The notes below the pieces were generated by a model that worked only from the letters and a program-made list of their open reading frames with translations, ran no database searches and was not told the origin of the DNA. 64,000 bases of DNA from Sulfitobacter sp. S190. Lineage in GTDB: Bacteria; Pseudomonadota; Alphaproteobacteria; Rhodobacterales; Rhodobacteraceae. The position numbers and the translations under genes were made by a program. The stretch is from positions 2,418,001-2,482,000 of the forward strand of contig NZ_CP081120.1 in NCBI RefSeq assembly GCF_025141935.1, in the 5' to 3' direction. This document shows, one piece after another, positions 1-64,000 of this stretch; position 1 is the stretch's first letter; each line of letters opens with the position of its first letter.

Positions 1-1
1 G

Positions 2-1861
2 CATACCGATCACGAAGACATGCCCGATATCGTGCCCAGCCTTCCCGACGCCGAAGTCGAAGCGTTTTTCGCCGAGGCCGAGCCGGAAGCTTCCGCAGAT
101 GTATTCGAGGACGATGTTCCGCCTGCGCCCGTCACAGCCGATCAGACGGCGACCTCCATTGCGGAAAAGCTCAAGCGGATCCGTGCCGTGGTATCGAGCC
201 AGACGGACGAGACTGACGACGCAGACACGGCATATCTGGAAGACGAACACGCCCAAGATGCCGCCTCTGGCGAAGACGCGGAAGAGCACGCTGCTATCGA
301 TATTTCGGTCGACGTCGAGGCCGAGGACGACGCGCAGGTCGACGTCGAGGTAAATGTCGAGATGGCCGACGAGGACGCCGTTGAAGAAGCCGAAGCGGTT
401 TCGGCTGACGCGGCGGAAAACCCGGTCATCGCGGATACCCTGCGCGACATCGAAGATGCGCTGGACGCCGATGACGAGATGGAAACGGTGTCGGAATTCG
501 ACCCCGACGATGCAGACGAATACGACGATGTCGCCGCTTTGCTCAGCCGGCTTGACGCCGAAGTCGAAGCGGAGCCTGTGGATGCCGATGAGGTCGCGGA
601 GACAGAAGCTGTTTCCGAGAGCGATGAAGATAACACTCCCGAAGACGAAATGGCCTCCGAAGAGGTTGACGTGGCCGAGGACGGTTCCTCGGACGACAAC
701 ATTCTCGCCGCGTTGGCCTCGCACGATGACGACGCGGGCGATGCCGAGGACGACAACCTGTTTGACGCCGACGGCGAAACCGCCGCCGATAGCGAAGCAG
801 ATGACGACGACCGCCCGGCGCCGCGTGCACGTGTGATCAAGGTCAAACGCGCCGCCCTCGAAGCTGCGATCGAAAGCGGCCAGCTTGAGGAGTACGAAGA
901 CGATGACGCCGAGGCGCCCTCTTCCGTCCCGCTGGCTGACCGCTCCAGCCTGAGCGATGAAGCAGAAGCCGAACTCGCACGCGAATTGGCCGAACTCGAA
1001 GCAGAGTTGAATGACGACGATATCGTTGCGGCAGATGCAGAGGTGGCGGCCGAGGATGATGCCGTTGAGGCTGAAGACGCGGAGGGTGCCGAGACGACAG
1101 AGGACCTCCCGACAGCGGATGCTGCGTTCGACAGCACAGACGAGCCGATCGAGAATGTCGAGACGGCCACGGACGCGCCCGCCGAAACAGCCGACATGCA
1201 GGAAACACCGGACGACGATCTGACGCGCCTGATGGCAGAGGCCAAAAGCCAGATGGACGAGCCGGAAAGCGCGACGCGCCGCAACGCCTTCACGCATCTG
1301 CGTGCGGCCGTGGCTGCGAAAAAAGCGGATGAAGCGGTCAGTGGATCGGACGCCGACGACGAAGCGGACGAAGCCTATCGTGACGATCTGGCCAGTGTCG
1401 TGCGCCCGCGCCGTCCCGAAGCCCGCGGCACCCGTACCGAACGGCCCAGCGATATGCGCCCGGCGCCCCTCAAACTTGTGGCCGAGCAAAGGATCGATGT
1501 GGACACCGCCAATGCGGCCCCCGTCCGGCCCCGCCGCGTCGCGGCCGTGGTCGACACCCCGCCCGCGACAGCAGACGGCAGCTTTGCCGATTTTGCCGAA
1601 GAGCAGGGAGCACATGACCTGTCGGACATGCTCGAAGCGGCGGCATCCTACATGTCTTTCGTCGAAGGGCAGTCGCAATTCTCGCGGCCGCAGTTGATGA
1701 ACAAGGTCCGCCAGATCCACGAAGGCGAACTGACACGCGAAGATGGCTTGCGGTCTTTCGGACGCTTGCTGCGCGAAGGCAAGATCGAAAAAATCAAGGG
1801 GGGACGCTTCCAGGTGTCCGACCAGATCGGTTTCAAACCGGACGCACGCGCCGCCGGATGA
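2..1861 (+). CDS. Long acidic protein of unknown function, N-terminus cut by window edge
   Basis: The reading frame is open from base 2, so the gene probably starts outside the window; the first ATG at base 20 has no ribosome binding site. The visible product is at least 613 residues. Roughly the first 400 are extremely rich in Asp, Glu and Ala and look disordered. The middle is mixed and Arg-rich. The last 90 residues (from about 530) look folded, with a helical segment around SDMLEAAASYMSFVEG and a basic stretch near LLREGKIEKIKGGRFQVSDQ. The tail could bind nucleic acid or a partner while the acidic part acts as a spacer; that is inference. I do not recognise a characterised family. A clear terminator follows the stop codon. 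Confidence 0.75.
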   Translation, partial: HTDHEDMPDIVPSLPDAEVEAFFAEAEPEASADVFEDDVPPAPVTADQTATSIAEKLKRIRAVVSSQTDETDDADTAYLEDEHAQDAASGEDAEEHAAIDISVDVEAEDDAQVDVEVNVEMADEDAVEEAEAVSADAAENPVIADTLRDIEDALDADDEMETVSEFDPDDADEYDDVAALLSRLDAEVEAEPVDADEVAETEAVSESDEDNTPEDEMASEEVDVAEDGSSDDNILAALASHDDDAGDAEDDNLFDADGETAADSEADDDDRPAPRARVIKVKRAALEAAIESGQLEEYEDDDAEAPSSVPLADRSSLSDEAEAELARELAELEAELNDDDIVAADAEVAAEDDAVEAEDAEGAETTEDLPTADAAFDSTDEPIENVETATDAPAETADMQETPDDDLTRLMAEAKSQMDEPESATRRNAFTHLRAAVAAKKADEAVSGSDADDEADEAYRDDLASVVRPRRPEARGTRTERPSDMRPAPLKLVAEQRIDVDTANAAPVRPRRVAAVVDTPPATADGSFADFAEEQGAHDLSDMLEAAASYMSFVEGQSQFSRPQLMNKVRQIHEGELTREDGLRSFGRLLREGKIEKIKGGRFQVSDQIGFKPDARAAG

Positions 1862-1876
1862 TCCCACTTACTTACC

Positions 1877-1904
1877 AAAAGGCGGGCCTGACGGTCCGCC
1901 TTTT
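1877..1904 (+). terminator. Rho-independent terminator after the acidic-protein gene
   Basis: The arms AAAAGGCGGGCC and GGTCCGCCTTTT form a 12-bp stem with one G-T pair and a TGAC loop, ending in a T run. It lies 16 bases past the stop codon. The A/T ends make it usable from both strands, so it may also end the convergent DUF2842 gene. Confidence 0.85.
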
Positions 1905-1917
1905 GCATGTCTTACTG

Positions 1918-2151
1918 TCAGTCGTTCTCCGAGGGCGGCGCATCGGGGTCCGCCTGCCCGACGCCCTTGAACACGGCCTTCATCGGAAAGGCCCAAAGCA
2001 CCCCAAAACCCACATAGATCAGCAGCTCGACCAGAAACGATGGCCTGTCAAAAAGGGACAGCGTAAAGATGACGGCAATGATATAGGCCGGAATACCGAT
2101 TAGCAGAACAACCAGCGACCAACGCCGCCGTGCCTTGTAGCTCATCGCCAT
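1918..2151 (-). CDS. DUF2842 family small membrane protein
   Basis: 77-residue protein with two hydrophobic segments (about residues 12-32 and 40-56) and a short charged, Pro-rich C-terminus. Length and pattern match DUF2842 inner-membrane proteins of Rhodobacterales, whose function is unknown. The start at 2151 is preceded by AGAGGAG with 7-base spacing; an in-frame ATG six bases later is the alternative. It lies 68 bases downstream of purA on the same strand, so the two could share a transcript. Confidence 0.8.
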   Translation of the reverse strand: MAMSYKARRRWSLVVLLIGIPAYIIAVIFTLSLFDRPSFLVELLIYVGFGVLWAFPMKAVFKGVGQADPDAPPSEND

Positions 2152-2219
2152 GATCGGTCTCCTCTCTTTGCTCTCGGGTCTGAAAATGGGGCCGCGCGGA
2201 CCCCATTCAACTGCGACAC

Positions 2220-3515
2220 TCAGTCCGCGAAAGGATCGGTCACAAGGATCGTATCCTCGCGCTCGGGCGATGTGGACAAAAGCGCAACCGGACACTCGAT
2301 CAGTTCTTCCACACGGCGCACATATTTGATCGCCTCCGCAGGCAGATCCGCCCAGGAGCGTGCGCCCTCGGTCGACTGGGACCAGCCGGGCATCTCTTCG
2401 TAGATCGGCGTGCACCGCGCCTGCGCATCCGCGGCGGTCGGCAGATAATCCATCCGCGTACCGTCAAGCTCGTACCCCACACAGATTTTCAGCGTCTCGA
2501 ATCCGTCGAGCACATCCAGCTTGGTCAGCGAAATGCCGGTCACACCCGAGGTCACGCAGGTCTGGCGCACCAAGGCGGCGTCGAACCATCCACAGCGGCG
2601 CTTGCGTCCCGTGGTGGTGCCAAACTCGTGCCCCCGCTCGCCCAGCCGCTGGCCGTCCTCGTCTTCCAGCTCGGTCGGGAATGGTCCCTCACCCACGCGG
2701 GTGGTGTAGGCTTTGACGATCCCCAGCACATAATCGATGGAGCCCGGCCCGATGCCCACGCCCGTCGCCGCCTGCCCCGCGATCACGTTTGACGATGTGA
2801 CAAAGGGGTAAGTGCCGAAATCAATGTCGAGCAATGCCCCTTGCGCGCCTTCAAACAGGATACGTTTTCCGGCTTTGCGCTTTTCGTTCAGCACCTTCCA
2901 GACGGGTGCGGCAAAAGGCAGGATCTGTCCCGCGATCTGGCGCAATGCGTCGATCAATCCATCGCGGTCGACAGGATCAATTCCCAGACCACGCCGCAGC
3001 GGGTCATGGTGCTGCAAGGCGCGGTCCACCCGTGCGATCAACGTGGCCTCATCTGCCAGATCGGCCACCCGCACGGAGCGGCGCCCGACCTTGTCCTCAT
3101 AGGCCGGGCCGATGCCGCGGCCCGTGGTGCCGATCTTGGTGCCCTTGCTCGCAGCTTCTTCGCGGGCGCGGTCCAACTCTCCGTGGATTGGCAGGATCAA
3201 GGGAGTGTTTTCCGCAATCATCAGCGTCTCTGGTGTGATGTCGACACTCTGCGCGCGGATTGTGTCGATCTCCTTGAACAGATGCCAGGGATCGAGCACC
3301 ACCCCGTTGCCGATAACCGAAAGCTTGCCGCCGCGCACGACGCCGGAGGGCAAGGCATGCAGCTTGAATACTTCGCCGTCGATGACCAGTGTGTGGCCTG
3401 CGTTATGGCCTCCCTGGAACCGGGCGATGATGTCGGCGCGTTCCGACAACCAGTCGACGATCTTGCCTTTTCCCTCGTCACCCCATTGGGCGCCTACGAC
3501 AACAACATTGGCCAT
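2220..3515 (-). CDS. purA: Adenylosuccinate synthetase
   Basis: Cytosolic enzyme that joins IMP and aspartate using GTP to give adenylosuccinate, the first committed step from IMP to AMP. The 431-residue product has the usual length. The GTP loop GDEGKGK lies at residues 12-18, followed by the HNAGHTLV segment typical of PurA; the [14 protein letters not shown] and [13 protein letters not shown] motifs are also present. The start [15 protein letters not shown] at 3515 is chosen because homologues begin there and AGAGGAAG lies just upstream; the frame stays open further upstream but that part has no PurA similarity. Confidence 0.97.
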
Positions 3516-3660
3516 GTTCTTCCTCTTCTGATCGGGGCGGCGGGCAGCCCGCACTGCAAACCCGCGCCCGTATAGCGGCCCCTGCGCGTCGGGGGAACCG
3601 CAAACTGCAGCTTGTGCATAGACTTTTGCAAGCGACGCGCGGATATTGCCGGACATCACG

Positions 3661-4074
3661 ATGAAGAGGCAGCAGCAGATGGGTTTCGTGCTCAGGTGGA
3701 TGTGCGCATTTGCGCTTTTGGCGCTCACGTTCAATCCGACAGAATACAATTACGTTCAGTGGGTGCGCACATACGGCAGCCAGAACCTCTCCGTCGCGGC
3801 ACTGGCCGGATTGATCCTGCTGATCGGCTATATCATCTATCTCAGGGCGACTTTGCGCAGCATCGGCGGATTTGGCATGGTGCTCGTGCTCGCCGTTGTC
3901 GGTGCGTCCCTTTGGGTGCTTTACGATCTGGGCGTGTTGCGGCTTGATAATCCGAGCTTCAACGTCTGGCTGGGTCTGGTTGCGCTGAGCTTCGTGCTGG
4001 GCATCGGGCTAAGCTGGTCGATCGTGCGGCGTGCCGTCTCCGGACAGGCCGATGTGGATGATGTTGATGCGTGA
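3661..4074 (+). CDS. DUF6524-like inner-membrane protein
   Basis: About 137 residues with four hydrophobic helices (near residues 8-24, 42-60, 70-88 and 105-125) and an acidic tail ending DVDDVDA. The segment [11 protein letters not shown] after the first helix is, from memory, characteristic of a small uncharacterised family (DUF6524) in Rhodobacteraceae. Function is unknown. The start is uncertain: ATG at 3661 or ATG at 3679 (MGFVLRW), the latter with AGAGG ten bases upstream. The gene is divergent from purA. Confidence 0.7.
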
Positions 4075-4106
4075 CGCCGGGACGGTGGGCGGGGCGATCT
4101 GAGCCG

Positions 4107-4436
4107 TCAGGGGTCAGGAGCGCCGGACAGTGTCACCGGCTCACCATGCGGCGTCGAGAGATAAGCCTGTTCCCACGCATCGCGCGCCTTTGATACCGCA
4201 CCGGGGTCCGCCATCCGCTTTTCCGCCAGGTAGCTTTCGAGCGTTTCCAGCCAGGCCGCGAAATAATCGTCTCCGCCGTTCAGCTCGCGGCTCACCCCGT
4301 GCCGCCGCAGCGTTGCACCAAACCGCGCAGCCCAGTCGGGCCAGGAAAAATGCCCCGCCTCGTTGAGATGGACGGTCAGCGCAAAGACCTGCGCGTGCCA
4401 CGGCGCTTCGAAGGCGGGGGACGGGGCGCTATTCAT
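4107..4436 (-). CDS. Nitrile hydratase accessory protein (activator)
   Basis: 109-residue soluble protein containing FEAPWHAQVFALTVHLNEAGHFSWPDWAARF-type sequence, which is typical of the small nitrile hydratase accessory family. These proteins resemble the beta-subunit N-terminus and help load the metal and oxidise the active-site cysteines of the alpha subunit. It is the last gene of the nthA-nthB operon, and its ATG overlaps the nthB stop codon as ATGA, so translation is coupled. The start at 4436 is set by that overlap. Confidence 0.88.
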   Translation of the reverse strand: MNSAPSPAFEAPWHAQVFALTVHLNEAGHFSWPDWAARFGATLRRHGVSRELNGGDDYFAAWLETLESYLAEKRMADPGAVSKARDAWEQAYLSTPHGEPVTLSGAPDP

Positions 4437-5107
4437 GCCGGCACCAGATAGCTTTGCCACAAATCCAGGACCACTTCGTCACGCGGATGTTCAGGATGCT
4501 GCCACAGTTCGGACGCCGCAAACACCACCGCGTACAGGGGCTCCGGTGCCTCGCCCAGACCGTGCGCATTGCTGTCGGGCAAAACGTGCGTGCCATGGTA
4601 GCGCAGTACCCTGCCGCGTGCGCCCGCCGCGTAGCCCGGCAAGCGGGTATGGCCGCCCGCAACAAAGAGGTTTTCGGCAATCCTGCGCGTCACGACCGCA
4701 TCACCAACGGCGAAAACCGGCGCAATGTCACTGTCACGGTCCGCCGGTCCTCCCTTGGCCAGCACGCCCGCCACCTGATCCGCCGACAACCTGCGCACCG
4801 CCAGATCGCTGAGCGTACCTCTGTCCACGCCCGCCAGTTCGTCACGGCTCAGGACACCCGTCTGCACCAGAAGCGCGGCCAGCCCGCCCATCCATTTTTC
4901 GTAATAGCTGAAGGCCGTATAATCGCGCGGCGCAAGACACTCACGCGCGTGTCGCGACACGTCGATGTTCCATTTACCCAGACTGCCGGCAGCAAGGGTC
5001 AGCGCGAGGGCACGGGCGTGCCAATCCTCGTGAAACCGTTCGTCCTCGGGTTCGGGCACGACCGCGCCGTCGCCAAAACGCCCGCCCATATCATGTACAC
5101 GGCTCAT
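4433..5107 (-). CDS. nthB: Nitrile hydratase subunit beta
   Basis: 224-residue beta subunit of the heterodimeric enzyme that hydrates nitriles to amides. The N-terminus has the conserved MSRVHDMGGRFG, followed by the helical WHARALALTLA and FSYYEKWMGGL segments; the C-terminal half has the barrel sequence YAAGARGRVLRYHG. Length fits the family. The start at 5107 is set by its ATGA overlap with the nthA stop. Together with the upstream alpha subunit and the downstream activator it forms a complete operon. Confidence 0.92.
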   Translation of the reverse strand: MSRVHDMGGRFGDGAVVPEPEDERFHEDWHARALALTLAAGSLGKWNIDVSRHARECLAPRDYTAFSYYEKWMGGLAALLVQTGVLSRDELAGVDRGTLSDLAVRRLSADQVAGVLAKGGPADRDSDIAPVFAVGDAVVTRRIAENLFVAGGHTRLPGYAAGARGRVLRYHGTHVLPDSNAHGLGEAPEPLYAVVFAASELWQHPEHPRDEVVLDLWQSYLVPA

Positions 5108-5724
5108 GGGGCTGCTCCGGCGACCGCGGTGCCGATCATACTGTCGCGGCTGACCAGATCCATCAGCGCCTCTTCGCTCCATCCATCGGTGTTTTCGGGG
5201 CGCATGGGCAGCACCAGATACCGGACTTCGGCGGTCGAATCCCAGACCCGCACCGCCGTATCATCGCCCAGACGCACACCGAAATCGGCAAGCACACGGC
5301 GCGGCTCACGCACGACCCGCGCGCGGTAGGCATCGGATTTGTACCACCCCGGCGGAATGCCGAGCAACGGCCACGGATAGCAGCTGCACAGGGTGCACAC
5401 GACAATGTTGTGGGTATCGGCCGTGTTTTCGACAACCACAAGATGTTCTCCCTGCCGCCCGAAATACCCCATGTCGGCAACGGCCGTGGTTGCGTCATCG
5501 CGCAGCGCCTGCAAGAAGTCCGGCTCGCGCCACGCGCGGGCGACGACATGCGCGCCATTGCGCGGTCCGATCCTGTTTTCGTACGTATCGATGATCGCAT
5601 CCAGCGCCGCAGGGTCGATCAGCCCCTTGTCTGTCAGAATGGTCTCGAGCGCCTTGACCCGGAGGGCGGGATCGGGGGGCAGAAGGGCGTGCGGGTGATC
5701 GTGGTCATGGCTGTCATGGGGCAT
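5104..5724 (-). CDS. nthA: Nitrile hydratase subunit alpha, cobalt type
   Basis: 206-residue catalytic alpha subunit. The metal-binding claw is visible as C110-T-L-C113-S114-C115 in the segment VCTLCSCYPWPLLG. Threonine after the first cysteine marks the non-corrin Co(III) class; iron enzymes usually have serine there. Two of the cysteines are normally oxidised to sulfenate and sulfinate. A His-rich N-terminus (HDSHDHDHPH) could bind metal. The start at 5724 gives the MPHDSHD N-terminus; longer frames run into the promoter region shared with secG. First gene of a coupled three-gene operon. With an amidase, which is not in this window, the cell could use nitriles as a nitrogen source. Confidence 0.95.
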   Translation of the reverse strand: MPHDSHDHDHPHALLPPDPALRVKALETILTDKGLIDPAALDAIIDTYENRIGPRNGAHVVARAWREPDFLQALRDDATTAVADMGYFGRQGEHLVVVENTADTHNIVVCTLCSCYPWPLLGIPPGWYKSDAYRARVVREPRRVLADFGVRLGDDTAVRVWDSTAEVRYLVLPMRPENTDGWSEEALMDLVSRDSMIGTAVAGAAP

Positions 5725-5865
5725 GGCGCCAGATTGGCGCGCCGCCGCCGCGTTGTCCATTGCCGATCTGACACAAAACACCTTGCTTGCGTCTTGCCCA
5801 TACCGGCAAACTTGCCTAGATACGGCCAAAGCCAAATCGCCCCAGCTGAGAAAGCCGCGCCCGTA

Positions 5866-6225
5866 ATGGAAAATGTTGTCCTCATCGTCCACCTTCTTCT
5901 TGCCCTTGGCCTGATCGGCGTGGTGCTGCTGCAACGCTCCGAAGGGGGTGGGCTGGGTATCGGTGGTGGCGGCGGCGGCACATCGGGGCGCCCCCCTGCG
6001 ACTCCAATGTCGAAAGTGACATGGATCCTTGCCGGTGCGTTCATCTGCACCTCGATGGCTTTGACCATTCTTGCCGCGCAAAAATCGGCGGGCACATCGG
6101 TGATCGACCGGCTGAGCACGACACCCCCTGCATTGAACGATACGGCGCCAACAGTGCCCGACACGGACAATCTGCTGCCCCCCGCGCAGGGCGACAACGC
6201 CCCGTTGGTACCGACCGTCGACTAA
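5866..6225 (+). CDS. secG: Preprotein translocase subunit SecG
   Basis: 119-residue small subunit of the SecYEG channel. Two transmembrane helices (residues 3-21 and about 51-69) flank a loop with LLQRSEGGGLG and a Gly run, the hallmark of SecG. The C-terminal tail is Pro/Asp-rich, as in other alphaproteobacteria. Divergent from nthA and followed by pyrG on the same strand after about 190 bases. Confidence 0.93.
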   Translation: MENVVLIVHLLLALGLIGVVLLQRSEGGGLGIGGGGGGTSGRPPATPMSKVTWILAGAFICTSMALTILAAQKSAGTSVIDRLSTTPPALNDTAPTVPDTDNLLPPAQGDNAPLVPTVD

Positions 6226-6416
6226 GGCCACAATTACAACAGCTTGAGGCATGGGCCAATATCGCAACATCATGTTGCGTGACCGCCCTTGCCTTGGCTT
6301 TCCGAATCCTGTTAAGCTTAAGTCCCGTGATGGTGCGGTTTTCGCACGTCTCAAGGCGGCATTTTCAGGCCCCCACATCTTGAGCAGACGCATACGCGCA
6401 CGGGAGTTTACTTCGC

Positions 6417-8063
6417 ATGGCACGCTATATTTTCATCACCGGCGGTGTTGTTTCTTCGCTTGGCAAGGGCCTTGCTTCGGCTGCGCTGGGTGCCCTGCTG
6501 CAGGCGCGTGGGTTCAGCGTGCGTTTGCGCAAACTCGACCCCTACCTCAACGTCGATCCCGGCACGATGTCCCCGTTCGAGCATGGCGAGGTTTTCGTCA
6601 CCGATGACGGGGCAGAGACCGATCTGGATCTGGGCCATTACGAGCGCTTTACCGGTGTGCCCGCCCGCAAGACCGACAGCGTGTCGTCGGGGCGCATCTA
6701 TTCGAACGTGCTCGAAAAAGAGCGGCGCGGCGACTATCTGGGCAAGACCATTCAGGTCGTTCCGCACGTCACGAACGAGATCAAGGATTTCCTCGCGGTC
6801 GGCGACGACGAGGTCGATTTCATGCTCTGCGAAATCGGGGGCACGGTGGGCGACATCGAAGGTCTGCCTTTCTTCGAGGCCATCCGCCAATTCAGCCATG
6901 ACAAGCCGCGCGGGCAGTGCATTTTCATGCACCTGACGCTCCTGCCCTATCTCGCCGCGAGTGGCGAGCTGAAGACAAAGCCGACACAGCACTCCGTGAA
7001 GGAATTGCAATCCATCGGCATCGCACCCGACATTCTTGTGTGCCGCTCCGAACACCCGATCCCCGAAAAGGAGCGCGAGAAAATCGCCCTTTTCTGTAAC
7101 GTGCGCAAAGAAGCGGTTGTGGCGGCCTATGACCTGAAATCAATCTACGAAGCGCCGTTGGCCTATCACGCGCAGGGTCTGGATCAGGCCGTTCTGGATG
7201 CTTTCGATATCTCGCCCGCGCCCAAGCCCGACTTGCGCGTCTGGAACGATGTGGCCGACCGTATCCACAATCCCGAAGGGGATGTGCGCGTGGCCATCGT
7301 CGGCAAATACACCCAGCTTGAGGATGCGTATAAATCCATCAAGGAGGCATTGACGCACGGGGGCATGGCCAATCGCGTCAAAGTGCATGTGGAATGGGTC
7401 GATGCGGAAGTATTCGACCGCGCCGAGGATGTCGCGCCGCACCTCGAGGGCTATCACGCGATCCTCGTGCCCGGCGGTTTTGGCGAGCGCGGCACGGAGG
7501 GCAAGATCAAGGCGGCCCAATACGCCCGCGAGCACAAGGTCCCCTACCTCGGCATCTGTCTGGGCATGCAGATGGCCGTGATCGAAGCGGCGCGCAACGT
7601 TGCCGGGCTCAGCGCGGCAGGATCGGAGGAATTCGATCACGAAGCAGGCAAAAAGCGTTTCGAACCCGTTGTTTACCATCTCAAGGAATGGGTTCAGGGC
7701 AACCACAAAGTGGAACGCAAGGTGGGCGACGACAAGGGCGGCACCATGCGGCTGGGCGCCTATGACGCGACGTTGCGCGAAGGCACCAAGGTGGCCGAAG
7801 TCTATGGCACCACCAGCATCGACGAACGCCACCGCCACCGCTACGAAGTGGACATCGCCTACCGCGAACAGCTTGAAAAAGCGGGCCTGTGCTTTTCCGG
7901 CATGTCACCCGATGGAAAGCTGCCCGAGATTGTCGAGTGGCCGGATCATCCGTGGTTTATCGGCGTGCAATTCCATCCCGAGCTGAAGTCCAAACCATTC
8001 GACCCGCACCCGCTGTTCAAGGATTTCGTGCGCGCGGCCAAAGAAAACTCGCGGCTGGTCTGA
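6417..8063 (+). CDS. pyrG: CTP synthase (glutamine hydrolysing)
   Basis: 548-residue cytosolic enzyme converting UTP to CTP with ATP and glutamine. The N-terminal synthetase domain begins [19 protein letters not shown], the canonical PyrG start, and contains IGGTVGDIE. The C-terminal class I glutamine amidotransferase domain has [10 protein letters not shown], the nucleophile in YLGICLGMQ (near residue 380) and the His/Glu pair in GVQFHPE. Full length with no irregularity. A hairpin lies just after the stop. Confidence 0.98.
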
Positions 8064-8069
8064 GGGGCC

Positions 8070-8095
8070 GGCGCAGTGCCTTTTCGCATTGCGCC
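8070..8095 (+). terminator. Hairpin after pyrG
   Basis: GGCGCAGTGC and GCATTGCGCC form a ten-base stem with one G-T pair around a short T-rich loop. There is no following T tract, so it may be a weak terminator or a 3'-end stabiliser. Confidence 0.45.
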
Positions 8096-8122
8096 CAAAG
8101 CTGCATCGGCTAATGCTTGGCC

Positions 8123-8902
8123 ATGCTCAGCTATCAACATATCTATCACGCCGGCAATCTGGCCGACGTGCACAAACACGCGCTGCTGTCGTGGATGCTG
8201 GCGTATCTGGCGCGCAAGCCCAAGCCCTTCACCTATATCGAAACCCATAGCGGTCGTGCGCTTTATGATCTTGGCTCTGACCCCGCGCGCAAGACGGGCG
8301 AAGCGCAGGCCGGGATCGAACGCGTGGCCGGTCGGTTCGACCCCGATCACCCCTATGCGCGCGTACTGGCGGCGACCCGCGACACGCACGGGGCCCACGC
8401 CTACCCCGGATCGCCGATGATCGCCGCACATCTGATGCGCGAAACCGATCACATCCATCTTGCCGAACTCCACCCGGGTGAACACGCAGCCCTCGATCTG
8501 GCGATGTCCCCTTTTGGCGCAAAGACCCATCTGCGCGACGGCTTCGAAACCGCATTTGCGCTTTGTCCCCCGACACCGCGGCGGGGTCTTCTGCTCATCG
8601 ACCCCAGCTTCGAGATCAAGTCCGACTATGCCGATCTGCCACGCCACATCGCCAAGTTGCACCGCGCGTGGAATGTTGGCATCATCGCGCTGTGGTATCC
8701 CATACTGACCAATGCCGCGCACAAGGACATGGCCGCGGCCCTGACGAGATCACACCCCGATGCACTGCATCACCAGGTTCGGTTCGCGCCCGCGCGTCCG
8801 GGTCACGGAATGATCGGATCGGGTATGTTCGTTCTCAACCCGCCCTACGGTGCAGACGAAGAAGCCGACCGGATCGGCCGTCTGTTCGCGCGGCTGTCGT
8901 AA
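8123..8902 (+). CDS. rlmJ: 23S rRNA (adenine(2030)-N6)-methyltransferase
   Basis: 259-residue SAM-dependent enzyme that methylates A2030 of 23S rRNA. The N-terminus MLSYQHIYHAGNLADVHKH is diagnostic for RlmJ. The catalytic motif reads LLIDPSFE in place of the DPPY of the E. coli enzyme. The C-terminal GSGMFVLNPP segment is also typical. The start at 8123 is used because the family begins at this MLSYQH; an upstream in-frame TTG is less likely. Confidence 0.93.
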   Translation: MLSYQHIYHAGNLADVHKHALLSWMLAYLARKPKPFTYIETHSGRALYDLGSDPARKTGEAQAGIERVAGRFDPDHPYARVLAATRDTHGAHAYPGSPMIAAHLMRETDHIHLAELHPGEHAALDLAMSPFGAKTHLRDGFETAFALCPPTPRRGLLLIDPSFEIKSDYADLPRHIAKLHRAWNVGIIALWYPILTNAAHKDMAAALTRSHPDALHHQVRFAPARPGHGMIGSGMFVLNPPYGADEEADRIGRLFARLS

Positions 8903-8926
8903 TGAATCGTTGAAAGGAAATGCGTT

Positions 8927-9220
8927 ATGCCCAAAGGCTACTGGATCGGGAATATGGACGTGCGCGACGCGGAAACCTATGACAAATACCGCGCGGCAAA
9001 CGCCAAGCCCTTTGCCGAATTCGGCGCTCGTTTTCTGGCCCGCGGCGGCACCCAGCAGGTGCGCGAAGGCGCCGCGCACGGCCGCACGGTCGTGATCGAA
9101 TTTCCCAGCTACGCCGAGGCGGTGGCCTGCTACGAAAGCCCCGCCTATCAGGCCGCCAAGGATATCCGCATGTCTGTCGCGGACGGATCGCTCATTATTA
9201 TGGAAGGCTACGACGGCTGA
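8927..9220 (+). CDS. DUF1330 family protein
   Basis: 97-residue single-domain protein of the DUF1330 dimeric alpha/beta-barrel fold. Recognisable parts are the start MPKGYWIGNMDVRDAETY, the central RFLARGG and the C-terminal YKAAK-like YQAAKDIRMSVADG stretch. Function in this family is not established. AAAGGAA lies shortly upstream of the ATG. It follows rlmJ after 24 bases. Confidence 0.88.
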   Translation: MPKGYWIGNMDVRDAETYDKYRAANAKPFAEFGARFLARGGTQQVREGAAHGRTVVIEFPSYAEAVACYESPAYQAAKDIRMSVADGSLIIMEGYDG

Positions 9221-9239
9221 AATATGCTAGGCTGTCACC

Positions 9240-9887
9240 ATGAGACAGCTTGCAGCCTTTCTGGCCCTTGCCCTGCCCCTGCCCGCTCTCGCTTGTGGGC
9301 AAATGGTCTGCGTCGTGAGCCCCGAGACGCTGAACCTGACCGAGATCATCACTTTCGATGACACCAAAAGCAGTTTCGGCCCCGGCCACCGTGTCGACGA
9401 GGTGCTGTCCGAACCGGGCGCGCGGTTCGGTGAACGCTTCGTGGGTCAAGTGTTGGACGGGGCGCCCCATGACGCCGTATCCGGAGAGGCGATTGGCCCG
9501 CTGACCCTGCTGGCCGGGGCCCCGGGGCAGAACCTGTCGGTCGTGACGTTCTGGGGGGTGAGCGTGCTCAACGGATACGGGCCTGCCGGCTATCCGCGCC
9601 GCGAGGCACAGGGCGAAGGGGCGATTGCCGTACTCTTTGACCGCGATCAATCCGCACTGTCCCTGCACATCAGGGGCGGCGAAGCGGGTGCCGCGCGTGT
9701 CCGGTTCCTGCGCCGCGATGGTGCGATGATCGCCGATCTGTCGGTCTCCCCGTTGGGAGAACACAGCATCGGTTTCCTGCGCGCGCAGGCGGGTGCGGAC
9801 ATTGCGGGGCTGGTGATCACCAATACCGATCCGCAAGGCATTGCGCTCGATACAATTCAGTTTGGAAAACCGCCCGACCTCAGCTAA
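9240..9887 (+). CDS. Secreted protein of unknown function
   Basis: 215 residues with a clear N-terminal signal peptide (residues 1-18, hydrophobic core LAAFLALALPLPALA, then C19). That Cys, preceded by PALA, could be a weak lipobox, but a normal cleavage is equally possible. The rest is a probable beta-sandwich with FDDTKSSFGPGHRVDEV early and repeated hydrophobic strands; it resembles extracytoplasmic domains that bind carbohydrate or serve as anchors. No catalytic motif is visible. Family not recognised. Confidence 0.72.
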   Translation: MRQLAAFLALALPLPALACGQMVCVVSPETLNLTEIITFDDTKSSFGPGHRVDEVLSEPGARFGERFVGQVLDGAPHDAVSGEAIGPLTLLAGAPGQNLSVVTFWGVSVLNGYGPAGYPRREAQGEGAIAVLFDRDQSALSLHIRGGEAGAARVRFLRRDGAMIADLSVSPLGEHSIGFLRAQAGADIAGLVITNTDPQGIALDTIQFGKPPDLS

Positions 9888-9896
9888 AGCGGTTCT

Positions 9897-10343
9897 ATGC
9901 TTGAACGACTTTTTCCACGCCGCAAACCCGATCCGAAACCGCTGCCGCAGCCCAACGCCCAACTGGCGCTCGGGGCTTTGCTTGTTCGTGTGGCTTTGGC
10001 CAACCGTCAGTATGTTGCATCCGAAGTGGCGCAGATCGACCGCATTCTGTCAGCGACATTCGCGCTTGGCCCGCTCGACGCGGCCAAATTGCGCGCCACC
10101 TGCGAAGCGCTGGAACGACAGGCCCCCGGCACGCCCGAATTCACCCAGATCCTGCGCGAGGAAGTCGACTATGCCCAGCGCAAGGCGCTTGCCGATGCCA
10201 TGTGGGCCGTGGCTCTCGCCGACGGGGCGCGCGACAACGACGAAGAATCGACTTTGACCGCCATCGAAGAAGCCCTTGGCCTCAGCCCCGAAGACATCGC
10301 CGCCACTCGCGAAAACGCACTTAAATCGCCGAAGGGATTGTGA
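9897..10343 (+). CDS. TerB-fold protein 1
   Basis: 148-residue all-helical protein of the TerB/DjlA-like fold. The diagnostic parts are LALGALLVRVALANRQYVASEVAQIDRIL and ADAMWAVALADGARDNDEESTLTAIEEALGL, giving two EF-hand-like acidic helices. Founding members are linked to tellurite resistance, but most family members act in unknown stress or membrane processes. It sits directly upstream of a paralogue and 10 bases after a secreted protein gene. Confidence 0.85.
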   Translation: MLERLFPRRKPDPKPLPQPNAQLALGALLVRVALANRQYVASEVAQIDRILSATFALGPLDAAKLRATCEALERQAPGTPEFTQILREEVDYAQRKALADAMWAVALADGARDNDEESTLTAIEEALGLSPEDIAATRENALKSPKGL

Positions 10344-10372
10344 CCGCCGCCGAGCGCTCTAAATAGACGGAC

Positions 10373-10807
10373 ATGTTTGCAGATTTTATAAAACGGCTGA
10401 CCGACCCGGCCCCCGACACCCTGCCCGATGGCGATGCGCGATTGGCGCTGACGGCACTTTTGGTCCGCATCGCGCGGTCCGACAATGTCTATTCTCCGGC
10501 TGAAAAAGCGCGGATCAGCCAGATCGTCGAGCACCGCTACGCCCTCGCCCCCGCAGACCGCGATGCGCTTCTGGCTGACGCCGAAGGGCTGGAGGCCGAA
10601 GCTCCCGATACTGTCCGCTTCACCCGCGCGATCAAGGACGCCGTGGCCTACGATGACAGGCTCGCCGTGGTCGAGGCGATGTGGAAGGTCGTGCTTGCCG
10701 ATGGCACACGCGCCAAGGAAGAAGACGCGCTGCTGCGGTTGGTGACCAATCTGCTTGGCATTTCCGACATGGACAGCAACCAGGCGCGCAAACGGGTCGA
10801 GGGCTGA
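10373..10807 (+). CDS. TerB-fold protein 2
   Basis: 144 residues. Paralogue of the gene just upstream: the blocks LALTALLVRIARSDNVYSPAEKARISQIV and AMWKVVLADGTRAKEEDALLRLVTNLLG align with the same positions there. The two probably arose by tandem duplication and could form a heterodimer (inference). The spacing of 29 bases suggests one transcript. Function unknown beyond the fold. Confidence 0.85.
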   Translation: MFADFIKRLTDPAPDTLPDGDARLALTALLVRIARSDNVYSPAEKARISQIVEHRYALAPADRDALLADAEGLEAEAPDTVRFTRAIKDAVAYDDRLAVVEAMWKVVLADGTRAKEEDALLRLVTNLLGISDMDSNQARKRVEG

Positions 10808-10899
10808 CGTAGCGGCACCGGAGCGCTTCTGCATTCCGCGTTGCGTTACGGCCGATTCTCACGTCATATACCGCCTGCAATTGGAAAAAGACGGCGCAC

Positions 10900-11676
10900 G
10901 TGACAACTCAGACCCCCGTTATCGATATCCGCGACCTGCACAAGGCGTATGGCGCGCTCGAAGTGTTGAAGGGCGTTAGCATTGCCGCGCCCAAGGGGCA
11001 CGTGATCTCGTTGATCGGGTCATCGGGGTCCGGTAAATCGACGCTGTTGCGCTGCTGCAATCTGCTTGAGGACAGCCAGCAGGGAGAAGTGCTCTTCAAG
11101 GGAGAACCCGTCACCTGGCGCGGCACCGGTGATCACCGCCGCCCGTCCGATCCCAAACAGGTTCTGCGCATTCGCACAAATTTGTCGATGGTGTTTCAGC
11201 AATTCAACCTCTGGGCCCATATGACGATACTGCAAAACGTCATGGAAGCGCCCGTCACCGTGCTGGGCCGCGAGCGCGGCGCGGTGGAAAAAGCCGCGCG
11301 TGCCTATCTCGAAAAGGTGGGCATCGGTGACAAATGCGATGTCTATCCGGCCCAGCTTTCGGGCGGCCAGCAACAGCGTGCCGCCATCGCGCGGGCGCTG
11401 TGCATGGAACCCGAAGCCCTGCTGTTTGACGAGCCGACTTCCGCCCTCGACCCCGAACTCGAACAGGAAGTCGTCAAGGTCATCAAGGATCTTGCCGCCG
11501 AGGGCCGCACGATGGTCATCGTGACACATGATATGAAACTGGCCGCCGATGTGTCGGATACCGTCGTATTCCTGCACCAGGGCCTGATCGAAGAACAAGG
11601 GGCGCCCGAACACGTGTTCGACAACCCCAAATCCGAACGTCTGCGCGGGTTTCTTTCTGCAACCCACGCTGCGTAA
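10900..11676 (+). CDS. ABC transporter ATPase, polar amino acid/amine family (HisP-like)
   Basis: 258-residue cytoplasmic ATPase subunit. Walker A GSSGSGKST at residues 40-48, signature LSGGQQQR, Walker B LLFDEPTSALD and the switch His in IVTHDMK are all intact. The insert GDHRRPSDPKQVLRIRTNLSMVFQQFNLW is typical of polar amino-acid importers. Starts with GTG at 10900. First gene of an ATPase, binding protein and two-permease cluster that leads into gamma-glutamyl-amine catabolic genes, so the substrate may be a polyamine or a related amine or amino acid (inference). Confidence 0.93.
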   Translation: MTTQTPVIDIRDLHKAYGALEVLKGVSIAAPKGHVISLIGSSGSGKSTLLRCCNLLEDSQQGEVLFKGEPVTWRGTGDHRRPSDPKQVLRIRTNLSMVFQQFNLWAHMTILQNVMEAPVTVLGRERGAVEKAARAYLEKVGIGDKCDVYPAQLSGGQQQRAAIARALCMEPEALLFDEPTSALDPELEQEVVKVIKDLAAEGRTMVIVTHDMKLAADVSDTVVFLHQGLIEEQGAPEHVFDNPKSERLRGFLSATHAA

Positions 11677-11703
11677 CCCAAAAAAACAAACGGGAGACAC
11701 CAA

Positions 11704-12432
11704 ATGAAAAAAATCATTCTTGCCACAACGGCTTTGACCCTGTCCGCAGGGGTTGTATTGGCCGATGGCCACGCAAAAACCATCCGCATGGGAACCGAGG
11801 GCGCCTACCCTCCCTACAACTTCCTCGATGACAACGGCGAAGTCGCAGGCTTCGAACGCGAGCTGGGCGACAGGCTGTGCGCGCGCGCCGAACTGACCTG
11901 CGAATGGGTCACCAACGAATGGGACAGCATCATCCCGAACCTGGTGTCGGGCAACTACGACACGATCATCGCCGGCATGAGCATCACCGATGAGCGCGAC
12001 GAGGTCATCGATTTCACCCAGCCCTACACACAACCCGATCCATCCGCCTATCTGGCCATGGGCGACGTCGATCCCGCCTCTGCCGTGATCGCGGCACAGA
12101 CCGGCACCATTCAGGCCAGCCACGTCGCCTCCATTGAGGGCGCGACACTGGTTGAATTCGCAACCCCCGAAGAAACGGTTGCCGCAGTGAAAAATGGCGA
12201 AGCGGATGCGGTGCTGGCAGACAAGGCGTTTCTTGAGCCCGTCGCCGAAGCCGAAGCAGACCTCAGCCTCGTGGGCGAAGACGTCCTTCTGGGCGGCGGT
12301 ATCGGCATGGGCCTGCGCGAAAGCGACGGTGATCTGCGTGAAAAATTCAATGCGGCCATCCAGTCCATGAAGGACGACGGCAGCCTGAACGCGCTGATCG
12401 AAAAGCACCTGCCCGGTTCGGCCACGTTCTGA
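11704..12432 (+). CDS. Periplasmic substrate-binding protein of the amino acid/amine ABC transporter
   Basis: 242 residues. Signal peptide at 1-20 (MKKIILATTALTLSAGVVLADG). The mature part is a family-3 solute-binding protein: MGTEGAYPPYNFLDDNGEVAGFERELGD, then WDSIIPNLVSGNYDTIIAGMSITDERDEVIDFTQPY-type sequence. The binding-site residues of amine/amino-acid binders (Tyr-Pro-Pro-Tyr and Arg in TDERDE) are present. AACGGGAGA lies upstream of the ATG. Its substrate cannot be read from sequence alone. Confidence 0.92.
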   Translation: MKKIILATTALTLSAGVVLADGHAKTIRMGTEGAYPPYNFLDDNGEVAGFERELGDRLCARAELTCEWVTNEWDSIIPNLVSGNYDTIIAGMSITDERDEVIDFTQPYTQPDPSAYLAMGDVDPASAVIAAQTGTIQASHVASIEGATLVEFATPEETVAAVKNGEADAVLADKAFLEPVAEAEADLSLVGEDVLLGGGIGMGLRESDGDLREKFNAAIQSMKDDGSLNALIEKHLPGSATF

Positions 12433-12513
12433 TCAAAACCGCGAAGGGGGGCGCTACGTGCCCTCCTTCATCTTGCCCTTAAACTCATTCCAAAATCCCG
12501 GCAGAGCGTTCCC

Positions 12514-13395
12514 ATTTTCGACTTTTGCACCGATCCCGCCCAGCTTGAGGGCGCCAGATGGCTCAGCTGCTACCTGACGACGGGCAAGCATATGAACCTC
12601 TATTGGTCGGTCCTCACCGTTCTGGCCCTGTTGGGCATTACCGCGCCGGTGGCGCTGGCCTTCGGCTTCGGCGGCGCCTCGGCGGCGCGCTCCGGCTTTG
12701 CTCCGCTGCGCTGGATCGGAAAATCCTATATCGCGATCGTGCGCGGCGTGCCCGACATCGCATTTTTCCTGTTCTTCGTGATCGCCCTTGATCAGGGGAT
12801 CGAATATCTGCGCCACCGCGCGTTGTGCCCCGATTGGGACCAACCGGTGCGGCAAGGCAATGACTTTATCGTCTGTCAGGCCGCCAAAATGCCCTTGGGC
12901 AGCGCGCCGCAATGGGTGCACGAAACTTACGGCTTTTCGCTGGCGGTGCTGACGTTTGCCATTGTTTTCGGGGCCTTTGCAGCGAATGTACTGTTTGGCG
13001 CGATGCGGGCCGTGCCACGCGCACAGCTAGAGACGGCGGAAGCCTACGGCATGTCCCCGCGCCAGACGTTCTGGCGGGTCCTCGTTCCGCAGATGTGGGT
13101 CTACGCTCTTCCCGGTCTGGGAAACCTGTGGATGGTCCTGATCAAGGCGACGCCGCTGCTGTTTTTGCTCGGCGTCGAGGATATCGTCTACTGGGCTCGC
13201 GAACTCGGCGGCTCCAAAACACCGCGCTTTACCGACTATCCGCATCCCGACTGGCGGATGTGGTACTTCCTTGCGCTTTTGGTGTTCTACCTCTGCTTCA
13301 CACGGGTGTCGGAAATCGTGATCGCCCGTCTCATGACGCGGCTCACGCGCGGACAGGCGACAACCGGCGGCGAAGCGCAAAGGAAAGCGGCATGA
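12514..13395 (+). CDS. ABC transporter permease 1 (HisQ-like), start codon unclear
   Basis: Inner-membrane permease with the EAA-type loop ETAEAYGMSPRQTFWRVLVPQMW and several transmembrane helices. The first ATG is at 12592, giving 267 residues. The same frame is open back to the previous stop at 12432, and codons 12514-12591 encode FDFCTDPAQLEGARWLSC followed by YLTTGKH, sequence that looks like the normal N-terminus of this permease subfamily. No ATG, GTG or TTG occurs in frame upstream of 12592. An ATT at 12514 or a frameshift from the GTG at 12458 are the options. The 3' end overlaps the next permease by ATGA. Confidence 0.85.
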   Translation: MFDFCTDPAQLEGARWLSCYLTTGKHMNLYWSVLTVLALLGITAPVALAFGFGGASAARSGFAPLRWIGKSYIAIVRGVPDIAFFLFFVIALDQGIEYLRHRALCPDWDQPVRQGNDFIVCQAAKMPLGSAPQWVHETYGFSLAVLTFAIVFGAFAANVLFGAMRAVPRAQLETAEAYGMSPRQTFWRVLVPQMWVYALPGLGNLWMVLIKATPLLFLLGVEDIVYWARELGGSKTPRFTDYPHPDWRMWYFLALLVFYLCFTRVSEIVIARLMTRLTRGQATTGGEAQRKAA

Positions 13396-14198
13396 GCTGC
13401 CTGCAGACCATTCAGGATTACGCATTGCGCTCCGTGGGATTTGGCGAACGCCTGCTCCCGCGCGAGGATTTCACCCTGTGCGAACAGTTTACGCTGATCG
13501 GCTCCGGCATGATCTGGAACATCTATTTCGGCGTCGTCGCACTGATCTTCGGTTTCTTCTTTGCCACCGCCCTGGCGCTGGGTAAGGCCAGCACGCGCAC
13601 CATTCTGCGCAAGCCGAGCGAATGGTTCATCTTTATCTTCCGCGGCTCCCCGCTCTTCATCCAGTTCTTTTTCGGCTACTTCGCCTTCCTCAGCTTGAAA
13701 TCGCAATTCGCCTTTTTCGACCCGTTCACCGCCGCGTGGCTCGGGGCCTTGATCGTCTTGTTCTGCAACACCTCCGCCTACTCGGCCGAGATTTTCTACG
13801 GCGCGTTGCAGTCGATCCCAAAAGGCGATGTGGAAGCGGCCGATGCCTACGGGTTGTCCGGCACGCCACGGTTCAAGCGGATTGTCTGGCCCACCATGCT
13901 GCGTCTTGCCTGGCCGGCCTATACCAATGAGGCGATCTTTCTGTTCCACGCCACCACGCTGGTCTTTGTGTCGAGCTTTCCCGCGTGGCAACAACGCGGT
14001 GATGCGCTGTATTACGCCAGCTATTTCGCGGACAAGACGTTCAATCCGTTCATCCCCTATCCGATCCTTGCGGGTTACTTCATTCTGCTGACGCTCGTGG
14101 TCATCGGCATTTTCGGTGCGGTGAACAAGCGGTTGAACCGCCACCTGCCCGCAGAACGCCGCCGCAAAATGCGCTTGCGCCCTAATCTGATCCGGTAG
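13392..14198 (+). CDS. ABC transporter permease 2 (HisM-like)
   Basis: 268-residue inner-membrane permease. Begins MSCLQTIQDYALRSVGFGE; the first main transmembrane helix is around residues 37-60. The conserved EAA loop reads DVEAADAYGLSGTPRFKRIVWPTMLRL. The start at 13392 overlaps the upstream permease stop as ATGA. With permease 1 it forms the heterodimeric channel of the importer. The basic C-terminus RRRKMRLRPNLIR is cytoplasmic. Confidence 0.93.
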   Translation: MSCLQTIQDYALRSVGFGERLLPREDFTLCEQFTLIGSGMIWNIYFGVVALIFGFFFATALALGKASTRTILRKPSEWFIFIFRGSPLFIQFFFGYFAFLSLKSQFAFFDPFTAAWLGALIVLFCNTSAYSAEIFYGALQSIPKGDVEAADAYGLSGTPRFKRIVWPTMLRLAWPAYTNEAIFLFHATTLVFVSSFPAWQQRGDALYYASYFADKTFNPFIPYPILAGYFILLTLVVIGIFGAVNKRLNRHLPAERRRKMRLRPNLIR

Positions 14199-14202
14199 TA
14201 AT

Positions 14203-14214
14203 ATTTGATCAAAT
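14203..14214. promoter_or_regulatory. Palindrome ATTTGATCAAAT upstream of the gamma-glutamylation genes
   Basis: A perfect 12-base palindrome in the 89-base gap between the transporter genes and the first glutamine-synthetase-like gene. The size and symmetry suit a dimeric regulator, which is not encoded nearby. A longer stem (GGCGCTG at 14224-14230 with CAGCGCC at 14266-14272) follows before the start codon. Confidence 0.35.
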
Positions 14215-14287
14215 CATTCCGGTGGCGCTGACCGCGGAACAGGCACCTCATCGCCCCTGCGATACCAGCGCCCCATTCAGGTGATCT

Positions 14288-15622
14288 ATGCACAACTGGC
14301 TTCGCAAAAACCCCTCCGTCCGCACCATCCGTGTGGCGGCAGCGGACCTGAACGGTGTGCCTCGCGGCAAGCGCATCCCCACCCGTTTTGCGGATAAGGT
14401 CGTTCAGGACGGCACACGTTTCCCGATGTCGGTGCTGAACCTCGACATTTGGGGCGAAGATATCGACGACAGCCCGCTTGTTTTTGACACGGGCGATCGG
14501 GACGGCGTTCTCAAACCGACGGAACGTGGCTTCATGCCGATGCCGTGGCTCGATGCGCCTTCCGCGCTGCTGCCGATCTGGATGTTCCACGAGGACGGGC
14601 GCCCCTACGCAGGCGATCCGCGCCATGCCTTGCGTGCCGTGCTTGACCGGTTCAAGGCCCGTGGGTTGACGCCCGTTTGCGCGGTCGAGCTGGAGTTCTT
14701 CCTGATCGACGATTCCGGTCGCAAGCTGCAAATCCCGCCCTCGCCCCGATCCGGCAAGCGGCGCAAGGGTGCCGATACGCTCTCGATCCGTGCGCTGGAC
14801 CAGTTCGACCAGTTCTTTACCGACCTCTACGATGCCTGCGAGGAAATGGACATTCCCGCAGATACCGCGATCTCCGAAGCCGGTCTGGGCCAGTTCGAAA
14901 TCAACATGATGCACTGCGATGACGCGCTGCGCGCCGCCGATGATGCGTGGCTGTTCAAGATGCTGGTGCGGGGTCTTGCGCGCCGTCACGGGTTTGCCGC
15001 CAGTTTCATGGCGAAACCCTACGCCGACTATCCCGGCTCGGGGCTGCATACGCATTTTTCGGTGCTTGATGCCGATGGGGCCAACGTCTTTGACAACGGG
15101 GGGCCCGAAGGCACCGATGTCATGCGCCATGCCGTCGCGGGCTGTCTGCAGGCCATGCCCGGCTCGGCCCTGATCTTTGCCCCCCACGCCAACAGCTTTG
15201 ACAGGATCGTGCCGGGCAGCCACGCGCCCACGGGCGTCAGCTGGGCCTATGAGAACCGCACATCGGCGATCCGCATCCCGTCGGGAAATCCGGCCGCCCG
15301 TCGCATCGAACACCGCGTGTCGGGCGGTGACGTGAACCCCTACCTGATGCTGGCCGCGGTCCTCGGCGCTGCGATCGGAGGGATCGAGGATGCCGCCGAG
15401 CCCCCTGCGCCAATCAGCGGCAACGCCTATGCCGCGGATTTGCCGCAAATCCCCACCGACTGGAAAACCGCGATCGACACCTTCGAGACCGATCCTCATA
15501 TCGCCCGCATCTTTGCGCCCGAGTTGATCCGCAATATGGTGCTGACCAAACGGCAGGAACTGCATTACATGCACGAGCTGACCCCGGCGGAGCGGGTCGA
15601 AATCTATCTGGATACGGTGTAG
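14288..15622 (+). CDS. Glutamine synthetase family protein 1 (gamma-glutamylamine synthetase-like)
   Basis: 444 residues, with the glutamine synthetase C-terminal catalytic domain preceded by a short beta-Grasp N-domain (VRTIRVAAADLNGVPRGKRIP). Visible catalytic parts are AVELEFFLID, SEAGLGQFEINMMHCDD, LHTHFSVLD and ENRTSAIRIPSG. Residue pattern and context fit PuuA-type enzymes, which ligate glutamate to putrescine or other amines, better than housekeeping GlnA. First of four tightly packed genes; the next starts 2 bases after its stop. Confidence 0.88.
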   Translation: MHNWLRKNPSVRTIRVAAADLNGVPRGKRIPTRFADKVVQDGTRFPMSVLNLDIWGEDIDDSPLVFDTGDRDGVLKPTERGFMPMPWLDAPSALLPIWMFHEDGRPYAGDPRHALRAVLDRFKARGLTPVCAVELEFFLIDDSGRKLQIPPSPRSGKRRKGADTLSIRALDQFDQFFTDLYDACEEMDIPADTAISEAGLGQFEINMMHCDDALRAADDAWLFKMLVRGLARRHGFAASFMAKPYADYPGSGLHTHFSVLDADGANVFDNGGPEGTDVMRHAVAGCLQAMPGSALIFAPHANSFDRIVPGSHAPTGVSWAYENRTSAIRIPSGNPAARRIEHRVSGGDVNPYLMLAAVLGAAIGGIEDAAEPPAPISGNAYAADLPQIPTDWKTAIDTFETDPHIARIFAPELIRNMVLTKRQELHYMHELTPAERVEIYLDTV

Positions 15623-15624
15623 CC

Positions 15625-16308
15625 ATGAAAATCGGAATCTTGCAGGCGGGTCATTCCCCACAGGCTCTTTTTGGTCCGGCGGGCGACTATGGATCGCTCT
15701 TTACCAAGCTGCTCGACGGGCACGGTTTCGATTTCGAAATTTTTTCTGTTGTGGACGGGGTGTTCCCCGCGGGCCCGCAGGCCGCCGATGGCTGGCTGAT
15801 CACCGGCTCCAAACACGGCGCGTACGAAGATCTCGACTGGATTGCGCCGCTCGAAGACCTGATCCGCGAGATCGACGCAGCCAAGTTACCGCTTGTCGGG
15901 ATCTGTTTTGGTCATCAGATCATCGCGCAGGCACTGGGCGGAAAGGTTGTGAAATTCCCCGGCGGCTGGTCCGTGGGGCGCACGGAATACATGCTGGACG
16001 GCAAAGCCGTCGCCCTGAACGCATGGCATCAGGATCAGGTGATCGAACGGCCTGCCGCGGCGCGTGTTGTCGGATCGTCGGCATTTTGCGAAAACGCGAT
16101 GCTGGCCTACGGTGACCAGATCTGGACCGTGCAGGCCCATCCCGAATTCCAATCGAGCTTTGTCGACGGTCTGATACGCACCCGCGGCAAGGGCGTCGTG
16201 CCCGAAGCGCAGCTGCAGGCGGCGCGCGACACGCTCGATCTGCCGAACAACAACACCGATATCGCGGCCCACATCGCCGGATTTTTCAAGCAGAAAGCGA
16301 GGGCCTGA
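15625..16308 (+). CDS. Class I glutamine amidotransferase-like hydrolase (possible gamma-glutamyl hydrolase)
   Basis: 227-residue stand-alone class I amidotransferase fold. The triad is visible: nucleophile Cys in GICFGHQIIAQALGG and the His-Glu pair in VQAHPEF. It lacks a synthetase domain. In Puu-type pathways a protein of this fold (PuuD) removes the gamma-glutamyl group at the end, so the same role is inferred here. It sits between the two glutamine-synthetase-like genes; its TGA overlaps the next ATG by one base (TGATG). Confidence 0.85.
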   Translation: MKIGILQAGHSPQALFGPAGDYGSLFTKLLDGHGFDFEIFSVVDGVFPAGPQAADGWLITGSKHGAYEDLDWIAPLEDLIREIDAAKLPLVGICFGHQIIAQALGGKVVKFPGGWSVGRTEYMLDGKAVALNAWHQDQVIERPAAARVVGSSAFCENAMLAYGDQIWTVQAHPEFQSSFVDGLIRTRGKGVVPEAQLQAARDTLDLPNNNTDIAAHIAGFFKQKARA

Positions 16309-17666
16309 TGGCCGACTGGAAAGACGATCTGCCCCCCGCGGCGCAGCAGTATTTGCAAGACCGCCGTCTGGACGAAGTGGAATGTGTCATCCCCGATCTG
16401 CCGGGCATCGCGCGCGGCAAGGCGGTCCCGGCGTCCAAATTCGCGCGGCAGGATCAGTTTCACCTGCCCGACAGCATTTTCTACCAGACGATCACCGGCA
16501 ACTGGGGCGAAGCGGCGGGCGACGAAGGGTTCATCGAAAAAGACATGATCCTCAAGCCCGATATGTCGACAGCGACGGCCGCCCCCTGGACCGGAGACTG
16601 GACACTGCAGGTCATCCATGACGCGTACGACCGCAAGGACAATCCCGTCCCCTTCAGCCCGCGCAATGTGCTCAAGCGGGTTGTCCAGCTTTATCGCGAC
16701 AAGGGCTGGGAGCCGGTTGTCGCCCCCGAAATGGAATTTTTCCTCGTCGGTCGCAATCTCGATCCCGCCCACGAGATCAAACCGATGATGGGGCGGTCCG
16801 GCCGGCCCGCAGCGGCACGGCAGGCCTATTCCATGACCGCGGTGGACGAATTCGGCCCCGTGATCGACGACATCTACGATTTTGCCGAAGCACAGGGGTT
16901 CGAAATCGACGGCATCACGCAGGAAGGCGGTGCGGGCCAGCTGGAGATCAATTTGCTGCACGGTGATCCGGTGCGTTTGGCCGACGAGGTCTTCTATTTC
17001 AAGCGCCTGATCCGCGAGGCGGCGATGCGGCACGATTGCTATGCCACCTTCATGGCTAAACCCATCGCGGACGAGCCGGGCTCGGCGATGCACATCCACC
17101 ATTCGGTGCTCGATGCCGACACCGGGGCGAACATCTTTTCCGGCCCGCAAGGGGGCGAGACTGACGCGTTCATGCATTTCATCGCCGGATTGCAGAACCA
17201 CCTGCCCGATGCGCTCGCTGTAATCGCGCCTTACGTCAACAGCTACCGCCGATACGTCAAGGACCACGCCGCCCCGATCAACCTCGCGTGGGCGCGCGAC
17301 AACCGCACGACAGGCATCCGCGTGCCGCTGTCGGGGCCCAGCGCGCGGCGGGTGGAAAACAGGCTCGCGGGGATGGACTGCAACCCCTATCTGGGGATCG
17401 CGGCGTCTCTGGCCTGCGGATATCTGGGCCTGACCGAAAAGCGCAAACCCGAAGCCGAATTCAAGGGAGACGCCTACGGCGGCGACGGTGACATCCCGCG
17501 CACCATGGGCGAGGCCTTGCGCAAATTCGACGCCGCCACAGCGCTGCACGAGGTGCTCGGACCGGAATTTGCCCGCGTGTATTCGATCGTCAAGGATGCC
17601 GAATACGATGAATTCCTGATGGTGATTTCACCGTGGGAGCGCGAGCATCTGTTGCTGAACGTCTGA
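16308..17666 (+). CDS. Glutamine synthetase family protein 2 (gamma-glutamylamine synthetase-like)
   Basis: 452 residues and a paralogue of the gene at 14288. N-domain IPDLPGIARGKAVPASKFA; catalytic parts APEMEFFLVG, QEGGAGQLEINLLHGD, MHIHHSVLD and DNRTTGIRVPLSG. The overall architecture matches PuuA-like enzymes. Having two such genes in one operon suggests two amine substrates or a hetero-oligomer (inference). The start at 16308 is set by the TGATG overlap. Confidence 0.88.
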   Translation: MADWKDDLPPAAQQYLQDRRLDEVECVIPDLPGIARGKAVPASKFARQDQFHLPDSIFYQTITGNWGEAAGDEGFIEKDMILKPDMSTATAAPWTGDWTLQVIHDAYDRKDNPVPFSPRNVLKRVVQLYRDKGWEPVVAPEMEFFLVGRNLDPAHEIKPMMGRSGRPAAARQAYSMTAVDEFGPVIDDIYDFAEAQGFEIDGITQEGGAGQLEINLLHGDPVRLADEVFYFKRLIREAAMRHDCYATFMAKPIADEPGSAMHIHHSVLDADTGANIFSGPQGGETDAFMHFIAGLQNHLPDALAVIAPYVNSYRRYVKDHAAPINLAWARDNRTTGIRVPLSGPSARRVENRLAGMDCNPYLGIAASLACGYLGLTEKRKPEAEFKGDAYGGDGDIPRTMGEALRKFDAATALHEVLGPEFARVYSIVKDAEYDEFLMVISPWEREHLLLNV

Positions 17667-17689
17667 TTGCGCATGCGGGGGGCCACGTG

Positions 17690-18994
17690 ATGAACCTACT
17701 TTATGCAAACGATAAGGCGGGCACCTATCCCGAAAGCTGGTACGCGGCCACGGCGGATGCTTTGCCGTTTTTCGAGCCGATGCGCGGCGCGCAAAAAGCC
17801 GACGTCTGCATTGTGGGCGCAGGCTACACCGGATTGTCGGCGGCGCTGCACCTTGCGCAGGCAGGTCGCGATGTTGTGTTGCTTGACGCCCAACGCGTCG
17901 GGTTCGGCGCGTCCGGGCGCAACGGCGGTCAGCTCGGCTCGGGTCAGCGCATGGAGCAGGACGCGCTCGAAGGCTTGATGGGTGCTCCCGAGGCCGCCAA
18001 GCTGTGGGAGCTTGCCGAAGAGGCCAAGACACTGGTCAAGGATCTGATCGCGGCCCACGACATCGACTGCTATCTCAAGCCCGGTATCGCCTATACCGCC
18101 TCGACGGACGCTGATGTGCGCCATTTGCATGAGTACGCGCAGTTCCTCTCGGACCGCTACGGCTATGACCAGATAGACACGCTGGATCACGCGGCACTGC
18201 AACAGGTGTGCCGGTCACCCGACTTCCGCGGCGGCATACTCGATATGGGGTCCGCACATCTGCACCCGCTGCGCTTTGCGCTTGGGCTGGCGCGGGCTGC
18301 GGCCAAGGCGGGCGTGCGTATCCACGAACGCTCGGCCGTGCACCGCATCGATGAAGGCACCCCCGCTACCGTGCGCACCGACGCGGGCCATGTGGTTGCG
18401 GATCACGTCATTCTGGCATGCAACGGGTATCTTGGCGGCCTGAACCGCAACGTCGCCGCGCGGGTGATGCCGATCAACAATTTCATCGCGGCCACCGAAC
18501 CTCTGGGCAGTCGCGCTCAGGACATCCTGCCGCGCGATGTTGCCGTCGCCGATAGCCGGTTCGTGGTCAATTACTTCCGGTTAAGCCACGATGGTCGTCT
18601 CCTGTTCGGGGGCGGTGAAAGCTATGGCTACCGGTTTCCGAAAGACATCGCCGCGAAGGTGCGCAAACCGATGTCGGTGGTCTTTCCCCAGTTGCGCGAT
18701 GTCCGGATCGACTACGCATGGGGCGGCACATTGGGCATCACTATGAAACGCATGCCCTACCTGGCACGGTTGGGCGCGAACATGTTGTCGGCCTCGGGCT
18801 ACAGCGGTCACGGTGTCGGGACCGCCACCCATGCGGGGGCCTTGATGGCGCAGGTCATCGCGGGCGATAGCGATGGCTTTGACCTCATGGCGCGGGTGCC
18901 GAATACCCCCTTCCCCGGAGGGCCGGCGATGCGCAACCCGATGCTCGTTCTCGCGATGAGCTGGTATGCCATGCGCGACAGGCTCGGCATTTAA
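17690..18994 (+). CDS. FAD-dependent amine oxidoreductase (gamma-glutamylputrescine oxidase-like)
   Basis: 434 residues of the DAO/glycine-oxidase fold. The dinucleotide motif ADVCIVGAGYTGLSAALHLAQAG lies near residue 40, followed by FGASGRNGGQLGSGQRMEQD, typical of PuuB-type gamma-glutamylputrescine oxidases. The C-terminal ASGYSGHGVGTATHAG closes the FAD site. It would oxidise the gamma-glutamylated amine to the aldehyde; the aldehyde dehydrogenase that should follow is not in this window. The start at 17690 is chosen over the upstream GTG and extended frame, which overlap the previous gene. Confidence 0.88.
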   Translation: MNLLYANDKAGTYPESWYAATADALPFFEPMRGAQKADVCIVGAGYTGLSAALHLAQAGRDVVLLDAQRVGFGASGRNGGQLGSGQRMEQDALEGLMGAPEAAKLWELAEEAKTLVKDLIAAHDIDCYLKPGIAYTASTDADVRHLHEYAQFLSDRYGYDQIDTLDHAALQQVCRSPDFRGGILDMGSAHLHPLRFALGLARAAAKAGVRIHERSAVHRIDEGTPATVRTDAGHVVADHVILACNGYLGGLNRNVAARVMPINNFIAATEPLGSRAQDILPRDVAVADSRFVVNYFRLSHDGRLLFGGGESYGYRFPKDIAAKVRKPMSVVFPQLRDVRIDYAWGGTLGITMKRMPYLARLGANMLSASGYSGHGVGTATHAGALMAQVIAGDSDGFDLMARVPNTPFPGGPAMRNPMLVLAMSWYAMRDRLGI

Positions 18995-19024
18995 CCCACC
19001 CGATGTGACGTATTTTTTATCTCG

Positions 19025-19038
19025 GACGCCTTGGCGTC
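19025..19038. promoter_or_regulatory. Palindrome GACGCCTTGGCGTC upstream of the DegT aminotransferase
   Basis: Perfect 14-base palindrome in an A+T-rich 95-base gap. It could be an operator or, with the preceding TTTTTTATC, the edge of a promoter. No T run follows it, so it is not a clear terminator. Confidence 0.3.
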
Positions 19039-19089
19039 GCCATATTCTTGTTTTACAAAATTGAAAACACGGATTCGGAGTTTTGAAAT

Positions 19090-20265
19090 ATGCGGCTTCC
19101 AGACATTCACCAGGCAGAACCCCTCCCGGACGCCGTGCGCAGCGAGGTCGACCGCCTCCTGCGCACCGGCGATCTGTTTCGCTATACCGCCGAGGCCGAC
19201 GCGCCTGCGACGCTGCTGGAAACCGAATTCGCCGCCATGATGGGCGTCAAATACGCGTTGGCGGTCTCCTCCTGCTCGGCGGCGTTGTTCTTGTCGCTCA
19301 AGGCGCTTGACCTGCCCCGCGACGCCCGTGTGCTGATCCCGGGCTTCACCTTTGCGGCCGTACCGTCGGCCGTGGTACATGCCGATTGCCAGCCTGTCTT
19401 GTGCGAAGTCGACGCGACCTACCGCATCGACCTAGAGGATTTCGCAGCCAAGCTGGCGGGTGTCGACGCCGTCATCATCAGCCACATGCGCGGGCATACG
19501 TCAGACATGGACGCTATCCTGCGCCTGTGCGAGGCCGCGGATGTGCCGATGATCGAAGATGCGGCCCACTCGCTGGGGACGATATGGCGTGGACGGCGCA
19601 TCGGCACACTGGGGCGCATCGGCTGTTTTTCCTTCCAGAGTTACAAGATGATCAACGCGGGCGAAGGGGGCATCCTCGTCACCGACGATGCCGATCTGGT
19701 CGCCCGCGCCATCATCATGTCCGGCGCGTACGAACATAACTGGAAAAAGCATCAGGCCCTGCAAGAGGCGTTTGCCACCCACCAGAACCGGCTCCCCCTT
19801 TATAATCTGCGGCTGAACAATCTATCGGCGGCGCTGGTGCGGGCACAGTTGCCGGAACTGCCGCGCCGCGTTGCGGACGGTCGGCGCAACCATGATCTGG
19901 TGGCCGGTCTGCTGGCCACATCGCCGCATATCTGCGTACCCTCACCGCTGCCGGGCGAAGAACGCGCACCGGATTCGATCCAGTTCAATCTGGTCGGGCT
20001 GGACACCGCCGGGATCGCCGCTTTTGCCGACCGCGCGGCAGCTGCGGGCGTCAAGGTTCAGGTGTTCGGTCTAAGTGCGGACAACGCGCGCGCCTTCTGG
20101 AACTGGAAATTCATCGACGATCTGCCGGACTTGCCGCAGACGCGCGCGATGCTGATGCAGGCCTGCGACGTACGCCTGCCCGTCCAACTGACGCCCGATG
20201 ACTGCCATGCTGTTGCGCAGGTGCTGCTCGACGCCGTGTCAGACGTCAGCAAAGCTGCCGCCTGA
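19090..20265 (+). CDS. DegT/DnrJ/EryC1/StrS-family PLP aminotransferase
   Basis: 391-residue PLP enzyme. The family signature is clear: VSSCSAALFLSLKAL, IPGFTFAAVPSAV, MIEDAAHSLG and the lysine that holds PLP in SFQSYKMINAGEGG. Most relatives make amino sugars, but some act on other amines or ketones. It follows the amine-catabolism genes in the same direction with its own A+T-rich upstream region, so a link to that pathway is possible but unproven. No sugar biosynthesis genes are near. Confidence 0.88.
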   Translation: MRLPDIHQAEPLPDAVRSEVDRLLRTGDLFRYTAEADAPATLLETEFAAMMGVKYALAVSSCSAALFLSLKALDLPRDARVLIPGFTFAAVPSAVVHADCQPVLCEVDATYRIDLEDFAAKLAGVDAVIISHMRGHTSDMDAILRLCEAADVPMIEDAAHSLGTIWRGRRIGTLGRIGCFSFQSYKMINAGEGGILVTDDADLVARAIIMSGAYEHNWKKHQALQEAFATHQNRLPLYNLRLNNLSAALVRAQLPELPRRVADGRRNHDLVAGLLATSPHICVPSPLPGEERAPDSIQFNLVGLDTAGIAAFADRAAAAGVKVQVFGLSADNARAFWNWKFIDDLPDLPQTRAMLMQACDVRLPVQLTPDDCHAVAQVLLDAVSDVSKAAA

Positions 20266-20276
20266 CATCCGCGCGC

Positions 20277-20843
20277 TTATTTCAGCTTCGACAATTTGTC
20301 CTGAAGCTCGGACAACTGGCGCTTGATCGCGTCCAGATCCTCGGTTTTTTCCGCAGGCTTGGCCGTGGGCGCGGCTTCTGCTTCGCCGGGGCCCGTGGTG
20401 CCCCCTTTCCAGCCGCTGGTCATCGCCTTCATGAACGCCTGTTGCTGCGCCTGCATTGCCTCGAAGCCGGGCATGCTGGACAGCGGGTTCATGGTGCTCA
20501 TGTTTTCCATCACCTTGGCCTGCCCGTCGCGCAGCATCGAAAAGCTCTGCTGCAGGAATTCGGGCACGACGCTGACGCCGCCCGTCATATAGCTGCGCAC
20601 CAGATCGTTGAGCACATCGACCGGCAAGACGTTTTCGCCCCGGCTTTCGTGTTCTGCAATGATCTGAAGAAGATACTGGCGTGTCAGGTCGTCACCGCTC
20701 TTGAGATCGACGATCTGGACCTCGCGGCCATCACGGATGAACCCGGAAATATCCTCAAGCGTCACGTAATCGCTTGTTTCGGTATTATAGAGCCTGCGGC
20801 TCGCGTAACGCTTGATCAATAGGGGCTTGCCCGTTTCAGCCAC
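20277..20843 (-). CDS. phaR: PHA synthesis repressor PhaR
   Basis: 188-residue regulator. The N-terminus has the diagnostic LLIKRYASRRLYNTETSDYVTLEDISGFIRDG (PHB/PHA accumulation regulator DNA-binding domain), followed by the second domain with VLNDLVRSYMTGGVSVVPEFLQQSF. The C-terminus is Met/Gln-rich then acidic. PhaR senses PHA granules and represses phasin genes and itself. The nearby TGC-rich sites at 20868, 21494 and 23396 are candidate operators. Confidence 0.95.
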   Translation of the reverse strand: MAETGKPLLIKRYASRRLYNTETSDYVTLEDISGFIRDGREVQIVDLKSGDDLTRQYLLQIIAEHESRGENVLPVDVLNDLVRSYMTGGVSVVPEFLQQSFSMLRDGQAKVMENMSTMNPLSSMPGFEAMQAQQQAFMKAMTSGWKGGTTGPGEAEAAPTAKPAEKTEDLDAIKRQLSELQDKLSKLK

Positions 20844-20867
20844 GTAATGTCCTCCCCGACGCGGTTT

Positions 20868-20880
20868 GCTGCATTGCAGC
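20868..20880. promoter_or_regulatory. Candidate PhaR operator upstream of phaR
   Basis: GCTGCATTGCAGC is a perfect 13-base palindrome around a central T, 25 bases upstream of the phaR start. It shares GCA-N-TGCAGC with the phasin and phaC/phaZ sites, which fits autoregulation by PhaR. In Paracoccus and Rhodobacter PhaR is known to bind TGC/GCA-type sites. Confidence 0.6.
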
Positions 20881-20896
20881 CTAGACGTGGCCCGCG

Positions 20897-20930
20897 CAAA
20901 AAGAAAGGGCGAGCTGTTTCCAGCCCGCCC
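20897..20930 (-). terminator. Rho-independent terminator of the phasin gene
   Basis: Read on the minus strand, GGGCGGGCTG, a GAAA loop and CAGCTCGCCC form a ten-base stem with one G-T pair, followed by TTTCTTTTT. It lies about 45 bases after the phasin stop and before phaR, so the two genes are transcribed separately. Confidence 0.88.
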
Positions 20931-20975
20931 CGACGCATCCCGACAAAATCGGGGTTTGCGCTCAAAACCCAGCGA

Positions 20976-21422
20976 TTACTTCGCTGTTGCTTTTTTCGCA
21001 GCTGCCTGCACGTCGTTGGACGCTTTGGCCATCGCTGTTGTCGCTTCGTCGGACATGTCTTTGCCCGCAGCCATCATCAGCTCGACCGTATCCATTTGCA
21101 CTTTCTTCGCGACTTCGGCGAATGCTGCCATGTGCTCGGCGGCTGTTTCGCTGTATGCGGTCGCGAAATCTGTCATCGCTTTGGCGTAATCCGCAGGCTC
21201 TGCTTTCGCTTTCGCCATGTCGGACAGTTTTGCAACGGTGTCTTTTGTCCAAGCCGAGGAAATCTCGGTGGATTTTTCAACAGCCGACAGCGCCACGCTG
21301 GACAGTTTTTCGTTCAGTGTCGCGGTTGTCTTGAAGGAAGCTTCCATCGCGGAGGTGTCCACAGGGAATGCGCCCATCATGTCTTTCATCATCGCGGTCA
21401 TGTCTGGTGTCTTCGTAGCCAT
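20976..21422 (-). CDS. phaP: Phasin (PHA granule coat protein)
   Basis: 148-residue amphipathic helical protein rich in Ala, Lys, Met and Thr with no Cys, matching phasin composition. The core FKTTATLNEKLSSVALSAVEKSTEI and the repeating AKA segments fit the phasin coiled structure. It coats PHA granules and stabilises them. ATG at 21422 is preferred over that at 21428 because AAAGGA then has normal spacing. Flanked by its own terminator and a strong inverted repeat upstream. Confidence 0.88.
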   Translation of the reverse strand: MATKTPDMTAMMKDMMGAFPVDTSAMEASFKTTATLNEKLSSVALSAVEKSTEISSAWTKDTVAKLSDMAKAKAEPADYAKAMTDFATAYSETAAEHMAAFAEVAKKVQMDTVELMMAAGKDMSDEATTAMAKASNDVQAAAKKATAK

Positions 21423-21493
21423 TGTCATAATCCTTTGTTTGCGTCAGTGCGGGGGCCATCCCCCAGCGTTTCTGCGTCTGCAAACAATATAGA

Positions 21494-21534
21494 TGCTGCA
21501 CTGCGGCATTTCAAGCTTTTTCTGCAGTGCAGCA
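21494..21534. promoter_or_regulatory. Inverted-repeat PhaR operator upstream of the phasin gene
   Basis: TGCTGCACTGC (21494-21504) and GCAGTGCAGCA (21524-21534) are perfect 11-base inverted copies 19 bases apart, in the 146-base gap between phaC and phaP. Each arm carries the GCA-N-TGCAGC core. Two sites fit strong phasin repression when no granules are present. Confidence 0.65.
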
Positions 21535-21568
21535 TAAGCCGCCAGATTGTCAATAAAATGCTTTCGGA

Positions 21569-23374
21569 TCAGCCCCTTGCCTTTACGGCAACGTAGGTTC
21601 CCGGCGCGTCGCCCAAAATTTTTCTATCGCCCTCACCGGGATTTCGGGCAGGAATCATCTTGCCTGAGCGGCGTTTGAGCCACTTTTCCCAACGGGGCCA
21701 CCACGACCCCTTGTGGAACTTCGCGCCTTCCAGCCAGTCTTCGTACTGCAGGTCCAGATCGGTATTGGTGTAATGCCCGTATTTGCCTTTGCTGGGCGGA
21801 TTGACGATGCCCGCGATATGGCCCGACTGCGTCATGATAAACGTCTTGTCGTCGCTGCCCATCTGCTGGACCCCGCGGTAGCTGTCTTTCCACGGCGCGA
21901 TGTGATCGGTTTCGCACGCGATGGCGCAGACGGGAACGTCGACATCGTCCAGCGAGAGCCTCTCCCCGCACAGATCAAAGCCGCCTTCGGCAAGCTCGTT
22001 GCGCTGGCACAGGCCGCGCAGATACTGCATCGCCATCTTGGCAGGCAGGTTTGCGCCGTCTCCGTTCCAGTACAGCAGGTCAAAGGCAGGGGGCGTCTCT
22101 CCCATCATGTAGCTTTTGACAGCGGGCCCGTAGACCAGATCATTGGACCGCAGGAACGAAAACGTCCGCGCCATGATGATCGACGGCAACATCCCCTTGT
22201 CGCTTGTTTCCGCCTCTATCCCGTCGATGAAGTCATCCGTCAGGAAGGGCTGGAATTCTCCCTGATCGCCGAAATCGGTCAAGGCCGTGAACAAGGTGGC
22301 AGATTTGATCGACCGGTCACCGCGCTTTTTCATCAGGGACAGGGTCAATGACAAAGTGGTGCCCGCGATGCAGTAGCCGACCGCGTTGACCTTATCCTCG
22401 CCCGTGATCGCCTTCACTTCGCGGATCGCGGTCATGTAGCCATCCTCGACATAATCTTCCATCCCTACGTCACGGTAGGTGCTGTCGGGATTGACCCAGG
22501 ACACCATGAACAGCGTATAGCCCTGATCCACGATCCATTTGACCAGACTGTTCTGCTCCTTGAGATCGAGAATATAGAACTTGTTGATCCATGGCGGAAA
22601 GATCACGACGGGCGTCTTGTGGACGTCTTCGGTGCTCGGCGCGTACTGGATCAATTCGAACATCCGGTTGCGGAACACCACCTTGCCCGGCGAGGTCGCA
22701 ATGTTACGGCCCAGCTCGAAAGCATCCTCATCGGCCAGACGCACGATCATTTCGCCGTCGTTGGCTTCCAGATCGGCAATCAGGTTCTCCAGCCCCCGGA
22801 TCAGGCTCTCGCCCTCCGTCTCGACCGCGCGCTGCAGGGCATCGGGATTGGTGGGCAGGAAATTGGTCGGGCTCATCATGTCGATGATCTGGCGACTGAA
22901 GTATTGCAGCCGCTGCTTTTCGCGCGGATCCATATCGTCCACGTCCTCGACGGCCTGCCGCAGGGCGTCGGCGTTGATCATGTACTGTTGCTTGACGAAG
23001 TTGAAATAGGGGTGCTTTTCCCACATCGGGTTGGCAAACCGCCGGTCCGCGGGGGTGCGGTCCTCCGGGGCTTTCAGCTCTCCGCTGGCCAGCGCCTGTT
23101 GTGCCTCGACAAAGTGGGTGACGGATTTTGTCCAGTACTCGAGCTGGTGTTCGATCAGCTTGGCCGGATTGTTCATCGCCTCGCTCATATAGGCCTGTGC
23201 TGCTTTTGCGAACAACTCTTGATTCGGGCCATCCAGCGCGGGCTGGTGTGTGGACCGGTGCGTCAGCACGTGGCTCAAACGCTCGCGTAACGCATCAACT
23301 TTACTGAGGTTTTCTGTCATCCGTGCCAACGAAGCCGCAGTTGGTTCACCATTTTGCGTCGTATCGGTTGTCAT
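21569..23374 (-). CDS. phaC: Class I poly(3-hydroxyalkanoate) synthase
   Basis: 601-residue granule-bound enzyme polymerising (R)-3-hydroxyacyl-CoA. The nucleophile sits in the lipase-box-like GYC335IAGT; the catalytic Asp is in ACETDHIAPWKD and the His in SGHIAGIVNPP. The N-terminal helical domain of about 200 residues and the segment PPWINKFYILDL are typical of class I. The start MTTDTTQNGE at 23374 has GAAGG seven bases upstream. Divergent from phaZ with 107 bases between them. Confidence 0.96.
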   Translation of the reverse strand: MTTDTTQNGEPTAASLARMTENLSKVDALRERLSHVLTHRSTHQPALDGPNQELFAKAAQAYMSEAMNNPAKLIEHQLEYWTKSVTHFVEAQQALASGELKAPEDRTPADRRFANPMWEKHPYFNFVKQQYMINADALRQAVEDVDDMDPREKQRLQYFSRQIIDMMSPTNFLPTNPDALQRAVETEGESLIRGLENLIADLEANDGEMIVRLADEDAFELGRNIATSPGKVVFRNRMFELIQYAPSTEDVHKTPVVIFPPWINKFYILDLKEQNSLVKWIVDQGYTLFMVSWVNPDSTYRDVGMEDYVEDGYMTAIREVKAITGEDKVNAVGYCIAGTTLSLTLSLMKKRGDRSIKSATLFTALTDFGDQGEFQPFLTDDFIDGIEAETSDKGMLPSIIMARTFSFLRSNDLVYGPAVKSYMMGETPPAFDLLYWNGDGANLPAKMAMQYLRGLCQRNELAEGGFDLCGERLSLDDVDVPVCAIACETDHIAPWKDSYRGVQQMGSDDKTFIMTQSGHIAGIVNPPSKGKYGHYTNTDLDLQYEDWLEGAKFHKGSWWPRWEKWLKRRSGKMIPARNPGEGDRKILGDAPGTYVAVKARG

Positions 23375-23395
23375 ATCAAACCTTCCGTCATATCT

Positions 23396-23414
23396 TTGCA
23401 CCTGCAGCATTTGC
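23396..23414. promoter_or_regulatory. Candidate PhaR site between phaC and phaZ
   Basis: TTGCACCTGCAGCATTTGC contains GCA-CC-TGCAGC, the same core as the phaR and phasin sites with a two-base spacer. It lies between the divergent phaC and phaZ starts and could affect both. Confidence 0.45.
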
Positions 23415-23481
23415 GTCGCCCGCGGTCGAGGGGGAGTGACGGGTCGCCCGATTGTCGGGCTTTGAGTACAGGAGTTCCCCA

Positions 23482-24768
23482 ATGCGCTTTATGGCATCTT
23501 ACGACCTGATGGAGACAATCCGCAACACGAACCAGTGGCTCGGTGCCTCTGCCCTTGCGATGGCATCCTACCCCGCCGTTTCTATCTTTCCCAACCCAGC
23601 GTTGCAATGGATGGGCGCGTGGGGCGAAGTGACCGAACGGACATTTTCGCGCATGGTCCTGAAACCGGACTGGAACATCCCGCCTTTCGTCGGCGCGACC
23701 GGTCAGGACCGCATGGTCACGGAAGAAATCGAAATCGCCGGTGACTTTGGCGACCTGCTGCATTTCCGTGTGCAGGGACGCACCAGCAAGAAACGCAAGG
23801 TTCTGCTGGTCGCGCCGATGTCGGGCCACTACGCCACGCTGTTGCGCTCCACCGTGATCAGCCTGCTGCCGGATTGCGATGTCTACATCACCGATTGGCA
23901 CAACGCGCGCGACATTCCCGTCAGCGCGGGCAAATTCGATGTCGAAGATTACACCATGTATCTGGTCGACTACATGCGCCACCTTGGCCCCGACACCCAT
24001 GTGATCGCCGTGTGCCAGCCCGCGCCTCTCACTTTGGCCGCGACTGCGTATCTGGCCGAAGAAGACCCGGACGCACAGCCCCGCACGCTCACCCTGATCG
24101 GGGGGCCGATCGACCCCGACGCGGCGCCGACCGAAGTGACCGACTTTGGCCATTCCGTCACCATGGGCCAGCTCGAAGAGCTGATGATCCAGCGCGTGGG
24201 CTTCAAATATGCGGGCGTCGGACGTCTGGTCTATCCCGGATTGCTACAGCTTTCGTCCTTCATCTCGATGAACATCGACACCCATCGCGATGCCTTTATC
24301 GGGCAGATTAAGCGCGTGGCGACCGGCGATGCGCACGAGCACGACAAGCACAACAAATTTTACGACGAATATCTGGCCGTTATGGACATGCCTGCCGAGT
24401 TTTACCTCAGCACCGTCGACCGCGTGTTCAAACGGGGCGAGATCGCCAAGAACCAGTTCACCGTGCGCGGCAAAAAGGTCGATATCGGCAAGATCACGAC
24501 CGTTGCGGTAAAGACCGTCGAAGGCACCAAGGATGATATTTCGGCGCCCGGGCAATGCGTGGCCGCACTTGACCTGTGCAGCGGGCTTCCGGCTAACAAA
24601 AAGGCCAGCCATGTCGAAGAAGGCGCGGGCCATTACGGTATCTTCGCCGGTAAAAGCTGGCGCAACAACATCCGCCCTCTGGTGCTGAACTTCATTGACG
24701 CCAACGACGGACCGCCCGCCAAGAAAGCGCGCAAGCAAAAGGCAGCAAACAAGAACGCCGCGGCCTGA
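23482..24768 (+). CDS. phaZ: Intracellular PHA depolymerase
   Basis: 428-residue alpha/beta-hydrolase-type depolymerase that mobilises stored PHA. Begins MRFMASYDLMETIRNTNQW, typical of the short-chain-length intracellular PhaZ family. The nucleophile is a cysteine in VCQPAP, as in PhaZ1 of Cupriavidus; the catalytic His lies near EEGAGHYGIFAG. The C-terminus is Lys/Ala-rich. CAGGAG lies seven bases upstream of the ATG. It ends 4 bases before a GFA-like gene, which may be cotranscribed. Confidence 0.93.
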   Translation: MRFMASYDLMETIRNTNQWLGASALAMASYPAVSIFPNPALQWMGAWGEVTERTFSRMVLKPDWNIPPFVGATGQDRMVTEEIEIAGDFGDLLHFRVQGRTSKKRKVLLVAPMSGHYATLLRSTVISLLPDCDVYITDWHNARDIPVSAGKFDVEDYTMYLVDYMRHLGPDTHVIAVCQPAPLTLAATAYLAEEDPDAQPRTLTLIGGPIDPDAAPTEVTDFGHSVTMGQLEELMIQRVGFKYAGVGRLVYPGLLQLSSFISMNIDTHRDAFIGQIKRVATGDAHEHDKHNKFYDEYLAVMDMPAEFYLSTVDRVFKRGEIAKNQFTVRGKKVDIGKITTVAVKTVEGTKDDISAPGQCVAALDLCSGLPANKKASHVEEGAGHYGIFAGKSWRNNIRPLVLNFIDANDGPPAKKARKQKAANKNAAA

Positions 24769-24772
24769 CGCC

Positions 24773-25342
24773 ATGACGGACGTCAGCTTTTCGTGCGTCT
24801 GTGGCAAGATTTGCGGCACTGTTCTTCAGGCCGGTCCCGCGCGCGGCACCCACGCGCAGTGCCACTGCAAAAGCTGCCGTCGTGGCGAGATCCAGAAAGC
24901 GCCGGATGCCGAGGCGCCGGACCTGATCGGCATTTATCAGACCTCGCCGCACCTGCTGCGCATTGAAACAGGCAAAGACCTGCTTGGCGCGTTTTCCTAT
25001 GGCCCCCGCAATCTGCTGCGCTGGTATGCGACGTGCTGCGGCAGCGCGATGTTCAATTCGCCGCGCAATCCGAAAATGGCATTTGTCGGCATACGCACGG
25101 ATCGGTTGGCAGACACGGACGCAATCGGACCCGTGACAGGCAGGGCATTCGTGCCGACCAAGGGCGGCAAGACACGCCATGAAGGTCTGCGCACGCTCGT
25201 CGTCAACGCGGTCACCCGCATTCTTGGCAACAGGTTCTCTGGCCGCTGGAAAGAAACGCCCCTGTTCGATTTGCCCGATGCCACACCCGTGGCCTCCGTC
25301 GAAGTCATCGCGCCCGCAGACAGGGCTCGCGTGACGGCGTAG
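24773..25342 (+). CDS. GFA-like zinc-binding protein (DUF6151 type)
   Basis: 189 residues. Cys pairs SCVCGKICG near the N-terminus, CHCKSCRRG near residue 31 and YATCCGSAMF in the middle match the Zn-binding pattern of glutathione-dependent formaldehyde-activating (GFA) proteins. Despite the name, most members have no proven formaldehyde activity. It starts 4 bases after phaZ, so it probably shares that transcript. Confidence 0.82.
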   Translation: MTDVSFSCVCGKICGTVLQAGPARGTHAQCHCKSCRRGEIQKAPDAEAPDLIGIYQTSPHLLRIETGKDLLGAFSYGPRNLLRWYATCCGSAMFNSPRNPKMAFVGIRTDRLADTDAIGPVTGRAFVPTKGGKTRHEGLRTLVVNAVTRILGNRFSGRWKETPLFDLPDATPVASVEVIAPADRARVTA

Positions 25343-25346
25343 GCCG

Positions 25347-26057
25347 CTATTGCAGGACGTAGGGTTGCGCCAACCATTCGCGCAGCGCCGCTGTCGTTTC
25401 GTCCGGCTGTTCCAGCGTCGGCAGATGCCCCGCGCCCTCCAGCACATGCAGTTTCGCATAGGGGATCAGTTCGGCCATGAATTCATGGCGCTTGACCGGG
25501 CATAGCGCGTCATGCGCACCGCACAGCACGAGCGCCGGCACCTTGCATTTGCGCAGCGTGACCTGCTGGTCCTTGCGCCGCTGCAGCACGCGGGACTGGC
25601 GGATGAACGTATCGGGGCCCAACGTCTGTGCCATTTCCATGACCAGATCGAGGATTTCGGACCGGAACGGCCCCGGCGCGAGGTAATTCGGCTTCATCTC
25701 GTCGCGCATAACCTCAAGCAGCCGACCCGACCGGACCTTGACGATCTGCGGTTCGCGATTGGCCGCAACCACCGGGGTTTCGGCAAGCGGGTTGGTGTCC
25801 ATCAGCGCGATGCGGCTCACGCGGTCGGGGGCGCGGCGCAGGATTTCCATCGCGACGATACCGCCCATCGACAACCCGGCAAGCGCAAATCTCTTGGGCA
25901 GGATATCCAGCAGCCCCGAGGCAATCTCCTCGACCCTGTCGCCCTGGGTGATCGGGGCCACCATCACGGCCGTATCCGCCGAAAGCTCTGCAATCTGCGG
26001 GCCGAACAGCCGCGCATCGCACATCATGCCCGGCAAAAGGACCAACGCCTCACCCAT
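25347..26057 (-). CDS. Alpha/beta hydrolase
   Basis: 236 residues. Oxyanion region LVLLPGMMCDARLFG, nucleophile elbow GLSMGG, Asp in LCGAHDALCPV and His in EGAGHLP complete a catalytic triad. Substrate unknown; the fold fits small esterases or lactonases. GGAGA lies upstream of the ATG at 26057. Convergent with the GFA-like gene, only 4 bases apart. Confidence 0.88.
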   Translation of the reverse strand: MGEALVLLPGMMCDARLFGPQIAELSADTAVMVAPITQGDRVEEIASGLLDILPKRFALAGLSMGGIVAMEILRRAPDRVSRIALMDTNPLAETPVVAANREPQIVKVRSGRLLEVMRDEMKPNYLAPGPFRSEILDLVMEMAQTLGPDTFIRQSRVLQRRKDQQVTLRKCKVPALVLCGAHDALCPVKRHEFMAELIPYAKLHVLEGAGHLPTLEQPDETTAALREWLAQPYVLQ

Positions 26058-26141
26058 ATTCGTGCTCTCCTGATTTGCCCGTCGTGCGTAGGTAGACACG
26101 CAATGCCGCAAGCTTCAAGGCGGCGCAACCGCCTGCGGCGA

Positions 26142-26768
26142 TCACGGATAGGCGATGCCGCGAAACGGTGGAAAATCGCCGTAGCGCGCGCGCCGTACCT
26201 CCGGCGCTTCCGTCGGTTCATGGCCTGCCCGCAGCAACAGTCCGCGCGGGGCGATATAGCTCGAAATCGTGCGCAACGGTTCGGGACGCCAGACAAGGTT
26301 GAAGGCCGCCAGCTTCGGGAAAAACCACATTTCGGAGTAAGGCAGATGATCGTGCACCCACCACGCCAGATCGCGCCAGTCACGGCCCTTGTCATACTGG
26401 TCGGCAAACCACGGGATCACCAATGACGTGCCCGCGATGGGCGGTCCGGTCCAATCCCAGATATGGCATTCGATGGGGTTATCGCTGCGCGCGCAGTTCA
26501 AACCGTTATCATTGCCAAAGGTGTTGAGCGCCGCCGACCTGTAGCCCGACCGTATTGCGATCCGGCCGAAAGTCTCCTCCAGCGGGTCGAGCAGGTCCTG
26601 ACACAGGCGTCGACCGTGGGCGATGGCCACATCCGGTCGATCGGGGATATTGGGGATCCCGTGAAACGCGCCGATCTCGCTCATCAGAAAGTCCCGCATG
26701 TAGAAATGACGCGACAGCCGCACGCGGCCCAGGGTCTCGAGGCTCCACATGCTGGCAGGTCTGCGCAT
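26142..26768 (-). CDS. Peptidase M15A-like protein
   Basis: 208 residues. The stretch LSRHFYMRDFLMSE followed by LLDPLEETFGRIAIRSGYRSAALN resembles the D-Ala-D-Ala carboxypeptidase (M15A/VanY-like) core, where His, Asp and His bind zinc; here the HIWDW and WWVHDHLPYSE segments could supply the ligands. I am unsure it is active. No signal peptide is seen. ATGA overlap with the VOC gene upstream: last gene of a coupled four-gene leftward run. Confidence 0.65.
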   Translation of the reverse strand: MRRPASMWSLETLGRVRLSRHFYMRDFLMSEIGAFHGIPNIPDRPDVAIAHGRRLCQDLLDPLEETFGRIAIRSGYRSAALNTFGNDNGLNCARSDNPIECHIWDWTGPPIAGTSLVIPWFADQYDKGRDWRDLAWWVHDHLPYSEMWFFPKLAAFNLVWRPEPLRTISSYIAPRGLLLRAGHEPTEAPEVRRARYGDFPPFRGIAYP

Positions 26769-27196
26769 CAGCCGTAGCCGTTCCAGCGAACCGCGCCATT
26801 GGGGCCCAGCGCCGAGAACGGATTGTGCGCCACTTCCCAAATGTGGCCCTCGGGGTCTGCGAAATAGGCGATGAAGCCACCCCAGAACACCTCCGAGGGA
26901 TCGCGCAAAATCCGCGCCCCCGCGTCGTGTGCCCGCGTCACCAGGGCGCGTACGGCATCGGCACTGTCGACGTTATGGGAAAACGTGCTGGCACCGCGCC
27001 CCAGCGTTTCGACCGGAACACCGATGTCCTCGGCCAGCTTGTTCAGCGGATACAGCCCCAGCGTCTGCCCGATCAGATCGAAGGCAATGACACCATCGGG
27101 GCTGTCTACGCGGGTCCAGCCCAAGGCCTCGTAGAAAGCGGCGAGTGCTTCGGGATCGCGGGCGCCAAGCGTGACGAGGCTGATACGCTGGTCCAT
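26768..27196 (-). CDS. VOC (glyoxalase/bleomycin resistance fold) family protein
   Basis: 142 residues with the paired beta-alpha-beta-beta-beta modules of the VOC fold. Start MDQRISLVTLGARDPEALAAFYEALGW and end FIAYFADPEGHIWEVAHNP are typical. Metal ligands are only partly evident, so activity is unknown. ATG at 27196 lies 2 bases after the upstream hydrolase stop; an in-frame TTG at 27202 is possible. Confidence 0.88.
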   Translation of the reverse strand: MDQRISLVTLGARDPEALAAFYEALGWTRVDSPDGVIAFDLIGQTLGLYPLNKLAEDIGVPVETLGRGASTFSHNVDSADAVRALVTRAHDAGARILRDPSEVFWGGFIAYFADPEGHIWEVAHNPFSALGPNGAVRWNGYG

Positions 27197-27198
27197 CG

Positions 27199-28179
27199 TC
27201 AAAGCCCCTCGACCCAGCGCAGAATTTCGTTGGTCACTGGTTTCGTCTGGCCCGGCGAGACGATATCGCCAGCGAGGACGTGGGCGGAGGGGTCATCGCT
27301 TTCACCCAATGCGGGTTTATAGGCCACGACAGGGCCACCCCATTCGGCCATTGCAGCCTGCGTTGCTTCGGCGCTCACCACCTTGTCGTCATCGGCGAAA
27401 ATGAAGAGTGCGGGGGCCGTGGCCGCACGCAGGTCCAACCCGTTGACCGCTTTGACCAATGCCGCCATCGGCATCACGGCGACGCTGGGGTATTCGGTCG
27501 ACCAATAGCGCTCCTGCGCATCGTTGAGCGGCTCGAAGCTGCGCCGCTCGCCCGCGACAATCGGCAGCCAGTAGCGCGCCGCGGGAAAGGTCAGCAGCGG
27601 GGCCATGGGGTTGTTGACCGCGAAGTTGGGCGAAATCAGAACGTGACCCGCGACGCCCTCGCTCAGCGTAGGGTCAACGGCAGTCGCCGCCGCCAGCGTG
27701 CCGCCCGTGCTGGTCGAGATGACCAGCACCCGTTCGCCCACGCGTTTCGCAATTGCCAACGCCTCGACGGTGTCTTCCATCCAGGCCGCGACCGACCCTT
27801 CGGCCATCGCGTCCCCACTGCGGCCATGTCCGCGCAGCCGCGTCAGCACAAGATTCGCACCCAGCGCGTCCGCGACCACATCCGGGACCGGGCGGATTTC
27901 CTGTGCCGTGGCGGAAAAGCCGTGCAGATACACCACCGACCACGGGGTTTTTTCTTCTGGTGCACCGGCCCAGATCACCTGCTTTTGCACGCCGTCCGTA
28001 ATATCGTCGAACGCCGCCTCTCTCGCGGCGAGATAGGTATCCACGCCGTCCTCCAGCACCGTATCGTCGAAGGATGCCGTCAGCGCCGCATCCTCATAGG
28101 GGCCGAAAATCCACAGCGCCAGAACCGCCACCACCAGCAAGACCATCAACCGACCGGTCCATTTCAGCAGCTTTTTCAT
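27199..28179 (-). CDS. Membrane-anchored alpha/beta hydrolase
   Basis: 326 residues. N-terminal membrane helix (residues 9-25, LMVLLVVAVLALWIFG) anchors a periplasm-facing hydrolase. Oxyanion part VYLHGFSATAQE, and a nucleophile elbow that reads STSTG in place of GxSxG; Asp in FIFADDDKVV and His in SAHVLAGD. The altered elbow may mark a subfamily or weak activity. Coupled by ATGA to the hydrolase gene upstream. Confidence 0.82.
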   Translation of the reverse strand: MKKLLKWTGRLMVLLVVAVLALWIFGPYEDAALTASFDDTVLEDGVDTYLAAREAAFDDITDGVQKQVIWAGAPEEKTPWSVVYLHGFSATAQEIRPVPDVVADALGANLVLTRLRGHGRSGDAMAEGSVAAWMEDTVEALAIAKRVGERVLVISTSTGGTLAAATAVDPTLSEGVAGHVLISPNFAVNNPMAPLLTFPAARYWLPIVAGERRSFEPLNDAQERYWSTEYPSVAVMPMAALVKAVNGLDLRAATAPALFIFADDDKVVSAEATQAAMAEWGGPVVAYKPALGESDDPSAHVLAGDIVSPGQTKPVTNEILRWVEGL

Positions 28180-28919
28180 CGCATGACCTCCTCTACGGCA
28201 TTTTCAATCAGCGCCAGGCACGGGCCATCCGAAAACCGGTGATCGGCGTCCTTGACCAACAGGAGTTGCATGTCAGGGCTGTTGGCGTGGGCCAGAAGCG
28301 ATGTCGCAACCTCGACGCTGACGGCGGTATCTGCGGTGCCTTGCAGCAATCGCACCGGAAATGGCAGATCGAGCCGCGCGCGCAGCACCAGATGCGCACG
28401 CCCGTCGTCGATCATGCGCTTGGTCACGATATAGGGTTCCATGTAGTCGGAGGGCAGCGCAATCTGGCCGACGCTGTCCAATTCGGACCGCTGGCTGTCG
28501 GTAAAGCCCGCCCACCAGCCGTCTTCAGTGAAATCGGGTGCTGCGGCGATACCGACCATGCCCGCGATCCGTTCGGGCCGTGCGCGGGCCAGCAGCAGGG
28601 CCTGCCACCCCCCCATGGAAGATCCGACAACCACGATATCGCCGTCGATCAGCGTGTCGATGACGGCAAGTGTATCTTCGTGCCAGTCACCGATGCACCC
28701 TTGCTCGAACGTGCCGCCTGACATCCCGTGGCCGGAATAGTCAAACCTCAGAAAAGACTGCCCTTTTGCCCGTGCCCATGCCTCGAGATGAATGGCTTTC
28801 GTGCCCTCCATGTCCGACTTTAACCCGCCGAGGAAAACCAGCGTGGGCCCGTGACCGTCCAGCCGGTGATAGGCAAGGCGCCTGCCTTGCGGCGTGTCGA
28901 AATAGGATGGGTCTGACAT
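28176..28919 (-). CDS. Alpha/beta hydrolase
   Basis: 247-residue cytosolic hydrolase. LVFLGGLKSDMEG oxyanion region, RFDYSGHGMSGG, nucleophile elbow VGSSMGGW, Asp in GTADTAVSVE and His in DADHRFSDG. This pattern is close to the BAAT/esterase-like hydrolases that act on small esters. First gene of the leftward run 28919-26142. The start at 28919 is chosen because homologues begin near MSDPSYFDTPQGRRLAY. Confidence 0.87.
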   Translation of the reverse strand: MSDPSYFDTPQGRRLAYHRLDGHGPTLVFLGGLKSDMEGTKAIHLEAWARAKGQSFLRFDYSGHGMSGGTFEQGCIGDWHEDTLAVIDTLIDGDIVVVGSSMGGWQALLLARARPERIAGMVGIAAAPDFTEDGWWAGFTDSQRSELDSVGQIALPSDYMEPYIVTKRMIDDGRAHLVLRARLDLPFPVRLLQGTADTAVSVEVATSLLAHANSPDMQLLLVKDADHRFSDGPCLALIENAVEEVMR

Positions 28920-28973
28920 GGCGTGCTCCGACTGTGGCTTGGAGGGATCATGCGCCCCGGCGGACGGGGGCGC

Positions 28974-29020
28974 AACCGCTGACGCAGCGGTTTGATTAAG
29001 TGACCATCTTGTCACGTGAC
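28974..29020. promoter_or_regulatory. Divergent control region with hairpin and GTCACGTGAC palindrome
   Basis: The 127-base gap between a hydrolase gene and the ArsR-SRPBCC gene holds AACCGCT (28974-28980) with AGCGGTT (28986-28992), then GTGAC (29000-29004) and the perfect palindrome GTCACGTGAC (29011-29020). A possible TTGTCA-N17-CTATAA promoter starts at 29009. The palindrome is a likely operator for the ArsR-type protein encoded next (inference). Confidence 0.4.
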
Positions 29021-29046
29021 TAATAAGTAACCTATAAGTGATTCCC

Positions 29047-29805
29047 ATGGACGCGATATTCAAATCCCTCGCCGATCCGGCCCGGCGCACGCTGCTCGAT
29101 GCCCTGCGCGAGAAAGACGGCCAATCACTGGGCGAGCTGACCGAGCTGCTGGAGATGTCACGTTTCGGCGTGATGAAGCATCTGGGTGTGCTGGAGGACG
29201 CAGGGCTCATCGTGTCGCGCAAACAGGGGCGGTTCAAATACCACTATCTCAACGCCCTGCCCCTGCAAGAAGCCATTGATCGCTGGATCGAGCCCTTGCT
29301 CGTCAAACCGGCGGCCCGAGCGGTGCTGACTTTGAAAAATCAATTGGAAGGACCCCCAGATATGAACGAGACCAAAACCCGCCCCGATTTCGTGATGCAG
29401 ACCTTCATCCGCTGTACCCAAGACGCCCTGTGGGAGGCGCTGACCGATCCCGCGTCGATGGCCGCCTATCATTTCATGTGCGACCGCGTCGAAGGATCGG
29501 CCGCAGACGGGCAAACGGTGCATTTCATCAAACCCGACGGCGAAGGGATGCTGTCGCAAAAGACCCTGTCGAGCACCCCCAAATCACGTATCGAGACCAC
29601 GTTCGAGCCGCATTTCTTCGGCCCCGATGCGCCAGCATCGCGCATGGTGTACCTGATCGATCCCGAAGGCCCGGTGTGCAAGCTGACTATCGAACACTAT
29701 GACATTCCCGCGGGTCAGGACGGGGTTGCAGAAGGCTGGGCGCGGCTGGCCGCATCGCTCAAGAGCTGGCTGGAGACCGGTCAGCCGCTCAAGGTCACGG
29801 GTTGA
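29047..29805 (+). CDS. ArsR-type regulator fused to an SRPBCC (AHSA1) domain
   Basis: 252 residues. Residues 1-85 are an ArsR winged helix (LADPARRTLLDALREKDGQSLGEL then MSRFGVMKHLGVLEDAGLI). Residues about 110-250 are a START-like SRPBCC/AHSA1 domain (FVMQTFIRCTQDALWEALTDPASMAAY). In many bacteria these are two adjacent genes; here they are one protein, so binding of a hydrophobic ligand may directly control DNA binding (inference). ATG at 29047 is preferred over the GTG at 29038. Confidence 0.9.
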   Translation: MDAIFKSLADPARRTLLDALREKDGQSLGELTELLEMSRFGVMKHLGVLEDAGLIVSRKQGRFKYHYLNALPLQEAIDRWIEPLLVKPAARAVLTLKNQLEGPPDMNETKTRPDFVMQTFIRCTQDALWEALTDPASMAAYHFMCDRVEGSAADGQTVHFIKPDGEGMLSQKTLSSTPKSRIETTFEPHFFGPDAPASRMVYLIDPEGPVCKLTIEHYDIPAGQDGVAEGWARLAASLKSWLETGQPLKVTG

Positions 29806-29819
29806 GAGGAGGCGAGATG

Positions 29820-30245
29820 ATGCAGAATTTTCCAACGGAACTGGGCATTCTCACCTGTCTGGCGCTTATGGCCGCAACGCTTTGGGTGCCCTACATCATC
29901 GGGGTCAACCGCGTAGCACTACCCGAGGGCGCGCCCGATCCTTTCGAACGGCCCGGCGATCTGAACGCCCTGCCCGCTTGGGTGCATCGCGCCCACCGCG
30001 CGCATCTCAACCTGCTGGAGCAGTTTGTTCCCTTCGCGGTGCTGGTCCTGCTTCTTGATCGGGTAGACGGGTTCACAGCCTTGACCTACTGGACCGCGAT
30101 CGCGTTCTTCTGGATCAGGGTGGCGCATGCGGTCGGCATGATTTCGGGCACCGCGCGGATGCCGCTACGCCCGATCCTGTTTACGCTTGGGTGGGTTTGT
30201 TGCCTGATCCTCGGCTACGCGGTGTTTGCCGCGCGCATGGTCTAG
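29820..30245 (+). CDS. MAPEG family membrane protein
   Basis: 141 residues with four transmembrane helices. The segments HRAHRAHLNLLEQFVPFAVLVLL and FFWIRVAHAVGMI match MAPEG proteins, the microsomal glutathione transferase-like family. Bacterial members often have unknown substrates. AGGAGG seven bases upstream supports ATG 29820 over 29817. It lies just after the ArsR-SRPBCC gene and may be its target. Confidence 0.88.
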   Translation: MQNFPTELGILTCLALMAATLWVPYIIGVNRVALPEGAPDPFERPGDLNALPAWVHRAHRAHLNLLEQFVPFAVLVLLLDRVDGFTALTYWTAIAFFWIRVAHAVGMISGTARMPLRPILFTLGWVCCLILGYAVFAARMV

Positions 30246-30472
30246 CCGCTGACGTAGGGCTCTTCGCTGGGGCGGTAGAAAATCTTCTGGTTGTGAAGCC
30301 GCCCCATCAGATCGTCGATCTCGCGTTCGACGGTCGTTTCTTCCACCTTCGGAAGCAAGGCCCGCGCGCCTTCGCGACCCAGCGACAGATCACGTTTGAC
30401 CACCTGCAGGGCCGCTTCGATCAGGTCAATGTCCGCGAGGGTCAGTTCGAACCGGCGATTGTACTTGGGCAT
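30242..30472 (-). CDS. Small conserved-looking helical protein
   Basis: 76 residues, highly charged and probably all helical (FELTLADIDLIEAALQVVKRDL, then VEREIDDLMGRLHNQKIFYRP). AAGGAG lies 8 bases upstream of the ATG, which supports expression. The 3' end overlaps the convergent MAPEG gene by 4 bases. I do not recognise the family. Confidence 0.72.
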   Translation of the reverse strand: MPKYNRRFELTLADIDLIEAALQVVKRDLSLGREGARALLPKVEETTVEREIDDLMGRLHNQKIFYRPSEEPYVSG

Positions 30473-30520
30473 GTCTGCGCTCCTTGGCTGGGGATAAAGA
30501 TGGGGCGCGCGGGGCGCGGG

Positions 30521-31813
30521 TCAATCCTGTTCTGCCTCCGGCAGCCCGCGCGCGGCCACGGCCGCCGCGATCCCCATCATGGCAAACAACGCCAGAACCG
30601 CTTCCGGTCCCAACAAAGCGGCACCGCCCCCCGCGACACCCGCGACCAGCAAAAGCACCCCGATGACGGTGTTGGACACGGCCGCATAGGCAGAGCGCTG
30701 ATCTTCGGGCGATATGTCCACCAGATAGGTCGACCGGCCTTGTCTGACCCCGTGATACGCAATCATCAGCACAAACAGCACCAGCGGCATAGCCCAGACC
30801 GTTTGCGCCAGCCCCGAAAACGCCAGTACGACGGCCAGCAGCATCGCCGCGGCCCCCACGACCCCCGTTAGCATCAGCACCCGCCGACTGGAGCGATCCG
30901 ACATGCGCCCCCAGACATAAGAGCTGAGCAAGGAGGCAAGCGCAGAGGCGAGCACCAGCGCCCCCAGCTTGCCCAGCGCGCCCGCATCCTCGCCACCGCC
31001 AAGGATGACCAGATAGGGCGGCGCAAGTGCTGTCGACACCAGCAAACCGCGCACGATGATAAAGCGCCACAAGACCGGGTTGTCGCGCAAAACGGCGAAA
31101 GACGCCTGAATGCCGGTGTCCCCGCTGTCGCTCGGCTGTTCTTCGAGCCGCGAAAAGACTGTCGCGGCCAGCAGCCACAGCACAGCGGCAAGAGCAATGG
31201 CCGCCACGACCACACCGCGGTTCTGGACCAGCCCCGACATCAACAGAACGGCGAACAGAAGCACACCTGCGGCGGACACCGACCCCGCCAGCCCGGTGAT
31301 CGCTCCGCGCCGCGTCTTGCCCACCGTCTTGCCGAGGATGTCCTTGAACGACACCGAACAGACCGCACGAAACAGCGCCAGCCCGCCGAGCGCCGCGCAG
31401 ATGGCAAGACCTGCCGCCCCACCTTCGAGCGTCAGTGCCGCAAGCACGATCAACGCCGCGCACAGCCCCTGCCCCGCCGAACCGATGACCCACGCCCATT
31501 TGCGATGCGTCAGCCCCTGCACCCATCCCGCCAGCGCGATCTGCGGCAACAGCGCGCCTGCCTCGCGGATCGGGACCAGCGCACCGGCATAGACCGCAGG
31601 CGCACCCAGCGCGGTCAACAGCCAGCTCAGCACCAGCTTGGGGTCGATCAATCCGTCCGCGACCTTGGTCATGCTCAGCGAAACGGCATGGCGCAAACCG
31701 TTGCGCGGTTCTGCCGCCTGTGCATCCTCGTCCAGCGTCTGCGCAGGCGCATCGCTGCCCGTCAGCGCGTCAAACGCCTTTTCGGTGAGGCTGTCGTGGT
31801 GCGCATCTGTCAT
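30521..31813 (-). CDS. MFS transporter 1
   Basis: 430 residues with about twelve membrane helices and a 45-residue cytosolic N-terminus. Features include the LFRAVCSVSFKDILGKTVGKTRRG loop between helices and the VLASALASLLSSYVWGRMSDRSSRR signature at the second half. Substrate unknown. The start MTDAHHDSLTEKAF at 31813 is used; longer frames overlap the divergent transporter. Confidence 0.85.
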   Translation of the reverse strand: MTDAHHDSLTEKAFDALTGSDAPAQTLDEDAQAAEPRNGLRHAVSLSMTKVADGLIDPKLVLSWLLTALGAPAVYAGALVPIREAGALLPQIALAGWVQGLTHRKWAWVIGSAGQGLCAALIVLAALTLEGGAAGLAICAALGGLALFRAVCSVSFKDILGKTVGKTRRGAITGLAGSVSAAGVLLFAVLLMSGLVQNRGVVVAAIALAAVLWLLAATVFSRLEEQPSDSGDTGIQASFAVLRDNPVLWRFIIVRGLLVSTALAPPYLVILGGGEDAGALGKLGALVLASALASLLSSYVWGRMSDRSSRRVLMLTGVVGAAAMLLAVVLAFSGLAQTVWAMPLVLFVLMIAYHGVRQGRSTYLVDISPEDQRSAYAAVSNTVIGVLLLVAGVAGGGAALLGPEAVLALFAMMGIAAAVAARGLPEAEQD

Positions 31814-31900
31814 ACTGAACTCCTTGGCTCGGCAAGCTAGGGCACCGTGGCACAATCGCAACCCGCTTGCCGCAGCCGCGGATTGGCGTATGTAGCGCGG

Positions 31901-33076
31901 ATGACCCAAGCAGAAACCAACCGTGTCCTCATCCTCGTCTTGTCGGCGTGCAACTTCGTCATCGGCATCGGGGCGTTTGTCATTGTCGGCATTCTGCAAC
32001 CCCTTGGCGCGGATCTGGAGCGGTCACCGGCACAGGCAGGGCAGTTGATGACCGTCTATGCGGTGGGCTACGCCATCTTGTCGCCGATCCTCGTGTCGGT
32101 CACAGGCCAAATCGGCAGACGACGCATATTGGCGATTTCCTTTGGCATCTTTACCCTTGCCGCGGTTCTTTCGGCGCTGGCGCCCAACTATCTCACGCTG
32201 TCGGTGGCACGCGTCGTTGCGGCCGCGGGCGCGGGAATATTCACGCCGATCGCGGCTGCCGTGGCTGCCACGCTGTCGCCCGAAGCCCAACGCGCACGGG
32301 TGCTTGCGGCGGTATTTTTCGGGCTGACGCTGGCGCAGGTCGTGGGCGTTCCTGCCGGAAGCTGGATCGCCTATACCTTTGGCTGGCGGTGGGCGCTGTG
32401 GCTGGTGGCGGGTCTGGGCGTGCCGTGCATCTGGCTAATCTGGACACGGGTGCCCGCGGGCCTGCGCTTTCAACCGGTAAGCATGGCCGACCTTGGCGAT
32501 GTCCTGTGTCAGGGCCGCATGATGCTGGCCATCATGTTCACCGGGACGTTTCTTGGCGCGATTTACGTCCTTTATACCTATATATCCCCGCTTTTGAGCC
32601 AAACGATGGGCTACGGCGGCAACGGGATCACGCTGATCCTGATTGTTTTCGGACTTGGTGCGGTGGGCGGCAACATCATGGGTGGGTTTCTGGCGGACAA
32701 GCTGGGCTGGCACAAAACACTCACCGTGTTGTGCGTGGCGCAGATGCTGATCATGCCCATGTTTTCGCTCTTGCCGGTGGCCACCGGCATGGTGGTGCTG
32801 CTGGCCTTTCTGTGGTCGCTGTGCGGGTGGTCTTTCATGGCGGGCCAACAACTGCGGCTGATCAATCTGGCAGGACCACGGGCGCCCGTTGTGTTGGCGC
32901 TGAATGCGGCGGCGATCTATATCGGGGCCGCGCTGGGGTCGGGACTGGGCGGTCTGATCATCGCGCGCTTCGGGATCGAGGCCACGGGGCTGGCTGCCGG
33001 TCTGGTATCGCTCGGGGCGTTGATCCATTTGACACTATCGGCCCGTCTGTCGCCGCGCCCTGCAACGGGCTCTTGA
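31901..33076 (+). CDS. MFS transporter 2 (DHA1-like)
   Basis: 391 residues, twelve transmembrane helices. The loop after helix 2 reads VSVTGQIGRRRIL, the MFS signature, and helix 5 has VVGVPAGSWIAYTFGWRWALW, typical of drug:H+ antiporter family 1. Probably exports a small compound; substrate unknown. Divergent from MFS transporter 1. The start MTQAETN at 31901 is chosen over an upstream extension with no homology. Confidence 0.88.
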   Translation: MTQAETNRVLILVLSACNFVIGIGAFVIVGILQPLGADLERSPAQAGQLMTVYAVGYAILSPILVSVTGQIGRRRILAISFGIFTLAAVLSALAPNYLTLSVARVVAAAGAGIFTPIAAAVAATLSPEAQRARVLAAVFFGLTLAQVVGVPAGSWIAYTFGWRWALWLVAGLGVPCIWLIWTRVPAGLRFQPVSMADLGDVLCQGRMMLAIMFTGTFLGAIYVLYTYISPLLSQTMGYGGNGITLILIVFGLGAVGGNIMGGFLADKLGWHKTLTVLCVAQMLIMPMFSLLPVATGMVVLLAFLWSLCGWSFMAGQQLRLINLAGPRAPVVLALNAAAIYIGAALGSGLGGLIIARFGIEATGLAAGLVSLGALIHLTLSARLSPRPATGS

Positions 33077-33162
33077 CGCTCGCGCCTCCCGGCGTCACAT
33101 GTGCACCCACATAAACCCGCAACCGGGCGTCTCGTAGGCGCCAAACCGACGAGGAGGCCCCG

Positions 33163-35109
33163 ATGGCCCAGATCGCACTCACCCTTCCCGATGGCAACGC
33201 ACGACACTACGACGCAGGCATAACTGCGGGCGAAGTTGCCGCGGACATTTCCAAATCACTCGGCAAGAAAGCCATCTCCGCGACTGTGGATGGTCAGCAT
33301 TTCGACCTGTCCTGGCCCATCGAGGCCGACGCGCAGATCGCGATCCATACCATGCAGGACGAGGTGCAGGCCAACGAACTGGTGCGTCACGATCTGGCGC
33401 ACATCATGGCGCGCGCCGTGCAGGAAATCTGGCCAGACACCAAGGTGACCATCGGCCCCGTGATCAAGGACGGCTGGTATTACGACTTCGACAGGGCGGA
33501 ACCTTTCACCCCCGAAGATCTGGGTCTCATCGAAAAGAAGATGAAAGATATCATCAACAAACGCGATCCCGTGCGCACCGAAGTCTGGGACCGGGACGTG
33601 GCGATCCAGTACTACAAGGACCGCAACGAGCCCTACAAGGTCGAGCTGATCGAAAGCATCCCCGGCGATGAGCCATTGCGCATGTACTGGCACGGCGACT
33701 GGCAGGATCTGTGCCGTGGCCCGCACCTGCAGCACACCGGGCAAGTGCCGGGCGACGCGTTCAAACTGATGTCGATCGCCGGTGCGTACTGGCGCGGCGA
33801 CAGCGACCGCGCGATGTTGCAACGCATCTACGGCGTCGCCTTTACCGGCAAGGAAAAGCTGCGCGCGCATCTCAACATGCTGGAGGAAGCGGCAAAGCGC
33901 GACCACCGCAAGCTGGGCCGCGAGATGAACCTGTTTCACATGCAGGAAGAAGCCCCGGGGCAGGTCTTCTGGCATCCCAACGGCTGGAGCATCTACACCA
34001 CCCTGCAGGACTACATGCGCCGCAAGCAGCGCGCCGCGGGCTACGTCGAGGTGAACACCCCGCAGGTCGTGGACCGCAAGCTCTGGGAAGCGTCAGGCCA
34101 CTGGGACAAGTATCAGGAGCACATGTTCATCGTCGAAGTGGACGAGGAACACGCGCGCGAAAAGGCGATCAACGCACTGAAACCGATGAACTGCCCCTGC
34201 CACGTGCAGATCTTCAATCAGGGTCTGAAATCCTACCGCGATTTGCCGTTGCGCATGGCCGAATTCGGATCGTGCAACCGCTACGAGCCTTCGGGCGCGC
34301 TGCACGGCATCATGCGCGTGCGCGGGTTTACACAGGACGATGGCCACATCTTCTGCCGCGAGGACCAGATCGAGGCGGAATGCGCGGCCTTCATCGACTA
34401 CCTTGCCTCCGTCTACCGCGATCTGGGGTTCGAGAAGTTCGAGATCATGTTCGCCACCCGCCCCGAAAAGCGCGTGGGGAGCGAGGAATCGTGGGACCAC
34501 GTGGAAAGCGCTTTGGAAAATGCGATCAAGAAGACCGGGCATCCCTACACGCTCGACGCGGGCGAAGGCGCGTTCTACGGCCCGAAGCTGGACTTCAAGC
34601 TGACCGACGCGATCGGGCGGGAATGGCAGTGCGGCACCTTTCAGGTCGACCCCAATCTGCCCGAGCGGCTGGGCGCGCAATACGTGGCCGAGGATGGTGC
34701 GAAGCACCGCCCCTACATGCTGCACCGCGCCTGTCTGGGCTCTTTCGAGCGTTTCATCGGCATCCTGATCGAAAACTCGGCGGGCAAGCTGCCCTTCTGG
34801 CTGGCACCACGGCAGGTTGTCGTCGCCTCCATCACCGGCGAAGCGGATGAGTATGTGACCGAGGTCGTGGCCGACCTGCGCGCGGCGGGCGTGCGGGCCG
34901 AGGCGGACATCCGCAACGAAAAGATCAACTACAAGGTCCGCGAACATTCGGTCGGCAAGGTCCCCGTGATCCTCGCGGTTGGCAATCGCGAAGTCGAAGA
35001 GCGCACCGTCTCCGTGCGCCGTCTGGGAGAAAAGCAGACGTCGGTCCAATCGCTCGATGACGTGCTTGGCGCGTTGCGCGTCGAGGCCACACCGCCCGAT
35101 TTGCTGTAA
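33163..35109 (+). CDS. thrS: Threonyl-tRNA synthetase
   Basis: 648-residue class II aminoacyl-tRNA synthetase. Domains in order: TGS (1-60), second additional/editing domain with [16 protein letters not shown] (about 75-240), catalytic core with [25 protein letters not shown] and the Zn ligands, then the anticodon-binding domain ([15 protein letters not shown]). Full length. Two hairpins follow, one with a T run. Confidence 0.98.
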
Positions 35110-35116
35110 TAATCGC

Positions 35117-35147
35117 CGCACCCGCCGCAACCGGTCCGGCGGGTGCG
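35117..35147 (+). terminator. GC-rich hairpin after thrS
   Basis: CGCACCCGCCG and CGGCGGGTGCG form a perfect 11-base stem, 8 bases after the thrS stop. No T run follows, so it probably works with the next hairpin. Confidence 0.55.
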
Positions 35148-35179
35148 TGCCCCAATGTTACAGTTTGTCAGGACACGCC

Positions 35180-35200
35180 CCCGCAATATTGCGGGTTTTT
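35180..35200 (+). terminator. Rho-independent terminator after thrS
   Basis: CCCGCAATATTGCGGG is a perfect palindrome immediately followed by TTTTT. It separates thrS from the bufferin operon. Confidence 0.85.
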
Positions 35201-35220
35201 GCCCGTTTTTGGCGGATTTT

Positions 35221-35248
35221 CTAACGGGGATGTTATACACTGCGTCGT
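35221..35248 (+). promoter_or_regulatory. Possible promoter of the bufferin operon
   Basis: CTAACG (35221-35226) and CGTCGT (35243-35248) are 16 bases apart, like an ECF-sigma promoter; ECF control of bufferin operons is known in Caulobacter. GTTATACAC between them could instead be a sigma-70 -10 box. Only the position, after the thrS terminator and about 80 bases before bufA, is firm. Confidence 0.25.
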
Positions 35249-35325
35249 GAATGGCCTCCGCCTCTGCGGGCTGCTTTAACAGTGTCATTGAACTTTCATT
35301 GTGACTTCAAAACGGGAGAAACCTG

Positions 35326-35631
35326 ATGTCCACAACCATGAAAACGCTCGCTATTGCCGGTGTTGTCGCCGCATCCGTCACCGGTGTGACCACGACCTCC
35401 GCCGCTGCTGCCGCGAAAGAGAAATGCTACGGCGTGTCGCTGGCTGGCGAAAACGATTGCGCCGCGGGCCCCGGCACCACCTGCGCCGGTACATCCGTGA
35501 CCGACTATCAGGGCAACGCATGGACGCTTGTTGATGCTGGCACATGCGCCGAAATCGAACTGCCCGCAATGGCAGACGGGACGGAGCGGACAGGTTCGCT
35601 CGAAGCGCTCGACCGCGATTTGCCGGCCTGA
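35326..35631 (+). CDS. bufA: Bufferin precursor, DUF2282 family copper metallophore
   Basis: 101 residues. Sec signal peptide (about 1-29) ending in a run of Ala, then a mature part with four cysteines: Cys34 ([10 protein letters not shown]), Cys45 (ENDCAAG), Cys53 (TTCAG) and Cys74 (AGTCAEI). This spacing and the KCYGV-NDCAAG motif match bufferins, periplasmic RiPPs in which an MNIO enzyme turns cysteines into thiooxazoles that bind copper. GGGAG lies seven bases before the ATG. First gene of a four-gene operon with bufB, bufC and doxX. Confidence 0.9.
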
Positions 35632-35702
35632 GAAATATCGCGCGGGGTCCAAGGTCCAACCGGGGCCCCGCGCACTTTAACCTGAGACCGGAGGGTATTG
35701 AG

Positions 35703-36566
35703 ATGTTTGACCAATCCGCCCCCGCGACCCGCCTTCCCAATGGCGTCGGCGTCGGCTACAAACCACAACATTTCTCCGACCTGATGGCTGCCCCCGGCCC
35801 TGTCACGTGGATCGAGGTCCATGCGGAAAACTACATGGGTGACGGTGGCCGCCCCCACGCGCAGCTGCGCGCACTGTCCGAAAAATTTGCGGTGTCGGTG
35901 CACGGTGTCGGATTGTCGATCGGCGGCGAAGACCCTCTGGACCGCGAGCATCTGGCACGGTTGCGCAAATTGCTCGACTGGTCCAACCCCGCCAACTTTT
36001 CCGAACATCTCGCCTGGTCCACGCATGGCGCTGAGTTCCTGAACGACCTTCTACCTTTGCCCTATACCGACGCGACCCTCGCCCGTGTCGCGGACCATAT
36101 CGCGCAGGTGCAGGACGTTCTGGGGCGGCAAATGCTTCTTGAAAATCCGTCTAGCTACCTTGCTTTCGCAGAGAGCACTTTGTCTGAAACCGACTTTCTG
36201 ACCCTGCTTGTCCAGCAAACCGGCTGCGGTCTGTTGCTGGATGTCAACAATGTGTTTGTTTCGTCCACAAACCTCGATGTCAGCCCGCGCGCCTATATCG
36301 ATGCCTTTCCGCTCGAAGCGGTCGGCGAGATCCATGTCGGCGGGCACGATGAAGATACGGACGACAGCGGCGCGCCCCTGTTGATCGACAGCCACGGCGC
36401 ACCTGTAGTTGATCCTGTGTGGTCGCTGCTCGACTACACGCTCGCGCGGTCTGGTCCACGTCCCGTCCTTGTGGAATGGGATACCGACGTGCCCGACTGG
36501 CCCACGCTCCGGCGCGAAGCAGACCGCGCCGCGCAGGCGCTTACCGGTGTGACCGCGAGCCAATGA
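35703..36566 (+). CDS. bufB: MNIO (DUF692) enzyme BufB
   Basis: 287-residue TIM-barrel multinuclear non-heme iron oxidase. Likely metal-binding segments: [13 protein letters not shown] near residue 38, [46 protein letters not shown] and DSHG. It modifies cysteines of the precursor peptide in the cytoplasm. GGAGG precedes the ATG at 35703. Its stop overlaps the bufC start by ATGA, as expected for an enzyme-partner pair. Confidence 0.93.
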
Positions 36567-37312
36567 CGGCGTCACAGCGCCAGTTTCGTGCGGCTTTGCT
36601 AGATGCCGAAGCCGCGGTGCCGGACGGGTTGCTGGATTGTGCGGGCGCACCCGCAGGGCGCCGATACGGTGTCTACCGCAACAATGTCGTTGTGTCCCTC
36701 ATCGAGGCGATGAAGACGGCCTTTCCAACGGTTCGGACTTTGCTGGGGTCGCAAAACTTCGACGGTCTGGCACCGATCTTTGTCCGCCAGCACCCGCCCT
36801 CCTCTCCGCTAATGATGCACTACGGTGCGGAATTCCCCGGGTTTCTTCAAGGCGTGAGCCAGCTGTCGCATCTGGGATACCTGCCCGACGTCGCGCGTCT
36901 CGATCTGGCCATGCGGCAGTCCTATCACGCAGCCGATCCCACCCCTTTCGATGTCTCCGTCCTCGAACAACCGCCCGAGGAATTGTCGCGCGTGTATCTT
37001 GCGCTTGCGCCGCCGGTACGGATCATCCGGTCCCGCTGGCCCCTGTTTGACATCTGGCAAAAAACACAGGACCCGCAGGCCGCAGCGCCCCGCAATATCG
37101 CGCAGGACATCATGATCGCGCGGCCCGAATTTGATCCTGCCCCGTATCTGCTGCCGCCCGGCGCCGCCGTGTGGTTGAGCGCGCTTGTCGAGCACGATCT
37201 GGGCACTGCGCTCGAAATGGCAACAGCGGCGGATCCTGACTTTGACTTTGCCGCAGCCCTCACGCTGGCACTGCAAACCCAAGCATTGACCACCAAGACA
37301 AAGGACGCCTGA
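36563..37312 (+). CDS. bufC: DUF2063 partner protein BufC
   Basis: 249 residues. The N-terminal DUF2063 domain contains [29 protein letters not shown], formerly called a putative DNA-binding domain; in bufferin systems this protein binds the precursor and presents it to the MNIO enzyme. The C-terminal half is a mixed alpha/beta domain. The start at 36563 is set by the ATGA overlap. The following doxX gene starts directly after its stop codon. Confidence 0.9.
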
Positions 37313-37861
37313 ATGAACGCGCTTTTTTCGACCTACCGCTCCATCACCACACGGCTTGACCGCGCGGATTGGCTGTTGCCGACGCTCGCCCGGTTTCTCT
37401 TTGCCGCCATTTTGCTGATGTATTTCTGGGTCTCCGGTCTGACCAAGTTGGGCGATGGCTTCATGGGCATTTTCGCCCCCTCCACAGGGGCTTACGTGCA
37501 GATCTTCCCCCGAATGATGGAAGCTGTCGGCTATGATACAAGCCAGTTTTCGCTCTTTCACAAGCTGGTCGTTCTGGCCGGCACATGGGCGGAGTTCATC
37601 TTGCCCGCTTTGATCGTACTGGGCCTGCTGACACGGCTTTCCGCACTGGGGATGATCGGTTTTATCGTGGTGCAATCGCTGACCGACCTTTACGGCCACA
37701 ACGGTTGGGAAGACAGCACGGTTCTGGGCGCATGGTTCGACCGGTTCCCGGACGCAGCCATCCTTGATCAAAGAGCGCTATGGGTGTTTTTACTGATCGT
37801 TCTGGTCATCAAGGGCGCGGGTCCGATTTCATTTGACCGGGCACTCTCCCCCAAAAACTAG
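37313..37861 (+). CDS. DoxX family membrane protein of the bufferin operon
   Basis: 182 residues with four transmembrane helices; LARFLFAAILLMYFWVSGLTKLGDG and WAEFILPALIVLGLLTRLSALGM are the DoxX signatures. DoxX genes are frequent in bufferin operons, where they may serve respiration or redox balance; the role is not settled. It begins at the base after the bufC stop and overlaps the convergent ArsC-like gene by 4 bases. Confidence 0.9.
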   Translation: MNALFSTYRSITTRLDRADWLLPTLARFLFAAILLMYFWVSGLTKLGDGFMGIFAPSTGAYVQIFPRMMEAVGYDTSQFSLFHKLVVLAGTWAEFILPALIVLGLLTRLSALGMIGFIVVQSLTDLYGHNGWEDSTVLGAWFDRFPDAAILDQRALWVFLLIVLVIKGAGPISFDRALSPKN

Positions 37862-38181
37862 AGCGCCGCGCGCACCTCTTCTTCGGTTTGCGCCGTCCAC
37901 CCCAGAAACAACCGATCGCCCGCTTTGATCAGCGGGCGTTTCATCAGTGCGGGATGGGTTTTGAGCAGCTCAGCGGGGTCCCCCGCGCGCTCGATCTCGG
38001 ACAGGCCCCGCCATGTGGTCGAACGGGTGTTGACCAGCTTGTTGCCAAATTGTGCATGCGCTTGCGCCATCACATCCGCGGGCACACCGTCGATACGCAC
38101 GTCGCGCAGCTGCGCTTCCGGCAACGCTTTCATGGCCTTCCGGCAGGTGTCACAATTTTTGAGACCAAATACCTCAATCAT
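37858..38181 (-). CDS. ArsC/Spx family protein 1
   Basis: 107-residue thioredoxin-fold protein. Redox motif CDTC lies at residues 10-13 (GLKNCDTCRKAM), followed by NTRSTTWRGL and HPALMKRPLI, all typical of the ArsC/Spx/YffB group. Whether it reduces arsenate or acts as a glutathione-linked reductase cannot be told. A paralogue lies 0.8 kb away on the same strand. Confidence 0.88.
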   Translation of the reverse strand: MIEVFGLKNCDTCRKAMKALPEAQLRDVRIDGVPADVMAQAHAQFGNKLVNTRSTTWRGLSEIERAGDPAELLKTHPALMKRPLIKAGDRLFLGWTAQTEEEVRAAL

Positions 38182-38354
38182 TTCGGCGAACTCCTAAAGT
38201 TTGGGCGTATTGACGCGGGTTTGATGATAAATACCAACGATTTCCTTGATTTTTTGCGTGCCTGAGCGATCTTTTCTAGCGTGGGTGTTGACGTAAGGTT
38301 ACCGCCTGCCCCGCATGACTGCGGGAACTTGACTTGCAAAGGAGGCATGGAGAG

Positions 38355-38561
38355 ATGCCAACGGGTACTGTGAAGTGGTTTAACACGACAAAGGGCTATG
38401 GTTTTATTGCGCCCGAAGGCGGCGGAAATGATGTGTTTGTCCACATTTCAGCCGTGGAGCGTTCGGGGCTGACGGGCCTCGCGGACGACCAGAAAGTCAG
38501 CTACGAGCTGTCGGAGGGCCGTGACGGCCGTCAGATGGCGTCCGATCTTTCGCTTCTATAA
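38355..38561 (+). CDS. Cold-shock domain protein
   Basis: 68-residue CspA-like protein. RNP1 KGYGFI and RNP2 VFVHISAV are intact; starts MPTGTVKWFN. It binds single-stranded RNA/DNA and melts RNA structure. GGAGG lies about ten bases upstream. The 170-base leader contains a CCCGCA-tgac-TGCGGG stem (38310-38325) that could act in temperature control (inference). Confidence 0.93.
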   Translation: MPTGTVKWFNTTKGYGFIAPEGGGNDVFVHISAVERSGLTGLADDQKVSYELSEGRDGRQMASDLSLL

Positions 38562-38956
38562 CAAAGACTTGAGAACCCGGCGCCGCCCGAAAGGCCCGCC
38601 GGGGATGACCGCCGCTGCACCGCGCTACCGCTTGTCCAAAGAGGGTGGCGGGGTGTTTTGTGCGGGGTGGGTCCCTGCGATGGTACGCTGCGGTGCGTGG
38701 CCCTAGGACCAAGGGTCTTTCGGAGAGCGCGACCACGCCTGAAACTGCGGCCTGCCCGGAGCAATTCCGAAGTGTCTTGCAGTTCCGATCGCGCCCGCTC
38801 CCTGCCCTTTTTCAGACCTTTACAGCGGGTCACCACGGGTGCATCCGGACCTGTGCACAAAGTGTATGACTCGCGTACACCGCACGTGCATACACCGTGC
38901 GCGGGCGATGGGCCGCGTCCTGACGCTCCGCTGCGGGGATTGGCGGCTGGTGGTGG
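38562..38956. other. 395-base gap between the cold-shock gene and ArsC-like gene 2
   Basis: No convincing open frame with a ribosome binding site is present. It contains a hairpin just after the cold-shock gene (CCCGGCG 38576-38582 with CGCCGGG 38597-38603), a GGAGC...GCTCC paired segment around 38758-38801 and several GTGTAT/ATACAC repeats near 38866-38905. A structured non-coding RNA is possible; I cannot assign one. Confidence 0.4.
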
Positions 38957-39286
38957 CTACTGCGCCAGCCAGACGGCCTGTGCGGCCGCGTCCCAGCCGA
39001 GGGTGTAACGGGTGCCATCGGTGATGACGGGGCGGGCCATGAGGGCGGGTTGGTCCATCAGCTGCGCCTCGGCCTCGCTCTCGCGCATCCATGCGTTGAG
39101 GTTGCGGTAGGTCTGGGACTTGCGGTCGACGAGCGTGTCGCCGAATTCGGCGAGCAGCGGGGCCCATTCGGCCTCGGTCAGCCGGTCGGCACGGACATCC
39201 CGAAAGGTGACGGCATGACCCGCGTCCGTAAGGGCGCGTTGGGCTTTCTTGCAATCGGAACAGGTGGGCAGGCCATAGAGGATCAT
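38957..39286 (-). CDS. ArsC/Spx family protein 2
   Basis: 109-residue thioredoxin-fold protein. The redox site is CSDC in MILYGLPTCSDCKKAQ, followed by GDTLVDRKSQTYRNL and QPALMARPVI, which align with paralogue 1. Start 39286 is chosen because the family begins at this MILYGLP; the frame could be extended to 39340. Function is uncertain, as for paralogue 1. Confidence 0.86.
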   Translation of the reverse strand: MILYGLPTCSDCKKAQRALTDAGHAVTFRDVRADRLTEAEWAPLLAEFGDTLVDRKSQTYRNLNAWMRESEAEAQLMDQPALMARPVITDGTRYTLGWDAAAQAVWLAQ

Positions 39287-39360
39287 TTGGGGGGCTTTCG
39301 GATTGGGGAGACCGTCGGGCGTTTCACGTTTCATTAACACTGAATCGGCAGGGTTTGACC

Positions 39361-39840
39361 ATGCCTCACTATCTTCGCCCGCGCAGATCGGGGGCTTGCC
39401 TGTTTCTGACCATCACCCTCGCGCGGCGCGGCGCGCGGGATCTGGTCGAACATATCGACATCTTGCGCGATGCGGTGCGCAGGACGCGCGCGGACCGGCC
39501 CTTTGCCATCGACGCTTGGGTCGTGTTGCCCGATCACATGCACTGCGTCTGGACGCTACCGGAGAATGACTGCGATTTTTCGACCCGTGTGGGGCTGATC
39601 AAGGCGCGGTTCTCTCGCCGCTTGCCGATGGGACAGCGCCGCGCGAGCCATGTTTTCAGACGTGAACGGGGCATCTGGCAACGTCGGTTCTGGGAACACC
39701 ACATTCGGGACGAAACGGATTACCGCAATCATGTCGCGTATTGTTGGCACAATCCGGTGAAGCACGGTTACGTGGCGCGCCCGGAGGATTGGCCGCATTC
39801 GTCATGGCACCGGGATCACGCAAGCGCCGCACGCACGTAG
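39361..39840 (+). mobile_element. REP-associated tyrosine transposase (RAYT, Y1_Tnp family)
   Basis: 159-residue HUH single-strand transposase. The HUH motif is H59-M60-H61 in VVLPDHMHCVWTLP; the catalytic Tyr lies in the RDETDYRNHVAYCWHNPVKHGYV segment (Tyr121 or Tyr127). IWQRRFWEHHIRDE is the family signature. It is a domesticated relative of the IS200/IS605 enzyme that moves or maintains REP elements. Three REP copies lie at its 3' end, and the first contains its stop codon. Confidence 0.9.
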
Positions 39841-39861
39841 GGTGCGCATTCATTGCGCACC
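39836..39861 (+). repeat. REP element copy 1
   Basis: CGTAGGGTGCGCATTC continuing ATTGCGCACC: a palindromic REP with stem GGTGCGCA/TGCGCACC. The transposase stop codon TAG lies inside it. Confidence 0.85.
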
Positions 39862-39904
39862 TTCCGCGGGCCACAGAAGGCGGACGTCAAGTGCAAAGCG
39901 CGGG

Positions 39905-39930
39905 CGTAGGGTGCGCATTCATTGCGCACC
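39905..39930 (+). repeat. REP element copy 2
   Basis: Exact 26-base copy of REP 1, 69 bases downstream in the same orientation. Confidence 0.85.
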
Positions 39931-39955
39931 GTTGCGAGGGTTGGATGGGGTGGAT

Positions 39956-39980
39956 GGTGCGCAGTGAATGCGCACCCTAC
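39956..39980 (-). repeat. REP element copy 3, inverted
   Basis: Inverted copy of the same REP, with one base different from copies 1 and 2. With copy 2 it forms a head-to-head pair (BIME-like). The 312-base gap 39841-40152 holds only these repeats and no supported gene. Confidence 0.85.
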
Positions 39981-40152
39981 AGATTGCTCGGTGCTTCGCC
40001 CAGTCCCATGGGGTCGGTTTGGGCGGTGCCCTATCGGAGGTTGGACATAGATATGAAAGTGTTCAGATTGATCTTAGGACTCGCATTTACTCGCACCTTC
40101 GCGGAAATGAGGCGAGATAGACGAACGAAGCGAATGCTCCCCCAAACAGACC

Positions 40153-40815
40153 TCAATCACGGATGGGAATTCTATTCCAAGGGCTTCGATTTGCAGTTGC
40201 AACTCGGCGTAAATAGTTTCGAAGGAAGTTATCTGTCTCAATCGTCAGTCTATCAATAAGTTCCACTTTGTTTCGGAGTTCATTGCGCCTGACATATGGA
40301 GCATCAGGTCCCCTATGAGCAATTTCACCTCTTAGAGAAACAAAATTGTTCAAGTCCTCACGAGAATACGACCAAGCGTTTTCAAGATCGTTTGCATCGA
40401 CTCCCAACCAATCATGAAACAGAGACGATATTTGTCCAAATTTTGGAGTATTGAGTATGCTACAGTTTTGACGGACCGCGCTAAGAAAGACATTTTTCCA
40501 ACCTTCACCACATAGCAAGAGCACGCCGAAATCGTGCTTGTCAGATTTTGCAGTCTTCACCAATTGGCCTTTGACTCGATTCGGAAGCGCATCTGGCACA
40601 TCAGAACCCGCAATAAGAAATTCGGCGCACTCAATCGTTACGTCTTCGACATAGAGCTCCCACGCACTGCTTAAACTCAGTACCCCGCTTCGAGTTATGT
40701 GCCCGAGATGCCGCCGACCCCTTCCAGGAGGATTAAGCTCTTCGTGCGTTTTGAGTAGCTTCTGTACATCTGGCATGAGCTTCCGTTTGAAATTCTGCCT
40801 CGCATTCGATGGCAT
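40153..40815 (-). CDS. HEPN-family (RiboL-PSP-like) protein
   Basis: 220 residues, all helical. The C-terminal half carries R162-G-E-I-A-H167 (RxxxxH) in SLRGEIAHRGP, the catalytic motif of HEPN RNases; the N-terminal part has SSAWELYVEDVTIECAEFL, as in RiboL-PSP-type HEPN proteins. No nucleotidyltransferase-type antitoxin is adjacent. The gene starts one base after the thyX stop (TAA-G-ATG); a start at 40776 with GGAAG upstream is also good. It is A+T richer than its neighbours and abuts REP repeats, so recent gain is likely. Confidence 0.78.
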   Translation of the reverse strand: MPSNARQNFKRKLMPDVQKLLKTHEELNPPGRGRRHLGHITRSGVLSLSSAWELYVEDVTIECAEFLIAGSDVPDALPNRVKGQLVKTAKSDKHDFGVLLLCGEGWKNVFLSAVRQNCSILNTPKFGQISSLFHDWLGVDANDLENAWSYSREDLNNFVSLRGEIAHRGPDAPYVRRNELRNKVELIDRLTIETDNFLRNYLRRVATANRSPWNRIPIRD

Positions 40816-40816
40816 C

Positions 40817-41722
40817 TTACCTAATCACCCCCTCAAACTCCCGCCATTCCCCCTTCGACATGCCGCTGTTCTCCTGCGTGACCTCCTCCCCCGCCAACAT
40901 CCGGCGCAGGCAGTCGAGTGCCTTGCCGGAGAGGGTGGCGCCGCCCAGCCGGTAGTCCTCGAAGGCGCCGTAGGCGGCGGGCACCCAGTCGGCGACGACT
41001 TTGCAGATCGCATCGGCGTAGACGCGGATTTCGTATTGGGCGTGGCTGTCGGCGCGCAGGCGCAGGAAGTGGAAGAGGTTGTGCAGATCCACCTTCCAGT
41101 ACCACTGGGTATAGATGTTGGCGGGCAGGTTCATGCGGGCCAGTTCGCGGGCGAGGCCGTCCTGCCCGTCCTGGCTGATCATCTGCTCGTAGTTGTCATA
41201 GGCGCGGTTGCTGTCGGATTTGAGGATTTCGAGCACGCGGGCGGCCTCGTCGCCCTCCAGCACCCCGCCGCGCCCCTGATTGTTGACGACGGATTGCGCG
41301 TTGATGTGATCGGCGGCGGGAATATAGAATTCACGGTCGAGAATCGAATAGCGGGCGGAGTATTCGTTTACGTTGGCCGTGCGGTGGCGAATCCACTGGC
41401 GGGCCACGAAGACGGGCAGTTTGACGTGCAGCTTGATCTCGCACATCTCGAAGGGGGTCGAGTGCCAGTGCCGCATCAGGTAGCGGATGAGCCCTTCGTC
41501 GTTCTGCACCGACTTGGTCCCCTTGCCGTAGCTGACCCGCGCGGCCTGACAGATCGCCGCGTCGTCGCCCATGTAGTCGATGACCCGGACAAACCCGTGG
41601 TCGAGCACTTCGTGCGCGCGGTAGAGATGCGCCTCCATCCCCGGTGAGACGGCGCGCAAGGTGGGTTGTGCATTGGCGCGCAGGGCGTCGATTTCGGCTT
41701 GTTGCTCGGGCGAAAGCGGCAT
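40817..41722 (-). CDS. thyX: Flavin-dependent thymidylate synthase
   Basis: 301-residue enzyme making dTMP from dUMP with methylene-tetrahydrofolate and FAD. The ThyX motif is visible in [19 protein letters not shown]. Other family segments: [21 protein letters not shown] [21 protein letters not shown] and [19 protein letters not shown]. Starts [16 protein letters not shown]; longer frames run through the promoter region of the divergent lipoprotein gene. Confidence 0.95.
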
Positions 41723-41929
41723 GTTCGGTTCCTTGGCGGCTGGGGAAGGATGGATTCGTCTGTTACTATATCTGGCGGATGGTCGCTTCCCAACAGCGAT
41801 ATGCGGTATTGTTTTTTCGCCATGCTTATATGGTTTCTTTGCCGCAACCGGTGGACGGCGTTGACAATGCGCCGAAGTTGCGGCGACTGTTGCCGACAAA
41901 AGAACACACCGTTTTTTGAGGGCAGACCT

Positions 41930-43039
41930 GTGAAAACCAAGATTATGAGCCTCGTGCTGATCGCGACCCTTGCGGGCTGCGGCAGTGGCGGGAACCCTTT
42001 CGAGGATGAAGAGACAACGACCGATGCCGGTGACGACACGGGCACCGATGACACCACCACCGAGGGCACCGGTATCGACCGCGAGGGTATCCCCCCCGGC
42101 ACCACCAGCCCCTCGCCCAACGAGAGCCTGTTCCGCTCCGAGGCGCCTGTGGAAGGCGATGGGCCCGATACCGGCAACGGCACGGCGACGGGTGTGTCCT
42201 ACAACGGGGCCGATGATACCTTTACGGTGGACGGGATCGCGCTGGACGGTGACCGCCCCTACGACCGCGGCGTTGCCGTCAGCAGTTTGAACGGGGGCCG
42301 GTTCCAGGTCTATGACGGGCCGGCCACGGCGATTGATCCGGTGTCGGGTGATGTGATCAACCAGTTCACCTACCGCGCGGTATACGGGGTCAGCCGCAAC
42401 CGTGTCGCGGATGCCGCGGGCGCACCGACGACCGTGCCGACGACCCAGTTCGCCATCGTGCGCACGGGCAGCTATATCGACTACGGGTTCGGCGGGTTCA
42501 TCTACCAGCGGGATGCGGATGTGACCCTGCCCACCGAGGGCGAGGCCCGCTTTACCGGCCAGTCCGCAGGCTTGCGTGACTTCATCGGGCGGGGCGGATT
42601 GGAGTATTCCACCGCGGACGTCGAGATCATCATCGACTTTTCCGACTTCAACGACAGTGCGAATGTGCTGGGCGACGGGGTGGCCGGCACGATCAGCAAC
42701 CGGCGCGTGTTCGATCTGGCGGGCAACGACATCACCGCAGAAACGGCGGGCCGCATTTCCGATGGTCTGACCGAAATTCCCTCGGCTGTTTTCTCGGTCG
42801 GGCCGGATGTGCTGGACGTGAACGGCGATCTGGTAGGCGAAATGACCAGCACCTTCGTGGATGACGAAGGCAATGTCGTCAGCTACGAGACGGGGAACTA
42901 CTATGCCATCGTGTCGGGCGACGATCCCGACGAGATTGTCGGTGTCTTTGTGGTGGAAAACTCGCTTGACTACGAAGGGGCGACCACCCGCGACACAAGC
43001 GGCTTTATCGTGTACCGGGGTGATCCGATCACGCCATGA
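41930..43039 (+). CDS. Surface lipoprotein, probable Slam (type XI secretion) substrate
   Basis: 369 residues starting with GTG at 41930, with GAGGG seven bases upstream. Lipobox L-A-G-C17 after a short signal peptide. Residues 24-60 are an Asp/Thr/Glu-rich linker. The rest is all beta; the C-terminal part with [30 protein letters not shown] and GVFVVEN resembles the TbpB-like beta-barrel domain that Slam proteins recognise. Its ligand is unknown; iron, heme or cobalamin carriers are known for other Slam substrates. ATGA overlap with the Slam gene. Confidence 0.82.
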
Positions 43040-44439
43040 CGCGGCTTCGTATCAGGCAATGGATTTTGGCAGCGGGCGTGGCGACGATGATCGCCGCGCC
43101 CGGTCTGCCTGTGGGGGCGCAGGATGCGGTGACGCTGTCGCCCGCCGAGATGGAAAAAGCCGCCAAGCTGAGCCTCGAGACGGGATATTTCGAACGGGCG
43201 GAGACCTTTGCCGCGGCCCTGCTGACGCGCGACGAAACCGATGTGGTGGCGCATTTGATCCGGTCGCGGGCGCTGCGCCTGATGGGCGAGCTGGAACCTG
43301 CACGCAAGGCCGCGCGGGCGGGTTGGAGCCACGCCGAAACCGACGAGGAACGCTATGCCGCGGCGCTGCTGATGGCGCAGGCGCTGTCGTCGCAGGACAA
43401 GCGCACGCGGGCGCAGTTCTGGCTGCGCCGCGCGGCACAGCACGCCCCGTCGGAGGCCCACAAGGCCAAGGCCGCGCAGGATTTCCGCTATGTCCAGCGG
43501 CGCAACCCGTGGTCCACGTATCTGTCCTTCACGCTAGCGCCCAACAGCAATATCAACAACGGATCGGCGCGCGAAAGCCTCGAGATCGAGAACGAGCTGT
43601 ACGATGTGCTGGCGGGCGGGCCGGTGACGGTGCCCATCGATGATACGTCGCGCGCGCTGTCGGGGATCGAGATCGGCGGCCAGTTGCAGACGCGTTACCG
43701 TTTTGCGCAAACCGAAACCACGGCGCACGATCTGCGTGCCACGCTGAGCTACCGGACCTTCCGGCTGTCCGATAGTGCCGAGCGGGACGCGCCGGACGTG
43801 TCGGGCAGCGATTACGCCTATGGCACGGTCAGCGTCGGCTACGGGTTCAAGCGTCTGCGCGCGGACCGGCGCGGTGAATTCGGTCTGACCACGGACATCG
43901 GACAGGCGTTTTACGCCGGCAGCCGCTACAACAGCTTTGTGCGCGCGGGCGTGAGCCAGACATATTACACCGACCGCCGCACCAAGCTGCGCTTCGGGGC
44001 CGTGGCAGAGGCCGAGAACGGTCAGGCGGTCAGCGACACCGAAAGCCTGCTGCTGTCGCTGAGCCGTGACCGGCAGATGCGATCGGGCAACGGGCTGCAT
44101 CTGGGCGTGACGGTCAAGCGGCAGATATCGGACAATCCGGTGCATGATTATGCCGAGACGCGGCTGCGCAGCGGTCTGGTGCTGGGCAAACGGGTGATGG
44201 GGGTGCGCTGGCGTTTCGGGGCCGGTGTCGCCTTTCGCGACTACGAGGAATCGTTCTTTGACCCGAGCGGGCGGCAGGATACGCGGCTGGAGTTGGATGC
44301 GACCGCCACCTTCGAGCAGATCGACTACTACGGGTTCAGCCCCACGGTCAGCGTGCGCGCGTCGAAGACCAACAGCAACGTGGCGCTCTATGATGTGAAC
44401 CGCTTTGGTGTGAGCCTCGGGATTGTGTCGAAATTTTGA
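43036..44439 (+). CDS. Slam-type outer-membrane exporter (DUF560)
   Basis: 467 residues. Signal peptide (about 1-29), then a TPR-like N-terminal domain ([37 protein letters not shown]). From residue about 155 a beta-barrel starts with [23 protein letters not shown], the sequence that marks Slam proteins, and ends [12 protein letters not shown] with a C-terminal Phe. It moves the partner lipoprotein to the cell surface. The start at 43036 is set by ATGA overlap with the lipoprotein gene. Confidence 0.88.
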
Positions 44440-44526
44440 GCGGCGGTGCCCTGCCCGCACGCTCGACACGGTGCGAATGCATGCTAGGTTTCGCGCGACA
44501 CCCAATCGCAAGAAGGAAGCCCCGTT

Positions 44527-44961
44527 ATGCCCATCAAGTATCTGCACACAATGGTCCGCGTCAAAGATCTCGACACGTCGATCTCGTTCTACAAAATGCT
44601 GGGTCTGGTCGAGCGGCGGCGCACCGAGAACGAGGGCGGCCGGTTCACGCTGGTGTTTTTGTGCCCGCCCGGCATGGACGACGGCCACGCCGATGTGGAG
44701 CTGACCTATAACTGGGACGGCGACGATGCGCTGCCGGATGACAGCCGCCATTTCGGCCATCTGGCCTATACGGTCGAGAATATCTACGACATGTGCCAGA
44801 AACTGATGGATGCGGGCGTGACGATCAACCGCCCGCCGCGCGACGGCCACATGGCGTTTGTCCGCTCGCCCGACAACATTTCGATCGAGCTTTTGCAGGA
44901 AGGCGACCGGTTGCCCGAGCAGGAGCCGTGGAAATCGATGGAAAACACCGGCCACTGGTAA
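44527..44961 (+). CDS. gloA: Lactoylglutathione lyase (glyoxalase I)
   Basis: 144-residue VOC-fold enzyme converting the methylglyoxal-glutathione hemithioacetal to lactoylglutathione. Conserved parts: LHTMVRVKDLDTSISFYKMLGL, VELTYNWDGDD, HFGHLAYTVENIYDMC and SIELLQ, giving the metal ligands His, Glu, His, Glu. AAGGAAG lies upstream of the ATG. Confidence 0.93.
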   Translation: MPIKYLHTMVRVKDLDTSISFYKMLGLVERRRTENEGGRFTLVFLCPPGMDDGHADVELTYNWDGDDALPDDSRHFGHLAYTVENIYDMCQKLMDAGVTINRPPRDGHMAFVRSPDNISIELLQEGDRLPEQEPWKSMENTGHW

Positions 44962-44968
44962 GCCCGTG

Positions 44969-45676
44969 ATGCGCGCGGCCCTTCTGGCGGCGGTGACGGG
45001 GCTGGTGCCCCTGCCCGCCCTGGCCATCGAGTGCCGGTTGGCGCTCGCGCTGGCCATTGATGTGTCCAGTTCGGTCGACGCGCGCGAAGACACATTGCAG
45101 CGTGGCGGCGTTGTCGCCGCGTTGACCGCACCCGAGGTTGTCGCGGCGTTCTTTGCCTCCGATCTGCCGGTGGCCCTGTCGGTCTATGAATGGTCGGGCC
45201 GTTATAATCAGGAGCTGATCCTCGACTGGACGCTGATCGACGGGCGTGCCGCGCTGCTGGATGCGGCAGAGGTCGTGGCCCGTTCGAAGCGGTCCCACAA
45301 TGATTTTCCCACCGCGATGGGCTACGCGCTCGGCTATGGCGCCAAGCTGCTGGAGCGCGCGCCGCGGTGTCTGCGCAAGACGCTGGACATGGCGGGCGAC
45401 GGGCAGAGCAACGAGGGGTTTCCGCCCGCCGCGGCCTACCGCGAATTCGCGTTCGACGATGTGGTGGTCAACGGTTTGGTCGTCAATGCCGCCGATTTCG
45501 AGGGCGAAGTGGGGTTGATCGCCTTTTACAAGGCCGAGGTGGTCCACGGCCCCGGAGCGTTTGTCGAGATTGCCGACGGGTTCGAGGATTACGAGCGCGC
45601 GATGCGCCGCAAGCTGGAGCGGGAGCTGAAGCCGCCCGCCATCGGCGCGCTGGACGCGGCTGGAGATGCGGGATGA
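44969..45676 (+). CDS. DUF1194 protein 1 (von Willebrand A-like, exported)
   Basis: 235 residues with a signal peptide (about 1-18, ALLAAVTGLVPLPALA) and a VWA-like domain. The metal-ion site D-x-S-x-S is visible in IDVSSSVDARED, followed by VYEWSG, and GDGQSNEG for the other metal contacts. DUF1194 members are periplasmic and their partners unknown. The second copy follows by ATGA overlap. Confidence 0.87.
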   Translation: MRAALLAAVTGLVPLPALAIECRLALALAIDVSSSVDAREDTLQRGGVVAALTAPEVVAAFFASDLPVALSVYEWSGRYNQELILDWTLIDGRAALLDAAEVVARSKRSHNDFPTAMGYALGYGAKLLERAPRCLRKTLDMAGDGQSNEGFPPAAAYREFAFDDVVVNGLVVNAADFEGEVGLIAFYKAEVVHGPGAFVEIADGFEDYERAMRRKLERELKPPAIGALDAAGDAG

Positions 45677-46410
45677 TCCGTGCGGCGCTGCTGGCGCTGA
45701 TGGTGGCGGCAACGGGGGCGGCGGCGGATGTGTGCCGTCAGGCGCTGGCGCTGGGGCTGGATGTGTCGGGGTCGGTGGACGCGCGCGAGTACCGGTTGCA
45801 AATGGACGGGCTGGCCGATGCGCTCGACAGTGTGGCGGTGCGCACGGCCCTGCTCGAGCGCCCCGATACGCCTGTGGAACTGCTGGTGTTCGAGTGGAGC
45901 GGACCCGCGGACCAGATGACGCTGGTGCCGTGGACGCGCGTGGTGGACGGCGCGGCGGTGGACGGCATCATCGCGACCCTGCGCGGCGTGGAGCGGCGGG
46001 GCGACGCGACCCCGGGCACCGCGCTGGGTGTGGCCATGACGCTGGGGGTGCAGCACCTGTCGCAACGCGCTGCGTGCTGGCGCCGGGTTCTGGATATTTC
46101 GGGCGACGGCAAGAGCAACCTCGGCCCCCGCCCACGCGATGTCAAAACGCAGCTGGCCGCGCGGGGGGTGACGATCAACGCGCTGGTGATCGGCGCGGAT
46201 GATCCGGCCGCCGGAGACGCACGACAGGGCGATATCGCCGAGTTGTCGGCGTATTTCACCGCCGAGGTGATCGTGGGGCCCGATGCCTTCGTGGAGACCG
46301 CGCTGGGGTTCGAGGACTATGCCCGCGCCATGGAAACCAAGCTGCTGCGCGAGTTGGGCGGTATGGTGCTGTCCGGCCCCCCGTTGCGCGACAGCGTCAT
46401 CGCACGCTAG
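45673..46410 (+). CDS. DUF1194 protein 2 (von Willebrand A-like, exported)
   Basis: 245 residues and a paralogue of the previous gene. Signal peptide 1-19, MIDAS LDVSGSVDAREY, VFEWSGPADQM and ISGDGKSNLG. The pair is translationally coupled, which suggests the two proteins work together, perhaps as a dimer (inference). The start at 45673 is set by the ATGA overlap. Confidence 0.87.
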   Translation: MIRAALLALMVAATGAAADVCRQALALGLDVSGSVDAREYRLQMDGLADALDSVAVRTALLERPDTPVELLVFEWSGPADQMTLVPWTRVVDGAAVDGIIATLRGVERRGDATPGTALGVAMTLGVQHLSQRAACWRRVLDISGDGKSNLGPRPRDVKTQLAARGVTINALVIGADDPAAGDARQGDIAELSAYFTAEVIVGPDAFVETALGFEDYARAMETKLLRELGGMVLSGPPLRDSVIAR

Positions 46411-46421
46411 GGTGCGCCACC

Positions 46422-46985
46422 ATGTTGCGTTTTCTGACCCCCAAGCCGCGGCCAACTGTGGCCACGTTGCAGGCCCTTGTGCGGGCCAGCTGGGCCAAGA
46501 CCGGCCTGCCCCCTGCCGCGCCGATCGCCACGCGCCCCTACGGCGACGGATCGGTGCACGTCGAGGTGGGGGACGATGGCTTTGATCTGGTGGTCGAGGA
46601 GCGCGGTGTCGAACTGGAGCGCCAGTCGGGGCTGAGCCTGCAGGACGCGGCGGCGCGGTTCCTGATGTCCTATGCCACGGCGCACGGACAGGCGCGTGAG
46701 CTGACCGAGCGCCGCCCTCCGCAGGGCCAGAAGGCGGCGGCGGACGGGCTGTGCGAGAGCGGCTATGCGCGCTGGAACTGGATGGCCATCGCGATCCTGA
46801 CGGCGCGGCAGATTTCACCCGCTTTGGGCGCGCGGCTTTATGCGCAGTTTCACGAGACACTGGAGCATCATCCGCCGAGCGCACAGGAGCAGGCCGCACT
46901 GCGCTGGACCATCGCCCCGATCCCGCGGCGCATCGGAGACGATCACGCAGATGTTGATCCCCTTGCGCCCCCTGACCCGCTATAG
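46422..46985 (+). CDS. Hypothetical protein
   Basis: 187 residues, no signal peptide or membrane helix. A possible beta-rich N-terminal half (GSVHVEVGDDGFDLVVEERGVELER) and a helical C-terminal half with GYARWNWMAIAILTARQISPALG. The family is not recognised. It follows the DUF1194 pair closely, so it may share the transcript. Confidence 0.65.
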   Translation: MLRFLTPKPRPTVATLQALVRASWAKTGLPPAAPIATRPYGDGSVHVEVGDDGFDLVVEERGVELERQSGLSLQDAAARFLMSYATAHGQARELTERRPPQGQKAAADGLCESGYARWNWMAIAILTARQISPALGARLYAQFHETLEHHPPSAQEQAALRWTIAPIPRRIGDDHADVDPLAPPDPL

Positions 46986-47010
46986 CGGGGCCAGCGAGGG
47001 AGGAGAGTTC

Positions 47011-47469
47011 ATGATCCGGATGACGACACGGCGCAGGGCGCTGGTGACGGGAGCGGCCGCGGCATTGCTGTGGCCTGTAGCTGGGGTCGCGGCGGCGCCG
47101 GTGCGTGTGGCCGTGGACGCAAGCGGAACCGCCATCGACGGATACGACAGCCACGCCTACTGGCGTCACGGCGCTCCGCGGGTGGGCCAGACGGCGCATG
47201 TGGTGGACTGGGCCGGTGTGCCGTGGCGGTTCGAGACGGCGCAGGATGCCGCGGCCTTTGCCGCGACGCCCGATGCCTTTGCCCCGAAATTCGGCGGGTT
47301 TTGCACCCGCGCCATGTCATTCCGCAAGATCGTCAACGCCGATCCCGAAGTCTGGCGCATTTTCGAAGGCGGGCTGTACCTGTTTGCCAAACCCGTGGGC
47401 GGCACGAAATTCGATGCCGGACCTCGGGCGATGATCGCCAAGGCCCAAAGCCACTGGGACACGCTGTAA
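47011..47469 (+). CDS. YHS domain protein with Tat-like signal
   Basis: 152 residues. N-terminal TTRRRALVTGAAAALLWPVAG is a twin-arginine-type export signal ending near A29. The mature part contains YDSHAYWRHGAPRVG and the metal-binding Cys of the YHS domain in FGGFCTRAMSFRKI. YHS proteins often bind copper or other metals. GGAGAG lies upstream of the ATG. Confidence 0.82.
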   Translation: MIRMTTRRRALVTGAAAALLWPVAGVAAAPVRVAVDASGTAIDGYDSHAYWRHGAPRVGQTAHVVDWAGVPWRFETAQDAAAFAATPDAFAPKFGGFCTRAMSFRKIVNADPEVWRIFEGGLYLFAKPVGGTKFDAGPRAMIAKAQSHWDTL

Positions 47470-47488
47470 CGGGTGATCCGCATGTGCA

Positions 47489-47520
47489 CAGGGCGCCCGA
47501 AGATACCTCCGGACGCCCTG
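47489..47520. terminator. Convergent terminator-like hairpin
   Basis: CAGGGCG (47489-47495) and CGCCCTG (47514-47520) form a perfect 7-base stem between the convergent YHS and MarR genes. No T run follows. Confidence 0.45.
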
Positions 47521-47562
47521 CACTGCCTGCATGTACCCCCCTCTGAGGGATGCTGCCTGTGG

Positions 47563-48078
47563 TCAGTAGATGTATCTGATCTGGTCGGTCCAGTAGCGTT
47601 CCATCCGCTTGAGACTGTCGGTGATGTCGACGATGCCCGCCGGTCCCAGAACGCCCTTGTCCTCGAGCCCGTCGGCGTGGCGGGCGAACAGACCCGACAC
47701 CACATCGCGGATCTTGCGCCCCTTGTCGGTCAGGCGCACCCGCACCGAGCGGCGGTCGATTTCGCAGCGCTGGTGGTGCATGTAGCCCATGTCCACCAGT
47801 TTCTTGAGATTGTAGCTGACGTTGCTGCCCTGATAGTAGCCGCGGCTTTTCAATTCGCCCGCGGTCACTTCGTTATCGCCGATGTTGAACAGCAACAGCG
47901 CCTGAACCGCGTTGATTTCCAGCACCCCGACACGTTCGAACTCATCCTTGATGACATCCAGCAGCAGCCGGTGCAGGCGTTCGACCAGCGACAGCGCCTC
48001 CAGATAGCCGACCATAAACCCCTTGTTGCCGACTGCGGGCGGCGCTTGGGGAATGTCGATGTGATCCTGTAAACTCAT
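47563..48078 (-). CDS. MarR family winged-helix regulator (LdtR-like)
   Basis: 171 residues. The DNA-binding core LKSRGYYQGSNVSYNLKKLVDMGYMHHQRCEIDRRSVRVRLTDKG is a clear MarR winged helix. Longer than classic MarR because of N- and C-terminal helices; the alphaproteobacterial LdtR group, which controls cell-wall and stress genes, has this form. GGAGAG lies seven bases upstream of the ATG at 48078. Confidence 0.88.
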   Translation of the reverse strand: MSLQDHIDIPQAPPAVGNKGFMVGYLEALSLVERLHRLLLDVIKDEFERVGVLEINAVQALLLFNIGDNEVTAGELKSRGYYQGSNVSYNLKKLVDMGYMHHQRCEIDRRSVRVRLTDKGRKIRDVVSGLFARHADGLEDKGVLGPAGIVDITDSLKRMERYWTDQIRYIY

Positions 48079-48151
48079 TATGCTCTCCAACCTTTTGGCT
48101 GTGTCGGAGATTGAAGAATAAATCAGAATATTTCGTTAAACGCGTATCGTA

Positions 48152-48448
48152 TTATCCGTGGATGCCCGCGACGTGACTCTGGATGTCCGAAACCATTGCG
48201 CCGTATGGGTCTTTTGCGGGGACCTGGCCGGTGACCCACTGGTAAAGATCGTGATCGTTTTCGTTCAGAAGCCGGTCATAGAGATCCAGATCCTGCACCG
48301 TCATCGCGGCCAGACGGTCCCGCGCGTAGGCCGATAGAATCAGGTCCATTTCCTTGATCCCGCGGCGCATCGATCGCATGACCAGCCGCTTTTCGCGCGT
48401 TTCGCGGGTTTCGTCGGCGGGCGGCGTGGGGTGCGGCAATTCGATCAT
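48152..48448 (-). CDS. sdhE: SdhE-like FAD assembly factor
   Basis: 98-residue small protein of the SdhE/SDHAF2 family that helps attach FAD to succinate dehydrogenase. The R-G-x-x-E motif is visible in RSMRRGIKEMDLILSAYA, followed by DLDLYDRLLNENDHDLYQWVTGQ. The sdh genes are not in this window. ATGA overlap with the upstream regulator gene. Confidence 0.9.
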   Translation of the reverse strand: MIELPHPTPPADETRETREKRLVMRSMRRGIKEMDLILSAYARDRLAAMTVQDLDLYDRLLNENDHDLYQWVTGQVPAKDPYGAMVSDIQSHVAGIHG

Positions 48449-48867
48449 GCGCCGTCTTTCAGCATCACGCGCAACCGTTTTTCGAGCCGTCCGACGTGTT
48501 TTGCCGTCTCGGACAGTTCGACCCGCAGATCGCGCAGTTCGCCCAGCACGTCCGAGGCGCCTTCGGGCAGGGTGCCGCCCGCTTCGGGGCCATCGAGCCC
48601 TTCGCCTTCGCCGTTGATGAGCCACATCATCGACACGTTGAGCAGACCGGCCAGCATTTGCAGCCGGTTGGCGCGCGGCTCGGACAGATCGTTTTCCCAG
48701 CCGCGCAGGGTGGCCAGCCGCACGCCGAGCCGCCGGGCGAGAATCGTTTGTGTCATGCCGGCCGCTTCGCGCGCCGCGGCGACCCGGTCGCCAAAGGTGG
48801 CCATGTCGGGCCCGTACCAGTCCACTTCGGGGGTGTCGGTTGGTCCATTTGCAGTGGTGTCGGCCAT
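48445..48867 (-). CDS. XRE-type helix-turn-helix regulator
   Basis: 140 residues. The helix-turn-helix spans about residues 24-78: FGDRVAAAREAAGMTQTILARRLGVRLATLRGWENDLSEPRANRL. The C-terminal part is a possible coiled coil (LGELRDLRVELSETAKHVGRLEKRL). Its target is unknown. It lies upstream of the sdhE-like gene and is divergent from the aspartate aminotransferase gene. Confidence 0.88.
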   Translation of the reverse strand: MADTTANGPTDTPEVDWYGPDMATFGDRVAAAREAAGMTQTILARRLGVRLATLRGWENDLSEPRANRLQMLAGLLNVSMMWLINGEGEGLDGPEAGGTLPEGASDVLGELRDLRVELSETAKHVGRLEKRLRVMLKDGA

Positions 48868-48945
48868 AGAACTCTCCTGTCGGGGCGGATGTCGCTTGAT
48901 CGTCGAATGGGCCGCCCCTACACAGGGGGCGGGACCTACACATAG

Positions 48946-50163
<1,218 letters not shown>

Positions 50164-50176
50164 CGACCGCGCGGTG

Positions 50177-50201
50177 CAGGAGGCGGGGCTATCGCCTCCT
50201 G
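50177..50201 (+). terminator. Hairpin after the aspartate aminotransferase gene
   Basis: CAGGAGGCG and CGCCTCCTG form a perfect 9-base stem 13 bases after the stop. No T run follows. Confidence 0.5.
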
Positions 50202-50263
50202 TCGCCGCGTGATACATGCGGGAACCAACCGCAGATTGAACCCAGTTTGGCAGGACAGGCAGC

Positions 50264-50665
50264 ATGGCAGGCGCGCTCCCCGAATATTACTTTCGCGTTC
50301 GTGAGAACGGGGCGTTCGCGTTCCGGCTGGATACCGAAAACCGCCAGCGCCGGATCGAGATGGACCAGATCGCCGTCGTCAACATGCGCAGTGGCGAGAT
50401 CAAACCCCACGGCGACCGGACCCTGACCGAAGCCGATATCGCCGCGATCACCGAATGGATGGAAGAGCGCGCGCAGGTGCTGGCGCACCGCGACATCGAC
50501 GACATCCACCGCGCGGTTGACTACCTCAACCTGACGACCCACTGGGCGCAATCGCGGGCCACCGATGCACAGCTGGACGCCGTGACCGACCGGTTGCTGC
50601 TGGCGATGCACGATCTGCGGGCCACGCTGGTGCGCAAGAAGGCCGACAGGCTGACCAAGGACTAG
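50264..50665 (+). CDS. Conserved-looking hypothetical protein
   Basis: 133 residues, mostly helical and charged. N-terminus LPEYYFRVRENGAFAFRLDTENRQRRIEM may form a beta sheet; the rest is predicted helical (ITEWMEERAQVL, ATDAQLDAVTDRLLLAMHDL). No known motif. Its 3' end overlaps the convergent MATE gene by 4 bases. Confidence 0.7.
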   Translation: MAGALPEYYFRVRENGAFAFRLDTENRQRRIEMDQIAVVNMRSGEIKPHGDRTLTEADIAAITEWMEERAQVLAHRDIDDIHRAVDYLNLTTHWAQSRATDAQLDAVTDRLLLAMHDLRATLVRKKADRLTKD

Positions 50666-52041
50666 ACCGCGCGCACGTCGCCCGCGTTTCCTTTGATCCC
50701 TGGCAGGACCGTGCGCCAGAACCGGGTGTTCAGCAGGATCGCCGCGACGCCGAGCCCGATGCCCAGACCCGCCCAGACGCCGATCCCGTCGAAGCCCATC
50801 CAGAAGCCCAGCAGATACGAGCACGGCACGCCGATGACCCAATAGCTGAACGTGGCATAGACCATCGGCAGCGTGGTGTCCTGCACCCCGCGCAAGACGC
50901 CCAGACCGATCGCCTGTGCCCCGTCGACAAGCTGGAACAGCCCCGCCATGAACAGGATGCCGACCCCGATCTGCAGGATTTCGACCTTGGCGGGTTCGCT
51001 TTCGAGAATGAAGATGCCGATGAGCCATTCGGGGTAGAGGAAGAACACAGCCACCGTCACCACCGAAAACAGCAGCGACAGCGCCGTGGCGACCGCGGCA
51101 CCCCGTGCCAGATGACGCGGGTCGTGCCGCCCGTAGGCGTTGCCCGCCCGCACCGTTGCGGCATTGCTGAGCCCCAGATGCACCATGAACGTCAGCGAGG
51201 CCAGTTGAACCGCGATCCCGTGCGCGGCCAGCGGCACCGTCCCCAGCCAGCCCATCATGATCGCAGAGGCCGCGAACAGCCCCACTTCGCTCAGCGAGGT
51301 GATGGAGATCGGCAGGCCCAGCGTGAACACCCGCTTGAGCATATCCACATCCTTGGCCCAGAGCCTGCGAAAGAGGTCGTGTTCGGGCAGCCGCATCCGC
51401 ACGTAGATCACCACGCCCACCAGCGACACCACCTGTGTGCACAGCGAGGCAACGGCCGCCCCGCGGATGCCCATTTCGGGCGCACCCCAATTGCCGAAGA
51501 TGAGCGCGTAGTTCACGACGGCGTTCACGAGGGCCGCAAGCACGGTGATCCAAAGCACGATCTGCGTGCGCTCCAGCGCGGCGAGATAGGATTTCAGCAC
51601 CATCACGAACAGCGCCGGCAAAATCCCCCAGCCCGCCACCGTGAGGTAGGTCGCGGCCTGTGCCACCACCGCTTCTTCCTGTCCGATCAGCCGCAGGATC
51701 GGACCGGCAAAGAGCATCGCGGGCAGCGCCAGCAGGGCAAAACCGAAGCTGAGCCAGAGCCCCATGCGCGTGGCCCTGCGGATGGAGGTTTCATCGTCTT
51801 CGGCGGCAAAGCTGGCGACCATGGGCATCACCGCCCATGCGTATCCCGAGCCGAAGATGAAGAGCACGAAAAAGAAGGTTGAGGCCAGCGTCACCGCGGC
51901 CAGTTCCTCGACCCCGTACCAACCCAGCATGACCGTATCCGTCACGCCGATCGCCATCTGCGCCAGATGTCCGCCGATGAGCGGCAGCCCGAGGACCGAC
52001 AACGCCTTGGCGTGGGCCGGGAAGGTCATGTGCTTGTGCAT
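50662..52041 (-). CDS. MATE family efflux transporter
   Basis: 459 residues with about twelve transmembrane helices in two halves. Begins KALSVLGLPLIGGHLAQMAIGVTDTVMLGWYG, typical of NorM-type Na+/H+-coupled multidrug exporters. The second half repeats the pattern with LGLPISITSLSEVGLFAAS. Substrate unknown. Start 52041 or 52029. Confidence 0.9.
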   Translation of the reverse strand: MHKHMTFPAHAKALSVLGLPLIGGHLAQMAIGVTDTVMLGWYGVEELAAVTLASTFFFVLFIFGSGYAWAVMPMVASFAAEDDETSIRRATRMGLWLSFGFALLALPAMLFAGPILRLIGQEEAVVAQAATYLTVAGWGILPALFVMVLKSYLAALERTQIVLWITVLAALVNAVVNYALIFGNWGAPEMGIRGAAVASLCTQVVSLVGVVIYVRMRLPEHDLFRRLWAKDVDMLKRVFTLGLPISITSLSEVGLFAASAIMMGWLGTVPLAAHGIAVQLASLTFMVHLGLSNAATVRAGNAYGRHDPRHLARGAAVATALSLLFSVVTVAVFFLYPEWLIGIFILESEPAKVEILQIGVGILFMAGLFQLVDGAQAIGLGVLRGVQDTTLPMVYATFSYWVIGVPCSYLLGFWMGFDGIGVWAGLGIGLGVAAILLNTRFWRTVLPGIKGNAGDVRAV

Positions 52042-52120
52042 GTCTTCCCCTCTACGCCCCGACCCGCCGCATGGGAAGAGCCAACTTGCGCCTGCCCTTC
52101 GGGGGCGGCACAGTCGCGGG

Positions 52121-53287
52121 ATGGAACACCACAACCGCGTCGATCTTGTCAGCCCCTTTGCCCCAACCCTTGCGCGGCGGGGGCACTGTGCCGTGGGCGT
52201 GCAGACCGTGCAGCTGACGTTGCGCGATCAGCCCGATGTCGCGGCGGGTGACCTGCGTGGCCACGACCGCCCCCTGACCGTCGAGCTGTGGTATCCGGCG
52301 GTGGCGGGCAGCGGCACGCCAGCCGCTTATGAGGTGACCCTGCGCTGCGGCGTGCGCCGCGCCGCCCTTTACGGGTCCGCGCAGCGCGGGGCAACGCCTG
52401 TGGGGGCGCCTGCGCCGGTCGTCCTGATCAGCCACGGATACCCCGGCAGCCGGTATTTGCTGGTGCATCTGGCCGAAGCCTTCGCCAGTCACGGGTTCAT
52501 CGTGGCCGCCGCCGATCACGCGGGCAGCACCTATGACGATCTGCGCGACTTTGGCGAGACGCTGCTGCACCGTCCGCTGGACCAGATGGGGCTTCTGGAT
52601 GCGCTGGCGCGGCTGGAGGGGCCGCTGGGGGCGATGATGCAGACCGACAGATGCGGTCTGGTCGGCTATTCCATGGGCGGCTACGGCGCGTTGGTGTCGG
52701 CGGGTGCCGGGGTCAACCGCGCGGCGCTCGACTTTGAACGCGCCCCTCCCGGCGGGATGCTGGCCGTCCACCGTGCGGGCAGCGACACCCATGCGGCGCT
52801 GCGCGACCCGCGGCTGAAGGCGATTGTGCCCATCGGCCCTTGGGGGGGAGGATTTGGCATGTGGGACGCCGACGCGTTGGCGCAGATCGAGATCCCCGCG
52901 CTGATCATGGCGGGCACGCGCGATGACGTGTCGAATTACGCCGGGATGCGCCATCTGTTTGACGCGATGACCGGCACCGGGCGCCATTTGCTGAGCTTCG
53001 AGGGGGCGGGCCACAATGCCGCCGCCCCCCACCCCGCGCCCGCCGAGGCGTGGCAATTTTCGCCCGCGTTGGGCCGTGCGCCGTTCGACCATTATGCCGA
53101 TCCGGTGTGGGACACCCTGCGCATGAACAACATCGCCCAGCATTTCGCGGTGGCCTTTCTGGGCCGGCATTTGTCGGGGGATACCGCGATGGACCGCTAT
53201 CTCGACGGTGTGTCATGGTCCGGATTTGCCGAAGGCACCGCCACGGGATTGCGGTTCGAGACCCATGAAAAAGGAGCGCCCCTATGA
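52121..53287 (+). CDS. Alpha/beta hydrolase (dienelactone/lipase-like)
   Basis: 388 residues. Oxyanion sequence VVLISHGYPGSRYLLVHLAEAFASHG, nucleophile elbow VGYSMGGYG, Asp in IMAGTRDDVSNY and His in FEGAGHNAA. The length and ordering resemble platelet-activating-factor-acetylhydrolase-like hydrolases. Coupled by overlap to the next hydrolase gene, so the two may act in one pathway. Confidence 0.83.
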   Translation: MEHHNRVDLVSPFAPTLARRGHCAVGVQTVQLTLRDQPDVAAGDLRGHDRPLTVELWYPAVAGSGTPAAYEVTLRCGVRRAALYGSAQRGATPVGAPAPVVLISHGYPGSRYLLVHLAEAFASHGFIVAAADHAGSTYDDLRDFGETLLHRPLDQMGLLDALARLEGPLGAMMQTDRCGLVGYSMGGYGALVSAGAGVNRAALDFERAPPGGMLAVHRAGSDTHAALRDPRLKAIVPIGPWGGGFGMWDADALAQIEIPALIMAGTRDDVSNYAGMRHLFDAMTGTGRHLLSFEGAGHNAAAPHPAPAEAWQFSPALGRAPFDHYADPVWDTLRMNNIAQHFAVAFLGRHLSGDTAMDRYLDGVSWSGFAEGTATGLRFETHEKGAPL

Positions 53288-54150
53288 TGTGGACAGAGAC
53301 GGTCGAGTTGGGCGGGCAGCCGTTTTTCCTCCGCCATTGGGGCCGCGAGGACGCGCCCAGGCTGCTGATGTTGCACGGGTTTCCAGAGTATAGCGGCGGT
53401 TGGGCCGAACTCGCACCCCTGCTGGCCGAGCGGTTTCACTGCATCGCGCCAGACCAGCGGGGCAACGGCCAGAGCTGGCGACCGGCGGAGGTGGCCGATT
53501 ACCGCACATCGCTGCTCGTGGGTGATATGGTGGCGCTGATCGGGGAGGAGCCGGTGTATCTGCTGGGCCATGACTGGGGGGCGTCGGTCGCCTATGCGCT
53601 CACGATGACGCGGCCCGATCTGATCCGCAAGCTGGTGATCCTGAACGGGGTGCATCCGCTGCCGTTCCAGCGGGCGCTGGCGGCGGGCGGGCCGCAGACC
53701 GATGCGTCGCAGTACATCCATTACCTGCGCGCGCCGGGGTCCGAGACCCAGCTGGCGGCGGATGATTTTGCCAAGCTGATGGATCTGTTTTCGGCCAAGA
53801 TGGATGTGTCGTGGCTGCGCGGCGAGACGCTGGCGGGCTACAAGGCCGCGTGGCGCGATGCGGCGGGGCTGGGGGCGATGATCAACTGGTACCGCGCCTC
53901 GCCCCTGCGGTTGGGCGGGCCCGGTGAGGCGCTGGCCGATCCGCCGCAGTTCGATGCCGACCGGATGCGCATCACGGTGCCCCATCTGCTGGTCTGGGGC
54001 ACCGGCGACACCGCGCTGTTGCCCGAGGCGCTGGAGGGGCTGGAGGCGCTGGCCCCCGATCTGACGCGGGTGGACATCGCGGGGGCCGATCACTGGCTGC
54101 ACCACCAAAAGCCGCGCGAAGTGGCGCGGGCGATCCTCGACTGGATCTAG
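53284..54150 (+). CDS. Epoxide-hydrolase-like alpha/beta hydrolase
   Basis: 288 residues. Here the nucleophile is Asp in LLGHDWGASVAYA, preceded by HGFPEYSGGW and followed by a cap domain; the C-terminal His lies in GADHWLHHQ. This is the epoxide hydrolase/haloalkane dehalogenase pattern. The start overlaps the upstream stop. Convergent with and overlapping the AhpD-like gene by 4 bases. Confidence 0.87.
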   Translation: MMWTETVELGGQPFFLRHWGREDAPRLLMLHGFPEYSGGWAELAPLLAERFHCIAPDQRGNGQSWRPAEVADYRTSLLVGDMVALIGEEPVYLLGHDWGASVAYALTMTRPDLIRKLVILNGVHPLPFQRALAAGGPQTDASQYIHYLRAPGSETQLAADDFAKLMDLFSAKMDVSWLRGETLAGYKAAWRDAAGLGAMINWYRASPLRLGGPGEALADPPQFDADRMRITVPHLLVWGTGDTALLPEALEGLEALAPDLTRVDIAGADHWLHHQKPREVARAILDWI

Positions 54151-54755
54151 TGGTGGCCCCAATCGTCGGGGTCGTCCGAATTGCCGGGGCTGAGCCCGAT
54201 CACATCGCCGTCGGTCGAGCAGCCCAGCCCCAGCACGGTGCGGTTGGCATAGCCGAAATAGGCGGTGACCTGATTGATCTCGAGGATCTGGCCGTCGTCC
54301 CAGCCCGCCATGCGCAGCGCCTCGACATCGGCGGCGTCCATATCGGCGGGGGTTTGGGTCAGTCGCTGGGCGTAGCGCAGGGCCGCCTGCTGGGCGGCAT
54401 CGAGCGGTGTGCCGCCCACGTCGCCCGCCGCCAGCGCCGCCCGCAGCGCATCCGCCCGCGCGTCATCGTCCAGCAGCCGTTTGAGACCGGCAAAGTGGTG
54501 CTCCACGCAATACGCGCAGTCGTTGAGCGACGAAACCCAGACGCCCAGCGTTTCCAAAAACCACTTGGGCACCGTGTTGGCCGAATGGTGCAGCACGTGT
54601 TTGTAAAGTGCCATGTGCCCTTCCATCGTGTGGGGCCGCAGGCTGTGCATCATCATGATGTTGTCGACGTTGTTGCCCGGCCCCGTCACGCGGTCGTAGA
54701 GCTGGCGTAGCTTGCCGGTGGCGGCGTCGAAGGGGATTGTCTTGATCCAGGCCAT
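54147..54755 (-). CDS. AhpD-like peroxidase-related protein (carboxymuconolactone decarboxylase fold)
   Basis: 202 residues, all helical. The redox motif CAYCVEHH lies in WVSSLNDCAYCVEHHFAGLKRLL, matching AhpD-type C-x-x-C-x-x-x-H. The C-terminal INQVTAYFGYANRTVLGLG is typical of the peroxidase-related subgroup. It would use thiol redox chemistry. It follows dddL closely on the same strand (24 bases), so it may be coexpressed. Confidence 0.85.
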   Translation of the reverse strand: MAWIKTIPFDAATGKLRQLYDRVTGPGNNVDNIMMMHSLRPHTMEGHMALYKHVLHHSANTVPKWFLETLGVWVSSLNDCAYCVEHHFAGLKRLLDDDARADALRAALAAGDVGGTPLDAAQQAALRYAQRLTQTPADMDAADVEALRMAGWDDGQILEINQVTAYFGYANRTVLGLGCSTDGDVIGLSPGNSDDPDDWGHH

Positions 54756-54778
54756 GGGGGGTGCTTTCCGGTTGGGGG

Positions 54779-55456
54779 TTACTTGCGGGGGCGCGAAAAG
54801 ATCATGCGCTGTTCGTGCAGGTCTTCGGGCGCGCCGATCCAGGCATAGGCCAGCAGCGCGGGTTCGCGTTTGCCCACGGTGATGCGGTGCAGGTGCTGGG
54901 GCGGATTGAAGATCATCGAGCCGGGCACATAGACGCCCTGATGATTTTCCGACACCGCCCCCGACAGGCACACATAGCTTTCGGTGATGCCGTGGTGGGC
55001 GTGGGCGGGATAGGTGCAGCCCGGACCGAACAGCACCACGCCCAGGATGATTTCGGTGCTGACCACCGGTCCGGTACCGCCCGCGATCTCGGCGTAGGCG
55101 AACGTGTCCTGCAGCCCCTTTGGCACCCGCTCGTACCCGTATTGCCAGCTGAGATCGGGGGCCACCACGTCCAGCGCGCGGATCACCGGGGCCAGCACGC
55201 CCTGCCGCCCTTCGTCGAGCGCGCGGCGCAGGTGGGCGGTTACCGGTTTGTCGGCCTTGGGTTGCGGTGTCACGGGAGCGTTGGTGCGAATGAGGCGGCT
55301 GATCGCCTCGCGGACCTTGCGCTGGTGGCCCGCGATCTTGTCGCTGCCGCCAGCGGGCAGAAAACGGTAAAGCTCGTCGTATTCCTGCAGCAGATAGCGC
55401 CAGTCCGGCAGCTGGCGCAGGGTAAGGCGCGGGGCGGTATCGGCGGATGGGGTCAT
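54779..55456 (-). CDS. dddL: Dimethylsulfoniopropionate lyase DddL
   Basis: 225-residue cupin enzyme cleaving DMSP to dimethyl sulfide and acrylate. The cupin metal site is visible: H152-A-H154 and E159 in TYPAHAHHGITESYVC, with H190 in NPPQHLHRIT. The segment YVCLSGAVSENHQGVYVPGS matches DddL. The N-terminal helical part is also typical. AGGAG lies upstream of the ATG at 55456. Known in marine Rhodobacteraceae; it supports the habitat assignment. Confidence 0.9.
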   Translation of the reverse strand: MTPSADTAPRLTLRQLPDWRYLLQEYDELYRFLPAGGSDKIAGHQRKVREAISRLIRTNAPVTPQPKADKPVTAHLRRALDEGRQGVLAPVIRALDVVAPDLSWQYGYERVPKGLQDTFAYAEIAGGTGPVVSTEIILGVVLFGPGCTYPAHAHHGITESYVCLSGAVSENHQGVYVPGSMIFNPPQHLHRITVGKREPALLAYAWIGAPEDLHEQRMIFSRPRK

Positions 55457-55596
55457 GGCCGCTCTCCTGGCGGGTGGATTTTGCGCCACATTAGCCACGC
55501 GGCGACCAAAGGAAAGGGGCCGCGCCCTCTTTTCGCCGATGCCGCGCTCTGACATACTGCGGATGATCCAATAACAAGCAAATGCAGGCGCCTCAC

Positions 55597-57558
55597 ATGT
55601 CCGATCTTCTGTCCGGCACCACGCCGGAGCCGACCGATTACGATGCCTCCTCCATCGAGGTACTGGAGGGGCTGGAACCCGTCCGCAAGCGCCCCGGCAT
55701 GTATATCGGCGGCACCGACGAACGTGCGCTGCACCATATGGTGGCCGAAGTGCTCGACAATTCGATGGACGAGGCGGTCGCGGGCCACGCCAACCGCATC
55801 GAAGTGGAGCTGCACGCCGATTACAGCCTCACGGTGCGCGACAACGGCCGCGGTATCCCGATTGATCCGCATCCCAAGTTCCCCGACAAATCCGCGCTGG
55901 AAGTGATCCTGTGCACGCTGCACGCGGGCGGCAAATTCTCGGGCAAGGCCTACCAGACGTCGGGCGGTCTGCACGGGGTGGGTGCCTCTGTCGTCAACGC
56001 GCTGTCGGATTCGATGGTCGTGCAGGTGGCGCGCAACAAGGAAGTCTATGAGCAGCGCTTTTCGCGCGGCCTGCCGCTGGGCCCGGTCGAAAAGGTGGGC
56101 GCGGCCCCCAACCGGCGCGGCACCACGGTCACCTTTCACGCGGACGAGCAGATTTTCGGCAGCCACCGCTTCAAGCCCGCGCGGTTGTTCAAATCGATCC
56201 GGTCGAAAGCCTATCTGTTTTCGGGTGTGGAAATCCGCTGGAAATCGGCCATTGACGATGGCGAGACCCCGACGGAGGCGACGTTCCATTTTCCCGGTGG
56301 CCTGTCGGATTACCTGACCGAGACGCTGGGCAAATCCACCACCTACGCCGAGACCGCCTTTGCCGGCACGGTCGATTTCCGCGAGAAATTCGGCGAGGCG
56401 GGCAAGGTCGAATGGGCGATCAACTGGACGCCGTCGCGCGACGGGTTTATCCAGAGCTATTGCAACACGGTCCCCACCCCCGAGGGCGGCACCCATGTCG
56501 CGGGGTTCTGGGCGGCGATCCTGAAAGGCATCAAGGCCTACGGCGAATTGTCGAACAACAAGAAGGCCGCATCGATCACCCGCGACGACCTGATGTCGGG
56601 GGGCTGTGCGCTGGTGTCGTGTTTCATTGCCGATCCTGCGTTCGTGGGCCAGACCAAGGACCGGTTGTCCACCGAGGCCGCCGCCAAAATGACCGAAGGC
56701 GCGGTGCGCGACCACTTTGACAACTGGCTGGCGGCAGACACGAAGTCCGCCGGTGCGATCCTCGATTTTCTGGTGCTGCGCGCCGAGGAGCGTCTGCGCC
56801 GCCGTCAGGAAAAGGAAACCGCGCGCAAGAGTGCCACCAAGAAGCTGCGCCTGCCCGGCAAGCTGACCGATTGCACCAGCAAGTCGCGCGAGGGCACTGA
56901 GCTGTTCATCGTGGAGGGCGATTCTGCGGGCGGGTCCGGCAAGGGCGCGCGCAACCGCGTCAATCAGGCCCTGCTGCCGCTGAAGGGCAAGATCCTCAAC
57001 GTGTTGGGCGCCGCGTCGGGCAAGCTCAACACCAACGCCGAGATCAACGATCTGTGCGAGGCGCTGGGGGTCGGCATGGGCACGAAATTCAACCTCGACG
57101 ATCTGCGCTATGACAAGATCATCATCATGACCGACGCCGATGTGGACGGGGCGCATATCGCGTCCCTGCTGATGACGTTCTTTTTCACGCAGATGCGCCC
57201 GATGATCGACGCGGGCCACCTGTATCTGGCCTGTCCGCCGCTTTACCGGCTGACGCAGGGTGCGCGCCGCGTCTATGTCGCCGACGACGCCGAGAAGAAC
57301 GCCCTGCTGGAGAAGGGCTTGGGCGGCAAGGGCAAGATCGACGTGCAGCGGTTCAAGGGGCTGGGCGAGATGGACGCCAAGGATCTGAAGGAAACCACGA
57401 TGGATCCCGCAACCCGCAAGCTGATCCGGGTGACCGTCGACGAGGACATGCCGGGCGAGACCGGCGATCTGGTCGAGCGGTTGATGGGCAAGAAGCCGGA
57501 GTTGCGGTTCCAGTACATTCAGGAAAACGCGCGGTTCGTCGAAGAACTGGACGTGTGA
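55597..57558 (+). CDS. parE: DNA topoisomerase IV subunit B
   Basis: 653-residue ATPase subunit of topoisomerase IV, needed to separate replicated chromosomes. GHKL ATPase motifs: EVLDNSMDEAVAG, RDNGRGIPID and GGLHGVGASVVNALS; the TOPRIM domain has EGDSAGGSGKGARNR and DADVDGAHI. Shorter than GyrB, without the large insert, which fits ParE. Start 55597 (MSDLLSG) is preferred over the ATG at 55582. Confidence 0.95.
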   Translation: MSDLLSGTTPEPTDYDASSIEVLEGLEPVRKRPGMYIGGTDERALHHMVAEVLDNSMDEAVAGHANRIEVELHADYSLTVRDNGRGIPIDPHPKFPDKSALEVILCTLHAGGKFSGKAYQTSGGLHGVGASVVNALSDSMVVQVARNKEVYEQRFSRGLPLGPVEKVGAAPNRRGTTVTFHADEQIFGSHRFKPARLFKSIRSKAYLFSGVEIRWKSAIDDGETPTEATFHFPGGLSDYLTETLGKSTTYAETAFAGTVDFREKFGEAGKVEWAINWTPSRDGFIQSYCNTVPTPEGGTHVAGFWAAILKGIKAYGELSNNKKAASITRDDLMSGGCALVSCFIADPAFVGQTKDRLSTEAAAKMTEGAVRDHFDNWLAADTKSAGAILDFLVLRAEERLRRRQEKETARKSATKKLRLPGKLTDCTSKSREGTELFIVEGDSAGGSGKGARNRVNQALLPLKGKILNVLGAASGKLNTNAEINDLCEALGVGMGTKFNLDDLRYDKIIIMTDADVDGAHIASLLMTFFFTQMRPMIDAGHLYLACPPLYRLTQGARRVYVADDAEKNALLEKGLGGKGKIDVQRFKGLGEMDAKDLKETTMDPATRKLIRVTVDEDMPGETGDLVERLMGKKPELRFQYIQENARFVEELDV

Positions 57559-57567
57559 GCGGGCGCG

Positions 57568-57963
57568 CTACTGCTGCACGCTTTGCAGGTAGGCCACCAG
57601 TTCGACAATCGGGCGGCTGGTAAAGATCGGCTGGCCGAGGTGGGTCTTGAGCGGGGTGTCGTCGCCTTCGAAGAAATCCCCGTAGATCGGCATGTCCGAT
57701 CCGTGGCTAATCAGCGGATCGCGCCCGTCGATGCGCATCACCACCCGCAGCGTGGGGAAGATGTTGCCGTTGCGCGCCTGCAGCGTGCTGAGGTCGGAGG
57801 GTTGCACCAGAAGCGCAGGCGCCATCGGGCCGTTCCCGTCGTGGTTCACCCCGTGGCAGGTGGCGCAATTCTGGGCGTAAAGCTCGGCACCGAGGCCTGC
57901 GCCCTGCGCCTGTGCGCCGGCCGCCAGCAGGCAAAGGACGGTAGCGAGAATGTATCGTTGCAT
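57568..57963 (-). CDS. Small c-type cytochrome
   Basis: 131 residues. Signal peptide 1-20; the heme site is C33-A-T-C36-H37 in AQNCATCHGVN; the likely axial Met lies in SHGSDMPIYGDFF. The protein is probably periplasmic and could pass electrons between respiratory or oxidative enzymes. Neighbours do not fix a partner. Convergent with parE, 9 bases apart. Confidence 0.9.
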   Translation of the reverse strand: MQRYILATVLCLLAAGAQAQGAGLGAELYAQNCATCHGVNHDGNGPMAPALLVQPSDLSTLQARNGNIFPTLRVVMRIDGRDPLISHGSDMPIYGDFFEGDDTPLKTHLGQPIFTSRPIVELVAYLQSVQQ

Positions 57964-58107
57964 CGTCGGACCTTTCGTGTCGCGGGTATAGGTCCGATGC
58001 TAATGCACCGCGATGCGCCGCCCATGATCTGGATCAAGCGGGCGCGAAAAAGCGGCGGTGGGGGTGGGAAAGGATGGGGCCCTGTGGCCCCACCCGTGTG
58101 GTCCTCT

Positions 58108-58194
58108 TCAGACCATGAAGCTGGCGGCGGTGACGCCCCAAACGCTCATCATGGCGACAAAACCGAATACCGTGGGTGCAATAACGCGAAGCAT
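58108..58194 (-). CDS. 28-residue single-helix membrane peptide
   Basis: Short frame with AAGGAAG seven bases before the ATG and a TGA stop. Basic start MLRVIAP, then a hydrophobic stretch to the end (TVFGFVAMMSVWGVT and AASFMV), so one membrane helix with almost no loops. Small helix-only proteins of this kind are common around respiratory complexes. It has a 221-base upstream region with hairpins and a possible TATAGT -10 box near 58320 on the minus strand. The GGGGCC/GGCCCC stem at 58076-58091 lies downstream. Confidence 0.6.
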   Translation of the reverse strand: MLRVIAPTVFGFVAMMSVWGVTAASFMV

Positions 58195-58415
58195 AGTGAT
58201 CTTCCTTTTCCAGGCAGCGGCCCGTTCGCCGCTGCGGTCAGTGCCGCGGGACCCTTGTGGCCCTGCGATCTGAATAAGAGGTGGGGACGGTGCGTTGAAA
58301 TAATAAGGGACCGGATGGTCACTATACTACACCGCGGCGCGAGTGCTCCGTAACAAACGCGCGGGCGCGCGCGGTTTGTCCTTGCGGTGACGCCGGACCC
58401 GCGCATGATGGCGTC
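58195..58415. other. Upstream region of the membrane peptide and the lipoprotein gene
   Basis: 221 bases without a gene. It contains GCAGCGG (58213-58219) with CCGCTGC, a long CGCGCG-rich inverted repeat near 58358-58380 and a candidate minus-strand promoter (TAGTATAGT near 58322). The divergent lipoprotein gene starts at 58416. Confidence 0.4.
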
Positions 58416-59090
58416 ATGCGTATGGCTTTCATTCTTTTGCTGTTTCTGGCCGCCTGTGGCCGCCCCCTGTCGGACGCGGAGCGCGCCTTTGCCTTCGGGC
58501 TGACGGGCGACACGCTTGATTACGACCGGGTGCGCCTGCACGACGGGGCGCCCACGCGGGCCGTCACCTTCCGGCGCAAACCACGCCCGCGCACCACCTG
58601 CCGCGAACAGATCCTGCCGCCGCCCCAGGACGAGATCATCACCACGAAACCCGCGGCCGTTGCGCTCTACAACACCGTCCTGTTCGACCGGGACTGGTAT
58701 CTGGACGACTACCTGCCCGATTATCCCGACCGCATCGGGCTGATCGCCGCGATGCTGTTTGCCCACGAGATGACCCACGTCTGGCAATGGCAGAACCGCC
58801 GCTTGACCGGCTTTACGCCGCTGCGCGCCGCGACCGAACATTCGCCCGGCGCCGATCCTTATCTGTTCGAGATCGGCGACCGCAGGTTTCTCGATTTCGG
58901 CTACGAGCAGCAAGGCTCCATCGTGGAGGAGTTCGTCTGCTGCCGCGCCTTGGCCCCGCAAGGCGCGCGGACGCAGCGGTTGCACAGCCTGATTTCGCAG
59001 GTCATGCCGCTGTCGCCGCTGCCCGCGCGTCCGCCCTATGACGTGGGTCTGCCGTGGGACGGCGTTGATCTGGACACCATCTGCCGTTGA
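58416..59090 (+). CDS. Lipoprotein with HExxH metalloprotease-like motif
   Basis: 224 residues. Lipobox L-A-A-C14 after a short signal peptide. The H117-E118-M-T-H121 motif lies in LFAHEMTHVWQWQNRRL, with a further Glu in GSIVEEFVCC as possible third ligand. The motif fits a gluzincin-like peptidase or a protein that merely binds zinc. Family not recognised. It is 8 bases upstream of a DMT-like gene. Confidence 0.7.
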   Translation: MRMAFILLLFLAACGRPLSDAERAFAFGLTGDTLDYDRVRLHDGAPTRAVTFRRKPRPRTTCREQILPPPQDEIITTKPAAVALYNTVLFDRDWYLDDYLPDYPDRIGLIAAMLFAHEMTHVWQWQNRRLTGFTPLRAATEHSPGADPYLFEIGDRRFLDFGYEQQGSIVEEFVCCRALAPQGARTQRLHSLISQVMPLSPLPARPPYDVGLPWDGVDLDTICR

Positions 59091-59098
59091 GGACGCCC

Positions 59099-59533
59099 AT
59101 GACACAATATGCCATCATCATGACGCTTGCGGGCATCGGCATTCCGCTGCTCGCGGCGTTGAATGCAGCGCTTGGCACGCGGATCGGATCGCCCGCCGTG
59201 GCGGCCACGGTGCTGTTTGCCATCGCGTTCGCCACGGCGCTGGTGGTGGCCCTTGCGACCGGGCCCGGTGCATTTGCACGCGTTGCAGGCACCCCGCGCC
59301 ACCTGTTGCTGGCCGGTGTGCTGATCGCGTTCTACGTGCTGAGTATCACCTATATCGCGCCGCATTTCGGGATCGGGAATGCGGTCTTCTTCGTGCTGCT
59401 GGGCCAGCTCATTTCGGCCGCGTTGATTGACCAGTTCGGGCTGTTTGGTGCGCAGGTCTCGCCCATAAGCCCGACCCGTGCCGCAGGCATCGCGACCATG
59501 GCGATCGGTGTCTGGCTGACGCAGCTGGCCTAG
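59099..59533 (+). CDS. DMT superfamily membrane protein (DUF606/YdcZ type)
   Basis: 144 residues with about five transmembrane helices. The repeats AGIGIPLLAALNAALGTRIGSPAVAATVLFAIAF and NAVFFVLLGQLISAALIDQFGLFG mark the DUF606 group of half-size DMT proteins, which may act as dimers. Substrate unknown. The start at 59099 has GAGG close upstream. Its stop overlaps the convergent Ldh-type gene by 4 bases. Confidence 0.86.
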   Translation: MTQYAIIMTLAGIGIPLLAALNAALGTRIGSPAVAATVLFAIAFATALVVALATGPGAFARVAGTPRHLLLAGVLIAFYVLSITYIAPHFGIGNAVFFVLLGQLISAALIDQFGLFGAQVSPISPTRAAGIATMAIGVWLTQLA

Positions 59534-60522
59534 CCGCCCGCGGGCCCTTCGGCCAGTCCGGTGATCAGATCCCATGTCTGTGCCCCCACATCGACGGGAT
59601 CCTGCCCCGTCTTGCCCCGGCCGGGCATCCGCGCGCCCGCGTCGCGCGCAATGTGATCTGCCAGCGCCTGAACCTTCTGGGCGAAATCCGGCGCGGTGCC
59701 GGGATCGATCAGCACATAGTACTGGCCCAGATCGTGCGGCGCGCCCTCGGGCGCCTTGAGCGGTTTGACATCGCGCGACAGCACCGAGCCGGTCATCCCC
59801 GCCGCAAGAATTTCGACCATGAGACCAAAGCCCCAGCCCTTGTATCCGCCCGTTGAGACAAGCGATCCGCCCAGCGCGGCGGTGGGATCGGTCGTCGGCT
59901 TGCCGTCGGCGTCAAGCGCCCAGCCTTCGGGGATGCGTTCGCCTGCCGCCTTGGCCATCGTGATCTTGCCCAGAGCGACGGTGGTCGTGGACTGGTCGAA
60001 TTGCATCGCGATCCCGCCCTGCCCGTCGGGCACCGAAAACGCCATCGGGTTGGTGCCGATGGCGCGGGTCTTGCCCCCCGGTGCGGCCACGATCGGCGAT
60101 GCGTTGGTCATGCCCAGCGCAATCATGCCCGCCGCCGCGATCTGTTCGGTGAAATAGCCCAGCGAGGTGCAGGTATGCGCGTGTCCCACCGCCAGCGACG
60201 CCACGCCATTGGTGCGTGCGGCATCGAGCGCGAGCGGCAGGGCGTGGGCGAATGCCGGTTGCGCGAATCCGAAGCCCGCATCGACCACCACGGTGCCGGG
60301 GCGCGGGGTGCTGACCTGCGGTGTCACGGTGCCGTTGACACGCCCGCTTTGCAATTGCTGGCAGTAGCTTTCGACATAGTAGAGGCCGCAGATCTTGTTG
60401 CCGATGCTTTCGGCCTTGCGCACGGCGCGGGCCACTTCGGCGGCGGCAAAATCGCCCGCACCATGCGCCAGAAGCGCGCTGCGGGTGGTTTGTTCGATGT
60501 CGTCGAGAGATATTTTCGGCAT
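59530..60522 (-). CDS. Ldh family NAD(P)H oxidoreductase
   Basis: 330 residues of the malate/L-lactate dehydrogenase type-2 family. Visible parts: VGHAHTCTSLGYFTEQIAAAGMI, TNASPIVAAPGG and GTNPMAFSVPDG. Members reduce 2-oxo acids or cyclic imines such as piperideine-2-carboxylate; the exact substrate is not clear from sequence. The N-terminal helices MPKISLDDIEQTTRSALLAHG are typical. Confidence 0.85.
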   Translation of the reverse strand: MPKISLDDIEQTTRSALLAHGAGDFAAAEVARAVRKAESIGNKICGLYYVESYCQQLQSGRVNGTVTPQVSTPRPGTVVVDAGFGFAQPAFAHALPLALDAARTNGVASLAVGHAHTCTSLGYFTEQIAAAGMIALGMTNASPIVAAPGGKTRAIGTNPMAFSVPDGQGGIAMQFDQSTTTVALGKITMAKAAGERIPEGWALDADGKPTTDPTAALGGSLVSTGGYKGWGFGLMVEILAAGMTGSVLSRDVKPLKAPEGAPHDLGQYYVLIDPGTAPDFAQKVQALADHIARDAGARMPGRGKTGQDPVDVGAQTWDLITGLAEGPAGG

Positions 60523-60540
60523 AAAGCCCTCCGGTTGCGG

Positions 60541-61224
60541 TCAGACCGCGGCAAGCTGGCCCTGATCGAGCCGGATCTGGCGGTCCATCCGCGCGGCAAG
60601 GTCAAGGTTGTGGGTGGCAATGAGCGCGGCGAGACCGGTGTCGCGCACCAGCGTCAGCAGGGCGGCGAAAACGCGGTCCGATGTTTCGGGGTCGAGATTT
60701 CCTGTCGGTTCATCGGCCAAAAGCAGGCGCGGCCCGTTCGCCAGTGCCCTGCAAAAGGCGACACGCTGCTGTTCGCCGCCCGACAGCGCGGCGGGGCGGT
60801 GCGCGGCGCGCGCCTTGATGCCGACACGCCCCAACAGGTCCAGCGCGCGGTTTTCCGCATCACGCCGGGGGGTGCCGTTGGCCAGCTGTGGCAGGACGAT
60901 GTTTTCGAGCGCGGTGAATTCCGGCAGCAGGTGGTGAAACTGGTAGATGAAGCCCACATCGGCGCGGCGCACCGCGGTGCGTTTGCCATCGCGCGCGCCG
61001 GTCAGGTCTTCGCCCGCGATGGCCACCTGCCCCGCGTCGGGCGTATCGAGCAGCCCCGCGATGTGCAGCAGCGTCGATTTGCCCGCCCCCGAGGGCGCCA
61101 CCAGCGCCACGACTTCGCCCGGCTGCACCTTCAGATCGATGCCGCGCAGCACCGTCACCTCGTTGGGTTTGCCGTGGTTATAGGCCTTGGTGATCGCGCT
61201 GAGCGACAGGATCGGATCACTCAT
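60541..61224 (-). CDS. lolD: Lipoprotein-releasing ABC ATPase
   Basis: 227 residues. Walker A in [18 protein letters not shown], signature [15 protein letters not shown], Walker [13 protein letters not shown]. These match LolD, the ATPase that powers release of outer-membrane lipoproteins. Overlaps the upstream lolC gene by 8 bases. Confidence 0.93.
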
Positions 61225-62503
61225 AGCGCAGCGCCTCGACGGGGTTCATGCGCGCCGCGCGGCGGGCGGGAAAGATCGTCACGATGAACGACAGCCCCAG
61301 CGACAGGGCCACCGCCGACAGCACATCGCCCAGTTGCAGTTTCGCAGGCAGGAAGTAGATGCCCCGGATCGACGGGTCCCACGCATTGCCACCCGACAGC
61401 CAGTTCACTATGCCGAATATCTGATCGACGTAGAGCGCGAAGAGACAGCCCAGGATCACACCCAGCGCCGTGCCGATAAGCCCGGTAAAGGCCCCGCAGA
61501 TGAAGAAGACCCGCAACACGGAGCCCTCGCTCAGGCCCATGGTGCGCAGGATGCCGATGTCGCGGCCCTTGTTCTTGACCAGCATGATCAGCCCCGACAC
61601 GATGTTCATCGCCGCGATCAGCACGAGGATCGACAGGATCACGAACATCACGTTGTCCTCGATGTCGAGCGCGTTGAGAAAGCCCGAGGAGGCATCCCGC
61701 CATGTCCAGATCAGCCCCTCGTCGCCTGCGGCGCGCAAAATGGCATTGGCCACCGGATCGACGTTGTCGGGGTCGGCGACCATCACCTCCAGCTCGGAGG
61801 CGCGGCCTTCGTAGTTGAAAAAGCTCTGCGCCTCCGCGATCGGCAGGTAGGCGCGGGTGCGGTCGATGTCGTAGCGCCCGGCAGTGAAGATATAGGTGAT
61901 TTCGTAACCGTTTACCCGCGGGCTGACACCGAAGGCGGTTTTGACCCCGTTGGGTGAAATGATGCGGATCGTATCGCCCACCCCCGCGCCCAGAGCGCGT
62001 GCCACGCCCGATCCGATGGCGATGCCTTCGCCGAAGCGGCCGATGTCGCCCTGCGCATCTTCGGGATCGGCAATGCGGGGGATGGTCAGCAGATCGTCGG
62101 GCGCGATGCCGAAAATCTCGACGCCCGCGTTGTTGCTGCCCAGCGAGGCCATGACCTGCCCGCGCACCAGCGGCGCGACCCGGGTCACGCCATCGACGGC
62201 GCGCACGCTGTCGGCCAGCGCTTCGTAATCATCGATGGAGCGGTCGATGCCACCGCTGGGCTGCACGGTGCCCATCTCGTAGACCGTCACATGGGCGTTG
62301 GCCCCCAGGATCGTATCGACGAATTCGGCGCGGAACCCCGAGCGCACGGCCAGCGTGGCGATCAGCGCAAAGACCGCCAGCGTGATGCCGATGAGGCTGA
62401 TCCAGGTCATGACACTGACGCCGCCTTCGGCGCGGCGCGCGCGCAGGTACCGCCACGCGATCATCCATTCGAACGGGGCAAAGGGGGGAGTGTTCTGGGC
62501 CAT
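61217..62503 (-). CDS. lolC: Lipoprotein-releasing ABC permease (LolC/LolE)
   Basis: 428 residues. Starts [40 protein letters not shown], the typical LolC/E N-terminus with the first membrane helix; three more helices lie at the end ([69 protein letters not shown]) and a large periplasmic domain lies between. A single permease would form a homodimer with LolD, as in other alphaproteobacteria. AAGGA lies five bases before the ATG. Confidence 0.94.
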
Positions 62504-62575
62504 GGGGGTCCTTGTGATTTGCCGCGCAAACTGCGGCTTTGGGCGCACAGGGTCAAGGGGGATCGGGGGCCGCGC

Positions 62576-63070
62576 TCAGGCGGTGCCGCGACGGCGCAGC
62601 GGCCAGACCATGAGCCGTGCCAGCCCTGCCAGCAGCGCCGCGCCCAGCACGAAACCCGCCGCGGCAAAACTCAGGCCCGCAAAGCTGATCGGGACAGCGG
62701 GCACATAAGCCTGCCACGCGGCCTGTGCGATGTCGGTGTCGGTGAGGCGGCTGGCGTGATAGGCGCGCATGAACGGTCCCTTTGCCCGCAGCGCGGCCAG
62801 ATCGTCGCGCAGGGTTTCGTAGCGGGCGATGGAGCGCGTCATGTCGGCGCGGCGCCGTTCGATAAAGGCAGTGCCCTGCATCTGTGCCAGTGCCTCGGTG
62901 CGGCTGAGGTTCTCGGCACGTGCGGAGGCATCGAAATCGGCCACCACCTGTTCGAGCGCGTCCACAGCCCCGCCCAGCCGCTGCACGTACTGCTGCGAGA
63001 ACTCGGGAAATTGCGATCCGGCGGTTGCCCCCGCCAGCCCCCCTGCAAGAGCGATGCTGCGCAAGATCAT
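62576..63070 (-). CDS. DUF2937 family membrane protein
   Basis: 164 residues. N-terminal hydrophobic segment then QFPEFSQQYVQRLGGAVDALEQVV, a long helical stretch and a C-terminal membrane helix (LSFAAAGFVLGAALLAGLARLMVWPL). This order matches DUF2937; function unknown. It lies upstream of lolC with a 72-base gap. Confidence 0.88.
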   Translation of the reverse strand: MILRSIALAGGLAGATAGSQFPEFSQQYVQRLGGAVDALEQVVADFDASARAENLSRTEALAQMQGTAFIERRRADMTRSIARYETLRDDLAALRAKGPFMRAYHASRLTDTDIAQAAWQAYVPAVPISFAGLSFAAAGFVLGAALLAGLARLMVWPLRRRGTA

Positions 63071-63145
63071 CAGGTGCCTGTGGTTCTTGTTATCGTTGAT
63101 CCGAGGCTGCCATGGCCGGGCCTGTCAGACAAGCCCGGCGTGCGC

Positions 63146-64000
63146 TCACCGGCTCAGACGCAACAATCTGCCACCTGCCCCGTCGAGGATCAGGATCGCG
63201 CCGTCGCGGTCGATCTCCACGTCGCGCACGCGCATTTCACCCGTCAGGAACCGTTCTTCGCCGCTGACCCGGTTGCCTTCCAGCGTGAGGCGTACCAAAC
63301 CGCCGGGGTTCAGCGACGAGGCCAGCACATCGCCCTGCCAGTCGGCAAACATGTCCCCGTCGTAAAAGGCAAAGCCACCGGGCGCGATCACCGGATCCCA
63401 GTAGTACCGCGGCTGGGTGAAGCCTTCGCCGCTGCTTTGTCCCGAGCCAATGTCACCGCCCGAGTAGCGGATGCCGTAGCTGACCACGGGCCAGCCGTAG
63501 TTCGCGCCCGCCTCGATCAGGTTGAGTTCGTCCCCGCCGCGGGGGCCGTGCTCGAGGGTCCACAGCGCGCCGGTGTCGGGGTGCACATCGGCGCCCTGCA
63601 CGTTGCGGTGGCCCAGTGTATAAACGGCGGTGCCAAAGGGGTTGCCGGAGGCCGCCTCACCGTTTGGCGTGACGCGCACGACCTTGCCGTAGGTCTTGTC
63701 GAGATCCTGCGCATAGACCCGTTCGGCCAGCGACGAGTGTTCGCCCGTGGTGATGTAGACATGCCCGTTCAGCGGGACCACGCGGCTGCCGTAGTGTTTG
63801 GTGGTGGGCGACGGGGGCGATTGCACGAAGATGTCGCGCACATCCGTCAGCGCGCTTCCGTCGGCGCTGAGCACGCCGCGGGCCGCGGCGGTGGCGGACA
63901 TGTTGTCTGGCATCCGCTTGGCGTAGCTGAGGTAGATCACGCGGCTGGTGGCGAAATCCTCGGCCAGTGCCACGTCGAGCAGCCCCCCCTGCCCGGCCGC
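63146..64000 (-). CDS. PQQ-dependent sugar dehydrogenase, N-terminus outside the window
   Basis: At least 285 codons; the frame runs through base 64000, where it encodes GQGGLLDVALAEDF, so the true start lies beyond the edge. Repeated six-bladed propeller sequence: HYGSRVVPLNGHVYITTGEHS, LGHRNVQGADVHPDTGALWTLEHGPRGGDELN, YGWPVVSYGIRYSG and LASSLNPGGLVRLTL. These match the glucose/sorbosone (aldose sugar) dehydrogenase family, periplasmic quinoproteins. The Arg and His in GHRNVQ are typical PQQ contacts. Confidence 0.93.
   Translation of the reverse strand, partial: AAGQGGLLDVALAEDFATSRVIYLSYAKRMPDNMSATAAARGVLSADGSALTDVRDIFVQSPPSPTTKHYGSRVVPLNGHVYITTGEHSSLAERVYAQDLDKTYGKVVRVTPNGEAASGNPFGTAVYTLGHRNVQGADVHPDTGALWTLEHGPRGGDELNLIEAGANYGWPVVSYGIRYSGGDIGSGQSSGEGFTQPRYYWDPVIAPGGFAFYDGDMFADWQGDVLASSLNPGGLVRLTLEGNRVSGEERFLTGEMRVRDVEIDRDGAILILDGAGGRLLRLSR

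Follow-up and report, generated by a model that had tools for sequence, protein, structure and literature searches.

A conserved putative operator precedes the bufferin operon of Sulfitobacter sp. S190 and is shared in part with an exported MsrA gene

A new and conserved putative operator stands ahead of the bufferin operon of Sulfitobacter sp. S190, and part of the same element also stands ahead of msrA, which encodes an exported-looking MsrA. The operon lies within a 64,000-nucleotide stretch of DNA that was analysed as a whole and is referred to here as the window. Most likely, Buf1 synthesis in most of the family Rhodobacteraceae is switched on by a putative regulator that also switches on exported MsrA. 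By its sequence, the locus seems a typical case of the bufferin operons, which encode copper-binding peptides and were described only recently. It adds one more example to a known kind, and the operator matters more than the operon itself.

A complete Buf1 operon

The window carries a complete Buf1 operon, bufA-bufB-bufC-doxX, at positions 35326-37861, composed of four rightward and tightly packed genes (Table 1). The initial annotation had proposed four adjacent rightward genes at this place. All four are present and match Pfam families above the curated cut-offs, and its assignments to DUF2282, DUF692 and DUF2063 each hold in HMM searches. The bufferin layout that it had read from the gene order also stands: these four genes are the bufferin core described in a published survey of MNIO clusters (PMC12452194), and BufB passes the NCBIfam cut-off for the bufferin maturase (MNIO_BufB, 371 against a cut-off of 310).

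Table 1. Positions of the operon genes and predicted regulatory elements in the window
Feature	Position	Strand	Description
Predicted bufA operator	35222..35252 (genome 2453222-2453252)	+	Two NNAC-N6-GTGA palindromes, centres 15 bp apart; TAACGGGGATGTTATACACTGCGTCGTGAAT
Weak candidate -10 hexamer TTTAAC	35275..35280	+	Spacing about that of a TANNNT-like element in relatives, poor match here
bufA	35326..35631	+	Buf1 precursor, 101 aa, signal peptide by eye; PF10048 (DUF2282) 82.9 bits, above curated cut-off
bufB	35703..36566	+	MNIO (DUF692) bufferin maturase, 287 aa; PF05114 347 bits, above curated cut-off
bufC	36563..37312	+	DUF2063 partner (PME type 1), 249 aa; PF09836 90.4 bits, above curated cut-off
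doxX	37313..37861	+	DoxX-family membrane protein, 182 aa; PF07681 29.8 bits against a cut-off of 23.6

The mechanical open reading frame of bufB opens upstream, at 35544, and the ATG chosen at 35703 is preceded by GGAGG. The genes bufB and bufC are coupled, as annotated before, by an ATGA overlap at 36563-36566, and the ATG of doxX immediately follows the bufC stop codon. The start noted earlier for the whole locus, 35221, is no gene start; it coincides with the predicted operator at 35222-35252.

Related families score lower. BufB falls under the NCBIfam cut-offs of HvfB (245 against 360), MbnB (51.6 against 325), ApyH and ChrH, BufC is under that of HvfC (38 against 142), and the doxX product is under that of HvfX (29 against 80). 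BufA has no match among the NCBIfam models. BufB is similar to a solved DUF692 protein, PDB 3bww, and more distantly to structures of MbnB; motifs containing His, Glu and Asp, the iron ligands, align with them. For BufC, no sequence match was found among solved structures. Whole-genome searches recovered one MNIO gene and one DUF2282 gene in the host genome.

By eye, the N-terminus of BufA has the typical look of a Sec signal, with a charged start, a hydrophobic run and an Ala-rich end ahead of KEKCYG. Its sole cysteines are Cys34, Cys45, Cys53 and Cys74, at the positions given in the initial annotation, and EGKCG repeats are absent from its sequence. In published Buf1, four cysteines are conserved; modification falls on the central ones, and a disulphide joins the outer two (PMC12452194). 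On that model, the earlier statement that the cysteines become thiooxazoles would apply to the central cysteines and not to the outer pair, which would instead be joined in a disulphide. Copper chelation and copper protection have been shown for the Buf1 of Caulobacter (PMC12452194), and captophorin-related products were assigned 5-thiooxazoles in a 2026 paper (PMC13097082). Because this chemistry is published for its relatives (PMC12452194, PMC13097082), we infer, on good grounds, that the BufA of the window would carry thiooxazoles and bind copper.

Thousands of bufferin precursors have already been collected (PMC12452194), and some close relatives of BufA are labelled at NCBI as 'BufA1 family periplasmic bufferin-type metallophore'. 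The nearest BufA and BufB sequences come from Sulfitobacter and other roseobacters. Among 80 relatives retrieved with BufB, tblastn found bufA in 79, bufC in all 80 and doxX in 78, and the four-gene set is far beyond chance. The exact order thrS-bufA-bufB-bufC-doxX-(arsC-like, reverse)-csp recurs in 61 of the 80, so the neighbourhood of the operon is fixed on the chromosome. The cysteine spacing C-x10-C-x7-C-x20-C is found in all 79 BufA sequences compared (78 relatives and the window), and the C-terminal tail is conserved in 72 of them. Across the family, 106 of 149 genomes have a DUF2282 match. A search of phage records for the bufferin maturase returned none at E<=1e-5.

A tandem palindrome upstream of bufA

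The predicted operator emerged when the upstream regions of 79 bufA genes were searched for motifs de novo, and 73 of these regions score above 8. The log-likelihood of the motif is 974, against 101-115 in three shuffled sets that were run with fewer restarts. Two relatives (L029 and L068) were dropped from the motif set because the region upstream of bufA was not parsable. In addition to the two palindromes, the core of the operator includes a further TCAC 10 bp upstream of them. The operator of the window has one mismatch to the pattern, GTTA replacing the first GTGA, and sits immediately before the place expected for the -35 region.

The strict pattern has 42 matches in 41 of the 149 family genomes, against one match for the reversed-pattern control, and each of these 41 genomes has DUF2282. 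In 40 of the 42 cases, a DUF2282 match follows on the same strand at a distance of 155-220 bp (one genome, L178, was not parsed). When up to one mismatch is allowed, the operator is found 188-203 bp before the BufA core in 23 of 24 genomes of the genus, and the same 24 genomes have five matches away from bufA, including the msrA site described below, against two for the control. A scan of 385 genomes of the class with the strict pattern gave three matches, all within the family. A one-mismatch match also occurs close before the bufferin operon in a genome of another family.

Two other readings of this stretch were set aside. A candidate ECF-type promoter, TAAC-N17-CGT at 35222, is not conserved as such in relatives, and the palindromes replace it. 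A thrS terminator or other 3' element was rejected since thrS is absent from the examined stretch at seven operator loci and the genomes with the strict pattern all have DUF2282; these seven loci show that the operator belongs with the operon and not with the end of thrS. No regulator gene conserved beside bufA was found in the neighbourhoods examined. In the titles and abstract openings of the literature on bufferins, DUF2282, roseobacters and Rhodobacter msrA, we found no published account of the operator.

The operator and the sigmaF/NrsF system

The sigmaF factor of Caulobacter, restrained by the DUF1109 protein CC3252, controls yedY and two bufferin operons from promoters of the form GTAACC-N16-CGAA (PMC3511200). 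A search of the Sulfitobacter host genome for NrsF (DUF1109) gave no match, which rules out sigmaF/NrsF control in this genome. Elsewhere in the family NrsF occurs in 22 of 149 genomes at E<=0.001, of which 21 are over the cut-off.

Of the 106 family genomes that have DUF2282, 105 were scored for the region upstream of bufA; the one left out (G098) has its bufA at a contig edge. An operator score above 10 was obtained for 73 of the 93 loci without an adjacent NrsF, against 0 of the 12 with one (Fisher 1.2e-7, uncorrected for kinship). P values of this kind overstate independence, since the genomes belong to one family and share descent, and the matrix derives from relatives whose genera overlap those scored here. 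The maximum among 2100 shuffled upstream regions was 3.6. The remaining 20 of the 93 loci score 10 or less; where NrsF is located elsewhere in the genome, the operator is found in 0 of 4 cases, which are counted among the 93, and the first of the bufA copies in genome G007 likewise lacks the operator. The converse pattern holds for the promoter. A sigmaF-like promoter with up to two mismatches occurs at 9 of the 12 loci with adjacent NrsF, against 8 of the 93 without, and at about 10% of shuffled sequences.

The presence of thrS follows the same division. Among the 104 loci with an examined stretch, thrS is found at 65 of 72 operator loci, at 0 of 12 NrsF-linked loci and at 10 of the 20 that lack a good operator. 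The mutual exclusion of operator and NrsF is confounded with the locus, because operator loci are mostly linked to thrS and NrsF loci never are. Based on this distribution, the exclusion may reflect two locus lineages, one with the operator and the other with sigmaF. A histidine kinase beside a bufferin operon in Paracoccus was followed as a lead to the regulator and abandoned: insertion-sequence genes are found near the kinase, and the operon itself also includes genes for a sigma factor and for a DUF1109 (NrsF-type) protein.

A related palindrome upstream of msrA

The strict double pattern has one other match in the host genome, and 48 bp separate its end from the start codon (ATG) of msrA, the product of which matches PMSR with 179 bits and has a signal peptide by eye. 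Because the genes on the two sides of this site are divergent, its target could instead be the sulfotransferase-like neighbour. With the full double-site matrix, only the msrA of the host genome scores high among the 29 msrA promoters of the genus that were parsed (L178 was not). A single palindrome, TCAC-N6-GTGA, is present without mismatch at nearly the same place in 27 of these 29. No regulator gene conserved beside msrA was found in the neighbourhoods examined.

An msrA ortholog at E<=1e-50 is encoded in 96 of the 149 family genomes. Upstream regions were parsed for 95 (all except G127); the contrast that follows leaves out G098, whose bufA stands at the edge of a contig. Of the 59 genomes that carry the operator at bufA, 48 have the exact TCAC-N6-GTGA ahead of msrA, compared with 13 of the other 35 (Fisher 3.6e-5, uncorrected for kinship). 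With up to one mismatch, the counts are 56 of 59 and 22 of 35. Shuffled msrA regions contain the exact palindrome in 0.1% of cases and the palindrome with one mismatch in 4%.

Proposed mechanism and alternative explanations

We hypothesize that BufA would be made with a Sec signal and that a BufB-BufC complex would oxidise Cys45 and Cys53 to 5-thiooxazoles ahead of export. In the periplasm, Cys34 and Cys74 would form a disulphide, and the thiooxazoles would hold copper and so buffer its excess. DoxX, which the initial annotation had left with no established role, would reside in the inner membrane, where its role is probably redox-related. The switch of the operon would be a putative DNA-binding regulator, most likely an activator and distinct from sigmaF/NrsF, that binds the neighbouring NNAC-N6-GTGA palindromes (35222-35252) ahead of a weak promoter. 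This putative regulator probably drives exported MsrA too, by which copper buffering and the repair of oxidised methionines outside the cytoplasm would be induced together. Both the regulator common to the two genes and the direction of regulation are what we infer from the sites. As a whole, this explanation, a Buf1 operon with thiooxazole copper buffering, a tandem-palindrome switch and a regulator shared with exported MsrA, is one that we hold with considerable confidence.

The bufferin operon could be the same and yet the bufA and msrA promoters could answer to different regulators, the resemblance of their sites being due to convergence or to separate members of one protein family. We regard this as a possibility of some weight, although the less probable reading. 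The msrA element has a signature of its own in the genus, GGTAAA-N6-TCAC-N5-CGTGA, with 28 matches in 25 of 40 genomes, 24 of them at msrA, and one match for the control; most msrA promoters score low with the bufA matrix; and msrA sites persist in genomes without bufA, with exact sites in 7 of 13 genomes that have neither bufA nor NrsF (among genomes with adjacent NrsF, 1 of 5 has such a site). A common regulator is favoured by the identical half-sites and N6 spacing of the bufA and msrA sites, by the half-site 10 bp upstream that both share (TNA[AC] at many msrA sites), by the fit of the host genome's msrA site to the full double pattern, and by the association of msrA-site presence with the bufA operator reported above, for which kinship was likewise uncorrected.

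It is rather unlikely that the peptide acts on a different metal or in redox stress and not on copper, with msrA and doxX taking part in a response to oxidants such as chromate or hypochlorite. Such a role would accord with the discovery of Caulobacter sigmaF, which controls bufferin operons and YedY, by way of chromium and cadmium (PMC3511200), with the roles for other metals and stresses that the bufferin survey itself proposes (PMC12452194), and with the similar palindrome at exported MsrA; against it, copper chelation is the function shown for Caulobacter Buf1 (PMC12452194). That the operon is decayed or unexpressed and yields no product is very improbable, since all four genes are open and the cysteine pattern and gene order are strongly conserved. 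A study of Sulfitobacter strains reported no RiPP from marine-broth cultures, although the DUF692 genes were transcribed in biofilms (PMC11278168). That study covers molecules above 10 kDa after overnight culture (PMC11278168), and it is no clear test of BufA for that reason.

Implications

Returning to the shared regulator, we tentatively propose a broader reading, the chances of which we place a little short of even. The bufferins of Rhodobacteraceae would have passed from sigmaF/NrsF to a new regulator of TNAC-N6-GTGA tandem palindromes, the regulon of which would consist essentially of the bufferin operon and exported MsrA. The sigmaF regulon of Caulobacter would be an independent instance of the same pairing, and bufferins would belong, beyond copper resistance, to a response to periplasmic thiol and methionine oxidation driven by copper. 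Two different regulatory systems would then join bufferins to methionine-sulfoxide repair, which would point to such copper-driven oxidation as the common problem. Should two unrelated systems indeed couple bufferins to the repair of methionine sulfoxide in the periplasm, what bufferins do for the cell can be tested directly. With the operator, a concrete DNA bait is at hand for the bufferin regulator of a large marine bacterial group, and the similar palindrome ahead of exported MsrA suggests the nature of the signal.

Comparison with known systems

YedY, also called MsrP, is a methionine sulfoxide reductase of the periplasm and is a protein unrelated to MsrA. If YedY has that role in Caulobacter, the exported MsrA of the host genome mirrors it. 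Caulobacter has YedY (CC2748) in the sigmaF regulon together with its bufferins (PMC3511200), and in the Sulfitobacter genome it is msrA that shares the palindrome. The Caulobacter operons CC3254-CC3257 and CC2907-CC2905 share with the window the gene order DUF2282, DUF692, DUF2063, and DoxX follows in the first of them (PMC3511200). Caulobacter uses the ECF factor sigmaF with DUF1109/NrsF, whereas the host genome is without NrsF and has the tandem-palindrome operator instead.

More distant resemblances are found among other MNIO clusters. Captophorins, or HvfABC oxazolin clusters, and fontiphorin clusters share with the window operon an MNIO enzyme with a DUF2063 partner, a Cys-rich precursor and, as predicted for the product of the window operon, 5-thiooxazoles and copper (PMC13097082). 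The precursors of the captophorin/HvfABC type have EGKCG repeats, which the window's BufA lacks, and BufB, BufC and DoxX score below the cut-offs of HvfB, HvfC and HvfX. The methanobactin system MbnABC has an enzyme of the MNIO superfamily in common with the window operon; its precursor is described as lacking a Sec signal and its function as copper scavenging (PMC12452194), and the MbnB match of the window's BufB is far below the cut-off for that family. The gig operons of Cupriavidus and Legionella are also classed as bufferin clusters in PMC12452194, in other hosts.

BufA tail and duplicated precursor genes

The BufA encoded in the window ends in a conserved 12-residue C-terminal tail, which follows the last cysteine and lies outside the DUF2282 match (residues 31-79). 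Sequence comparison identified this motif in 72 of the 79 BufAs considered (78 relatives and the window). Similar tails occur in one Sinorhizobium BufA and one Chelatococcus BufA; the BufAs inspected from an E. coli plasmid and from Sphingomonas have no such tail. Some relatives also encode two bufA copies near each other and on the same strand.

Genomic context of the operon and its operator

Downstream of the bufferin operon in the window are two ArsC/Spx-family genes, the first directly facing doxX; an arsC-like match is present in 71 of 80 relatives. The region also encodes a small IS200-type transposase-like protein (Pfam score 21.8, slightly under the cut-off of 23), a RiboL-PSP-HEPN domain protein (55.5 bits) and, adjoining the latter gene, a Thy1-type thymidylate synthase.

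At the candidate second target, msrA, the palindrome in stretch L150 is within the intergenic region shared with a divergent sulfotransferase-like gene. This neighbour belongs to a cluster represented at 53 of the 59 compared msrA loci. Outside the family, in an alphaproteobacterium (L149), the operator was matched with one mismatch 44 bp upstream of a bufA-like ORF in a bufferin operon. This match may have arisen by chance, or may be a sign that the operator predates the family.

Bufferin genes on plasmids

Buf1 genes are also found on enterobacterial plasmids of E. coli and Salmonella (L183, NZ_CP024225.1; L187, CP123685.1). The E. coli plasmid has a complete bufferin operon adjoining a TetR-type regulator. 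On the Salmonella plasmid a DUF2282 gene adjoins IS26, and further bufferin genes were not annotated within the 3 kb inspected. In an operon on a Paracoccus plasmid, bufABC stands in one row with genes for a longer DoxX-family protein, a thioredoxin-family protein, a sigma factor and a DUF1109 (NrsF-type) protein.

Coordinates of features in the window and in compared records (G, genomes; L, fetched stretches)
Feature	Record	Position	Strand
BufA C-terminal tail	Window	35593-35628	plus
ArsC/Spx-family gene 1	Window	37858-38181	minus
ArsC/Spx-family gene 2	Window	38957-39340	minus
IS200-type transposase-like protein	Window	39355-39840	plus
RiboL-PSP-HEPN domain protein	Window	40153-40815	minus
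Thy1-type thymidylate synthase ORF	Window	40817-41899	
Paired bufA copies	L080		same within pair
Paired bufA copies	G007:C18	55492-55990	same within pair
Paired bufA copies	G100:C45	5470-6052	same within pair
One-mismatch operator match	L149	6001-6031	
msrA intergenic palindrome region	L150	1952-2099	
Stretch holding the Paracoccus operon	L190 (NZ_CP040764.1)	215000-229000
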